NCBI RefSeq assembly: GCF_003473485.1
Contig: NC_053046.1
Coordinates: 2,366,001 to 2,430,000 of the forward strand
Direction: 5' to 3'
Source: Medicago truncatula
Lineage: Eukaryota; Streptophyta; Magnoliopsida; Fabales; Fabaceae
DNA length: 64,000 nt
Part shown: positions 1-64,000 of the stretch, one piece after another
How positions within the stretch are numbered: position 1 is the first letter of the stretch
Layout: the number at the start of each line of letters is the position of its first letter
Program-made: the position numbers and the translations under genes
Notes under the pieces: generated by a model
Databases searched by the model: none
Told to the model about the DNA's origin: nothing
What the model saw: the letters and a program-made list of their open reading frames with translations, nothing else

Positions 1-2942
1 GTCGATAAAAAAAGTGTTCAAAATCGTACTAAACTCTATCTACTCCGATTGTGGAGGTGCATTTGAATTTAGCACCATTGTTTCTAGCGTGACCATACTA
101 AAATAAAATAAAGGTGATTTATTCTTGAATATTTTTTATTTTATTTCTCATTTATTAAGATTCTTTTAATTAAAGCAAATGGTAAATTGTGCCCTTAAGA
201 ACATATATTAAGAAACTCATTATATAAATAAACGTATCAAAAATCATACGTTTGACTTTTTAAAAATTAAAATGTTAAGTTTTTCGATATAAAATTGTTG
301 TTTTTTTATTCCTTAACATGTAGCTTTAGAGAATAAGTTAACATAATTATGATCAAAGATGGGTTAATTAATGATATGGGTTCATTTTCTCTGTAAAAAA
401 ACACTATAAAGCGGTCAAAGATGATTAATATGTGGGACTGATTTCTGACTATGGTCACAATTTGTGAATGAAACAATATTGATTTAGCTGGATAAGACGT
501 GTCAAATGGGGACCAAACCAAATCACCATGTTGACACTTGCACAAACAAAGGCAAGAAATCATTGGACATATGCTACGTGTACGGCTAAGATTTAATGTT
601 CAGGGGACCTCAAAATAATAGAAAATCCTCCGTATTTTTGGCTTTTTCCGGTTTTGTGTACGGGTTAGGGTGTGTCATGTGTAACGAGTTGATCATTACC
701 TTGTGACATGTTTCTTATTGAAAGAGCAAATTAATTAAGGCATCAATTTTAATAGATACAGTGTAGGGGACCAAATCTGGTTGAGAATGTGAATACTGTA
801 AAAAAAAAAACCAACACTGCTTAAGTAGTAAGCACCAAGTGGGTTTGATTATACGTTAGAGTTTAAAAAATCTTAGTTGTATTGTAGATAAGACAATTAT
901 GCAGGCCAGGGTTTTTTCTCAGAATATATCAAACATCCCATCCTCGATCTACAAGAAAGTGACATTACATATCAAATGTGGCACCGATGTAGACATGCCA
1001 CAATAGGATCATTAACTATCATAACTTTGCACATGATGACTTTAATCTGTGGTGTAAAACATATGTTTTGCAATGAGAGATTGCATAGATTTGTCTCAAT
1101 GAACAAAGAAAAAGACGTATGTGTCGAGATTGTAAAAAGCATGTTTGCTAAGTGTGTGGATCATGGTCCATGCATGCAGGATGAGGTGTACAACTGCGTT
1201 CATGGATGGTATTGAATGTATATATCACCTATATGGAGGTTATTACTACATAAACTGAGATATTTGTGTGGTGCTGAGTCCCCATCAGCGGAACATATCT
1301 TTGCATAGAGTATTTTTTTTGCCTAGAGAACCTAATGAAAGCTATCTTCCAACAGGTGTTTTCACTAAAATTTGAGTAATGCATGGAACCAATTATCTCT
1401 TATATTAGGAATCTTTGAAGTAGTGCATGAAAGCTATTTCTTTTTTCCTTAATTAAAAATTCTTAAAGAGTATGTTTAAGTTTTGCTTGCGAGTTTGGAG
1501 GGAAAAGGAAGGGAGAGTTTTGAAAATAAGGAAGAAGCGAGACTTTGGAAGGTTTGTTTTTCTTCGTAACATAAAATTATCCTCATTTTGTAAACTAAAA
1601 AATTGTGTTAGACGAAGGTTTTTAGAGTTTTGGAGGTTTAATATTAACTATTTAAAATTAATCTATGTTGTTATAATATTCTTCAAATAAAAAATACATT
1701 AATCATAGTCATTAATTTATCATTCTATAAAAAAAAGGGACTTCTATGGTACACCCGTATAGTATCCACCAACAAATATTTTTTTAAATTGCTATGGATG
1801 CTGGAATTTGAAAATAGTTGCAGTATTTGAATTCAGTATTTTACAACAAGATCGATCAAGATTTTAATTTTTATGTTTAGCACAATTATAATAGATAGAT
1901 ATTGTTCTTGGACAAATATAAATATCTTTGTAATCGTTTGTTAAGTTCGAAGATCTTCTCAGGTTTGGATTGCGGAACTATACCCCTCAACATAAATGTA
2001 TCTTGTATATAAAAAAAGATATTGCTCTTGTCATTAATTTTTTTTTTCCATTTTTAAAAATTATATATAAGTTAGCCATCCACCTTCTGAGAAACATGAA
2101 AACACTCATGAACTCCCAGCCTAGCATGGTCCACAAAATGAAATATTCATATGCCATGCTACTAAGAATTTCTGCTTTTCTTTGAGCTAGTGCCATAAAA
2201 AGTAGTATCATGTTCAAGCATATCATCGTGCCACTTGCTCCCTTCTGCTGGTGTCAGAAATTTGGTTCAATATCCAAAGACCGAAACGATTTTCATGTTG
2301 CTTTCAGTCTCAATTCCATGTGCCACTTGACTTGTTAGAGATCCCTGTCTTGTTTTTTCTTTTGCTTTTATTGGGAGCAGGCCTTAAATTTGGCCAAAAC
2401 AAAATATAAAGACGCAAAAGGACCTCATTGGTTATTCAAGTTTTGGCTTTTGAGGGAACCAAAAGTTCTGGCGTTTTCTTTTGTTTTATTTTTCTGTCCA
2501 CACCCATATTAGCTTCTTAATTACTAGTTCATCACAAAATTAAAAAGGAGAATATCCTTTTCATTTTAGTTTTTTCGTACTAACTTGATGTGATCGGAAC
2601 TTTTAGGAGCCTAAAGAAGAAATACGTTTCATCTTTCAAATGAATCCCTAACTATATTAGTCGGTGAGGATGGACTATGTCACAACTCACGATATTTCAA
2701 AAACAAAATTCGACATCAACATTGCATGTATATGTGATCTACGATTTTCATATTTTTTCTCTCATTCAGCAATTTTTACACCACACATTCTAATTATATT
2801 TTATACAATGTCAAATATGATATTTGACTTATGTACTTATATATTGTTTTCGATTTTAATCATGTTCTCTCTCTTCCTCTCTCATCAATTTTGAAACCAT
2901 ACTACACATATTTTAACTACAATGTAATATGATGTACAACTC
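1..2942. other. intergenic DNA, no gene recognised
   Basis: This is AT-rich sequence. Its open frames are short (the longest is 79 codons at 976-1215), with no domain, no plausible splice partners and no codon bias that I can see. At about 1736-1760 the bases GGGACTTCTATGGTACACCC match the right end of the MITE at 61926-62329 read in reverse, so a relic of that family probably lies here. I see nothing else I can support. Confidence 0.55.
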
Positions 2943-2943
2943 A

Positions 2944-3002
<59 letters not shown>

Positions 3003-3003
3003 T
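2943..3003. repeat. compound CA/TA microsatellite
   Basis: A run of about 18 CA units is followed directly by about 11 TA units. The open frame that crosses it on the minus strand is an artefact of the repeat. Confidence 0.95.
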
Positions 3004-3862
3004 TTAATATTGTTTTGTTTTGTCTCATCAATTATAACACCATACACACGCAAGTTGTATTTTATATGATGTCTAATTTTAGTGTGTTTAAATATCACGT
3101 CTCATTTAACTTAGCCATGACAAATAGACAATGGATAATGTTGAGGGTGAATCTTTCCTCACATGTCCACCCTCAAATCCATGTAAAGTTCTCTATTCTT
3201 TCCCCAAACTATAATCAATCATTAATATCTCATTTAAAAATTGTTTAAGTGTTTTAATACTTCATCTTAGAGTTGGGTATATGTATCGGGGCACGCAAAT
3301 CGACCCATTTAATCCACGACTTGCATGGGATAGAGTCTAATTTTGTTCATCCATTTACATTTTAGTTCACCTGGATTGGACAACAAGATTTGCAGTTTAT
3401 ATTTACAGAATTGTGGATTGGTTTGCGACTCGTATATCCATTTTTTTTAATTTTATATAAAAAAAATCTACTACACTCATTGTCCAAGATTGTTTGTTAT
3501 ATTGAGGGGAAAAAAAAAACCCGAAGGTTGTACAAAAACCCGATGAGGATTTCGCAATCCATTCGTCGTAGATACATGAAAGCTTGATAGTTCTACCCAA
3601 AAACCACGGTTTATAGGAGAACTTTATCTAATTCACCAATTACTAAACATTTGTTGGAGAAAATAACATCATTAAGCAAGTTCTAAATCAATCACACAAC
3701 CGAATATCAAATGAATGTGAACCCTTATTGATGCAAATGTTCATTATCAAAAGACCAAAATGCCAACACAACAATTCAGCGACACAATCATTTTCCACCT
3801 TATCCACCTAAATATATACTCCATCTTGTCCTTTTTATAAGAAACAAAAAACATAAATTACT

Positions 3863-4120
3863 ATCAAAGACCAAAGAAACATCTTGAAAATAATTATTTT
3901 CATTTAATACTCATATTAATTACACAAATGAAATTTAACATTTATATCAAAGACCAAAGAAACATCAACTCATTTGCTTTTAGTATTCTCTCTCATACTA
4001 AATAATTACACAAATGAAATTTAACATTTATATCAAAACCAAAGACACATCAACTCAGTTGCTTTTAGTATTCTCTCTCATACTAAATAATTACACAAAT
4101 GAAATTTAACATTTATATAT
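3863..4120. repeat. tandem repeat, about 100-bp unit, 2.5 copies
   Basis: The unit contains ACACAAATGAAATTTAACAT and ACCAAAGAAACATCAACTCA. It recurs with a period near 100 bp. The second and third units differ by only a few bases, and the first is partial and more diverged. No coding potential is seen. Confidence 0.8.
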
Positions 4121-4273
4121 ATTTGAAAATTGGTCGATGTTTCTCATAAAAAAGATTAAAAAAAAATGCAATACTTTTATTTCTTAAAGAAATAAGTTTG
4201 TATAACACATGAAGGGCGAACTCACAAGTTATAAAAAACAGTGAAATAGTTTGTATGGCACATGGTTGCGAAG

Positions 4274-4419
4274 GGATAGCATTTGTGTGACATAGAGTTG
4301 GTGACATTAGGCAATTACAATGTTATAATGCTTGTGTTTCTCTCTTTCATAAGCATTGTGACATGTGATTGGCCAATGTCACCAATGTCATCCAACTCTA
4401 TGTCACACAAGTGCTACCC
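4274..4419. mobile_element. 146-bp hairpin MITE with 9-bp target duplication
   Basis: The ends are inverted repeats of about 28 bp (GGATAGCATTTGTGTGACAT on the left, its near complement on the right ending in GTGCTACCC). They are flanked by identical 9-bp direct repeats GTTGCGAAG at 4265-4273 and 4420-4428. A 9-bp duplication suggests mobilisation by a Mutator-type transposase. Most of the element folds back on itself, and there is no coding sequence. Confidence 0.88.
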
Positions 4420-4428
4420 GTTGCGAAG

Positions 4429-6560
4429 TACTGTAAGCAGGCTACATGCAAAGATGGATTTTCAACTATCTATTTGGAGTTGGTTTTTAGGTCTCTATTT
4501 ACGTTACTTTGTATTTTTTTTTTCTTTTCCATTTTACATGTTTTCCAAGACATGCAAACAGAGGCATGGCTCTTGGTACTTCTAAGTAAACATCGTTTAA
4601 CTTTCAAAAAAAAAAAAGTAAACATCAGTTTAATTTGGTACGTAGAGGGAAAAATACACATGCACTTAGCATATGCTGGACAACTATTCAAAAACAGTCT
4701 CAATAGAGGGGCATGGAGAAAGAATCATTCACATAAACTACGAGACAACTTTTGCAAGAAGAAAGTTGAAATTATTGTAAGCAATAGGAACTGAACCATT
4801 TACACCACAAAAATTTTCGACTTCCCTTTATTCAAAAAATAAATTAAATTGACTCCCTAAAAATGCAAAAAGAATGACACGGAGTCAAAAATTTATTCCA
4901 CCACAATTATAAACATTATATTTAAACTGATGGCATGATATTTTTATCTCTAAATAAAAAAATGCACACCGGTGAAAAAAAAGTTGCACACTTGTTAACT
5001 TAAACTTTAATGTTTCTCGATTGGTCCAAGTTAGCAACAACAAAAACAAGTAAAAGACTTGTGTTTTCACACGGATCACGTTACATTACGGTTATTATAT
5101 AAAGAAATTACATTATTACTATTTTCAAAATTCTTGCATAATTTTATAACAAATTCAAATTTTATCCTAATTTGACTACATGGTATCAAACTATGGTACC
5201 AATCAATAATCGAAGCTCGGATGGAGAAGTGTCTATAGCTAGTTTCTGACGATACTTTAAGAAGAAACTGAACTATATATCTCAGGTATAGTATCTATGA
5301 AAAGAAGAAAATGACTATTTTAACCAAATTGATTTTATTTTTATTTTAGATTTATTTATAAAAGAAATGGCAAACATCATACGAAACACATAACCGTAAG
5401 ATTTTAGATTCAAACTCAGTTAGAGATGTCCAACATAACATAAATATTAACATTGTTAGTTGAGAATTTTATTTAGATACAATTGATAGTTCTGAATTAT
5501 TTGTTGTAAATCATGATGGAACAATGTATGAAAATTGAATGAAACTAACACTTAAAACTGTGTTCAATTGAAGAAGATGGGATTAAAATTCTAGGGTTTC
5601 TATGATTTTGAGAGAAAGGGATATATGAGTAAAAGACTTGTAAAATTTATTGAATTGAATTAAAATTTACAAGAATAATGAAGTATGTATACATCAAGTG
5701 ATGTAACAAAACCTCAAACAAATTCCTAACAAGCTTATTACTTCACATGCAAGTAACTTGAGTTAGTTACTTCAAGTGCAAGTTTCTAAATAAACTACTA
5801 ATCAAAGATAAAACTAAAACTAACTGAACTGAACTACTAAACTAATAAATCATTATAAGTTTCTTTGCTTGTTGTAACTATTTGTTTGGATACATGATTT
5901 TTCTTACTTTTTTCTCGAGGATCCATTTAAACTTCATATGAAAAATTATAAGCTTTCATAATAGATTGAATGAATGAAAATATCATGTAAGAGAGTTAAA
6001 TTAAGTGAGAGAGAGATGGGGGGGAGGAGGCTACAAAGAATTGGAGAAAGAGTGAGGATGCAAAATAAAATTACGGGGACAAAATTAATTAAGTGTGGTA
6101 AAGTAGATAGATTTATCTCGTGGAGGGGTAATACTAAAAAAAAACAATGTGTAGGTAAATACATAATTGAAATGTCCTCGACTACTTGGTTCTTTTGATA
6201 CTTGTGTACGTACTTGCAAAACGAATTAATGCTACTCTGTATATATCTCATCACGTACACTCTCAACCATATTTATTTCTTAATCAATGGCTATGTATAA
6301 TTTCAGAAGGAAAAAAAAAAAAAACTCAGTTTTTTTAATGAAGTCCTCTCTTCAATATAAAATTAGAATATATTGCTGTTAAGAACTATAATATATCATT
6401 CATATCTAAAACATTATATGATATACCAACAATTAATATTATAGATTTTCTTTGACAAACTTACATTTTTAGATTAGGGAAGTCAACATGCACACCTCCA
6501 TTCAAAGAAAGAAACAACCACCAACCCGAATGAAAAATTTATCGTGAAATATATATATAT
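4429..6560. other. intergenic DNA, no gene recognised
   Basis: AT-rich sequence with scattered short frames. None shows a domain or exon-like structure. I see nothing I can name. Confidence 0.5.
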
Positions 6561-7384
6561 GGGGCATATCACATGAGAATGGATATCTTATGTGAGAATG
6601 ATGAGAATAAATTACACCCATCAGATTAAAAGCAATGGATGAGATTAAAACAACACTTAAGTGACTCATGTACCAAACATGTGACCAATTCTCTCCCTCT
6701 TTTCCATCGATATTTCATCTGCTTCGACGTTTCTTTTTCCTTCCACAGTACTGCTTCACGTTTGTTCTTCCTTCCCTCAAACATTGATAACATGCAAGAA
6801 TTGTTTATTTGTTTTTGATAGGGTTATTATTATTTATTCCTTCCTTCAAACGTTTTAAATTGTTAATTTCTTTCTTTGTGTCTTTCTTCCTTCAAATGGT
6901 GATAGGGTTATTATTTTATTTTTTTAAAAGAAAATGGTCATAAGGTTATTGTCTACTTGCAACAGAACCATGAAAATCAAAATCGAGATTGTGGCAGATG
7001 AAATAGAAACGCAGGACAGATTGATTGCAGATTGAAATTGAAATAGAAAAGAAAATCCAATCCCTAAATCCTAAAAAGAAATCAAGTAATTAGATGAAAA
7101 TTGTCAAAAGAGGATGAAAGATGGTATAAGAAGAATCAGTGAAAGATGGTATAAGAAGAATCAGTGAAAGATGGAACTGCAAACCCAGAAGAGGGAGAAG
7201 AAAACCAGTGACACACATGAATGAAGGAAGCGCGTGAACGATGGAAAAGAGGGAGAGAATTGGTCACATGCTTGACACATGAGTTACTTAAGTGATGTTT
7301 TAATCTGACCCATTACTTTTAATCTGACGGGTGTAATTTATTCTCACCATTCTCACATAAGATACCCATTCTCATATGATATGC
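6561..7384. mobile_element. 824-bp element with long terminal inverted repeats
   Basis: The first 150 bp or so (from GGGGCATATCACATGAGAAT to about 6715) return as the reverse complement at about 7238-7384 (ending CTCATATGATATGC). AT dinucleotide runs flank both ends, so a 9-bp duplication such as TATATATAT is possible but cannot be proved. Long inverted ends with no transposase fit a non-autonomous Mutator-like or foldback element. The middle holds a 27-bp tandem duplication near 7107-7165 and no convincing gene. Confidence 0.8.
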
Positions 7385-8765
7385 TATATATATATATAAC
7401 CCTGTAACTATATTGAATTTCTAACTATTTATGTAATCACAATTGATAACAATATTATTATATATTTGTTACACTAAGCCATTTTTTATTTTGATTTAAT
7501 GTCATCAATATCTAAAAATCATGCATATACCCATGCATGTAGCAAAAAAATTGAAGAAATAAAATAACGAGCTAAGAAGGAGAATCAAAGTTGTACAAAT
7601 TAGCATAACCATGTTTAGTCCTTTTAATCAAAATATTTCCAATAATCAAATTGATTACAAATTATGTGTATCTATATATTGTCTAAATTTGCAATACATC
7701 CAATTTCTTAGGACGACACAAACTTTGTGTGCCCATAATTAATAAAGATAAATGTTTTGTTGATTTCTTTGTTCTTTTGCTACAGCAACGTTGCTTTACA
7801 GAGAGGTAGTCTTTAGGCTACCTTTTAGAACATATAATTTTGAATTATAATCAAATTAATTCAATCCCTAGTTCAAACAAACTTTGGTTGAGTTCTACTT
7901 AACTTTTGGTTAAATACTGAATAAATCAGACTCTTTTAAGAAAAAGTATGAAGAGCCTAATTTTAGATTTACAATACCCAAAACTAAGACAATATTTGCT
8001 AATTGAAAAAACGAGTATTATTATTGAAATGAAATACAAAGTTCTGAAATATAAGCAAAGGTTTTATATATCTTAATTATTATTCTCTAATCACTCTAGC
8101 ATAAGAGTGGGGTTGCTACCATGTTAGTAACTTTTTTCCCAACTTCCCACCAATTTCATTTGGCGGATCCTGTTTGAAGGACCCCCCCCCTCCACGATTT
8201 CACCAAAATGGCCAATATATACAGATATGTTTACATACTCTGAAAGCATACTGTCCACTGAATTGAATGCTAGAAAATATTGCTTCCATTTTGGTGAGAA
8301 TATTGGAATATTTACATAGTTAGTAGTACTAAATTAGAATTCAAATGAATCACCTTAATTAAGAGGAAATGAAAACTATTTAAGTTTATCAGTATTGCAG
8401 GGATTTTAAATTGAATGCATGCATCTTAAAATGAAAACTTATTGGACATAAGGAAAAAAAAACTTAAAATATAACCAAAATAAATAATAGGCAGATATTA
8501 CAATTATAATTAAACATTAAACAAAATTGTTACAATCGTTCAAACCTTCAAGGACCAAGCATGAAGCAACCATATTACTAGTACATTACATTAACAAATA
8601 CCACAAACAATTTAAAAGAAAAATAAATTAATTAGTGCTTAATACATTCTCGCCGGTACAAAATTTGCCTGTTAAGAAGGCAACACAACAACGAGAATCC
8701 TAATAATAATTATAGTTGTTAATTAATCACTTAATTATTATTATTATATAACTAAACTCACAAAA
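7385..8765. other. intergenic DNA and probable 3' UTR of the ERF gene
   Basis: No gene is recognised. The part nearest 8765 must hold the 3' untranslated region of the minus-strand ERF gene. A short C tract sits near 8181-8190. Confidence 0.45.
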
Positions 8766-9695
8766 TTAAAGAGCAAGAACAGTAGTATCTGAAGCAAATA
8801 AATCATCAATATCTTGAAAAAAGTCTTCATCCTTATGTGTCTGCAAGCTTTCTAACCCAAAATCGAAATACTCAAAACCAATATCACCATATAACATGCT
8901 CTCTGAGAATCCATTGAAGTTGTAAAATGCATCATTTGCTTGTGAAGAATCTTGAAAATCAAACTGTATATCACTTGGAATTGAAAACATTGATTCAGAT
9001 TCAGCTACTTCTTCAGAAGATGAACAACATTGAAGAACTGAAGTAGGAGAAAATAAACTCTTATTATTATTGTTTTGAGATTGAGATTCTTCACCGGAGT
9101 TTGCCGGTAACGGTAATGACGAAAGAGGAATTTCATTTTCCGGTGGTGGTGATGATAACTGACACGTGGCAGCTGCACTTACAGGTGGAGTTATGAAATT
9201 AGTTAGCGCGTCTGGTCCACGCAACTTAATAGCCGCGTTGTCGTACACAATAGCAGCTTCTTCAGCCGTTTGAAATGTACCAAGCCACACACGCACTCCA
9301 CGCGCCGGGTCTCTTATCTCCGCCGCCCATTTTCCCCATGGTCTCTGCCTCACTCCACGGTATTTCTTCGCCGGAATACTAACCGGAGCTCTTGTTTTTC
9401 TTCCTCCGGTGGTTCTGTTTCTGTTTCTTTTCCTCGAAACGACGCCGTTACCGTTGCCGTTGCTAATAGTGTTATTATTCTTGCTCACAGTACATGGCTC
9501 TATGATAATCTCATCAACAAACTTTATACCTCGGTTACGATCTAAGAAGTGCGTGGTGTATGATTCTTCTTCGTCGCTGGAACAATCTGTAGCATCATTG
9601 TCTGTGACAGTTATTCTTACTATTTTTGGAAATGGTTGTTTTGGTGTGTTTTCTTTTGTAAGGTTAAGGAGGTGAGTGTTTTTCTTTGTTGTCAT
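8766..9695 (-). CDS. AP2/ERF transcription factor, cytokinin response factor type
   Basis: A single-exon gene of 309 codons on the minus strand. It encodes a nuclear DNA-binding regulator of the group VI ERF family (cytokinin response factors, Pti6-like). Residues 22-65 carry the N-terminal CRF region, including [10 protein letters not shown] and [14 protein letters not shown], which in this family mediates protein contacts. Residues 112-168 form one complete AP2/ERF domain ([31 protein letters not shown]). The Ala in WAAEIRD marks the ERF rather than DREB subfamily. A basic stretch (RKRNRNR, about 88-94) is a likely nuclear signal. SPTSVL at 216-221 is the putative MAP-kinase motif of CRFs, and the C-terminus is acidic, like an activation domain. 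The start is the first Met before the conserved block, and the length suits the family. Which CRF paralogue it is cannot be settled here. Cytokinin response is inferred from the family. Confidence 0.95.
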
Positions 9696-10090
9696 GATGA
9701 ATATGAAGCTATGTTCTGTTTTTGTTTGTGTTTGAGGTTTTTGAAGTGTTGTTGAAAGTGGAGAGGAAAAAAAAGAAAGAAAGAAAGATAGATAGAGATA
9801 TTCGTTGAAGAGAATGAGAATAAAAGAAAGAAAGTAAAGGGAGAAAGATAGACACGTATTAATAGTAGTAATGGAGTGAGAAAAGACAAAAACAAGTAGT
9901 TAGAATTTGAGAGAAGAATTTCAAGGAAAGTGTGAGAAAATGAAAACAAAGAGAAGAGAGTGAGGGAGAGGAGGAGGCACAAGCAAGTTGGGTTGGGTGG
10001 GGAGGGGAGAGTGAAGAGGAGCAGAGAGGGGACAGAAGGTACGAAAAAAAGTGAGTGAGACTTGTGAACTGTGTGGGGGCAGATAAGAAT
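9696..10090 (-). other. CT-rich 5' leader of the ERF gene
   Basis: Read in the sense of the gene, this stretch is strongly pyrimidine-rich (runs of TTTC and TCTC), as is common in plant 5' untranslated leaders. Two short frames with repeated Leu and Ser arise from this bias and are not called as genes. The transcription start cannot be placed from sequence alone. Confidence 0.5.
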
Positions 10091-10969
10091 GCTTTCAAAT
10101 TTTAACGAAAGTTCATGGGTGAAGAAAATTTTGAAAATAAAACAGTAACAAACGTTGTTTTTAATGAATAATTGTGTCTTTTTCTAAAAATGAAAAAAAC
10201 CATGAATTTTTTATGTGCTGTGCTGGGGACTCACTGCCACTACTCAGTCCTTTGCACCGTACTAGTTTTTTTTCCCTTTGAATGGCTATGAAATGGTAAA
10301 AAAAATAACGGCAATAGTACTGATAAGTTCAGGGAATTCACTGAGTGTAGACAGTGATGTACTAACTGGGTAAAAATGAGAAGGGTGAAAATGGAATCAA
10401 GCACTGAAAAGGAAAAGAAAAACTGGACAGCTAATATCTTGCAAGGTAGTGAGAATTAAGAAATACTAGTAGTAGTACTCAAGTCGGTGTGGTGAAGAAC
10501 AAACCAGTACTGCTGTTATATTTTTATACTACATAATGGAACAGACCTGTTCTGACCATTCAATGAATACGGTTAATAAATTACTAGAGATTAATATTTT
10601 TAATTACTCTTATGAGAGGTTCGAGAACCGACTGTTTTTTAGTCATACTAATGTTTATTTTGTTGTTTGAATTAAAATTTTGAAGACTAGGAAGAAAGTT
10701 AGTAGACTGAATCATTGTAAAAGAATCTGGTTTACGTTTGATTTTAACAAGTGAACATAAGAAGCACATACACTTCTTGTATGAGGTGTGTTCTAGTGTT
10801 GGACATGTGTCGTGTTTAATACTGATACGACACTTATACATATAATTATACTAAATTATGTGATGCTATCAAAATATTAGTGGTATCGACGTGTTTGTAT
10901 CATGTCTGAAGTACGTATTTATTGATGAAACCTGATTTTAGTAATAGTGTCATTAGTTTTTTTTAATCT
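10091..10969. promoter_or_regulatory. probable promoter region of the ERF gene
   Basis: AT-rich sequence immediately upstream of the minus-strand ERF gene. A TATA-like GTATAAAAATA on the minus strand near 10517-10527 is one candidate core promoter, but nothing proves it. No gene is seen. Confidence 0.3.
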
Positions 10970-11105
10970 TCGTGAGCTTAACTCAGTTGGTAGGGATATT
11001 GCATATTATATGCAGGGGTTGGGGTTCGAACCCCCAGACACTCCACTTCTTCACAATTTAATTGTGTGAGCTCTAGCCACTAGACTACATGACCAAAAAA
11101 AAAAA
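10970..11105 (+). mobile_element. tRNA-derived SINE
   Basis: It starts with an A box (CTTAACTCAGTTGGTAGGG) and has a B box (GGGTTCGAACCCCC) about 30 bases later. A non-tRNA tail follows (CACTTCTTCACAATTTAATT to GCCACTAGACTAC) and then poly(A). The lack of a cloverleaf and the A tail make this a retroposed SINE rather than a tRNA gene. Relatives occur at 41412, 47040, 58404 and 59255. Confidence 0.85.
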
Positions 11106-14100
11106 TTGTAAATTTTAAATCATTTTAATGACTCATTAGTATTATTATTTGGGTGGCATAATTTGTTCTTTTTGTTTGTCAAATAGTTTCTCTCAACTTA
11201 TGATAATCTTATGCGTCAAACATTGATCATTCACAACATTGTGAGTTAAGTCTCTTTTATTGGACTATAAATCGTCAATGGTTTTCGACATGTTGTGTTT
11301 TATTTTAGTGGGTAAATATATGATTATTGATTTAACATTTAATAGTATTATTTTGGGGGTGATATTTGTTCCGACCATAAGTCTACCATACCACCTTTTT
11401 TAAGATATTGTTTGCTTGGAGTATAATCCCTTCACAATTTTGTTATTTGGGATGTATCGTTGAGTTAAAGAGTTTAAATGTTGTTTATAAACTATCATTG
11501 ATTTTGATTTTTAAACAATGTTAAACTTTTGAACATACCAAAAAAATCACTTCCAAATTCTATCGGCCATCGTGTGTGGCTTAGACCCTAGATTCTTACA
11601 AGCAATGGTTTAGGGTTTAGGACAAATCCTCACAAACCATATATCAATCATATCACAACGTTTTTTTAGGTATTGTCTATTTTAATTAGATAAATTATTT
11701 AAGCCCTTCACTGATTTATTATTTGTTAAAAAGTGATTTCACTAAATTGAAGAGTGTGGATATTGACTATAAATATATCTTAATAATTATGATATTTTCT
11801 TTGTTTGAAAACTTTTTATAATAACGACCTAAGAAAATACGCCAACTCTTCATTTATTTCCTTTTAAAATGTGTAAATTCAGATCATTAAGCTACTTGAT
11901 TCATAAAAAAAAAAGAGGGAGTAATTAGTAACAGTATGATACTCTTGATAAATAATTTCTCACTATTTAATCAGTGATACTGGCATTCGGTCGGAGTCAC
12001 CCGCATGTACTGTAATTAGTTAATTAATTAATTAATTAATAATTAACAAATTAAAAAGGGTCATGTGGGAAGGACGCACGCAGGCAGGCCAGTCCAAATC
12101 CAATCCATTCACGTGTGGTGAGATACGTGGAATCAGATAGGACCTCCTTTGACTGAAAATAATAAAGTCACAAACATTACTTTACTTTAATTAAATTCAA
12201 ATTCAATTCCCATTTTAAAAACTACCATTAACGGTGGCCCAAATTCTATTATGTAACCGTGCATGTCCATGCTAAAGCACGTAACGGCTAATATGTACCT
12301 AAAAGCATACATATGATGTATCTAAACAAGTTTGTTTTTTAATAAGCTTTTTTTCTTTGTTGAGAACTATAATGTATAATGTGATGATAGCAAAGAAATT
12401 GATGAAGTAATGTGAATATTCTATCGTTTTTCTTTTTGGTTACATAAATAATCTATCATATCATCAAACAAGTCTATTAAATTTTATTCATTGATATAAA
12501 AGATTCCTCAAAAAAGAAAAATATACCTAAGAGTGTGTTTGTTTCATGGTTTAAAATCTCAATTGTGAGAAAATTATTCCTTGGAACATTATTATTAGGA
12601 ATTTTATTTTTATCAATGTGTTTTGTAAGTGAATTAATTTCTAAGAATTATTTTTAAAGAAGTTAATCTAAAAGATTTTAAATAAATAAAATGTGTTAAA
12701 ATTATGTGTCAGTGAGAAGTTATGGTTGATTATCTCTTATGCTCATTGAAATGCAACATTCTTAAGAATAAAAAATAGATAGTCACAAAACAAACATGAT
12801 AATATAAGATTATTCAGATGAGATTCTTGAAACTGAAAATAAGTTTGCATTTCATGAAACAAATTAAACATGTAGATAAATGTTCTCATAAAGATGAAAA
12901 TAAATTCATGTGTAACTGTTCATCATCGTTCCTATTATAAAGACTCTCGATAATACTATTAAAAACTAGTCATAGATTTTTTTTAAAAAAATTGTGTGTT
13001 CAATACATTAAAAGTTTAATTTTTATGTTTTCCATACAAAAATTATCTTTTAATTCCCTTTTTAGCTTCTTAATTTATGTTCATGACTCATAATATAAAT
13101 ATAACCAAGCATATTTTTAAAAATATTTAGGATTGAAACTCGCATTCTTATATTTTCAAAAAAGTTATTCTAGAAAGTCAAGCATTTTTAATGTCTTTTA
13201 TTGAATGTAAAAGAAATGCTCAAGAGTAACCCTAATTAATTTCTACAAAGACTTATCAAGATTTAATGGTGGGTTTTGTGCATTATGGTCTTCAAGGATC
13301 CTTAATCAAACTTAGTTATATCAATTCTAAAAATATTTGAAAACTTCATTCTTCATAAAAAAAATCAGAGCAAAAACTAAATTAATTTTTTTTTTGGTGA
13401 AGATTAGTACAAGGGACAGATTGAACGCGAATTGTTGAGTAGGTTTCATATTTCTTTCTTGGGTACTCCCCACTGACAATAGTTGTGTGAACACAAATGT
13501 GACAAAAATTAGAAACAAAAACAACAGGTGAGTAAGCTAAGCTGGACAATTTTTCCAAGAATACGACATGACCGTATCTCTAAACCTGTTAATCAATGAC
13601 AAATTGCTGTATCATACACGTTCCTTAGGTTTTCTATTATCGAAGTACGTAACATTTTTAATATTTAAATGCAAGTAGTAGTAAGTGACTATTACCGTTA
13701 GTATAGTGAGTATGTACACCAAGTCAATTAACATCGTCTTCTAGGTGCATTTGTATACAAAAATATGGTGCCTTGAGCCACAAAATACAGAAGAAAGAAG
13801 CTTTGGTACTTGTCCTTTTGAAGATCAACCGCACTCATATGTTTCTTTAGAATGGAAGTCAATTAGCACTGTGGCCAAGACGTGCTTTGTTCCAAGTTAT
13901 CATTGATTGCACTATCATATTGTCTTTAGATGCAGCCAAGGATTCCAAGTTTTTTTTTGTACAACAACCAATATATACCTCCACTATCTACCAATGAAAT
14001 GAACAGTATATTTGTAAGAAAATTGTCTGTGTTGTGAAATAGGCCAAGACCCGATGTGTGAAAAATACATAATCTAGCTAAGTGAGCATTATGGATACGG

Positions 14101-14840
14101 CTCTATACGCCACCTGAATTGCTGAATCCTTAAAATAAGTCAATAAACAATTACAATAATAAAAAGATAAAAAAAAATAATAAAAAAAAATTGATCGAAA
14201 GTTATGTTATGATAGGGTTTGTGGGATAAGGAGTTACGATCCGATAATTTAAATAAAAAAATTAGCAAACTTGAGGGGACCATCAGACAATTCTCGAACA
14301 TTATTGTATTCCATTAACACACTAGATTTTTCTAATATAATCCATCCGATTCTATTTATAAGAGAAATTTGGGTCAACAAGAGTTCATGTATTTGGTTAA
14401 AATTTCAGTCCAAATACATCAACTTTTATTAACCAAACTTTCTCGAATAAAATATTTATTTGTAGTCTAAAAATAAATCTCACCGGTGCCACAAAAATAA
14501 AACTTTTTTCTAACAATGACATGAATAGGAGGCCCAACGCAATTGCCATGTGGATTGTGGTTAAGCCTACTTAGAAAGAGGAGCAATTTTTCACCCCACA
14601 TTTTAAAAAACCACATGATTTTGAAAATTTCATTGAACGAAATATATTACTATATTTTTGTTTGAATACACATGACAAAAAAAATTGCTCTTAAAATGCG
14701 TATTTTCCAAATGACTTGGGGGTAAAAAAAAACTCCCAAAAAACTGGTGTTATCTCTAGGATTTGGACCATGCTTCAGAACTAAGATTATAAAAGAAATT
14801 GAAAGTGAAGGGATATTGTCATTTTTTTTTTTTCAAGTAA
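11106..14840. other. intergenic DNA, no gene recognised
   Basis: No coding region can be supported. A (TTAA)n tract lies at about 12016-12041. Just after it, at 12060-12140, is a less AT-rich patch with ACGTG cores (TTCACGTGTGGTG and GATACGTGG), which are G-box-like transcription factor sites. Short inverted ends around 12532 and 12796 (GTGTTTGTTTCATG and its imperfect complement) may mark an old MITE. Confidence 0.45.
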
Positions 14841-14875
14841 CTAGTTACAAACCTGTGTTTCGCACGGGTTGAATA
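14841..14875 (-). mobile_element. Helitron-type 3' terminus (CTAG end with hairpin)
   Basis: On the minus strand the bases ACCCGTG, CGAAA and CACAGGT form a 7-bp stem with one mismatch. They are followed by TTGTAA and the terminal CTAG, and the next base is T. This is the classic 3' end of a plant Helitron. The element should extend to higher coordinates. I could not place its 5' TC end with confidence, and the CACTA element at 17337 may lie within it. Confidence 0.6.
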
Positions 14876-17336
14876 ACGTATCTTGTAAAAAAATTATTCT
14901 AAAGGAAAAATGAGCAAATTAAGGAATATTGCACAAATATTAGAAAGATTTATCAAAATATTTAACAAAGCCTTATCAGGTCTTGATTCATGAAAAGAGC
15001 ATATATTTTGTTCATGAAATAAGGAAAACAACATAATTGTTAAGATTAAACTAATTGGAACCAATGAAGGAACCAATGATGTGGAAATTACAATTACATT
15101 TGCATGACACAAAATGAACCAAAGAAACATCATTTTCAAGTTAAGATAGTTTTGGATTAGAGTTAAGGGTAAGTCCAAAGTATTATACATTCAAGTACCA
15201 TACAGGCTAGAGTATAGGAGTTCATGAAGAACAAGATGAGTAGCAATCAAGTAGGAAAATAAAAGTATATCTAAATTGACAATGATGAAATGAATACTCA
15301 TTACCATGTTCGTAAACTCTTTCTTCAAACAAAGAAAAACAAAAACAAAATTAAAACCCTCAAAACCCTACCCATCATTTCTTCACTTCATATCATATTT
15401 TTCTTCTTTCTAATATTCGCTTCTTCCTCTTGCTTGAAAATTAGTTTTAATTACTTCCTAGCTCTCCAAGCTGTTGTTGAAAACAAAGACCTGTCATGTC
15501 AGCAAGTTACTACACAACCATTTTCTTCTCTCCAGCACAATCTCAAAATCTCCAACAGAGTTACACTTGATTTTAGCGTTAAGTCCTGATAATTTGCTTC
15601 GCCAGGATCTAAATTTTGAACGGGGATAAGACTGGATGTTGTTAGCACAGAATCTAAAGACCCTGCTATTTCCAGAAACCTGAGGCAATTGAAGATATGA
15701 TAAAATTCAATGCACAAAAAGAACAAAGTTGATGCACATGCCAAAAACAATATATTAATTTAAAGAAGATGGAAAGAAATCCAAAATAGAGAATTTAAAG
15801 AAGAAGGTCAACTTACCCAATCTAGAAGATATATAAAATTCTCCTCTTTTGTGCTATTTCCCTTTCCATCATCGCCTGCTCATTTGTTTGCTCTTCATGC
15901 AAACATAAAATATGAAATTACTTATCAAAGCAAAACAAACATTGAGGTGGAATAAGTTATGATATCGCATCGTATAATAATTTTATGCTACGTTACAATA
16001 TTATCTACACAAAAATCCATAACATTGAAATCTACCACCAATAAGGGGGAAAGAAAATAAAAAACGATAAATAGTTTCAATTCATCCCCGATTTGAAGGG
16101 AGAAATCATCAACAAATATATTAACATTTCACATCACATGAACTTAATATTCTCTATCCTAAACAGCTAAGTCAAGACAAAATATTCTCTATAATTTATT
16201 TTTTTATAAGTAAGCTCTAATATTTTAGGTTGAATGCAGAACTTTGAATAGGCAAATAGAGAAACCGGTTTTTTCATAAGAAATAATTATATTTGAAACA
16301 TTGTTGGACACTATATATGAACAATCTCTTAGTCGATATTTGAACTTTAGTTTGCCATGTTGGATTTTGGCTACATTTCATAAGTGTATTCTAATACTTA
16401 TGCTAATAACATAATACTACCAGAACTGTTTATGTCACACATAAATTGAGCCTAAGCAAACTTTCACAGATACCCTCTTAATCATCAATCCTTTACTCTG
16501 CGCCATATGTCAATTGGAGCATTTTTTAGTAGATACCTAAGGCTGAGTTAGATACTTAATTATAAGCCTGAAGCTGAGAGTTTTCACGCTATAATAAATA
16601 GTATAGATATAAGAGTACTCACAGAATTCCAAACCAGTTTATCTATTCTGCATAAATAAATAAAATGAATACAGAAAATGAGAGAAAGTAAAAGGAAAAG
16701 AATGAAAGAAGCATAAAGTATAATAGTGATGATGATAAATTGAACTAACTGTTGGGATGATTTGGTACGGAAAGTCTGTACGCCGAAAGAAAGACACGCA
16801 ATCCATTTGCCCTTGAATTGCATCTCCGTGCAAATGAGGGCGAAGAGAGCGATTCCGATGAAGTTGGAAGTAGAGAGTAGTTTGTTAGTACTACCTTTCG
16901 GAACGGAGTATATCCTACAACAACAAAAAAACCAACTAAATAAAACAAAATCAAGAGCCCTGTTTTATCTCTTCTCAATCCCTTGCATAATGGTGTTAGA
17001 GAATTGAATTCACAACTTAAATAAAAGGATTCATTGAAGAATTTAACAAGACTTGGAGACAATTTCAAATCCTAAATATAAAACGCACATTTGTAACCCA
17101 AAAAGAACATGAGTTGTAAAAGTAAATCCATGAGGCATTCAATGAAACATGTAAAATAAGAAATAATTAAAGATGGAAAAATTACCCAAAAGTTGATGAA
17201 TCCAAACAACATCTTCAACAGGGAAATTAACATGTCTTTGCATTTCTCCAATTCATGAAAAAGGGTCCCAAATAGACATTATAACATTAAGCCAAAAAGA
17301 AAAAAAACATTCTTCAAAAAGGATTACGGAGACAAA
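14876..17336. other. repeat-rich DNA, possible Helitron body
   Basis: Short open frames occur on both strands, but none shows a recognisable domain. A 5'-end-like stretch (minus strand TCTTATATCTATACTATT) lies at about 16590-16610, but the base before it is C instead of the expected A, so this boundary is only a candidate. No Rep/helicase coding sequence is seen. Confidence 0.35.
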
Positions 17337-20300
17337 CACTACTAGAAAAATTGAAATTAGAGACGGGAGAAATCTGTCTCTAAAACCTGTAATTTCCGTC
17401 ACAAAACAAGTTAGAGACGGAATTAGAGACAGATACAGTTCCGTTGTTATTTTCGTGGTCTCTAAAGTGTTCAGAGACGGATTTTGCTCTCCGTCACTGG
17501 TCAGAGACGGAATTTGTCCGTGTCTATCCTACATCCGTCTCTAATTCCGTCTCTATCAACACCCAATTATTTCCATCTCTAACCTACTGAATTCCGTCTC
17601 TAATAATAATAATTATTTTCTGTAATTAATAATTATTATATTTGTCCTGTTTGCAATCAAATGATTACATAATTTTCTAAATGCTAATTCATTTTTCTTA
17701 CTATAACTACCTCTATAAGGTGACAATCAAATTTCAATCAACTCCAAATTTGCAATACTTAATCAAAAGCACATGTAATTTCTTTATACAACAAAACATG
17801 AACAAGTGCGCCAATAGATGATATAAAATTTAAAGTTCCATAGAATAAAAAAGATCATAATATTTGATCTAATAAAAATACATAAATTAAAGTAACCGAA
17901 ACTATAGCCTATGAAGTCAAGTGTTGCATTGCATCTGAGGTCTGTGAGGCTTGTAAAGCTTAACTTGGTTCCCTATGCAAATGCATCCAAAGGCAGCACA
18001 TCATAGCATATGAAGTCCAGTGATGCTAACTACAATAGAAACGATTATGACAATCATTAAATGACTAACAAGCAGCACCAAAATAACTTGGTGCTCAAAA
18101 ATGTAAAAAATTGAAAGAGGGGAAATGTATGGAACATGAAGAGTTCATATAAGAGCTTTATTAGGTCCGTAACATCATTGAAGTAAATGAAACAAGAATG
18201 ACAACATCAGCAAACCTGAGATGAATAATTAGTAAATACGTTTGGCTTGCAGGTAAAACTAAGAGCATCAAACATACTGATGGATTCTTTAGGTTTCAAT
18301 GGACATAGCAGTCTGGCAAAGAATACTTATAGTTATCCTTTGTTGATTGATCCTGCCATTTGCAGTAACCAAAATGTATCCCTTGGGAGCAAATATTTTA
18401 TCACATTATGTAAACCATATGAACAATGAAAGATAGAAATGATTAAGTTAAAACTATGGTTTTATTGAATGTTTTTTGGCACATTATATAAAGAGTTGTG
18501 CTGGCTGGAAACTATTGTTTCAAAATAGAAACCACAACAAAAATTTAAAATCTTAGAAATACTTTAACAAAAACAAATAAGTTCAAGCCACAAACAAATA
18601 TCTTTAAAATTAATACACCATGTATTCAGCATGGTAAGACAAAATAATATCTAGAAAACAAAGGCCTGTCTCAAGAAATAAATGAGTCAAGAAGAAACCT
18701 TTGTTCTTTATCTTAGGCTTAGGATGTCTTTTCCTTAATACTCACAAATGGGACTGCCTGAAGCTTGATTGATCTAACTTCTGTTAAAAAGGAAAGTTGG
18801 CGAATAATTATGAAAAGGTAGCTTGAGGCCAAACTAAGGTAGATGAAAAAAATTAAGGCAACCAAGTGCAGTTAGGAACAAATAGAACATGCTCAAATTA
18901 TTTTGATTCAAGTCAACCCATGAAACCAACCTTGATTACTAGGAGTAATCCTTTTGGGTACAACATGAATCAAATTGACAAAAACACTGCTTAGAAAGTA
19001 ACAAAGAGACATTCATAACCATATGAAAGAAGTTGACACCTATATTTGTCCATGAGTATTCAATTTGTCAAACACACACATGACTCCTCTTTAAGAAACA
19101 AAAATGGAAAGGATGGTACGTATGATGAACATAATACCTTGGATAACAAAATTGTACCTCCTACAATTGTTTCAAAGCATCCCTGCCATTATAAGCTAAT
19201 TAAATTGGGAATGAAAAACAAAACAGAACATATTGACACCAAATTCATATCAAATATCACCACCAAAAAAATTCATATCAAATATGCTCTGTCTTATATT
19301 AGTATTTTCTAATTTTCTTAATTATATAAATGAAATGGCTCTCACATAATCAGGAACATAAACAACAAACCAACACAATGGTACCACCTATATGGATTCA
19401 ACACACAACCAGCCATAATAATAAAAACTACAACTCAGCTACTGACCCAACACCACCGCATGTAATTAGATTAAATTAATTCAATTTCAAATTATTACGG
19501 CGACGATGTATGAATATAGTATTTGTCAAATGATAAATATGTACACATACACAAATTCCAAACCTTAGAAGCTTTCTAACCAAAACCAATGAATATTCAA
19601 AAGTCAAAACTATGAAACAAACATCACTTTTTTAAAACTATTCACACAACAAGTGCTTCACCTTGATTTTTTTTGTGAACACTCTTCACAGTGTGAGGGC
19701 TAACATGAGGCTTTTTACACTACAAAGTAAATTAATAAATAAACTATAATAATCCAAAACGAAAATAAACAAAAATTAATCAACAAAATATAGGGGAATT
19801 AAAGAAATAAACTGTGTTTAGAAGTAACCCATTTGTTCTTTGTCTAAGCTACAGGGATTCCTTTCTGTAAAACCCATAAAAGGGTCTCCCTCAAGCTTGA
19901 TTGCTGAAATGGGTATCTAGGTTAAAAGCAAGGCATATAAATAAAGGGGTAATTAATGAAAAGATTTGGAGTGATCTTTTTGAAGAAACTAACCTCAACC
20001 ACAAGAACTGCAGAAAGGTGTAAATGGGTCGAAATGAAGGAACTAAAGGAACGAACAGGACGGGGACAGTCACCTGAGAGAAAGGAAGAACAAAGTGAAA
20101 CAAGCAAGAAACAGTAAGGAACTGAGATGGACATATTCAGAGAGATGAACGGAACTGTTACCTAACGATGTCATACAACGCGGGTAATCGGAGATGAAAG
20201 GATTCGAAAATTCCAATTTAGGGATTTTGTGAAATGGGAGATGGAGTGATTTTGATTTTGTGTTTTGGTTATTTTAGGGATTTGCTGAAATTTGAAATGG

Positions 20301-20635
20301 AGGGATGAAAAAATTTGGGGATTTAGTTAAGATGAGATGATAAAAGATTTGGGGGAAATACAGGAGCCAAGTGAAAGTGAAATTAGATTTTGGAGCTCTT
20401 TAAAAATGAGATATGACTCACACGAATAGATTTAAAAATCTCACTCCAAGTCAGAGACGGAAATAGAGACAGAATAACTTTGGGTAGGTAAAATCCGTCT
20501 CTAAAGTCTGTCTCTAATGTTAAAAGTTTAATTTCGTCACTATTTGTAAATTTCCGTCTCCATTTCGGTCTCTAGGAGAGACGGAATAAATTCCGTCTCC
20601 AAATTCCGTCGGTATTTGAGACTTTTCTAGTAGTG
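17337..20635. mobile_element. non-autonomous CACTA (En/Spm-type) transposon
   Basis: The element starts CACTACTAGAAAA and ends with the inverted copy TTTTCTAGTAGTG. A 3-bp AAA lies on both sides (17334-17336 and 20636-20638), the duplication size expected for CACTA elements. Both ends carry many subterminal repeats of AGAGACGGA in either orientation (about 17358-17600 and 20450-20615), which in this superfamily bind the transposase. The 2.8-kb interior has only short frames (up to 88 codons) and no TnpA or TnpD-like protein, so it would need a partner element to move. It is 3,299 bp long. Confidence 0.92.
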
Positions 20636-20638
20636 AAA

Positions 20639-21146
20639 ACAAATCAAATAAACACAAAATTACCAAACAACAAACCCAAAAACTTCAATATTGGAAATTC
20701 ACTTCTAATTTAATTCACCTATGAATCAATCCCCTTTTTTTGAAAATTAAACTTTGAATCCCTACAATGAGTCTAATATAGAGAATCATCATTAATAATA
20801 TGATTCAATAATAGATAATATTGGCAAGATATGCACACTAAAATCTTACCTTAATGAAACCAAGCCTTAATGCCATATAGTCCAACTTTGTCATAGATCC
20901 ATAAAATTGCTTGAAAATTTATTTCTGAAATAAAAATGCAAAATTAGGCACATACAACAAACTACTTTGTAAAACCAGTAAAATATAATTAACTACATAT
21001 AATTAACCTACCAAGCACCCCATTATAGCAGAATCATTGCCAAAACCAGTAAAATGATCCTTGATAAAAGCATGTTGATGAACATGAGTCACCGTATCCA
21101 TCCGTTCGGGGGCTGCATTAGACTTGTATGCATATTATAAATTTTA
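20639..21146. other. intergenic DNA, no gene recognised
   Basis: AT-rich sequence between two transposable elements. I see nothing I can support in it. Confidence 0.5.
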
Positions 21147-21449
21147 GACTAAAGTGCACTTTTCACCCCTTAAGTTTTAAAAAGTTGCGATTTTAGCCCC
21201 ATATGAAAAAAAGACAAACGTGACCCCCTATGTTTAAGAAAATATGCTCTTTTGACCCATAACATAAGGGAAATATGATATTATGACCCCTTATTTTCTC
21301 AAAAATTTGCGATTATGACCCCTTTTTGGGGACACGTGGCGTCTTCTTAGCAATTTTGGGACGACAGGGGCCAAAATTGTCCTTTTTTTAAATAGGAGGC
21401 CAAAATCGCAACTTTTTGAAACTTAGGGGTTGAAAAGTGCAGTTTAGCC
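21147..21449. mobile_element. 303-bp MITE with 9-bp target duplication
   Basis: The termini GACTAAAGTGCACTTTTCA and TGAAAAGTGCAGTTTAGCC are inverted repeats, and the inverted similarity continues inward (GTTGCGATTTT against AAATCGCAACTT). The flanks carry an exact 9-bp direct repeat TAAATTTTA (21138-21146 and 21450-21458). This is a small non-autonomous, probably Mutator-type element with no coding sequence. Confidence 0.88.
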
Positions 21450-21458
21450 TAAATTTTA

Positions 21459-22675
21459 ATGATTCAATTGTAAAATTCAAAGAGATTAGTGCAAAATTAG
21501 GACAAATATAGTTGTAACTTCAACTAAACACTACCAGAAGGAAAGGACATCACAAAATTCTAACCTACCAACTACCTAATTCAGTGCCAAAAACAATATT
21601 TATAGAAAATTGAAACAAAATCATTCTTATAAATTTACAAAATTCTCCTTTTTTTATCAAAAATAAAAATAAAAATCATCAAGATGAAGCTTACAATGTT
21701 CCACGTCAGTTCTATCACAAAATTAGACATGAAGAGAGAGAATTTCACAGTAAAACCTTAATAACTAACAATGCATTCATTTGGGGGAACGAATCACTAA
21801 AACAAACCTTAAATCAAACCCAAAACCAAGAAATCAAACCCTAAAATCACTAAAACAATTTTCTGGAAATATACAAGCAAAATTACAACAGAAATAAAAT
21901 AAAATCTGGAAAAAAGAAACCTAATTATAGGTTATAAGAGTGTCTAATTACCTATAAAGTTTGATGATGATGATGAATATCGAAGAACGGTGGATATCTA
22001 TGTGTTCGATGGCGAGGTCGACAGCGGCGACAGCGAGGTCGACGGCGGTGAGAGACGAGTGTTGCGATGAGATTTAGAGAGAATGCCACTACACCACTAC
22101 AACAATTCTATCATGAAAGAGGAAATATAAAACAAAATACATATGACCTGGCAACAAATAAATCTCAAAGGGTTATTGGATTACGAAATTGCCTCCAGAA
22201 GGGAAAAATTGGAAAACCACCCTGCCATATTTTTTATTGTTAGTTAGTAGATAGTAAGAATGATGCGCGACTTGTTTTCAATAATAGGTCGCAACTGTAT
22301 ACTAATTGCCTGCAAAAATAATGACAATGCAATTGATCCTATAACAAAAATAAAGACATAAAACATGTAGTAACATGCTTTCAACCTGAATCATGCGAGT
22401 TTTGTTGAGTTACGTCATCATTTTTCTTTGAAACAAAAGAATGAAATAATATTAAAAAACATAAACAAATATTAATCTTTTTGCATATTTGGCTTATTAA
22501 CATATAAAACAAATTGTGAGGTGAAGTAATAGAGACAATTTTTATAGTATCAAAATTAAAATACAGTAAAAAAGAAATTAAATTCTTAAAGCCTACAAAT
22601 TTCACTAAGAAGAAAATAAGATACATCATGAGAGAAAAAAGGTAGCAAGATGAATAAAATAAATTTTGAAATTTT
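21459..22675. other. intergenic DNA, no gene recognised
   Basis: A GC-richer patch at about 21985-22060 has repeated GCGACAGCGAGGTCGAC-like bases and looks like a decayed or captured coding piece. It has no long frame and no family I recognise. Confidence 0.4.
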
Positions 22676-22811
22676 AAATCGAATTTGAAAGTGAAAAAGA
22701 AGAGAAATGGAGGGAATAATACCTTGAACTTTGACATATGAATTTGAAATCGAATTTGAAAGTGAAAACGAAGAGAAATGGAGGGAATAATACCTTGAAC
22801 TTTGACATATG
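22676..22811. repeat. tandem duplication, about 68 bp x 2
   Basis: The unit begins AAATCGAATTTGAAAGTGAA and includes GAGGGAATAATACCTTGAAC. It is present twice in direct tandem, with a single clear A/C difference. No gene is associated. Confidence 0.85.
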
Positions 22812-23433
22812 AATCCCGACAACTATCTGGTACATATGTATGCGAAGTGAATTTAGATATTTTAGTGTTCTTGTACTCTATTTTCTCAATATTTCCTCTT
22901 TAATTGTCTGTTTCAATTACTAACATTCTTTACCAAGGTTACTTTTATCAACTTCAAAATATATATATACACTCCTTCAAAAAAATTTAGATATATATAT
23001 ATAAAATTATGTTAAAGTTACGAAAGTATTAAATGAGATCACAAAGAACCTATGTGGAGCTTTAGCATGAAAATTCCATGAAAGTTTGATGAAGTTTGGC
23101 ATGATTAAGGTGGTGAGGGTGAGGGTTGAATTTTTGGTGTAGGAGGAGAAATGGAGAAAGAATTGGGCTTGGACCATTAAAAAAAAATCTTGAGTGATTT
23201 TTTTTTTTTGGTGAGGTGGCACTCACCTAAGTCTAAAAATTATAGAATTACTAAATTGCCCCTCATGAGGACAAAAATGTAAAAACATAAGACATTTTTT
23301 TCTCTAATATAATATATATATAGTAAGTAGATAGACTAAGTGACTTCACTCGTCAACTTTCTTACGGCTATAAATTGAACTGTACACAATTAACATTTTG
23401 ATTTTTTTAAAGAATGGGTCTAAGTTCAACATA
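22812..23433. other. intergenic DNA, no gene recognised
   Basis: AT-rich, with TA tracts near 22965 and 23310. Nothing further is supported. Confidence 0.45.
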
Positions 23434-24757
23434 AAGAAAAGGCTTAAGCGTACTATTTACCTCCTAAGATCATCTACATTGGAAGGGTCTTAACTATTCA
23501 AGAATTGGTACCTATTAGGTATCTTCAATGGGGACCCGCACTCTTTTAATATTAAAAAATTAAAATATAATTATATAAAGTTATTGATAGTTGATTAGTG
23601 GGTCCCATTTAAGAACTTTGTGTGAGATTTGAGGTTGAGTGATTGAATGTTTATTAGGTACTACTATTAAAAAATTATAAATAAGTGACACGTGAGACTC
23701 ATTTAAGAACTAAAAAATGGATGTCTCCATTGTGAATGTTCTAAGTTTGCAAAAGTAGCAATTTTGACCCTCTTTTAAAAAAATGGCAAAAATGATCCCC
23801 ATATATTTACCTCCTTTTGCAAAACCTCAATTTTGATCCCCATATTTACCATCTGTGTATTTATTTAATTTTATTATTATTTTTATTCCACGCGTATAAA
23901 TAGCTAATAAAAAAAACAAAAAATCACCAAAGAAATAGCCTGGCACGTGAGAGCTTCACCATCCTCTTCTCCTTCCAAACCAAACCAAATCTTCCTCTTC
24001 CAAACCAAATCTTCATCTTCTCCTTTTATTTTTCCAAAAATTGAATTTATTTCTATTTACGGTGTAACCTTTATTCTTAGTTCTAGAAATTAAAGTAGTA
24101 GAAACCAGATTACAAGGAAAAATGCACAATTGAGGATGAAATAAAAAGGTATCCTAACTTTTTCAATTTGTTCTTCAGTGGCCAAAATTTTGTTGGTTCT
24201 TCAAGCACATACGCATAACACATTTCTCTACTATTTGCAGGTCGGATTTAAAGACTATTCATACACATCTGTATAACACATAACACATATATGTTGTTCC
24301 CAAAACCTAGAAAATTGAAATTGATTTGGATGACCCTTAGATTGAAGCATTAAGAAAAACAACGATTACGTACTAAATTGAAGTGCGGTTGGAAAAGGAA
24401 TTCGTGTGTTGAGAATGGAACATCAGATGGGATTCATTGATGAAGAACAAGGTTGAGAAGCAAGAAGAGATAAAGAAGATTTGGTAAAAAAAACCTAGAA
24501 TCTATGGTTTTGATTTCAAGTGCCTCTTCACTCACGTGCCCACTCTTCTTAATTTTATTTCTTTAATTATACACGTGGAATTTATGGATTAAAATAAATA
24601 AAAAATATCAGGTGGTATGACACGTATGATTGATTGGGTCAAAATTAAGGTTTTACAAAAAGGGTAAACATGGATCATTTTTGCCATTTTTTTAAAAGGG
24701 AGTTAAAATTGTTACTTTTGCAAATTTAAAGGGTAAAAAGTGTGTTTAAGCTTAAAT
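23434..24757. mobile_element. MITE split by a nested Tourist-like element
   Basis: The right part ends ACTTTTGCAAATTTAAAGGG then TAAAAAGTGTGTTTAAGC. The inverse of this end is found on the left in two blocks, 23434-23467 (GGCTTAAGCGTACTATTTAC) and 23745 onward (GTTTGCAAAAGTAGCAATTT). Between them lies the nested element 23468-23741. The outer element is therefore older. The interior (about 23940-24530) has no clear gene. No exact target duplication was found for the outer copy. Confidence 0.7.
23468..23741. mobile_element. Tourist-like MITE (PIF/Harbinger type), 274 bp
   Basis: The inverted ends are GATCATCTACATTGGA on the left and TCCATTGTGAATGTTC on the right. Each is flanked by TAA (23465-23467 and 23742-23744), the duplication preferred by PIF/Harbinger elements. 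It has no coding sequence and lies inside a larger MITE. Confidence 0.8.
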
Positions 24758-25500
24758 AAAACTACATAAAAATTCTTCTAATATAATGACAAATTGACAT
24801 GATTTTTAAGGACCAACCACCATTTTGATCTTTGGAAATGTAACTCATTATTACTTTGATATCTGAATATAACAAAATTGTAAACACATCTCTAGTGTCT
24901 ATTTTTTTAATAATTTTATGGATAAAATTTACCTACGAATATCATATTAGAAGACTAAATTCATTACCTAAGAACATATTTGAAAACTAAAATGACTAAT
25001 AAATGAGATACTTGTGAATTCGTTTGAAGTTATGGTACAATCAATGACCAATGTGACATGAGTTACACTTTCAAAGATCAAAATGGTTGTTTATCTGATT
25101 TTTGCAAAATTTATCTTATAAACTTAACCGAAAACATAAATTGATTAGCAAAGATCACATTGGAGCATTAAAATGACAATCTAAAAATAAATTTAAAGAC
25201 TAACATGACTAATAAATGAGACAATATGGATGTGTTAATAGTTTCTACTATAGAGTCAATCAAGACCAATGTTACAACAAGTTTACTATATTTTCAAGGT
25301 TAAATTACGTGAGTGACCTTTAAGTTTGAGTGATAAAAATAACTTAAAGAACTAATCTTTTACAAACTTCAAACTTAAAAGGCTCATATGTAATTTAAAT
25401 TATTTTCAAAGACTAAAATGATTGTTGGTCGGATTTTCGCGAGTTCTATCCTATAAACTACTCCCCGAAAACATAATCTCGTGAATCTTTCACAAATTAA
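24758..25500. repeat. diverged dispersed repeat with inverted modules
   Basis: A module like GACCAACCACCATTTTGATC, followed by a block ending in GTAACTCAT, appears at about 24808-24852. It returns inverted near 25058-25110 and again, more diverged, near 25395-25445. This looks like the remains of one or two MITEs, and the ends are not defined. Confidence 0.45.
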
Positions 25501-25778
25501 GATGCGTACGGCGTATGTACATATAAAATGTTGGGATTTTCACATAGAAAGAAGATATTATAAGGGAACCCATGAACCATAGTAAGATCCAGCAATGCAT
25601 TCATGATATCGAGATGTTTGTATATTGGAAAGGAAAAGACAACCTACTAAATGCTTCAAAAGAATAAGAAAGCATTTTCTCCTTCAATCGTGTACTAATA
25701 AACATATTAAATATAGAATATTGATATAAAATTCATTTAAATATTCAGCCTTAAGTGATTAGTGTCAGATCAATCCAA

Positions 25779-25985
25779 TTAAATTAAGCTTGGAGGTTTA
25801 TCAAAGTCCTTAACACCTTTGGTTCTTGGGGTAAGAGTAGGAACATGTGGTGTAGGAAGTGAATGGAGCGGCATAGGTTGTCCATTAGCGAGGTTAATAA
25901 ATTTCAGCAGGACCATTGCTGCACCTTCTGCTATGGTACTAGCAGCCCCAGTTGGAGCTCAAACCGCATCAAATGGCACCACATA
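25779..25985 (-). pseudogene. C-terminal gene fragment with in-frame stop, family not recognised
   Basis: Read on the minus strand, this stretch has an exon-like composition that differs from its surroundings. It gives VPFDAV, then a TGA, then about 60 residues including APTGAASTIAEGAAMVLLKF and PLHSLPTPHVPTLTPRTKG, and ends at a TAA. The stop after DAV could be a TGG-to-TGA change. No start, upstream exons or promoter are visible. I do not recognise the family, so I call it only a probable gene-tail relic. Confidence 0.4.
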
Positions 25986-25999
25986 ATAAGCACTTTTTT

Positions 26000-26955
26000 T
26001 AGAGGCATGATAAGCACTTTTGGCTCTGCACGAAACTAGTAATTTATATAGTTGGAAATTTGAAAAATGTATTATAAAACATTATTAAAGAATTTGTTAA
26101 GGGTGTTTTATATTTAGTGATAGAACTCAAAATTATATTTCATTCTACATGGTGAGCCTCTTCAACACATTATTGGATCATGTACAACATCTAGTGCCAA
26201 TGGATACATACTTGGATATGGTTATTAGATATAATTTGGAGATTCTTTAGAATTAGTTTGATATTGGTTATAGCTATAGTTAGTGCTTTTTTAGGAAAGT
26301 TAGCTATAATTAGTTGTGAGTAGGTTATATCATTTACTTTAGAATTAGGGTTATGCTAACTTGTGTTCTAATGACATTGGTTAAGAAATTTGTTCTGGAC
26401 TAAACAAATGCTCTGTCTACTCATTTCATAAGTCCAATCCAAAAAAGGTTCAAATTCGACATTTGAACCTCCTACTCTCAACACACCTCCCTCCCTGTGT
26501 GGGGTGCTCGGAGCAAACTGAGATTCGTTCAAACTGATCGATAACGTCTTTTCCCATGACTCCCACGAATCTCATTCGACGGTTACAATTCCCACGAATC
26601 CGTAACCGTCGAGCCTCACGTATGCCTTACAACGGCTCCACACTATATAAAGAGGACTCTCAACAGTCCTCAATGTTAGATTTTTTCCTACTCTCCTAAG
26701 CGTCATATTATACTCTCCACCGTTCCAACCAAAGCAACTGCTCACAACCACCGTCTAGCACCGCATTGACAACCACTTTTCTGATCATGTACGATCAAAA
26801 CCCAAAAGTAGAAACATAATCTTAAATTTTATGCATTCAATTAATCAAAAGTAAAATAATGGTCGTTAAAATGCATTGATTACAACTTAATATTTTTAAT
26901 CTTGACTCATTAAAAACATTGTAGCTATAAACTAAGCTAATAAGCTATACACAAT
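26000..26955. other. intergenic DNA with LTR-like relics
   Basis: About 26225-26345 (GAATTAGTTTGATATTGG and what follows) is a diverged copy of the LTR-like block seen at 27066 and 31208. At about 26500-26720 a TATATAAAGAGGAC box and GC-richer bases resemble part of another LTR or a promoter. No gag-pol coding sequence is present. Confidence 0.35.
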
Positions 26956-27966
26956 TTTCATCAATTACCCAATTAATCATATTGTATTTTATTTTTTTGG
27001 ATTGTACTGTTCTTTAAAAGTTGGAAATATTAGTCTCACTTCCAAGTTGCAGGGTCCGTTAGATATGCATGGATCGTAAGAATTAGTTTGATATTGATTA
27101 AGGTAATTATTAATTAGTTATAATTAGTTGCTAGTTGGTTATGGAGTATTAGTTACTTTAAAATCACTATATAATAAAGTGCAATATACACACTTTATTT
27201 TTTTGAAGGATGCAATATGCACACTTGTAACCAACAATTTCGCTCTATTAATTACAAAATCTAATATTTATTTCTCTTATTTTAGTCTTCTCTTTGTTGG
27301 GTTCAACCATATCTCTCAGCAACATATACCATGACATGTTAAAGAAATAATATAGCTTAGAGATATAAAAGCAAAAAGAACAGATATATTTTCGAGTAGT
27401 TATAAATGGACATCTCTAATTTTCATAAATAAATTGAACACGTCATTTTTTCCCTAAATAGGGGAAGGACTCAATTGTAGACGATCTTAGCTTCCTATCC
27501 TAACACTCTTATATGCATTTTTAGTGTTGATTTTCTTCCTGGAATAAGGCCATTTGAGGTCAGACATAGCAAAATGCAATCAAACCCTGGTTGCCGTTGT
27601 CCTTAAATATTTTGACGCAAAATGCAGCAATTGCTCTTGATATTGGTATGAAACAAGTTTGTCCTCAAAACAGCCTGCCAATTAGTAATGACTCGTGTAT
27701 ACTGAACGGAGTAAAGTTTCGTATGGCGGATAGTGGTGAATGCAGCAAGGATTCATGGTGGAACTCCGAAAACTGCGGCGAAGCGCACAATGGCGTTACT
27801 TGCAAGTACCCCCAATGTCTTAGTTAGCGATCAATCTTAGCAAAAATAAAGCATATGAAAATGACAAATGTACTTTGGCTCTGATGCAATCAGCTATTTA
27901 CAGGTACACCAGTTGAGCATTTTGGTGGGAAAACGTTATGCGGGTAACCACTTGGAGCGTTGTGCT
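26956..27966 (+). repeat. direct repeat, left copy (about 1 kb)
   Basis: This block matches 31127-32071 in the same orientation, with substitutions and small indels. Shared landmarks are TTTTCATCAATTAC at the start, TTAGTTTGATATTGATTAAG, TCTCTTTGTTGGGTTCAACC, AACAAGTTTGTCCTCAAAAC, and TATGCGGGTAACCACTTGG near the end. The first 400 bp look like a Copia-type LTR (GTTAGATAT start, TATA box). The rest is gene-like but unrecognised. The two copies bracket the KAS III pseudogene. Confidence 0.75.
27591..27827 (+). other. 79-codon open frame in the direct repeat, unrecognised
   Basis: This open frame lies within the left direct repeat. It is rich in Cys (six residues: QVCPQN, NDSCILN, GECSK, NCGE, VTCKY, QCLS) and ends at TAG. 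The second copy near 31710-31928 has the same start of the block, then a one-base shift near 31829 that ruins the Cys-rich end. There is no signal peptide and no known motif. It may be an exon remnant of an unknown gene or part of a mobile element, and I doubt it is a functional gene. Confidence 0.25.
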
Positions 27967-28746
27967 TCTATTGAGATGAGCTGCGATGAAGTATTGAATG
28001 GTTCGTTGAATTCAAATTGAAGTTGGGAAATTGCATAATCTGAAGCTCAATCGATTTCAGAAGGGTATGACAATTCTGTAAACCCTAACACGATGGGGAT
28101 CGGGGAAGAGAGAGTCATGCGCTTCTTCTGAGGTTTGTTAAAACGCTGAGTTTCAATCCAATTTGTTTGTTTTACAATTGTTTTTTACTTTTTCAATATA
28201 ATTTTACTAGTATTTGATTATGAGTCTCTGTATAATCTCTGTGTTGCAATTCCATTTAAGTTAACAGTCTTTTTTTTTTAAATGAAACAGTTCGGTCTGA
28301 ATTGTCCTATTATGGTTCTGTTCAGTTCTAACAAACTGAAAAACAGTTTGGTTCAGACTCAATTTTGGATCTGAACTGAACTTTGCCCATCCTAAATTGT
28401 GAGACACAGTTTTTTTCTTTTTTAATTCTTTCTCTTATTTGTTTTAAATTTTAGTTTTAATTTCTAGTTACAATAGAAAATGAGAGATCAGCAGGTGTTA
28501 GATATCGCAGAGAAAAATAAACAACACAACACAACACAAAAACAACAACATTGGAATTTCCTCACCCAAAATCGCTTCGGAGCTACCTAAGATCATTTCA
28601 TTGTTTTTCTCACATGTTCTTTTCGCTTATGCATGCCTCTCTTGATTTGTAAATGGCAAATGCATCTGGGTTATTCTCTACTCTCTCTACCACTCATCGA
28701 TTTCAAAGTTTTTTGCTCTGGAACTATCGAAGGTGCTGCTTCCACT

Positions 28747-28765
28747 CCCCCCCCCCCCCCCCCCC
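28747..28765 (+). repeat. 19-base C tract
   Basis: An uninterrupted C run lies in the transit-peptide exon remnant of the KAS III pseudogene. In that frame it would encode polyproline. It probably grew by slippage after loss of constraint, and it is prone to assembly error. Confidence 0.85.
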
Positions 28766-28878
28766 TTCTAAATCTCCAAAACCCAGGTCACAGGGTATAA
28801 GTTCATAATGTGTCATATTTAGGATAATTCTTCACATTCTGCTGATGTCTGTCTTTAAGCTTAGATGATTATTTTTTA

Positions 28879-29225
28879 TTTTTTTTAACATGGCTAAAAT
28901 ATATTGAACAAGCTAAACTCTGCCCAAGACGAGCAGATAAGAAAAACTGATTGCTGTAAAGACGGCAAAACCAAAACAGAAAAACGAGCCATTAAAGGCC
29001 AGAACAGCAGCAAAACGAAAGCTAAAAAGCCACAAACTGGCACAACACACACAAACAGCAGGTGTGAATGAACACATCCACACCCCACTGTCAACACGAA
29101 CCCCGCCTACACAAAACAAACACAAAAACTGGCCAACAGAAACAAAGCCTAGCAGCCTGCCTGGCGAACCAGCCCCACTCAAAACCAAACATGAAGAAAG
29201 AAAAAAAAACAATCGCCGGGGTTCC
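28879..29225 (-). mobile_element. truncated LINE fragment
   Basis: On the minus strand the block ends with GCTTGTTCAATATATTTTAG, then CCATGTT and a poly(A)-like run, as in legume L1-type LINE 3' ends. Base composition is GC-richer than its surroundings. An open frame of 105 codons reads into the tail, but I see no reverse transcriptase motif. It lies in the gap between the first exon remnant of the KAS III pseudogene and the later exons. Confidence 0.6.
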
Positions 29226-31126
29226 AACACTGATTAATCCGTTGCTTTGCTTTAACACCCTCTAAGTGATTAATTGAGTACTTGAGAAATTATGATGCTG
29301 CAACATCCCTTTGAAGTAATGAACTTATTCCTGTGTTGGTATCTTTCTGAGATTGGCTATATTGTTTTAATCTTAATTATCGTATGAGTTGCAGATTCAA
29401 CAACAACTTGGCTTCACAAAAAATCCATGGAGTTATGATATTACGGCTGCTTGTAGTGGATTTGTGTCAGGTTTACTATCAGCGGCTTGTCACATTAGGG
29501 GTATGAATTGGTTATTTTGTTGATTCAATGCCCGCTAAATGTGGTGAAATTCATTTCTCTTTAACTGTCTGGATGCAGGGGGTAGATTCAAAATGTTCTG
29601 GTTGTTGGAGCTGATGCGCTTTCACGATATGTTGATTGGACAGACAGAGGGACCTGTATTCTTTTTGGTGATGCTGCTGGTGCTGTAGTAGTACAGGTGA
29701 TTGTTTATCTTCATGACATTGTCCAATGCGTAGCAAATATCAGTTAGTAATTTGAACTTGTTTCTTGACTGCAACTATTAGTTTGTTGGCCATGTTTGTC
29801 TTTTCTCTGTTTAAGATTAAGGCAAAGTATTGAGCCTCTTTTGTAAAATTTAAGATGATAGAAAACTGTTGTCCTCATCCTTTGAACAAACTTTTCGACT
29901 GCAAATAAAATACTATACAAGTTCGGAGATAGCTGTCCTTATATTTTCACAAGATATGATTATTGCTCAAGAACAACAGCGAACTGATTATTTTTTATTC
30001 AACAAGGAGAAGTTCTTTATGGTGAAGAGATATAAATTGATTTCGGTTGTATTATCATTGCATTGCAGGCCTGCGATATTGAGGAGGATGGTTTATTTGG
30101 TTTTGATGTGCATAGTGATGGTAGTGGTATAAGGTACGCGTTTCTGATATTATTGAGAAGAGTTATTTTCTCCTTCATCTTAGCTATGTAATTAAGCACC
30201 TACTCTCTTCATGTAGGCATTTGAATGCTGGCATTAAAGTTGATGAGTCAAATAATGCATTTGATTCAAATGGTTCTTTGTGGGGTTTTCCTCCCAAGAA
30301 GTCCTCGTATTCGTGCATTCAAATGAATGGAAAAGAAGTCTTTCGCTTTGCTGTACGATGTGTGGCACAGACGATCAAATCTGCCCTTGAAAAGGCTGGT
30401 CTTCCTGTATCTAGTATTGATTGGTTACTTCTACATCAGGTACAAAGAAATTCATAAAACTAAACTCAAGCATGTGATATTCTTTTGTATACAACAATTC
30501 ATTAGCTGCACTTATGTTGTGTATCACTCTTCTGATTGGTAGGATAAATTCTAGTTGAAACTTGAAAGTGAAAACAAAATGTCATTTGAGTTAACTTGGG
30601 AATTTTGTGGCATACATGATAATAAATGCAGGCAAATCAAAGGTGATATCGAATTTGGCTGATTATGGTAACACAAGTGCAGCTTCCATTCCCTTAGCTT
30701 TAGATGAAGCAGTTAGAAGTGGCATGGTTAAGCCAGGACAAACTATTGCAGCTGCTGGCTTTGGTGCTGGTCTTACTTGGGGTTCGGCAATTGTTCGTTG
30801 GGGCTGAGTCGCATCTTTCACATCAACATTGCATTTTCAAATTGAAAAGATTTTCTAGTGCACAAGTGCAGCTTTATACGTAACCTGATTTCTCAAACAT
30901 ACATGTAGAAATGGGGTTTGGTGAGTTTGCATGCTTCTATTTTTGGTGCTGCAAAATTGAGATTATTGATCTATTGAAGTGAGAGTCATGGAGAACACAA
31001 AACTTCAAAGAGAACCAAAAGTATGTCAAAAAATTCTAAGAGTTATACACTTCGGCCGCTGTCACTTTTTTATCAACTTTTTTTTATTAGCCGATGTAAT
31101 TACGACTTGTATTTTTTCTGGTAGTT

Positions 31127-32071
31127 TTCATCAATTACTTTTTTGAATTGTATTGTTCATTAAAAGTTCGAAATATTAGTCTGCACTTCCAAGTTGCAGG
31201 GTCTGTTAGATATAGTTTGATATTGATTAAGGTAATTACTAGTTAGTTATAATTAATTGCTAGTTAGTTATATTAGTTACTTTAGAATCACTATAATAAA
31301 GTGCATTCTACACACTTGTAACCAACAATTTCGATATATTAATTATATATTAATTACAAAATAAAATAAAATATTTATTTATCTTATTTTATTCTTCTCT
31401 TTGTTGGGTTCAACCATATCTCTCAGCAACATATACCATGATGTGTTAAAGAAATATTATAGCTTAGAGATGTAAAAGCAAAAAGAACAAATATATTTTC
31501 GAGTAGTTATAAATGGACATCTCTATTTCCATAAACAAATTCAACACATTATTTTTGATCTAAATAGGGGAAGGACCCCATGGAAGATGGTCTTAGTTTC
31601 CTATCCTAACACTCTTGTATGCATTTTTTGTGTTGATTTTCTTCTTGGAATAAGGCTACTTAATGTCAGACATAGCAAAAATGCAATCAAACGCTGGTTG
31701 CTGTGGTCATTAAATATTTTGACGCAAAATGCAGCAATTGCACTTGATATTGGTATGAAACAAGTTTGTCCTCAAAACAGCCTGCCAATTAGTAATGACT
31801 CATATATACTGAACCGAGTAAAGTTCGTATGGCAGAGAGTGGTGAACGGAGCAGGGATTCATGTTGGAACTCCGACAACCGCAGTGGAGTGCACGATGGT
31901 GTTACTTGTAAGTACTGGAATGTCTTAGTTAGAGATCAATCTTAGTGACAATAAAGCATATAAAAATGACAAATGTACTTTGGCTCTAATGCAATCCTCT
32001 ATTTACAGGCACACCAATTGAGCATTTTGGCAGGGAAACGCTATGCGGGTAACCACTTGGCGCGTTGTGCT
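31127..32071 (+). repeat. direct repeat, right copy (about 0.95 kb)
   Basis: This copy matches 26956-27966 in the same orientation. It is slightly shorter, lacking a TTTTTTTGAAGGATGCAATA-type insert of the left copy, and the open frame in its second half is broken. The similarity stops at GCGTTGTGCT in both copies. It may have arisen by segmental duplication, or both copies may be remnants of one element that carried flanking DNA. Confidence 0.75.
31203..31435 (+). mobile_element. solo LTR-like block (Copia type)
   Basis: It starts TGTTAGATATAGTTTGATAT, has runs of TTAGTTA, then an ACACACTTGTAACC and a TTCTTCTCTTTGTTGGGTTC block, typical of short Copia-type LTRs. No internal retroelement coding region adjoins. 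A related block lies in the left copy at about 27058-27335, but it begins CGTTAGAT. Confidence 0.45.
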
Positions 32072-32793
32072 GCACAACATCCGCCGCTATTGATCAAACA
32101 GTGTATTCTTGATCAGGATCTGTGTCATGTCTTTGCGGAATAGGCCGGTGTTTGATCTTTGAGCCGGTGTTGCTAGTTCCAAACCGGGAACACATACAAT
32201 GTAATATTTCAAGTCAAAACCACATAGGAAAATTCGAGAATCTGTAATCTAAACAATTATAATAGAATTTCAACTTTGAAACATGTTAGAATATAAGTGT
32301 CATACACAAGGATTACAAAAAACAAAATGCATGAAACACTAAATCAAAAAGATTGCAATCAAGAATTGCGTAAAAATGTTTGCCACTTTCAAAGGGCAAA
32401 GGACTGTTCTGACTTCTAAGTGTCATGTTAGCCCTGAGTTTCATTTGAGAGAACATCATAACTCTAGCAATTGCATACTTTCCCTAGTGAACTTAGAACT
32501 GTTACTACTTCGACTCATTGACGGTTTCAGTTTTCCCTCTATAATACGCATGAAAGGAGGCAGCTAAAATATTATTTTGAAATCATTTTAAAGTCATTGT
32601 GATTGCAGAAATTTTGGGAGCTTCTGAAAATATGAAACAGAAAACATAATGTTGATCAAACTAAGGATATCTATGACATTATTTCAGATACCAAAAATAT
32701 ATGGAGAAGAGCATTTTCATAAGAAAAAAAAATTGCCCTTTGTTCAATATCTGGAGAACAGCATTTTCAGATACACTCAAATGAAGCAGCTTT
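32072..32793. other. intergenic DNA and probable 3' UTR of the receptor kinase
   Basis: No gene is recognised. The part next to 32793 must include the 3' untranslated region of the minus-strand kinase gene. Confidence 0.45.
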
Positions 32794-35100
32794 CTATAAG
32801 TCACCTCCTTCTTGGGTAGGGGGTGGACTTTCAGGTTGAGAGATTTGGTGCTGTGCTGCACTTTCAGCTTGGTTCTCAGATGATGGCCGATTCTCTATAT
32901 CAAGCTGCCTTACATTTTCTATCATCTTTACAATTTCTGACATCATAGGTCTTTGATCAGGCATCCTTGTAGCACATGACATGGCTATCTGTAACATCTC
33001 TACCATCTCTTCTTCTATATTAGGACATCGCATAAGCTCTAAGTCAAATACTTCAGCTGTCCACTCCTCTCTCACAACTGAATGAACCCATCTCACAAGG
33101 TGGACAATCTCATCCCCTCTAGTTGTGTGAATAGGTGATTTACCGGTTAAAAGCTCTAGTAACACCACACCAAAGCTGTAAACATCTGAAGGCTGTGTGG
33201 CTTTCCTGGTGTCTGTAACTTCTGGTGCTCGGTATCCGGATGCTCGTGAGATGGGCTGGACGACTGAGCTCATTATGGTTGCCAAGCCAAGATCAGAAAC
33301 ACACCCGTATTGCTTAGTGTTAAGAAAGATATTTGAGGATTTGACATTGCCATGTACAAGTTTTCCACCATTTTTGGAATGGATATGAGCAAGGCCTCGT
33401 GCAGCACCTAAAGCTAGTTTGATCCGAGTATTCCAATCTAAAGCCACCCTGTCCTCTCCTCTTTTACCTGAAATTTTCAAAAAGCAATAAGGTTTATACA
33501 TACATAGAAGGATAATATAGTTGTAAGATCGTAGTATACGAAAGTAAAATATTCAAGACAGCTTGTTTCCGATTAAGTAATCATTTCGTCAATTTGATCT
33601 TGCCGAATCATCCTATAGGCATTAGTTTCCACCTTGCTTGTCATGCATTAATACTCTTCACATAACAGTATTCAAATATAGAAAATGATCAGCCCTCCAG
33701 AGAGAAACAAAAGATATTTTTCGCATAGGAACTTGCAAGATAGCCTAACAACTAAATTCCAAAATCCTAATTTTATACTATCTACTCAATTTACTCATAT
33801 CTGATGATACAGTCAAGGTCAAGAAGCAACAAACGACGTCAATGCACAAAAAATAAACGAAAGATTTTTAACAATTGAGTATCAATAATAATTTTAAGAG
33901 CAGTTGAAAAGGAAAAACAAATTCAAATTTATGCCTCATACCATGCAACAAAGCAGAGATGCTACCCTGACTGAAATAGTCATACACAACCAGTTTCTCA
34001 TCTTTGGAATAGTAATATGCCTTTAGCTCAACCACATTCTCATGTTTAAGACTTCCAACAATATCCATGTGTTGCTCAAAATCCTTCTTCCCAACAGCTA
34101 CCTCCTTTAACCTCTTCACAACAACTGTGGTTGCATCCTCTAATACCGCCTTGTACGCAGCACCAAATGTTCCCTTACCAAGTACCTCAGCAGAAGCCCT
34201 TAATAAATCCTCCAAATCAAAAGCATAGTTACATCCCTCAAAGAAAAAAAGCTTATTATTTGCATCTTGGTTTCTTGAGACCACTTTTTCAGGAGACATT
34301 TTTCCTCCTTTCTCCAACTTGCCAACAAAAACATCTCCATTCTTCTTTTTAGAACACAACACAAAGATAAAAACAATGAATGCTGCAAGGCATAGAAAAC
34401 TACCAACAACAATAATACCCAACATTACTGTTCCACCAATCCTTCCATGTTTCTCAGATTTAGAACAATGTTTGGAACAAGGTAGAGTTACCGGAGACAA
34501 TGTACCAATAGAAACATTGTTTCCAACAAATGCTGACTTAGGAAACCTCTGAAAAGAAACAGGAACAACCCCTTGCAAATTGTTGTTAGCCAAATTCAAC
34601 TGTTTCAACAATGGCAAGCTTATATCAGGAATTTCACCGGAAAGCGAGTTGTTTGCGAGATTCAAATAAACAAGGTGACTCAAATTGGAAAGAGATAAAG
34701 GAATTTCACCAATGAAACGGTTATTAGACAAATTAACAACAGATAAATTCTTCCAAACAGCAAAATCTGGCAATGGACCTATGATATTGTTGGATCTAAG
34801 GCTCAATTTTTGCAACCCTTTGATTTTACTAATTGTATTAGCAGGAATTGTACCATTAAATCCAAACCCTGGCAACCGAATCGCGATAATTTGAGACCTA
34901 TCTTCACTACAAATTACACCATTCCAACTAGTACAAATTGAAGAATTCACATTCCAATTCAAAGGCTTAAAAGGTGGTAATTTTTGAACAAACTCTAACA
35001 ATGCTTTTTTGTCTTCAAAAGGTTCAGCATTTCCTAGATATACTAACAAACCAATCAAGTAAACTGAAAACAAAAAAATGTTTGGAACAAAATTACCCAT
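32794..35100 (-). CDS. LRR receptor-like kinase, probable pseudokinase
   Basis: Two exons on the minus strand, 35100-33942 and 33467-32794, joined at CATG/gtatg and tttcag/GT, give 610 codons. The order is: signal peptide (about 1-25), LRR N-terminal cap with paired Cys (Cys56, Cys64), about five leucine-rich repeats (about 70-190), a Cys pair at 208 and 212, one membrane helix (about 222-249), and a cytoplasmic kinase domain from about residue 300. The glycine loop (GKGTFGAAY, 308-316) and Lys329 are present. The catalytic HRD is HGN (425-427) and DFG is DLG (445-447). It resembles the LRR III group typified by Arabidopsis At4g23740, annotated as a probable inactive receptor kinase. It likely signals at the plasma membrane through partners rather than by strong catalysis. 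The ligand is unknown. The exon count and length match the group. Confidence 0.94.
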
Positions 35101-36632
35101 TTGTCTTCAACAGCTTCTGCTACACAACCAAACACAAAAGAAACAAGTTGAGTGTTTTAAACTGTTAAAACAAAAAACAAAAAGACACAAACTTTACCTA
35201 ATTGAGAAAAAGAAAAGATGAAAAACTAAAATGGGTATGAAAAATTGAAAATGAGAAAGTTGTGACACAATGTCAACGGAAAAAGTGTGTGTTATTTAAG
35301 GTGTAAAAAGCATGATGTTGTAGTTGGTATCAGGTAGTTAATGTTTTTCCTAACTTATTTAATGTAGATCTGACCAAAGAATGTAGTGTAATCTATTAGT
35401 AGTAGTACATAAAGTAGGGAAGTAATAATGGAAATAAGCGTTATGATTATGATTAATGAGAAATCATGGTGATAGGTGAAAAATGGGATCCAATGTTAAG
35501 GTAACAGTGAATAGAATAATAGTGTTAGCTAGGGTTGTTGGGTTGGAGATTATTGGAGGTGAAAACACGAGTTTTTAACCGTTCATTCATTACCTCAACG
35601 GTGGTGTACATAAGTGTAAGTAAGGTAACTGAAAAATGTGAGTGAGAAATAGTACAATGCCATGTGATGAGTGAGTGAAGTGAGAGTCAAATTTAACTGT
35701 TTACCTGTGACAGTGAGAGGAGAGAGAACCGTTCATTCATCATTAATTGACTTAAAACAAAATGATTGCACTACTATTTTTTTCTTATTTTATTACTTTA
35801 AGTCATTTTAGAATAAACTATTTGTGTTTTATTATTTGACAATGTAAATTTGCATACCTAATCTAATTGAAAGTGAAAGGGTGTAAGTAGCAGAAATGTT
35901 CTTTCTTTTACATAAAATTTTAAGTTTTAACTATTTTATATCATGCATAGATTCTATTTGAATATGTCACTACTAGCAAGCTCACCTCTTTACTTCTTTA
36001 TATTTATAAATCACAATCAATTTTTCAATTTTCTTTATTTAGCTCATAGAGTAGAGAGAAGAAACTCATTTAATTAAATCACTTTAGTTTCATGATTTTA
36101 GCCTCATAATTCTAATAGTTTGTGAAAGGAAAAAGGAGCTTCTGGAACAAGTCTTGTGCATGGTTGAATAAATTTGACAAATAATATTCCTACCATTGTA
36201 GCTCTTGATGATAATTGGTTCATATTAGGTTAATCAATAATCCATGAAGGGAGGAATGAGAGACCAAGACAAATGAGTATTTGTAGGAGTTGGGTTCCTG
36301 TCAATTTTATTTTATTTTTCCTTTTTTTAAAGTTAACTACAACAATTTCATTTACATGACTTGGATGTTTACATTAAATGCAAAGCTAACTACAATAAAG
36401 AGGAAGAAAAAAATCTTCATAGAGTCATAATATTTCTCAAGTTAACCTCATATACATCACTAATATGTGTATATAGTTGAAAAGTGGTTGATCTTGAACA
36501 GCAACACATGCACCTCTTCTTATTGATATTGCTCATCATTTTTAGGCTGCAAAAGATTTGCTAAAACAATAACCAATGCTTGGTGGTTTATTTATGTTAG
36601 TATTTTCTTTCAAACTGCACATTGAAGTCAAG
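35101..36632. other. receptor kinase promoter side and epimerase 3' side, no gene
   Basis: The half near 35101 is the upstream region of the kinase, and the half near 36632 must hold the 3' UTR of the epimerase. The DNA is AT-rich. No further gene, tRNA or clear repeat was found. Confidence 0.45.
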
Positions 36633-38697
36633 TCATGTAGAAGGAACAACGGAGAGCTCCAAACGGCCGGTCCATTCTTCTCCCGGCTTCAAGGTTATTG
36701 GCTTTCCAACTGCTGCACCATCCACGCAGAGCATTTGCTTGTACTCTTCATCCCCAAAATCCACTATTGACTTTGATTTTTTCTCCCAGGGATTCCAAAC
36801 AACTATTCAATGTCAAAGTTGACATGGATGGTTAGTTTTAATTATCTTTCATGTTTGTGTAACAAAATGACAGAAGTTTTTCCAATTATAGTGCTTAGAT
36901 TTTGGGTCCGAAATGTCATTTGTTTAGAATGAAAGACACTTACCAACATCTGGAAGACCTTCCTTTCGTATCACAAATGTTCGCTTCCTCTCGTGATCTA
37001 GAACGGCTACCATACTGCTAGAATCGAGATAAACTCGATCCACCTAACACAAATAAGAAGACATTAGCATGTTGGTAAAATTTCAAGGATTGCCGATTAA
37101 TTTAACTTACAAATATAAGGATGGGCTTGGATTAAAATCATCAACTGCCTCACCTCAGATTCAAATGTTAAAGCATCTCCTTGTTCAGTGAAGCGTTCCT
37201 TCTGGTGTAGGTTATCCAGATAGTCAAGAGTTTCCAACCCTTCTACCCTCACTTCGCTGTCAATAATCGGAAAAATTTAAGGTTAAGTTAAAAACTTATA
37301 TGCGAATTCAAAGTTTTGCAACTTTATAAAATTTAAAAATAAACAAAAGGACTCGTGAAAAGAAATTAATATTTCAGAACAGATTGATTCCTTGATAAAA
37401 TAATTGATCTTGATCTTATCTTGAAAGTGTTGGAATAGCATACAGACCTGATATCGGATATCGAGAAATATGTATGAAATGCAAAGGAGAAACTGAAAGG
37501 CTTGCCATTGACATTCCGGATGCGAGATATCATATTCAGACGGCCATCTGCTGCCAAACAGACCCTTAGGCGAAACTCGAAGCTGAATAAAATAATTTAG
37601 TACATAAAACATTGTCATCCAACAATCTCAATTCTCAAGATACATGAAATATACATGTTACTGTATAGGAACTGGGGTATCTAGCTACATGCTTCTGGAA
37701 TTTCTACTCTCTTGGATGCGATTCATCAATTGTCCTTTAATGGTTATATATATATATAGCCTCTCAATTTATCTCGGTTATTCTTCTCAGTCCCCCAAAT
37801 TCATAAGTAAAATGCTGGCTGTGATGTTAGTAAAGTATAGAAGATAAAGCGCGTCGCACCTATGTGGCCATATCTTCATATCGTCTTCAGATGGTTTGAG
37901 CAGCAAGTCGATGCAAGCTTTTCCATTTGAATCTGTGGGCAGCGGTGGAGGATTTTGATCAATAACCCATATCTTATTCCTTGCAAATCCATGTTGCTCT
38001 AGTGTTCCACGGTTTCCAAACTAAAAAATCACACCAACCAACCTTTTTATCTATCTATCTATCTATATAGATTTGTGTAATTCAGGTGTTAAATAAATAG
38101 TACTGCTATCTAAAATCTAAAATTACCTGTGGAAAACAGATTGGAATTCCTCCTCGTACTGGTTTTGGAGGAGTGTAGACGGCCTAATTGGAAAGAGAGA
38201 GAAAATGTCATAAAAATTTGTTACATTCTCTAAACAAAATTAAGGGTAATTGGTAATATTGTTGGGAAATAACCTATGAATCACTATCACATACATCATA
38301 CACAACACCGATACTGACACGCAAATACTAATTATAGAAGTGACCGGACATGCCTTTAATCTGAAGTGTCAGTGCTACATAGGAAATATCTGACACGAAA
38401 AACCTCATTTACCTTGGTACTAGTGAACAATAACTCTTCACCGCGTTCTGTTTTCCATGAAAGAACTTGCCCTCCATGCAAGCTAACCTGAAAAAGTCAC
38501 ACACACAACGCTAGCATCAATCAAATTCAAAAGAGTGGATGAGGTAGTTGAAATTGAAATCGAAAGAGTTGAGAAAATGTAACCGTTGCTGAAGCTCCTC
38601 GAACGTTTCGAAGAACAACTTGTTCTATTCCATTTTTGTCCTTGATAACTTCAACTGATGTTATTTTATGATCACTTTCAGCTCCAGAATGATTCAT
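36633..38697 (-). CDS. glucose-6-phosphate 1-epimerase
   Basis: Eight exons on the minus strand, all with GT-AG sites: 38697-38584, 38487-38413, 38183-38127, 38020-37860, 37582-37448, 37256-37154, 37043-36944 and 36802-36633. They encode 304 residues. The enzyme interconverts the alpha and beta anomers of glucose 6-phosphate and belongs to the aldose 1-epimerase (galactose mutarotase-like) fold. Family marks are LHGGQVLSW (41-49), GGIPICFPQFG (74-84), EQHGFARN (90-97) with the conserved His92 and Arg96, and the catalytic-type His172 in FAFHTYF. The C-terminal MLCVDGA has Asp276 where fungal enzymes have Glu, as I recall for plant members. An in-frame TAG four codons upstream supports the start. 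No targeting peptide is visible, so the enzyme is likely cytosolic. Confidence 0.94.
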
Positions 38698-41035
38698 CTC
38701 AAAAATCTACTTTGAGAGTAACAATTCAAGGAAAAAAAAGAAACTGTATCTCTATTTTTTCCTCTGTTTCTAAATTCTAAGTTATGAACACCAAAAACTG
38801 ATTTATCAGAAGTTAAGAAAACCAACTTTGATGTGACAGAATTGGTTCAGCAGATGAAAAATCACAAGCTTCCCATGACAACTTTCTTGTGACAGACAAA
38901 GTTTTTTCGTGAAGATTGAAAATGAAAGGCCAATTTCTTCCAACTATATGTATGTGATCTAGAAATAAAGATTGTAACTGTTTATCTATTTACTAAGCAA
39001 AAATCAAGAGATACAAAGAGTTATATATTTTTGGCACCGTTAGGCCTAATAATTCAGTTATTATCTGTAACAGTAACAGAAACAAATATGGAAAATCTTA
39101 TTGAAAAGGGAAGAAATAAAGTAGATAGTTACAACTCAAGAGTCAAGAACAAAATATTGAGGATAAAATGGTGTCTTGTCGATTTTTTGTATTTGAGGTA
39201 AGCATGTCTTTTTAATTTTAATGTGGACGGATTTTGAAGAAACAGTCACATAATAATGAAGATATCATAAACTTAATACTTAGACAAAGAAAATATGTGA
39301 TCAATAACTAAGCGGCAAAGGATTTATGGTATGCGTTAAATTTGAATTGAATGGTTTGGACTTTCAACGCATATTGTGGAATTTAATATGAAAATTGTTA
39401 CTTTGGTCAAAAAAATAATATGAACATGTGACTCAGCAAGCAAGCAATACCAGAATAAACGACCCAGTTGACAATTCAGAGTTATATGTTCTTTCAAACG
39501 GTTAAAAGTTAGACAAATGAGTCTAATATACTTCAAACCTTAATAAAGCTTTAAATGGAGGAAGACTTGGTAGATTTTGGACCTTTCATTTCAGGTCAAC
39601 AAGGCCTGCTACTACTGTTGTGCTGAGACTGGGAGAGAGACAGTGGATAGATAAGATAATCTGCAAACCGTTAGTTAGGGGTCATACAACACTCAAAAGG
39701 AACAAAGACAAACCATGTCATACAAATTTAACGGTCTTTTTTTATATAAAAAAATAATAATTGAATTAAACTATGATAATGTGTGTCTTAGCTGATCTTT
39801 ACGTTATTCGAATCAACTACAGTTATGCGTAAAGATATATCGTTTGCACAAAAAAAAAAACTAAATCACTTTTACTGGGAATTTACAAATTTTAATTTAA
39901 TCTAATGGACTCTTAGTAAATAACTAATTTTTTTTATTAATTTATACGGTATATTTAAGAAAATGAAGTTTATATTTATTTGAGTTCTTTTGTCCTTTTG
40001 TTCTGCACATATATATGACTTCTTATTTTATTTTCCTAGTGCGTTGAGTGATTATTCTATATACAGCTTTTTATTTATTATTTTTAAATATTGTTTGTTA
40101 ATTTTCTTTTTTAACCATTCAATTCCCATGAAAAAAAATTGAATTTGGTCAATAGATAAATAAATTCTAGCCAAAATTTGTTTTAACTAGAATTTGAACT
40201 CGAATTTTTCGTCTTTTATCGTAGTTCATTAACTAACTATTTAAAGTTAATCATGTGATTAATATTGCTAGCGATCCATGATTCTCAAAGAAAAGAGTTG
40301 TGATCATTCAAAATTCGATCACCATTTGTTATGGAGTCCATTAAACATTTGAGCTCAATCTTTTTATTATATTGTTAGTTAAATTTGAGCATAGCTGTTC
40401 CAATTTTTTTAGTTTATATGTTTTAAGGAAATAGGTAAAATACACATATCATTTGATTTTTTTAATTACTTTTCTTTCTATATTACATCAACAGTTATAA
40501 AGGATATATTTTTATACGGTTGTTAATCAACTTGTACTCCTCATGAATGATGACGTGAGTTTGAAGTTAGAAAGAAGAGAAGCAATGCAGCACAGAACGG
40601 TGATACCTTATCATCAAAATAGTCGGTGCACTAGTTTATATATGTCAAGAAACATGAATGAGATTCCCCTAAAGAAAAACATGAATGAGATTGTCAACAA
40701 CAAAAGAAAACGTGAATTATATCAGAGCTGGGAAATAAAAAATGTATAAGAGAAATTATAAAAATCATTTCATCAATGTAATTGCATGCAACTAGAACTA
40801 TTAAATCTTTAAACGAAAACTTATCTTCAGAGTTCAGATAGTCCGACAGCGCCGGCCATTTTAGACAAAATTATGTAATATTATTTTATCTAGAATAATA
40901 TATCTTAATAAAAGACAAAAAATAATATACCAAATGGTTAAAATAATTAAGGTGTGACTTTCTACTTGGCTAATTTTGTTACTTCCAATTATGATATTGT
41001 TTGGATTGGAGAAACTCCTAATTGTATTTAAGAAA
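38698..41035. other. intergenic DNA, epimerase promoter side
   Basis: The upstream side of the epimerase gene. The short frames on both strands (at most 68 codons) show no domains. No repeat with defined ends was found. Confidence 0.45.
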
Positions 41036-41162
41036 ATCATTAGAAAAGATTTAGAGGTCAATGAATTAGACCCAAATATAGTTTCTAATAGAATACTATG
41101 GTATCATTTGATCCATGTAGCCGATCCCACTTAATGGGATAAAGCTTGTTGTTGTTGTTGTA
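41036..41162 (+). mobile_element. 3' tail of an RTE-type LINE
   Basis: An open frame IIRKDLEVNELDPNIVSNRI, then LWYHLIHVADPT and a TAA, matches the C-terminal end typical of plant RTE LINE proteins. The untranslated end follows (CCACTTAATGGGATAAAGCT) and then a tail of GTT repeats, the hallmark of this clade. The 5' part of the element is absent, as expected from incomplete target-primed reverse transcription. Confidence 0.8.
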
Positions 41163-41411
41163 TGTTTGCTTTCGATTTGAAGTCAGTCTATATCTAATAA
41201 AATCATTTTCCAAGTTAAAAAGTAAAATAAAAGATCAAGGTGACTTTGAAACTGAATATAGGATTAAATTATTGTGTATTGTTATGAATCGGATTCAAAA
41301 AATTTAATAAGTGGTAACAAAATCATATAATATAAATAAATGTTTATGTAGAAATACGTCAACACAAACGTAATTCATTTAGATGTCGAGATAAATGAAT
41401 TCTAATGTCTC

Positions 41412-41539
41412 CGTATGCTTAGCTCAATTGCATAATATATGTATAGTTGAGATTAGAACCCCAGACATCCATCCCACTTATCCACGTTTAAAATATGTGA
41501 CCTCTAATCATTAGAATGACTACTTGACAAAAAAAATGA
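41412..41539 (+). mobile_element. degenerate tRNA-derived SINE
   Basis: The A box (GCTTAGCTCAATTG) and B box (GAGATTAGAACCCC) are recognisable, followed by ACATCCATCCCACTTATCCA and a short A tail. It belongs to the same family as the copy at 10970 but has more mutations. Confidence 0.65.
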
Positions 41540-41625
41540 GCTCTGACAAAGAAGTTTAGGACCAGTAAAAAAAAAGCAAGTTTTGGACTTAACTCAAACT
41601 TTATAAACTATCATAATTAATTAAT

Positions 41626-42125
41626 GGGTTAAATATATTTTTGGTCCCTATAAATATGTCAAGTTTTCGTTTTAGTCCCTCTAAAATTTTCCTTCAACTT
41701 TTAGTCCCTATAAAGTTTTCAATCTTCACTTTTGGTCCCTCTTTTAAAGTAAACTTATATGTATAATTCATATTATTTTATAAAATTTTCCAGAAAAATT
41801 CAAGATATTATAAGAATGACTCTAAAAAAAATTAAGAATTTTTTAACAAAACATGAATTTAATATGAATTTTTATATTGTTTATGGTTAAAAATTCATAT
41901 TTAATTTGTGTTTTGTTAAAAAAATCTAATTTTTTTTAGGAATTGTTTTTAGAATATTTGACACATTTCTGCACAATTTCATTAAAAAATATAAAAATTA
42001 AATTAAAAATAGGGACCAAAAGTAGTGATTGAAAATTTTATAGGGACTGAAAGTTGAAGGAAAATTTTAGAGAGACTAAAACGAAAAATTAACATATTTA
42101 TAGGGACCAAAAACATATTTAATCC
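41626..42125. mobile_element. 500-bp MITE with 9-bp target duplication
   Basis: The left end GGGTTAAATATATTTTTGGT and the right end ACCAAAAACATATTTAATCC are inverted repeats. They extend over 100 bp (GTCCCTATAAATATG against CATATTTATAGGGAC). The 9-bp direct repeat TTAATTAAT is exact on both sides (41617-41625 and 42126-42134). No coding sequence is present. It is probably Mutator-derived, and the family with TTTTGGTCCCTATAAA ends is common in legumes. Confidence 0.9.
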
Positions 42126-42134
42126 TTAATTAAT

Positions 42135-44449
42135 TTAATAACATTTGCACATTAAAATGAAACAACAAAAATACATAATAGAAAAGGTACAATATAAGAA
42201 AATGGTTATTATTAGGACTTGGAGTAGTCTTTTGTAACTGTTTTCATTTGCAGACGGAAGCGTAGAGAACACTGTCCTTAATTATACTAGCTTTTTGAGG
42301 AATTTCCCGGAAGTTGCTTCCAATCCAACAACTTTTGTCGTTCTAAATTACGATGGAATTATAATGATACAAAAGTCAGAGCGTACAAATGTATGAAACT
42401 TCGCAAATATACTAATATACTGTTCCGAATGCAAAGGCTTGGAAAGATAGCTTATCGGAAGCGATAACTTCCGATAGACTATTTCCAAACAAAAAGAGTA
42501 AAAAATAGCTTATTGGAAATTATCTTCCGATAAAGACTGGCTTCAGAGCAACACTGGAGAGAGCAATTTTCAAATGTTTCAGCTTAAAACATTCCGTATG
42601 TGACATGTTTCAGCAATTTTCAACTTTTAATTTTCATTCCGGAGGTGTTTTGCTCCATTTAAGAGACCTCCATTTATCCCTGTTTGCCTCTTAGATATGT
42701 GACATGTGGAGTTTTTTTTATAGGTTGAAAAAATAAATCAAATATCCTTAACTTTCAATAACGCTTATAAACAACTGAAACTTTTGCATTATCTCAATCC
42801 ACAAACAAAATAGAAGACTTTTATATTTGTTTTAGGCACCTTAAGGAATTCTATGTAAATTGTTTTTCTGCAATGAAATGCTAAACACAATGAGCAAAGA
42901 AGAAGAATTAACAACAATATTTGGATTGTTTTATTTAGCTTACAATTCTTTAAACTAATCAACAAAAAATTAAATTTGCATTATATCCTCCACAATATCA
43001 AGAATTTTTCAAAGGGATCATTCTATTTGTATGGCTATGATGAGAACTCATGTGTGTCGATGAAGATCAGCTCTACGGATAAGTGTTATCTATAGAATTG
43101 GTATTGCCATTCATAAAGCCTCTAATAAAAAATATTATTATGACTACAAAACAACAAATCAGCAAAGCAGTTTAGAAAAGAGTGAAACAATAATTTTTAC
43201 CTAAAGAGGATTATGAAGAGAAATAAATCTCAAAAATCTGAATATAAAACAATGAAAGATTATGTTATAGTTAACATTCACACATGCAGCTAAATGTCTG
43301 GTTCATATTCATACCCTCTGTCGAAGCATGCACTAAATATATTATGTTGTCACATTTCCATCAATTGATAAGAACTTACAGGTATAAATTAAGATAAAGA
43401 AGACATTAAATGTTAACAACTAAAAAGTGTAACATCAAAGAGAACAAAATGCGGGACAAAAACATTGTTAACCAACTAAAAGACAGAAACAAATCCGTTG
43501 TAGTTAAGTCTATATAATTTCTATAAAATATAGCATGATCACTTTTCACCACCTGCTAGAAGTTTTCACAAAGTGAAAATCAAATCAATGTATATTTTCT
43601 GAGTTATAATCTTAAATATTGCAAATGAAAGTTATATTTATAAAATCTCCTTACCAAATGAAGAGACTAAACTCTTACTCACCCACCAATAACATTAGCA
43701 ATTGTTGCATTGTGAGGACCTGCAACTGCACATGATTTTTACTTCAAGATAGGTACTATCTGAGTTATAATCTGAAAAATTGTAAAATCAAGATTAAGAA
43801 AATAAGAGACAGATGTTGTAAAAAGAGAAAGTCCAATTTGGAAAGAGAATAAAATCTGGATGCTTAGATTAAAATTATGAAGAGAATTTAGCAAGATTGA
43901 TACTTCATTACATTGAAAAGCAAAAACTGAAGAATCAAATGTTTGATTCAACAACTGAAAATAAAGCAAAACGATGGAGCAGCAAACACTCCATTATATG
44001 AATCTGGATTATTAACCAAAGGACATGTTGCATCAATACAGTAAAAATAAAAAGTGTTGTAAAACATCTTTAAGCATGAAAACATACACAAAAATCAGAC
44101 CATAGCATCAGATATACCCATTAAGTAGTGATACGACAACAACATTTTTCAATATTACCACTTGATATTCTTTGAATGAATGATTGAAGGGAGAAATTCT
44201 CTGAATGAATGATTAAAGGGATAAATAATGTGTTTTATTCAATTATGTATGGTACACATTTATAGTGAGAAGGAGAATTGATACGTGAAAGTGCTTTGGA
44301 AGATTTGATATGTGAAAGTGCTTTGGAAACAGCTAAATTTGTGGGGAGTTGGAGTCTGGGTCGTGGTTAATATTAGAAGGGAATTTGAATTTTGCAATCG
44401 CAAAAATGGGAAGCCTGATATAATGGAAAGCCTAACAAATTCTGATTAA
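42135..44449. other. intergenic DNA, no gene recognised
   Basis: At 42440-42540 a short motif, CTTATCGGAAG and its complement, is repeated in both directions and could be part of an old foldback repeat. Otherwise AT-rich DNA without coding signal. If the Helitron-like block at 44450 has a 3' end, it should lie here, but no CTAG with a hairpin and a following T was found. Confidence 0.45.
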
Positions 44450-44956
44450 ATCATCCCTTAATTAATGCACACGAATTGGAAAATGTGCAACAAACTTACA
44501 GGAATTTGTGAATTTGTTAGGTTTTTTTTTTTTTTTTTGAAAAAGGAATTTGTTAGAGCGAAAATAGGATTGGATTGGATTTAGTAGTGAGCTGTTGTTT
44601 TTGATTTCATAAGCATTTGAAAATAACACTTTGATTAAATGGAAATAATAGGAAGAATTTGTTAATAAGAGTGATTTTTTTTTTTTTATGTTTATCTCTT
44701 TATTGTTGTGTTGAAAACAAAATAGGAGGAAATTGTTTGTTTTTTTTTTTGTTTTTATGTTTATCTATTTATTGTTGTGTTGGAAACAAAATAGGAGGAA
44801 ATTGTTATAGGAATAAGAGGAACGATTTTTAAAGTTTATCTCTTAATTAAACAGGTTTAATTGAACATGTGGGTAATAACGTAAAAGTCATCATAAAATC
44901 TAGGTTAAAATTAGGTTAAAAATTGGCTTACGGGTTAACTTTTATATATAAAGATA
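44450..44956 (-). mobile_element. Helitron 5' region, copy 1 (duplicated)
   Basis: On the minus strand this copy starts A/TCTTTATATATAAAAG at 44954, followed by TTAACCCGTAAGCCAA. That is clearly related to the 5' end of the Helitron at 46943-49501 (TCTTCTTATATATTAAAG, then TTAACAAGTAAGCC). The same 0.5 kb is repeated in direct orientation at 45182-45680. Within each copy an 85-bp module with TTTATTGTTGTGTTGGAAAC is itself doubled. No 3' end of the element was located. Confidence 0.7.
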
Positions 44957-45680
<724 letters not shown>

Positions 45681-46468
45681 ACAAAAGTCATGCGCGTTTC
45701 ATCTTTTGTTCTCTCTCTGATACAACAACACGCGCCTTCCTTCTTCCTCTTCTCAAAATCACTGCTGCATCTCCCTCTCCCTCTCGCCGGCGCTGCCGAC
45801 GCCGCATCTCTGCCACCATCCACCGGCGGCGCTATCGAGTTCATCAAAAATAACAAACTTATAAGGAATTTTCGAAACACTGTTTTAAGAATCGAAATCC
45901 AAAACATCAAAATCTTGTATTTTCTTTTTCATGGTTTAAATCAGCTTCAAAGGTGTTGTTTTTCATCCCTTAAGACTCGTTTTTTTAACCTAAAGGATTA
46001 AGAGGATTGTCAATTTAAAATTCATTCAATCCCTTTGTTGTGATTCTAATTTTAATTAATTAATTTGTTCTTCAATTTTAGAAAGATCCTACGTTATGAT
46101 TAATCTCGTCAAAATTATGGTTATGGATTTTGCAATGAAACTGGAAAATTGAAAGGGGAATGAAGGAGGTGGAGGAGAAAGGGATCAGGTGACCAAGAGT
46201 GAAGAAAGCATGTGATGATGTCTTTTAATCTCAGCCTTTAGATTTGATTTTACCACATGTCACACATCTGTAAACTAAAAAGAGTAAATGAAGCAAACAA
46301 AAATGGAGCAAAGATGAACTCATTCCGTATAGAGTACGCCGAAGGGAAGGGAGCACAATGAAGTTGGTTTGAATTTTCTAAACTTACTAGAACATTCATA
46401 AAGTGTTGGCCTATTGGGCTCTTGTAAAATGAGCGATTCACTTTGAAGTTCTAAACTCATATTAGATA
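45681..46468. other. intergenic DNA with a GC-rich patch
   Basis: At 45720-45850 the DNA is much richer in GC (CTCGCCGGCGCTGCCGACGC) and a 103-codon frame crosses it. This looks like the start of a captured or decayed gene, but no domain is recognised. Confidence 0.4.
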
Positions 46469-46917
46469 CTCCCTCCGTTGGAAAAAAAAAAAAAAATTAT
46501 TCCTATTTATCTGTCACTTTAACACTTTATGGATACAATTAGTCAAATATACCCCTAACCTCTCAATTACCACTACCTACACATTAATTGTATACTCCAT
46601 TATGCTATGCTAAATTAATTCATGAATTCCAGTGCCATTCCGTTTTACAAAGGCCACAGATGCTTTCTAGAGAACTATTGGCTTAAGATTGGCTCGGTAT
46701 TAACAAAACAAAAAGTTTGTTTTCAACAAAAAAAAAGAGGCTTAATATTATTGTTCCGTTCCATCTGGCGTTTAACATGGGCTGCAAGTTAAACAAATAC
46801 ATGTGTTGTTATTATGGATTAAATAAGGGTAAATAAGGAAATAAAAGATTGTTTGACCTTTGCCTTGGTTGCAGTGAGTTGACCTAAAACACACATATAG
46901 AGGAACAGAGGGAGGAG
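46469..46917. mobile_element. Stowaway-like MITE
   Basis: It starts TA/CTCCCTCCGTTGG and ends AACAGAGGGAGGAG/TA. The CTCCCTCCGT motif with a TA duplication is the signature of Tc1/mariner-derived Stowaway elements. The inverted ends are imperfect, and the element is long for the family (449 bp), so it may hold a nested insertion. Confidence 0.65.
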
Positions 46918-46942
46918 TAAACTAAGTGATATTAATCACTAA

Positions 46943-49501
46943 CTAGACTTTCCACCCGTGCTGCCGCACGGGTCATATACATTGTAGATATAGTAGACAA
47001 AAACAAATCTCAATGCATATCAAAGAGAATGAAATATGTGGTCCCAAATATATGCAGATGTTGGAATTCGAACCTCAGACACCACGCTTATTCACCAAAA
47101 AAATATTAATTTTTATCAATCGTGTTACTTCATTCTTTTGTTAAAATTATATGTCAATATTATATTATTGGTATGTTACTTCATATTTTTCTTCTTTTTT
47201 TTGAAAAAATGTTACTTCATTCTTTTGTAAAAATTATATGTTAATGTTATATTATGTACCTAAAAATAGTTCATTCTTAACCTCAACATGTAAAATGTTT
47301 TATTTAAATAATTTTCCTTTTATCGAATATTTGGCCTTTACCGTAAATGATACCCTTTAACTGTTTGTTGAAATGTTTCTTCCACCTGTTTATATAGATT
47401 GCAAAATTCAGGTGCATTTTGTGGTAAATATTTAACAAAGAGAGTTCAGTTCTAATTTGGATGAAAAGTGTAATATTAACAAAAAAAATGTTGCTATAAT
47501 CTTTCAAAACCCTTTTATTCCAATAGGGCGATTTGTTTTGTTGAAGAAATAGGGCGATTTATTTTGAAGAAATAGGGGAAATAAAGCGATGCCGATTTGC
47601 TTTGTTCATGAAAATAGGAGATTAGGTGTGAGCATTAGCGTTGTTCATGAAAATAGAAGATTAGGTGTGAGCATTAGGGTTAAAACGGTAAAATTATGCA
47701 ACAGGGTTTAGGTTAAAATTAGGGCTCATGAAAATATGAGATTAGGTGTGAGCATTAGGGTTGTTCATGAAAATAAAAGATTAGGTGTGAGCATTAGGGT
47801 TAAAACGGTAAAATTATGCAACAGGGTTTAGGTTAAAATTAGGGCTCATGAAAATATAAGATTAGGTGTGAGCATTAGGGTTGTTCATGAAAATATAAGA
47901 TTAGGTGTGAGCATTAGGGTTAAAACGGTAAAATTATGCAATAGGATTTAGGTTAAAATTAGGGCTTACGGGTTACCTTTAATATATAAGAAGATTAGGT
48001 GAGAGCAATAGGATTGTTCATGAAAATAGGAGATTAGGTGTGAACATTAGGGTTAAAACAGTAAAATTATGCAATAGGGTTTAGGTTAAAATTAGGGCTT
48101 ACTTGTTAACTTTAATATATAAGAAGATTAGGAGAGAGCATTATGATTGTTCATGAAAATAGGAGATTAGGTGTGAACATTAGGGTTAAAACAGTAAAAT
48201 TATGCAATAGGGTTTAGGTTAAAATTAGGGCTTACATGTTAACTTTAATATATAAGAAGATTGTTCATGAAAATAGGAGATTAGGTGTGAACATTAGGGT
48301 TAAAACAGTAAAATTATGCAATAGGATTTAGGTTAAAATTAGGGCTTACTTGTTAACTTTAATATATAAGAAGATTAGGAGAGAGCATTAGGATTGTTCA
48401 TGAAAATAGGAGATTAGGTGTGAACATTAGGGTTAAAACAGTAAAATTATGCAATAGGGTTTAGGTTTAAATTAGGGCTTACATGTTAACTTTAATATAT
48501 AAGAAGATTGTTCATGAAAATAGGAGATTAGGTGTGAACATTAGGGTTAAAACAGTAAAATTATGCAATAGGGTTTAGGTTAAAATTAGGGCTTACATGT
48601 TAACTTTAATATATAAGAAGATTAGGAGAGAGCATTAGGATTGTTCATGAAAATAGGAGATTAGGTGTGAACATTAGGGTTAAAACAGTAAAATTATGCA
48701 ATAGGGTTTAGGTTTAAATTAGGGCTTACATGTTAACTTTAATATATAAGAAGATTGTTCATGAAAATAGGAGATTAGGTGTGAACATTAGGGTTAAAAC
48801 AGTAAAATTATGCAATAGGGTTTAGGTTAAAATTAGGGCTTACATGTTAACTTTAATATATAAGAAGATTAGGAGAGAGCATTAGGAATGTTCATGAAAA
48901 TAGGAGATTAGGTGTGAACATTAGGGTTAAAACAGTAAAATTATGCAATAGGGTTTAGGTTAAAATTAGGGCTTACTTGTTAACTTTAATATATAAGAAG
49001 ATTAGGAGAGAGCATTAGGAATGTTCATGAAAATAGGAGATTAGGTGTGAACATTAGGGTTAAAACAGTAAAATTATGCAATAGGGTTTAAGTTAAAATT
49101 AGGACTTACATGTTAACTTTAATATATAAGAAGATTATGAGAGAGCATTAGGAATGTTCATGAAAATAGGAGATTAGGTGTAAACATTAGGGTTAAAACA
49201 GTAAAATTATGCAATAGGGTTTAGGTTAAAATTAGGGCTTACTTGTTAACTTTAATATATAAGAAGATAGGAGATTAGGTGTGAACATTAGGGTTAAAAC
49301 AGTAAAATTATGCAATAGGGTTTAGGTTAAAATTAGGACTTACATGTTAACTTTAATATATAAGAAGATTAGGAGAGAGCATTAGGAATGTTCATGAAAA
49401 TAGGAGATTAGGTGTAAACATTAGGGTTAAAACAGTAAAATTATGCAATAGGGTTTAGGTTAAAATTAAGGCTTACTTGTTAACTTTAATATATAAGAAG
49501 A
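46943..49501 (-). mobile_element. non-autonomous Helitron with bounded ends, 2,559 bp
   Basis: On the minus strand the 5' end is A/TCTTCTTATATATTAAAG at 49501. The 3' end at 46943 is CTAG followed by T, so the element sits between A and T as Helitrons do. Seven bases before the CTAG is a perfect 8-bp hairpin (ACCCGTGC, loop GGCA, GCACGGGT; 46954-46973), the rolling-circle stop signal. There is no Rep/helicase gene. About three quarters of the element is a tandem array of its own 5' terminus (47590-49501). The 3' part carries a SINE fragment near 47040-47100 (B box AATTCGAACCTC). Confidence 0.88.
47590..49501 (-). repeat. minisatellite of Helitron 5' termini, about 13 complete ends
   Basis: Units of about 133 bp, with shorter forms of about 101-115 bp, are arranged head to tail. 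Each full unit on the minus strand starts A/TCTTCTTATATATTAAAG. It then has TAAGCCCTAATTTTAACC, ACCCTATTGCATAATTTTAC, CACCTAATCTCCTATTTTCA and GCTCTCTCCTAA. I count about 13 copies with the terminus between 47977 and 49501. A few older, more diverged copies without it lie at 47590-47960. The short forms lack all or part of a 32-bp spacer. Confidence 0.9.
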
Positions 49502-49502
49502 T

Positions 49503-50344
49503 GAGCAAATTTATAATTGATCCTGCATGTAAACAACTTCGAAAAGACCAACTTCAACTGATATCATTTTGCTATTCACCGAAGAAATTCTGAATAAATT
49601 TCGATTTATTTTGATTTTTCGACCGAAACGCATAAAATCATAATAAAAAGCAGCAAAGCTAGAGGCAGTTAGCTGCCTCTGGAGGAGCCAACGGCAATTA
49701 ACTGTCGGCGCATATGTCAACGGCAGTTAACTACCGCTGGGGTAATTTGGTCATTTAGTTGTGTCAACAAGAAGTATTCAATGTCAAAAAAGCAATTTTC
49801 CTTGTGACAAAAGGGTTTATAAAAATTTGTCTATAAAAAAGGGGGAGCTGCATCGTACCCTACAACATAGATTGCCTAAGAATAGCCAATCTAAAATGAA
49901 GAATGAATTCAACATGAAAATCTCAACTCTTCTCTTTCACAACAGAAATCTCAACTCTAGTAGTAATTTTTTTGAAGTTATTCTAACAAATACTTTAATA
50001 ATCTCATGGGGAAAATGTTAGTTTAATGGCCGAGAGCAATTTATATTACATGATTCAATGGGGGAAGGATCAGTTCTATCAGACAAACACGGTGTCAGTT
50101 TCTCAAAATCTTTGAACAATCCCAAAAAGTATGTATGTGAGTATCTAACTATCTATTGTCACAAAGGCAGAGCTCATAACAAACAGTTTCTGGTCTTCAA
50201 CTTGAAGAATAACGTCTGGCTCTAAAGTTGTATGGGGGAGGAAAATCACCTGAAGCAAAAACGACGATGGTCCAAATAACAGTTTTCTGTTTCCTATACA
50301 TCCTTCATATATCACTCAAATTGTTGGTGACAACTGACAAGTTG
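49503..50344. other. intergenic DNA and 3' UTR of the galactosyltransferase
   Basis: The part next to 50344 must hold the 3' untranslated region of the minus-strand GT31 gene. At 49660-49740 short repeats with GGCAGTTAACTGCC-like bases occur. No gene is recognised. Confidence 0.4.
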
Positions 50345-53300
50345 TCATACGGATGCACAAATTGCCCCTGAAAGATGGGAAGAAAACATATATAACACGA
50401 CCGATTTAATTAATTTCAATGGAACTGTGGAAACGGCAAAAGCTAATCACCATTTGTTTAATTGTTGTGATCATGTCAGCCTTAGCTTACTTAAACTGAA
50501 TTCATTTAAAACAATCTGATTTAAAAAGTCCAATCGCAAATTTGTAATAATAGTGATATCCCATAAAAACAAGGACGTGTGTAATTTGAGAATATGTTAA
50601 GGATTGCAATTTTATTAAAAAGGATAAAATGCAATTTTTTTATTACTTGTACTAAAAACAACAATTTTTCAGTTTCTATATAAACTTTTTTGAAACAAAA
50701 ATTAAATTAAAAACAATATGAAACTTCTATATTTAATGAAAATACAATACAAAATATCAAATATTTTCTTCTCATATCAAATGTCTTGGTTTATCTTTTG
50801 CTACCAAAAAACTATCATATGTCTTAACTTTAAATTGGACGGATAAGATCCTAACACCTAATCATATAGTAAATTCCAAACATGTGTATGTGATTGTGAG
50901 GGGATGGAAAGAAAGAGACCTGTGGACCAGGATGAGCAGCAAAACTTATTTTCATCAATGTGCATCACGTCCAGCCCAATAAACCATGATCCGGTGCTTA
51001 CATCATCATGTGCATATGTACGAAGAATAAATCTGTGGAGCAAACATATAATTTTATTAGGTATTACAACCATTTTTAACACAATTTCAAAACAAATAGA
51101 AAAACCACAGGAAAAAAAGGACACAATACTATACCTATTTATTGAAATAAACTGAGCCAATGCTTTTGAAATGGCATAGACCTCACCTGAAGCATGTCGA
51201 AAGTACCTATACATATCAGACAAACACTAATATATGAATGCTGTCATAGAAAGGCCAGATGGAGAGAAGCAAAATTATGGATATAGCAGTATGGCACCAT
51301 GATCTGGAGAGTAATTTTAGCGTGTAAGAAAAAGTTGAGCAAAAAATGGACCAATATTTAGGAAAACTGACTTTTTATTCAGAAAACAAATCAAATTTAT
51401 TAATCATTATATCAAAATTCTATTGCTGCTCAAGCTCATGAAAAAATTCATACCATGTGAATGAAACATCTTTTGATAAGGAATTAAACTCAAACTATCA
51501 GTAGATCGAGTAATTTTCCTAAAGATGAATTTTGAGAGATGGTATCATATAGACTGGCGCGCTAAATTAAAAATAATTTGGCAATTCTTCTCAAATAAAA
51601 AAATGGCTATGGTAGTATCATAGAAAAGGACAGTTTTAGCTTTATTATCAATGCTCCACCATAAGCAAAAGTCCTGTCAACTAATCTTGATAATTTAAAA
51701 AAAAAAAAAAAACTACACTTACTAACACGGACTTAATTTTGAAAACCCTAACAAGTGCCCTTTGTTAACAGTTGTCAGAAAAATGGGTGTTGGTAATCGG
51801 TGTCTTTAAGACACTGGTTATAGAATAAAAAATTGGAAAAAATTCTTGAAAATCACAGTATTCAGTAGCTACTTCCAATAAAACCTCTACTATTGATTCC
51901 TGTAACCAAGGTTAATGGTATTTTCCAAAAAGAAAATGACAATTGAGTCTGTATTACTCACGATTTTCCATCACCAAATTTCCACCAGTCTGGCTCATGC
52001 CATTTATGTGTCCTATAAGATTTAAACAAAATGAGAAAAGGGGGAAATTAATACCAAAACAAACAATTGTCATTAGTCAAATGAAACATGGAAGCATTTT
52101 TACAATACTCACGGGTCAGAGAAAACTTCACCCGATTTCATACAACCAATATATACACGGGGTTTTTCCAAATGAGAAGTTATCACTCCTCCAAAGGCAT
52201 CTGCAGAATAAATTAAGTCGTACAATCAGTGACACATGACACATCCTTCCGGTTCCAGTATGACATCAGCAAACAATAACAATGTTGGAAACAGTCCTAG
52301 TAAAGCCTATATCATAACTCTTAGCAAACTAAAATACTGATAAATTAGCCCTTCTAAAAGTGTTATCAAGCTAGTTGGATCACAAGCGGGCAAGCAGATT
52401 TCATTTCCCAGTTTCCCTAAACGCCTGTTAGAAATTTTTAGATACTCTGGGTCAACAATCAAACAAATAAATTGTCTATGACAACAGTGAACTTTTCATA
52501 GTCGGCTTGTTGGCCAGGTGGGCAAGCATCCTGCCTTGGCAAGGACCAAGGTTGTTGAATCTAAGTAAGATCAATATGGAGTTTGGGATGGTAACCATAG
52601 ACAGAAAAATTTGCACTTAGAAAGGTTTGCACTCTGGCTTTAATCTATAGCTTTAAGCTTGATAAGAACTTGATCCAATATATGGCATAAAGGCCGAGAT
52701 CACATTTTGATGTGGCCCTTAGATAATAAACTTAAGCGACAGATTGTGCCTTGGATTGTATACTTTTACCTCAAACGTCAGATATAATTTTATTCGACAG
52801 GCGGTATAGCTTTCTAGATTTTGAAACACTCCTAAAAATCCTTGGAAGAAAATTGTCTATCTGAAGTTGCATTTGCATAATGACAATGTGACACAGCAAA
52901 AGTAGTCCAGTGAATTAACAACTAGAACTGGAAAAGGACTTGTATATATGAACCCTACTACGTACGGATAATCTTCTTGACCATTAATCCTATTGGCTTT
53001 GATCAAATGCCATCACTTCTGATTTTCAGTTTTCTAGGAATTCAATAAATTTATCTAATTTGGGGGAGGGGCTTGTCAAGAAATTCTAGCTCTTCCGTGA
53101 GTGATCAGTACTGATAATTTCCCTTGTTATTTTTCACTAATGGTACATTCTTCAGTCCCTGAAACTAAACTGCAAACTGTGGAATCTTGTATATGATTTC
53201 TTCTAATTCTTAAACTCTGTTTCATGAAGAAACAAACCTTCTGTTCATATATAACTAGAGATGCAATATCATTTTCATCAAAAAAAGTATTCAAGAACCA

Positions 53301-56300
53301 CATACCAAGATTAACATAGACATCATCATTGACCTTAGCATAAAACTCAGCATCCCAGTTGTCCACAGCATAAATGAAGAACGACTTTGTCTTTTTTGCA
53401 CTCTCTTCAACTGCCTCTACTTGATCATCCTGTGAAGAAAATAATAAAGCTAATGATGCTAGGATATTAGCTTGTGATAGAACTCAAGAACGAAGAAAAA
53501 ACTGAATTGTATCATAACTGGATCAATTTAAACAAGGGATAAATTCCAATATACAAACAGTGGCAGCAACTGTGAAATAAACCGATTATGGTTATGGATG
53601 ATGTGAACTCCTTACAGCAATGAAGAAAAATAGAAAATACCGAGACCTAGTGTTACCCCTTTCCTGAGGAAGAAACCTTTCTTCACACAATCTGGCCTAC
53701 CCACTTCCTTCAAATGTAAGAAACCCTCATTCAGTTACAACTCCTTCCCATATAACCCTCTCTCTCCTCATTTTGCATGATCCTCACATCCTCCTCTCCA
53801 CTCACATGATGCCAGCTGTCATCCCGGTTATTTCCCACTCCGTCCTCTTTTTTTCCTTCTCACCCTCACCGGGTCCACTACCTCCCCCGCCTATTCCTTC
53901 AGTTTCTTCCTCCCCTTTCATCCTATATACTTGTGTGATGGACCTACCAGCTTGTTGCGTATGTTAAATTAGAGGAGTCAGGAGTGCTAAGAACACTCTT
54001 GGAAACACTCATTCTTTTATTGGGTGAAATCTATGTGGGTTCCACACTTTGAAGATGGCACCCACATAAAGTAGTAGGACTCATGTTCATTTCTTCCAAT
54101 AAGAGAGTGAGTGTTAGAGTAAGTATTGGAAAAAGAGTATTCCTAGCACTCCTCATTAATTATGTGTATAAAACTACATGCCATGCATCCAAATATCAAC
54201 CAGTCCAGAAACAAGGGGAAATTACAACTATTGGCTACATAAGGTCAACTAAATGAATCAAACAACAATATGATATCTTGTTTTGGATTGTATGTAATGA
54301 TTCATGACTGACAATTTAAATCCAAAACCCAAGGGTTTAACTTACAGTTCTCCTGGTTTTCCCCTCACCTCTACTCTAACTATCGGGCTGTTCTATATCT
54401 AGTCTACTCTCCTTACCGTTGCTTCTACAGGTCTTCTCAGAAAAACTGAAGTTTGAAAACCATAATTCTATTACACCAAGACTTTTTTACAATGAAAATC
54501 ATCTTAAATACAATTATCATCCATAGAAGAAGTTATTATATTTTATTTTACAACTTATCAAAAAAAATTGCATCAAAACTATTAATATAGAAGTCAACAT
54601 ACAAGAATGATGAAGTCATTGGTCTGACTATTTTCTGTTTCAATCTCTTTGTCCAAACTGTCTCCACGATTTGCACTGTATAGAAGACATTGCCAGTCAA
54701 ATAAAAAAAAGCAAGAAGCAGATCATTTAATAAATTTTAATTTGAACCTCCAAAACTATACCTTCTTCCTATTACAAATCTCACAATGATGCCTTTCTGT
54801 TCTGCAAGATTTTTTATAGATGCACCTGCAGAGATAGGGCAGCAATATGTTCAGAAAATGCTTACACAAAAAGACTAAAATACAGAAGCTAGATTTGAAA
54901 TTTGTAGAATTTCAAATAACAAATAGTGTGATTTATTACGAAGATATGGCTAATCATGCTTACATTTATAACCCAAAATAAATTATAAAACACAGAAACT
55001 TTTAAATCAAAATAAACTATAAATCACAGAAATGAGTAATAAAGGTTGTTAGAGAATAGTGAATAGTTTGAAACTGAGAAGTGATCTACACCTAGCTGTC
55101 AAGGAATGCATCCTAAACCCAGTTATAACTTATTAGTCATATTTCGTTCAGGTACAAAATTGGAAATGATAAAACTGAAAAAAACCAAACCTGACAGTCA
55201 TGAATTTTTACTAGTAGCTACGAGCTAATAATCTCAGTGAGCTAAAACCAAACTACAAAACCTAAGCCTACCCTGAAATCTTTGTGCACATAACAAGGCT
55301 TCCACTGAATAAAACTGAGAATTCTAAAATGCATTGATCTTCCTAAATGAAACCAAACCAATAAAAAATGTACCTGTTGGCATCCATGCCTTACGGATTG
55401 CATCTCTGTTCTTTTTTCTACCAAAGGTTGTCATTACTCCAATAACCGAAAGAATCTTTTTTGTAGGTTGCTTCTCATTGTTCACTGACAGTTGCTTTGG
55501 AACAAATCCTTCCTTTCTAGCTGCAGATAACTCCATCTCTAGGGCAGACAACTTCTTTTGTTGTTCCCTGAAAATATGGTTATGTTATAATAGCCTCAGG
55601 TAGATGTTAAACATAGCAAGCAAATTATTTGGCTGCTATGTTTAAATTTGAATTCAGTAACCAAAGTTAAATTGACAATAACACGCCTATAAGAAAAATT
55701 ACCTGCAGGTTATGATTTTCAATGTATCATCAACAGATATGGCAGATTGACCCTGAAATCGGATGAACTATACTGCTTCATTGATATCCTATGACGATAA
55801 CTTAAAATTAAAAAGAAATAAAAACACAGGCAATTGCACTCATGAATACAGAAATTTACAAAACATGATATGCCATTAACAAAAACAAAAGGACGCCATA
55901 TTCAATATCGTAGTTTTTGTTCCAGACTGGGCCAAACCCAATCCACCAAAGGAACAGGTCGCTACAGACCATGCTATAGAGATTCCCTAGAGGCACATCC
56001 AAGCGGAACCGCAATTAGGGTCGTATAATGATGATCACATCATCATCTGTCATCTGAGAAACCCTAAAGTTCTCCCTATAACAGCTAACTCAAGACTCAG
56101 GTTAAGGTATACATTCTCTAAATCCTAAAACCTAACGCTCTCGGATAATCATTGACTACATCGTCAGAGTACTTTCTAGGCACACACACACACACCCCTC
56201 TGAGGAGCTGCTTCTGTCTTCATCCTCAAAACCGTCTCTCAGGTCGTAGATCAAGGTTCACTCCGGATCAATTTTGATGTCAAAATCAGAAAATCATTTA

Positions 56301-57582
56301 TAGCATCAATGTCAAAACACATACATATATGCTATGTAACATATGAGTACGGCCTGTGAAGCACTCACACATACACACTCAACGGACAATGGACACAACA
56401 TTGATACTAACACGAAGACACCAATAATAATTTAAGAAAATATAAGTATTTGAATATAACTAACTACAGATGTTAGACATCAGACACGCTTTAATATGAA
56501 GCATCGATGCTAACAGATTCAGCGGCGGATCTTCTCGGGAGCGGAAGGGAGCTGCGGCACCCCCCACTTTTTTTTTTTTTTTTTATATATACTCCAACTG
56601 CAGTGCTCACCCTGTGATTGTGAGCATCTTCTCTCTCACGGCACCCCACAACTTTACTTCCTAAACCGTCCACACCAATTCCTTCCGCCGCCGATCTCAA
56701 ATTTCCGATCGCCGCAGATTCCAATTTCAATTCCTTTCCGTCCTTAAGCTCTCGTGGCTTCTCTCTTTCGTTATCGTATCAGTTACGGGTGTCGGGATTG
56801 CGATTTAGTTTGCAGCAGTCACAATTGCGACTTGAGTAAGAGAATCAAATTGAACCTTTTGCATATTCAAAGAATCAAATTGAGTGTTTGGAGAAAAGGA
56901 GGTGAAGAAGACGATGCTTCTATCTACCTGCAAAAAGCACAAATGTAGTGTTGTGTTGTGGTTGTGGGTTCTCTGTGTGTGTTTTTTTTTTCATTACTTC
57001 AAAACAAAATCTGATAGTTATCATTCAATAATATTACTCATCCATGTTTTTTTTTAATAAAAAATACATTACATAGTGGCTTGCTGGCTGCTACGACGGT
57101 GGGAACTTGTTAGTACTCATCCCTTGTATACATATTTTTATTTTGTTTTGTGTTAATATTATTTTGATTTTTTATAAAATTATATATGCCTCTAATAAAT
57201 TTCAATTATAATATTTTAGGTAGTATTTACGGCTCCCCCTAACATTTTGAGCAAGATCCGCCACTGAACAGATTACAACTGCTACAATGAAGAAAACAAA
57301 CATTATACCTGAGAAGTTCTTTTTTCAAGCTGTTCTATTAAATACACCCTACTCTCTGCATCCTGCCATAGTCTGCAAATGCCATGACATACGATGATGA
57401 TAATTAATAACCCCGAAAGAGAAGTTCACAAGAGAGAGTAATGAAGAAGAACTCAGAGAAGTAACTAACCGGCCGGCAACATAAATAGTGGCCATGGTAG
57501 CAATCATGGAAAAGATGAGAGCAGAAACTCGAGATCCAAATGAGTTACCATTTAGCCGGTTTTGTGATCCCCGGCTACGCAT
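50345..57582 (-). CDS. hydroxyproline O-galactosyltransferase (GT31, HPGT type)
   Basis: Twelve exons on the minus strand: 57582-57470, 57372-57309, 55752-55703, 55567-55374, 54825-54762, 54675-54603, 53429-53306, 52200-52113, 52012-51962, 51206-51135, 51032-50920 and 50367-50345. All have GT-AG sites and unbroken frame, giving 342 residues. The protein is a type II Golgi membrane enzyme: a short basic N-terminus, one membrane helix (about 20-37), a coiled stem (about 40-95) and a GT31 catalytic domain from about 113. The DxD-type metal and UDP-galactose site is NDDVYVN (220-226), and HDDVSTG (306-312) is a second family motif. It closely resembles Arabidopsis HPGT1 (At5g53340), which adds the first galactose to hydroxyproline of arabinogalactan proteins. 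Intron 2 holds a hAT-type insertion and intron 6 a small MITE. Both are cleanly within introns, so the gene should stay functional. Confidence 0.94.
53981..54152. mobile_element. 172-bp MITE in an intron of the GT31 gene
   Basis: The inverted ends are GGAGTGCTAAGAACACTC and GAGTATTCCTAGCACTCC. TCA on both sides (53978-53980 and 54153-54155) may be a 3-bp target duplication. It has no coding sequence and lies in the intron between exons 6 and 7. Confidence 0.65.
56520..57266. mobile_element. hAT-type non-autonomous element, 747 bp, in GT31 intron 2
   Basis: The inverted ends CAGCGGCGGATCTT and AAGATCCGCCACTG differ at one position. They are flanked by a perfect 8-bp duplication AACAGATT (56512-56519 and 57267-57274). 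Eight bases and a CAG start are diagnostic of the hAT superfamily. The left third is GC-rich and gene-like (CCTTCCGCCGCCGATCTC) but has no transposase. It may carry a captured gene piece. Confidence 0.92.
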
Positions 57583-58300
57583 TTCTTTTTCTTCTTCTTC
57601 TTCTTCGACAATATATAATAATGTATCACAAAATTATCGATTTCAGAATCAATTCACACTGATTTTCAGATCCACAGAGTTTTAAAGGACGAAATCGATG
57701 TTTGAGAGGCAAAGGTAAACTGTGTTTGGGAGTTTGAGCTATGAAGACGACGTAATAACCGTTTTTTTTCAAGGTTCACGTAATCTACTTTTTCGGTTTC
57801 GATTTGAAGTTTCAATTGAAGTTGAGAGGGAGAAACACTGGGCCAATAAATAACGAGGGACGGGAATGAGGGAAATTAAATATTCAATTCAATAATCAAG
57901 GACGAATGAGCCAAAACTTTGGGTGAAAATGGAAGGAGTTATTCACCAGAGGTGATTAGTTCATTTTCATTGTCATTTAAGTGTCACAGTATAATCTCTA
58001 GATATAGTCCAAGTCCCTGTGTTTGCTAAAAAAAAATAATAATAATAATAAAAAGTGATGCTGGTGTGGTTAACTTGTCAAAAGGCAATGGTGTCCCAAT
58101 GAAGATTAGTTTAATCGGTAAAATGTGGCTGTGTAAGTTAATTTTCGTTGTCGATTTGAGGATATACTTAAAAGCTTTTTTTTTTTTTTTTGACAAATTT
58201 AAAAGCTAATTTGTTACCGTAAGTATCATTATAAAACAAAATTAATCTTAAATTATGTTTCGGATCTTGATTAACATAGAGATTCAATTTTTATTTTTTT
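57583..58300. other. upstream region of the GT31 gene
   Basis: The 5' leader and promoter of the minus-strand GT31 gene should lie here, and the leader begins with a TTC-rich run on the plus strand at 57583. A TAA/ATA microsatellite lies at 58036-58050. No further gene is seen. Confidence 0.4.
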
Positions 58301-58403
58301 TCATATAATAATGCATTGTCCTACCGACTCACGGAACCATAGAGATTCAACTTAATTAAAAAATTTCAATTAGTATGTAAATAAATATTTGAATTTGATT
58401 TTT

Positions 58404-58490
58404 TTTTTTTTGTGATGACCGGGTTTGAACCCCAGACCTTCTATTATTATATATTATTCATACCAACTAAGTTAATCTCTCTCTAATCAA
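58404..58490 (-). mobile_element. tRNA-derived SINE, minus strand
   Basis: On the minus strand the A box (TTAACTTAGTTGGTA) and B box (GGGGTTCAAACCCGG) are followed by an A run (the T run at about 58400-58411). A second piece of the same family, TGCATTGTCCTACCGACTCA, lies just to the left at about 58310-58335. Confidence 0.65.
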
Positions 58491-59254
58491 ATAAATTTAG
58501 TCAACATCTACTTTCCGTAGAATATTGATCATTTGTTGTTTTGGATATGTAAAAATAGTTTCAAGTCGCAAAGAATATTTGTGTTGGTTTTTTAGAGGAA
58601 GAGAATTTATATTAGTAATTACCTTTTTATAAATTTGGTCAATAATTATTTTTTTTGGTCAATAAAAATTAATGAGTGTCTATATATAAATATTTTATGC
58701 ATTCAATTGATAATTGTTTTTTTAGGGATTCAATTAATAATTGATTATTTTAAAAAATATTATAATTGATTTTTTTTTAGAGAAAAAAAATATAATAATT
58801 GATTGTCAAGTCATCTTACTCAGTAAGTATAATGATCGTCCCCTCGAAAAAGGTATAATATATCGTGTGAAAAATATTTTCTATGTCATGTAGCATATAT
58901 CATGCAATGAGAAAAACATATATAATATAATACACGCCCCTAAAAAAACTGTATGTAGCAACAACAAAAAAACAACACAACTCATTTAGATTGATGTTGT
59001 TGTTATCTAAGTGTGAGTTATATGTCCTACATTGGATAGAGAAGTAAAAGTTGAACATCTTGTAAGTAAGAGAACCCATAAACTTATTGCCTTAAGGTTT
59101 TGAGTAAGAGTGTAGTTTCTCTATTACTTGAATGATTGTTCTAACCTCGATATGGACGGTCCCCCAAGCTCCCCTTGTGATTCAACAGTTGTTTTGGTTT
59201 GAATCTTGAGTGTGCTTATCTTAAAGTCACATTTAAGCGTGAGTGTGATTTCTC
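58491..59254. other. intergenic DNA with an LTR-like relic
   Basis: About 59020-59210 (TATGTCCTACATTGGATAGA, then GGTCCCCCAAGCTCC) looks like part of a terminal-repeat retroelement but has no defined ends. Otherwise AT-rich DNA without genes. Confidence 0.35.
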
Positions 59255-59391
59255 CTTTTTTTTTTTTTTTGTTAGGTAGCTTAATTGCTAGAATTCACCA
59301 TATAAGATGAATAAGTGGGGTGTCTGGGGTTCGAACTCCGGCCCCTGCATATAATAATACATTGTCCTACCAACTGAGCTATGCTTACAGG
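59255..59391 (-). mobile_element. tRNA-derived SINE, minus strand, well preserved
   Basis: On the minus strand it reads AGCATAGCTCAGTTGGTAGG (A box), ATATGCAGGGGCCGGAGTTC then GAACCCC (B box), CAGACACCCCACTTATTC, and a tail ending in a 16-A run (T run at 59255-59270). It is the best preserved relative of the SINE at 10970. Confidence 0.85.
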
Positions 59392-60635
59392 ACTCCTTTT
59401 ACTATGGATATTGGTTAGAAGATATACGGCTTAGACACAAATTCAAATAAATATATTTGGGCAAACACACAAAATCATAAAAAAGAATTAAATTGAATTA
59501 AAAATAAATTATCAAAATTACATTTAAGACTAAAAAAATGGCGACTAGCATAAAAAATGGTCGCCTTCACTAGAGGGCTACCGTGTTCGTTTGTCGTGAC
59601 ATAAAATCAAACTTTTTCACTTTTTGTTGATTTTCATAAATCTGCACCGATCAAATCACTATCATAGTTGTAAAAACGAGGATCCTCGTGAATTTATACA
59701 CACACTGTCATTAGTCGGTTAGAGTTTTGAGTGGTTTATAAGTATGAGTCTATTGTGAACAACCTCTCAATGTGGTTTACCGCATAATTTGTCATAATCT
59801 ACGGGGCCGGACCTTGGGGTGTGCAAAGAGCTCAAATGGAGTTAGCCGTCAGAAAAAAAAAAAATTATAGTCCAATAGTGCTACTAAGTACTACCCCACT
59901 AAAAAAAATCATTATTCTCTTTCTCTTTGATACCACGTGTTCCATCACCATCACTCCATCAGACTTTCCTTTTCTTCTTCCCCAATTTGATTTCCTTTTC
60001 CTCTTATGTTGTCTTGTTTTAGGCCTATTAGAATTGAGCACTCTTACTTTTGGTGTTAGGCGACGTTTTTTAGGGAGGGTGGTTTGAGGTTCCTCATGTA
60101 TACAGTAGTGATTTTCACATTTGGATGCATCGCATATATACGACACTTTGTATTTATTTTTTAAAAAATTTAAATAGAACATTGTTCTTTAAAAAAAAAA
60201 TATTATTTTATTACGGACCTCTTTTCACTTACAGAGCCTTGCCTCCGAATTCGTAGAAACAACCCTCATAATCTATATAAGAAAATGTATAAAAATAAAA
60301 TAACACATGTATCGAATCATATATTTTTTAGGGGATATATCCAATAACATCTTATTACTACGTCGTTTTTTATATGTATGTCTCTAAATTTTCTCAAAAA
60401 ATATGTATATCTATGAAATATAATCGAATCTGTTTTTTAAAAAAAAATCTAAATTGAAAATACATTGCCTATAAACAAAATGATTAAAAATTCACGCCTT
60501 AAGAGCATTTCTGATAGAAATATCTAAGTGAGTTTAGTTTGTTTTTTTATTGGAATAATAGTAGTGATGTAGCTGCGTTTGCGTGGGTAGTAAATAAATG
60601 GTTGAATCATACAGCGAGCTTAGTTCCATCGTTGG
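59392..60635. other. intergenic DNA, no gene recognised
   Basis: Two overlapping open frames (88 codons plus, 105 codons minus, at 59821-60182) lie in a CT-rich stretch. Neither has a domain, and I do not call them genes. Confidence 0.45.
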
Positions 60636-61188
60636 TAGGCATGGCAAAAAAATTCATAACCGTTGTTATCCATCTGAGTCAAATTCAATTTGACGGATTT
60701 TCCCCATTTTGATTGAGTTTGGGTATGGGTTTGAATTTTTCCCAATTTCAAAACACGGGTATGGGATAAATAACGGGTATATATGTACCCATCCTGAACC
60801 AATACCCAAACTCGTCCCGTATGCAGAAAATTACTTTATATTGATATGTCATGTTATTTTGTTTGATAATTGTTGTGTCATAAAAACTACAATTGATATT
60901 TAAAGGAGCAACTAAATTAATCGGTCTAACAAATATTAAAGTGAGCATATTGTTGGATAATGCACTACAACATTTCTCTAGGGGTTGCGAAAAAACATCT
61001 AATTTTTTATTAAAAAATTATTCAATGCGGGGGCGGGGATACCCGAACGGACCCGTCAGGAACGGAGATGAAGTTCAATTTCTCATTCCCGTTGGATATG
61101 GGTAGGGTAACAGATAAGTATATAAGAATCGGATATGAGGACGGAGAATGTAAAACTCGTCCCCACCTCCGCCCCATTGTCATGCCTA
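60636..61188. mobile_element. hAT-like MITE, 553 bp
   Basis: It begins TAGGCATGGC and ends GTCATGCCTA, which are inverted. The inner parts are rich in GGGTATGGG and CCCGTC-type bases, as in the widespread plant family with TAGGCATGAC ends. The flanks ATCGTTGG and GTCATTGG differ by two transitions and could be an aged 8-bp duplication. The interior is a diverged inverted repeat without coding sequence. Confidence 0.7.
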
Positions 61189-61221
61189 GTCATTGGAGAC
61201 ATTATATTATGAAATTAATTA

Positions 61222-62429
61222 GAATAGACTGACAGTGTAAAATAAATTTACATTGTCGATCAATTAAAATCATCCAATTAAACACCTCGTCTTGTGTTAA
61301 AAAAAATAAAAATCAAATAAAATCTTTATAATAAATGCATTATATTCAGTTTCTTATTTTTAGCATTTGATTTCTTGATTTTCAATCTGCATTACACATA
61401 CTATCCTGTCTCGCCAGACCTAACCTTTTCCTACCTTTGATGCATTCTAATGTTCATGTTGTAATAGAGTCTTTGTTCAATGCTCAATGCCAGAATCATT
61501 CTGATTTTTAGCCTCTTTTATCCTGCAATAGTTTCTCTTGTTTTGCAGGATTTGAAGTGATGAGGAAAAGTACAACACAGTTTCTATTAATAATCATTTA
61601 AAAGATTGATGTGGTTTCTTTGAGCATTGAAAACGTTCGAGGTTTTTTTTCTTTCTTGCATATTAGCAAAGTTAAGTGGGGTAATTATTTCTTTTTTAAA
61701 ACTCAGGTTAAATAGCACATCAACCAATAACCACTGTGGGCATTTTGCAATAATCTCAAACATAATGAGGGAAATTACATATACTAACTTAAAAATTTAG
61801 CTTCCTCTCTAGTATTTCTTGTGTTTAGGCAGCATGTTTCGCCTGCCAGGCTTTCAAGTTGTTTTTTCTCTCGCGTTCTTCCTGTTTGACTGAGTTTCTC
61901 TGTGGAGATGTGACATTTATTATAAGGCAAGTTCTATGGTAGACTCAATAATTTGAGTGTATTGGTACACCAAATTCTTAAATTAATAGTTAAATGAGTT
62001 ATTTTTAGGAAAAAATTATTTTCTATCACCTATAATTATAATAACTAAATCTTATTTACCAAAAACATCAACGCAATAAAATTTGATTTTTCTGAATTCT
62101 TATTACTCATAATAGAGAATTTTGAGTATTTTTTACAATAAAATGTGAAAAAATTAGTATGATTTTTATAAAAAATGAAATGATGTTTTTTTCATATAAA
62201 ATGATGTTTTCTAAAATATATATGTCAACAAACACTTATTTTCTTCATAAAAAATGATAGTTAATTTATAAAAATTGTAAGTGAGAGTACCGTTACACTG
62301 TAATTTACGGATGTACCATAGAAGTCCCCTTATTATAAAGATTTTATTTGATCCACTTAAGATGAGGTGTTTAATTGAATGATTTTAATTGGTTGACAAT
62401 GTAAACTTATTTTACACTGTCAGTCTATT
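61222..62429. mobile_element. TIR element with a nested MITE
   Basis: The left end (GAATAGACTGACAGTGTAAA, then ATCATCCAATTAAACACCTC) and the right end (GAGGTGTTTAATTGAATGAT, then TTTACACTGTCAGTCTATTA) are inverted repeats of about 85 bp. No exact target duplication could be fixed. Its right part is interrupted by the MITE at 61926-62329. No transposase frame is visible. Confidence 0.7.
61926..62329. mobile_element. 404-bp MITE with 9-bp target duplication, nested
   Basis: The inverted ends are GGCAAGTTCTATGGTA and TACCATAGAAGTCCCC. The 9-bp TTATTATAA flanks both sides exactly (61917-61925 and 62330-62338). The same end sequence is seen near 1738, so the family has at least two loci in this window. 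Confidence 0.85.
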
Positions 62430-62438
62430 ATAATTAAT

Positions 62439-64000
62439 CTCTTATATTATATATGCAATGATTAAAGTTGAAACTCTAAATTCTTCACATATTCATCTTA
62501 AAAGGTGAATTTTTAATCAATAAACTATTTCATTAAAAAATAAAAACTGAATTTGAAGCAATTCAAATAAGCTATCGATCATCAAATTCAAAGTTGGTTT
62601 ATTTCTTCATATTAAAAGTTCCTGGTTAAAATAATAATTAAAAGTGAATTTTATAAAAGTTGCATAATATTTGTATTAGCAAAATATGTTTTTGTTACAA
62701 AATAATGATGTGGCAACTTAAAAGCAATTTAATTTAATAAAATTGTATTTGATGGTACAACATTCTAGGAGATAGTCTTAAAAAGACGTAAACAAAGTAA
62801 AATTATTTGGATACACACAACAATAAAGGGATTTTAAAGATAAATCAATTAGTTATATCATTCAAGATCATTAAACCATTTTTTAAAAGAAACATTTGTA
62901 TGTGTGTGCCGAAATTTTTAAAATTTGGTGTCTCTAAGTAATTACTAATCACGCTTTGATTCCCATGGTAAATGGATCGTGATAATCAAAAATTCGTCTA
63001 GAAGGTAAGGAAATTTTGATAATGAACACATAAGAATTAAACTCAAATTCTTCCATACAAATTGTAATTTAAAGCTTATTAATCGCTTAAACTTAATTGT
63101 TTTGTTTGTAAAAGCCATTTATTAGTGTTTAGAGAATCAAGTTAGAGTTTCCTTCGTCATCGTAGATGCTCTTAAAAAAAATAAGGGTCTTGCTAACAAG
63201 TGTCATAAGGACATTGCTTAAAGAATCCACAAAAAGAATATACTCCCAAACAAATATAAGAGTTTTGCTAACAAGTATCATAATAATTGTTTTAATAAAT
63301 ATAAATTTGATAATTTGCTATCTCTTTTCTCTTTCTCTCTTGTGAGCCGTCATCAAAACCCTAGTTTAATTTCCTTCATCCATCAAAGATAGGTGATTTA
63401 GGGTCAATTTTTGACCCAAAATCACCCTTCTAACTTGTTTTTCTTTTTCCCTTTTATTGAAATAAGTGATTTTCATATATATTTCATTTTTTATTTTGTG
63501 ATTTTGTCGTCTTCATGCGACGTTGGTTTGTTCGTTGTCTTTGTGCGACATTGTTTGTCTTTTTTGTTACTTTCAGGTATTTGTTCGGTTCAGATTGTCA
63601 GATCAGCTTCGATCCAGTGCAGATTCAATCAACGACTTTAACTTCATCCACGTTGCAGATCCGAAGACATGATTATTCCGAAGACATAAATATAGTCATA
63701 TATGTGTAGGCATTTATACTTTGTCGTTTTATGCTATTAACATGGATGTTGTGAGTCTGTTCACAAATTCATCCTTTTTATTTTTAGTGAATTTGCATTA
63801 CATCGATATACTCTATCAATTTGAATGAATGAATATAATTTATTTTTGTCAAAAAAAAAAACAACGAATTGATATCCTCTCTCTCTAACAAACTATTTTT
63901 TACACACTCGATCTCTCTCGCATAACAAACAATTTTTTCCATTAAAACTGTTCTTCTAATTTGCGCTTAAATTTTTCAACGATGTTACTATAAAAAGGGA
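62439..64000. other. intergenic DNA, no gene recognised
   Basis: About 63180-63300 has two copies of a CTTGCTAACAAGTGTCATAA-like module, a motif often seen at MITE ends. Two overlapping frames at 63411-63709 (76 and 64 codons) could be a short exon or noise, and no domain is recognised. The last 150 bases are TC-rich. Confidence 0.4.

Follow-up and report, generated by a model that had tools for sequence, protein, structure and literature searches.

Tandem copies of the 5' terminus in a Medicago truncatula Helitron, most likely seeded by insertions of family members into each other

Results

Structure of the element

The window analysed here, a stretch of 64,000 nucleotides of Medicago truncatula (C5:2366001-2430000 within the 430-Mb assembly), carries an AP2 factor gene and an LRR-kinase gene, each more than 10 kb away from a 2,559-bp Helitron that occupies 46943-49501 on the minus strand (Table 1). 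The same window contains short tandem repeats of about 30 bp at 41639-41742 (TTTTAGTCCCT...) and, on the other strand, at 42009-42112 (ATAGGGACC...), flanking a stretch of which they are perhaps, at a guess, the MITE ends. Two tandem duplications of 65-69 bp, at 44675-44806 and 45406-45529, have nearly identical units and lie some 0.7 kb apart.

Both Helitron borders named in the preliminary description, A/TC at 49501 and a hairpin with CTAG/T at 46943, were confirmed. On the 5' side, a host A at 49502 is followed by the TC of the element, the start reading A/TCTTCTTATATATTAAAGTTAAC. On the 3' side, the only palindromic place in the Helitron, at 46954-46973 (8-bp stem; z = -4.13), ends 11 nt before the 3' end, with CTAG at 46946-46943 and then T at 46942. 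The window copy displays the 5'-TC and CTAG-3' termini of a canonical Helitron, together with the GC-rich hairpin just before the 3' end. The window ORF list holds no ORF of at least 110 aa overlapping the element, and hence no RepHel such as defines an autonomous Helitron; for this reason, the element is classed as non-autonomous.

A 24-mer taken from the 5' end (ATCTTCTTATATATTAAAGTTAAC) has 13 minus-strand matches in the window, at 47972-49502 (12 exact and one with 1 mismatch), all of them inside the Helitron, compared with 0 matches in 100 shuffles. The earlier estimate of about 13 head-to-tail copies of the element's own 5' end is thus borne out in the assembly, against a single 3' end. 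An array is present as described, but of the roughly 1.9 kb first assigned to complete 5' ends only the outer 1.5 kb or so (47972-49501) contains them. From the outer to the inner side, the units measure 133, 101, 133, 133, 133, 114, 133, 114, 133, 114, 133 and 133 bp, and, compared over 101 bp with the reference unit, their mismatch counts are 2, 2, 1, 3, 0, 1, 2, 1, 2, 1, 1 and 0, followed by 8 in the innermost end. A divergence rising away from the outer end, from which growth near the terminus had been proposed, was not found: there is no gradient, and only the innermost unit is old.

Table 1. Parts of the Helitron, in positions of the window
Feature	Position	Strand	Remarks
3' terminus	46943..46973	-	hairpin ACCCGTGC-GGCA-GCACGGGT, then GGAAAGT, CTAG and host T at 46942
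Unique body	46974..47601	-	without ORF of at least 110 aa; 401 bp served as genome-search query
Older degenerate repeat blocks	47602..47971	-	without 5' ends
Innermost 5' end	47972..47994	-	GTAACCCGTAA type, most diverged (8 mismatches/101 bp)
12-unit array	47995..49501	-	every unit opens with TCTTCTTATATATTAAAGTTAAC behind an A
101-bp unit	49268..49368	-	cut CTCCTA^TTTTC, an A^T of the longer unit
Outermost unit	49369..49501	-	AAG type; host-side A/TC border

The family across the genome

A first look at the genome with the 401-bp body query yielded 246 candidates, and the best 40 of these (99-100% match) were scored and all read, a sample that leans to young copies. Genome-wide there are 183 matches to the family 3' end at up to two mismatches, 92 of them exact, and copies lie at scattered positions on eight contigs. 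This is a young Helitron family with dispersed copies. Each of the 40 places read has two or more family 5' ends, and the possibility raised beforehand of an unrelated satellite accordingly fails. Tandem arrays are admittedly difficult to assemble, but that the array is an assembly artefact, or such a satellite caught by chance, is very improbable, as all 40 places, on eight contigs and with different flanks, have family 5' ends in tandem in differing numbers, and every unit opens with the Helitron's own 5' end.

The genome search suggested in the preliminary description, with copies listed by their number of 5' ends, gave 2 to 38 ends across 31 counted arrays, an end being scored as an 18-base match with at most one mismatch; requiring a 24-base match lowers the counts somewhat (for example, to 1 in L022 and 18 in L013). 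Nine of the 40 places were left out of these counts, namely L016 (complex), L019 (3' end not recognised), L028 (in which a copy of a second Helitron family, Z, is lodged), L034 (a nested case whose body is older), L040 and L042 (array exceeding the stretch read), L044 (array running into Z), and both L041 copies (one within the other), while L035 (a nested pair) and L050 (first unit before Z) were counted as they stand. An A precedes the counted outer end and a T follows the 3' end in 31/31 arrays, including L050, where the A is part of a family unit, and the nested pair L035. The 3' end is CTAG in 29 of the 31 counted copies, CTAA in L036 and CTAC in L048. It had been suggested that such an array might jam transposition, which is at odds with copies of 20 (L013) and 38 (L017) ends cleanly inserted between A and T.

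Comparison of the last 700 bp among 20 bodies showed 0 to 10 mismatches. L013 and L018 have identical bodies over these 700 bp, with 20 versus 4 ends, as have L021, L026 and L023, with 3, 5 and 8 ends, respectively. The innermost unit averages 7.7 mismatches over the 31 copies, compared with 0.9-2.2 for the units numbered 1-13 when counted from the inner end. Higher-order repeats are present in L013, L014 and L017, and their sequences appear to show that much of the later array growth is duplication.

Cut points in the repeat unit

A total of 329 junctions match the reference unit, and 275 of them have a length of either 133 or 114. There are 10 distinct cut points, seven of which (8, 12, 53, 81, 101, 114 and 133) are at A^T, that is, after an A with T next in the uncut unit; cut points 5, 6 and 42 are not. 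Cut point 94 is ambiguous with the older repeat, and the 109 of L016 can be resolved into 101 plus 8. With 14 A^T sites in the 133 positions of the reference unit, 7/10 cut points at A^T corresponds to P = 1.3e-5; without the slippage-prone first 12 bases, 5/6 are at A^T (P = 7e-5). Since A^T is the target dinucleotide of Helitrons (PMC4778049, PMC5876387), each new unit length resembles the left side of an insertion.

These junctions bear on a rather unlikely alternative, in which tandem duplication, slippage and unequal exchange alone built the array, with no insertion step. The identical 700-bp bodies with different arrays (L013/L018; L021/L023/L026) are in its favour, length changes would fit anywhere in a unit, and cut points 5, 6, 8 and 12 fall in short repeats. 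However, new unit lengths are not made by homologous exchange, units with the lengths 53, 81, 101, 114 and 133 each stop at an A^T and are followed by a TC end, and insertions are directly observed (see below). Unlikely, too, is a circle from which internal recombination has removed the 3' terminator and which undergoes rolling-circle amplification, the head-to-tail 5' fragments then inserting as an array, a model of Xiong et al. 2016 as summarised in PMC12628747. It likewise gives several 5' ends with one 3' end, and periodic higher-order repeats such as those of L017 could be replication products. Yet one unit length per circle would be expected, whereas 25/25 arrays with at least three spacings are mixed (some of the long spacings reflecting unit starts that the matching missed), and the circle model predicts neither the A^T cut points nor relatives at such points.

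Nested insertions and a second family

The second Helitron family, Z, is represented by a copy of about 3.4 kb in L028 (rc 426-3814, C3:16.68 Mb), and other Z loci are L044/L052/L054 (C3:57.47 Mb) and L050/L053 (C3:42.10 Mb). Z has an internal tandem repeat, and the first nine bases of the 5' end are common to both families; 154 Z 3' ends with at most two mismatches were found. Z is inserted at TCTTCTTA^TATATT, 8 bp inside a unit, with both junctions at two loci and one at a third, and one family copy is inserted at the same +8 point of a Z-like end. A nested target can be read in L028, L044 and L041. At the last of these (C5:35303900-35308600) the two copies face opposite ways, and one interrupts a unit of the other at G^T instead of A^T. 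The locus of L016 and L029 (C1:42702650-42720350) holds three copies head to tail, the first and second with identical bodies and the third with a different one, and there the junction CTAG/TTATATATTAAAG occurs twice. Among the 100 family 3' ends listed, the pairs of L016 and L041 are the only family-family pairs within 5 kb. Nesting is inexact in L034, with three extra bases, and in L016 and L035, where the end of the inner copy is short of 5 and 6 bases, respectively. Extra TCTTCTTA octamers (one or two, each behind an A) precede the putative outer ends of L019, L027, L034, L036, L043 and L051, and the +8 junction could partly be a tandem duplication of TCTTCTTA.

Which 5' end is used

The outermost unit is of the AAG type in 30/31 arrays, the exception being L022, which is rearranged at its outer end, while the 227 units behind the outermost comprise 113 AAG, 71 ATG, 36 of the old CCG type and 7 others. 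This bias is significant by Fisher's test (P = 9e-8; 1e-5 leaving out 37 old-type units), although both values are optimistic, the copies being related. Outer ends are therefore not free picks from the inner units. The view that the array offers many start points is only partly borne out: nearly all outermost units are of the AAG type, although about half of the remaining units are of other types, and the size differences among L021, L023 and L026 would allow starts at inner AAG ends. Transposition may begin at AAG ends alone, or each copy may inherit its outer unit and change in the array behind it. Among 30 outer units there are two main haplotypes at least, with 12 and 11 members, and lengths vary, which fits an AAG-only start somewhat better than an inherited outer unit. 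Some sibling copies (L021 versus L023 and L026) differ by whole units placeable at the outer side, which starts at inner AAG ends and unit gain or loss inside the array fit equally well.

Discussion

The most likely origin of the arrays, we infer, is seeding by insertions among each other's 5' ends followed by expansion through recombination. We consider it probable that this is a young non-autonomous family whose 5' ends are inserted into, with transposition running to the first 3' hairpin and recombination then sizing the array. The first step is shown by junctions and nested copies: an element enters the 5' unit of a relative, mostly at A^T, and has done so repeatedly at the point 8 bp in from the terminus (TCTTCTTA^T). 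As a second, rolling-circle transposition would start at the 5' end of the outer element and stop at the first 3' hairpin, that of the inserted element, to yield a daughter with one more, cut 5' unit; no parent-daughter pair displaying this step was found among the places read. As a third, the array would grow and shrink by unequal exchange, slippage or replication to between 2 and 38 ends, as suggested by higher-order repeats and by siblings with identical bodies but different arrays. Mobility would proceed from the outermost AAG-type 5' end, with the transposase supplied elsewhere. Counting against this reading are the three cut points away from A^T, the ambiguous cut point 94, the inexact nesting in L016, L034, L035 and L041, the restriction of family-family pairs within 5 kb to L016 and L041 among the 100 listed 3' ends, and a +8 junction that may in part be duplicated TCTTCTTA.

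PMC4778049 reports that the reconstructed bat Helitron transposase cuts the TC border and, on the other strand, an internal AT of the 5' terminal sequence, and that 46/1,751 bat insertions were not at AT. By analogy, the +8 A^T of the present family may be the counterpart of that internal cut. More tentatively, it is possible that the 5' terminus is a preferred target, its +8 A^T being where the transposase nicks or opens its own end, so that members of this lineage, a second family among them, insert at that point, mostly in the same orientation, with only AAG ends competent to start a further round.

That several 5' ends may occur with one 3' end, in plants and fungi, and that self-insertion may be the cause, is already published. 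The tandem arrays of plants described by Xiong et al. 2016 (doi 10.1111/tpj.13314; as summarised in PMC12628747, PMC6591975 and PMC5876387) have, as here, many 5' ends and a single 3' end, with a few to hundreds of repeats. According to these summaries, they are mostly centromeric and made of decayed, truncated elements. The present copies are young, with clean insertions, and are scattered across eight contigs; their cut points fit insertion rather than the terminator loss proposed for those arrays. In Fusarium oxysporum, Helitrons with multiple 5' termini carry, likewise, 5' duplications (of less than 200 bp) and one 3' terminus, for which PMC5148889 proposes self-insertion, after which transposition starts at the leftmost 5' end and terminates at the first 3' end; our second step is the model drawn there. 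The fungal elements, as described there, have few repeats, in contrast to the up to 38 ends, A^T cut points and second family at the same point found here. Adjacent maize Helitrons (PMC2267711), one beside another, were explained by consecutive insertion because the pair differs, but this is one border-joined pair without a 5'-end array. In the literature searched, which covered Xiong et al. 2016 via summaries, neither an A^T cut-point test nor a shared +8 site was found.

Helentron and DINE-1 elements are distinguished by Helentron-type termini and an endonuclease-bearing partner. Like the present Helitron, they are rolling-circle elements with an internal tandem array (PMC4067079 and PMC12628747), but the unit repeated here has the Helitron's own 5' end at its start, and its two termini are of canonical Helitron type.

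The origin of multiple 5' ends has competing published models, terminator loss from a circle and self-insertion, and the junction-level data of this family, namely A^T cut points, inserted relatives and identical-body siblings with different arrays, help to separate them. The natural series of 2 to 38 ends also provides a way to ask which 5' end the transposase uses. If the 5' terminus is indeed a preferred target, 5'-end arrays would be a regular product of transposition.
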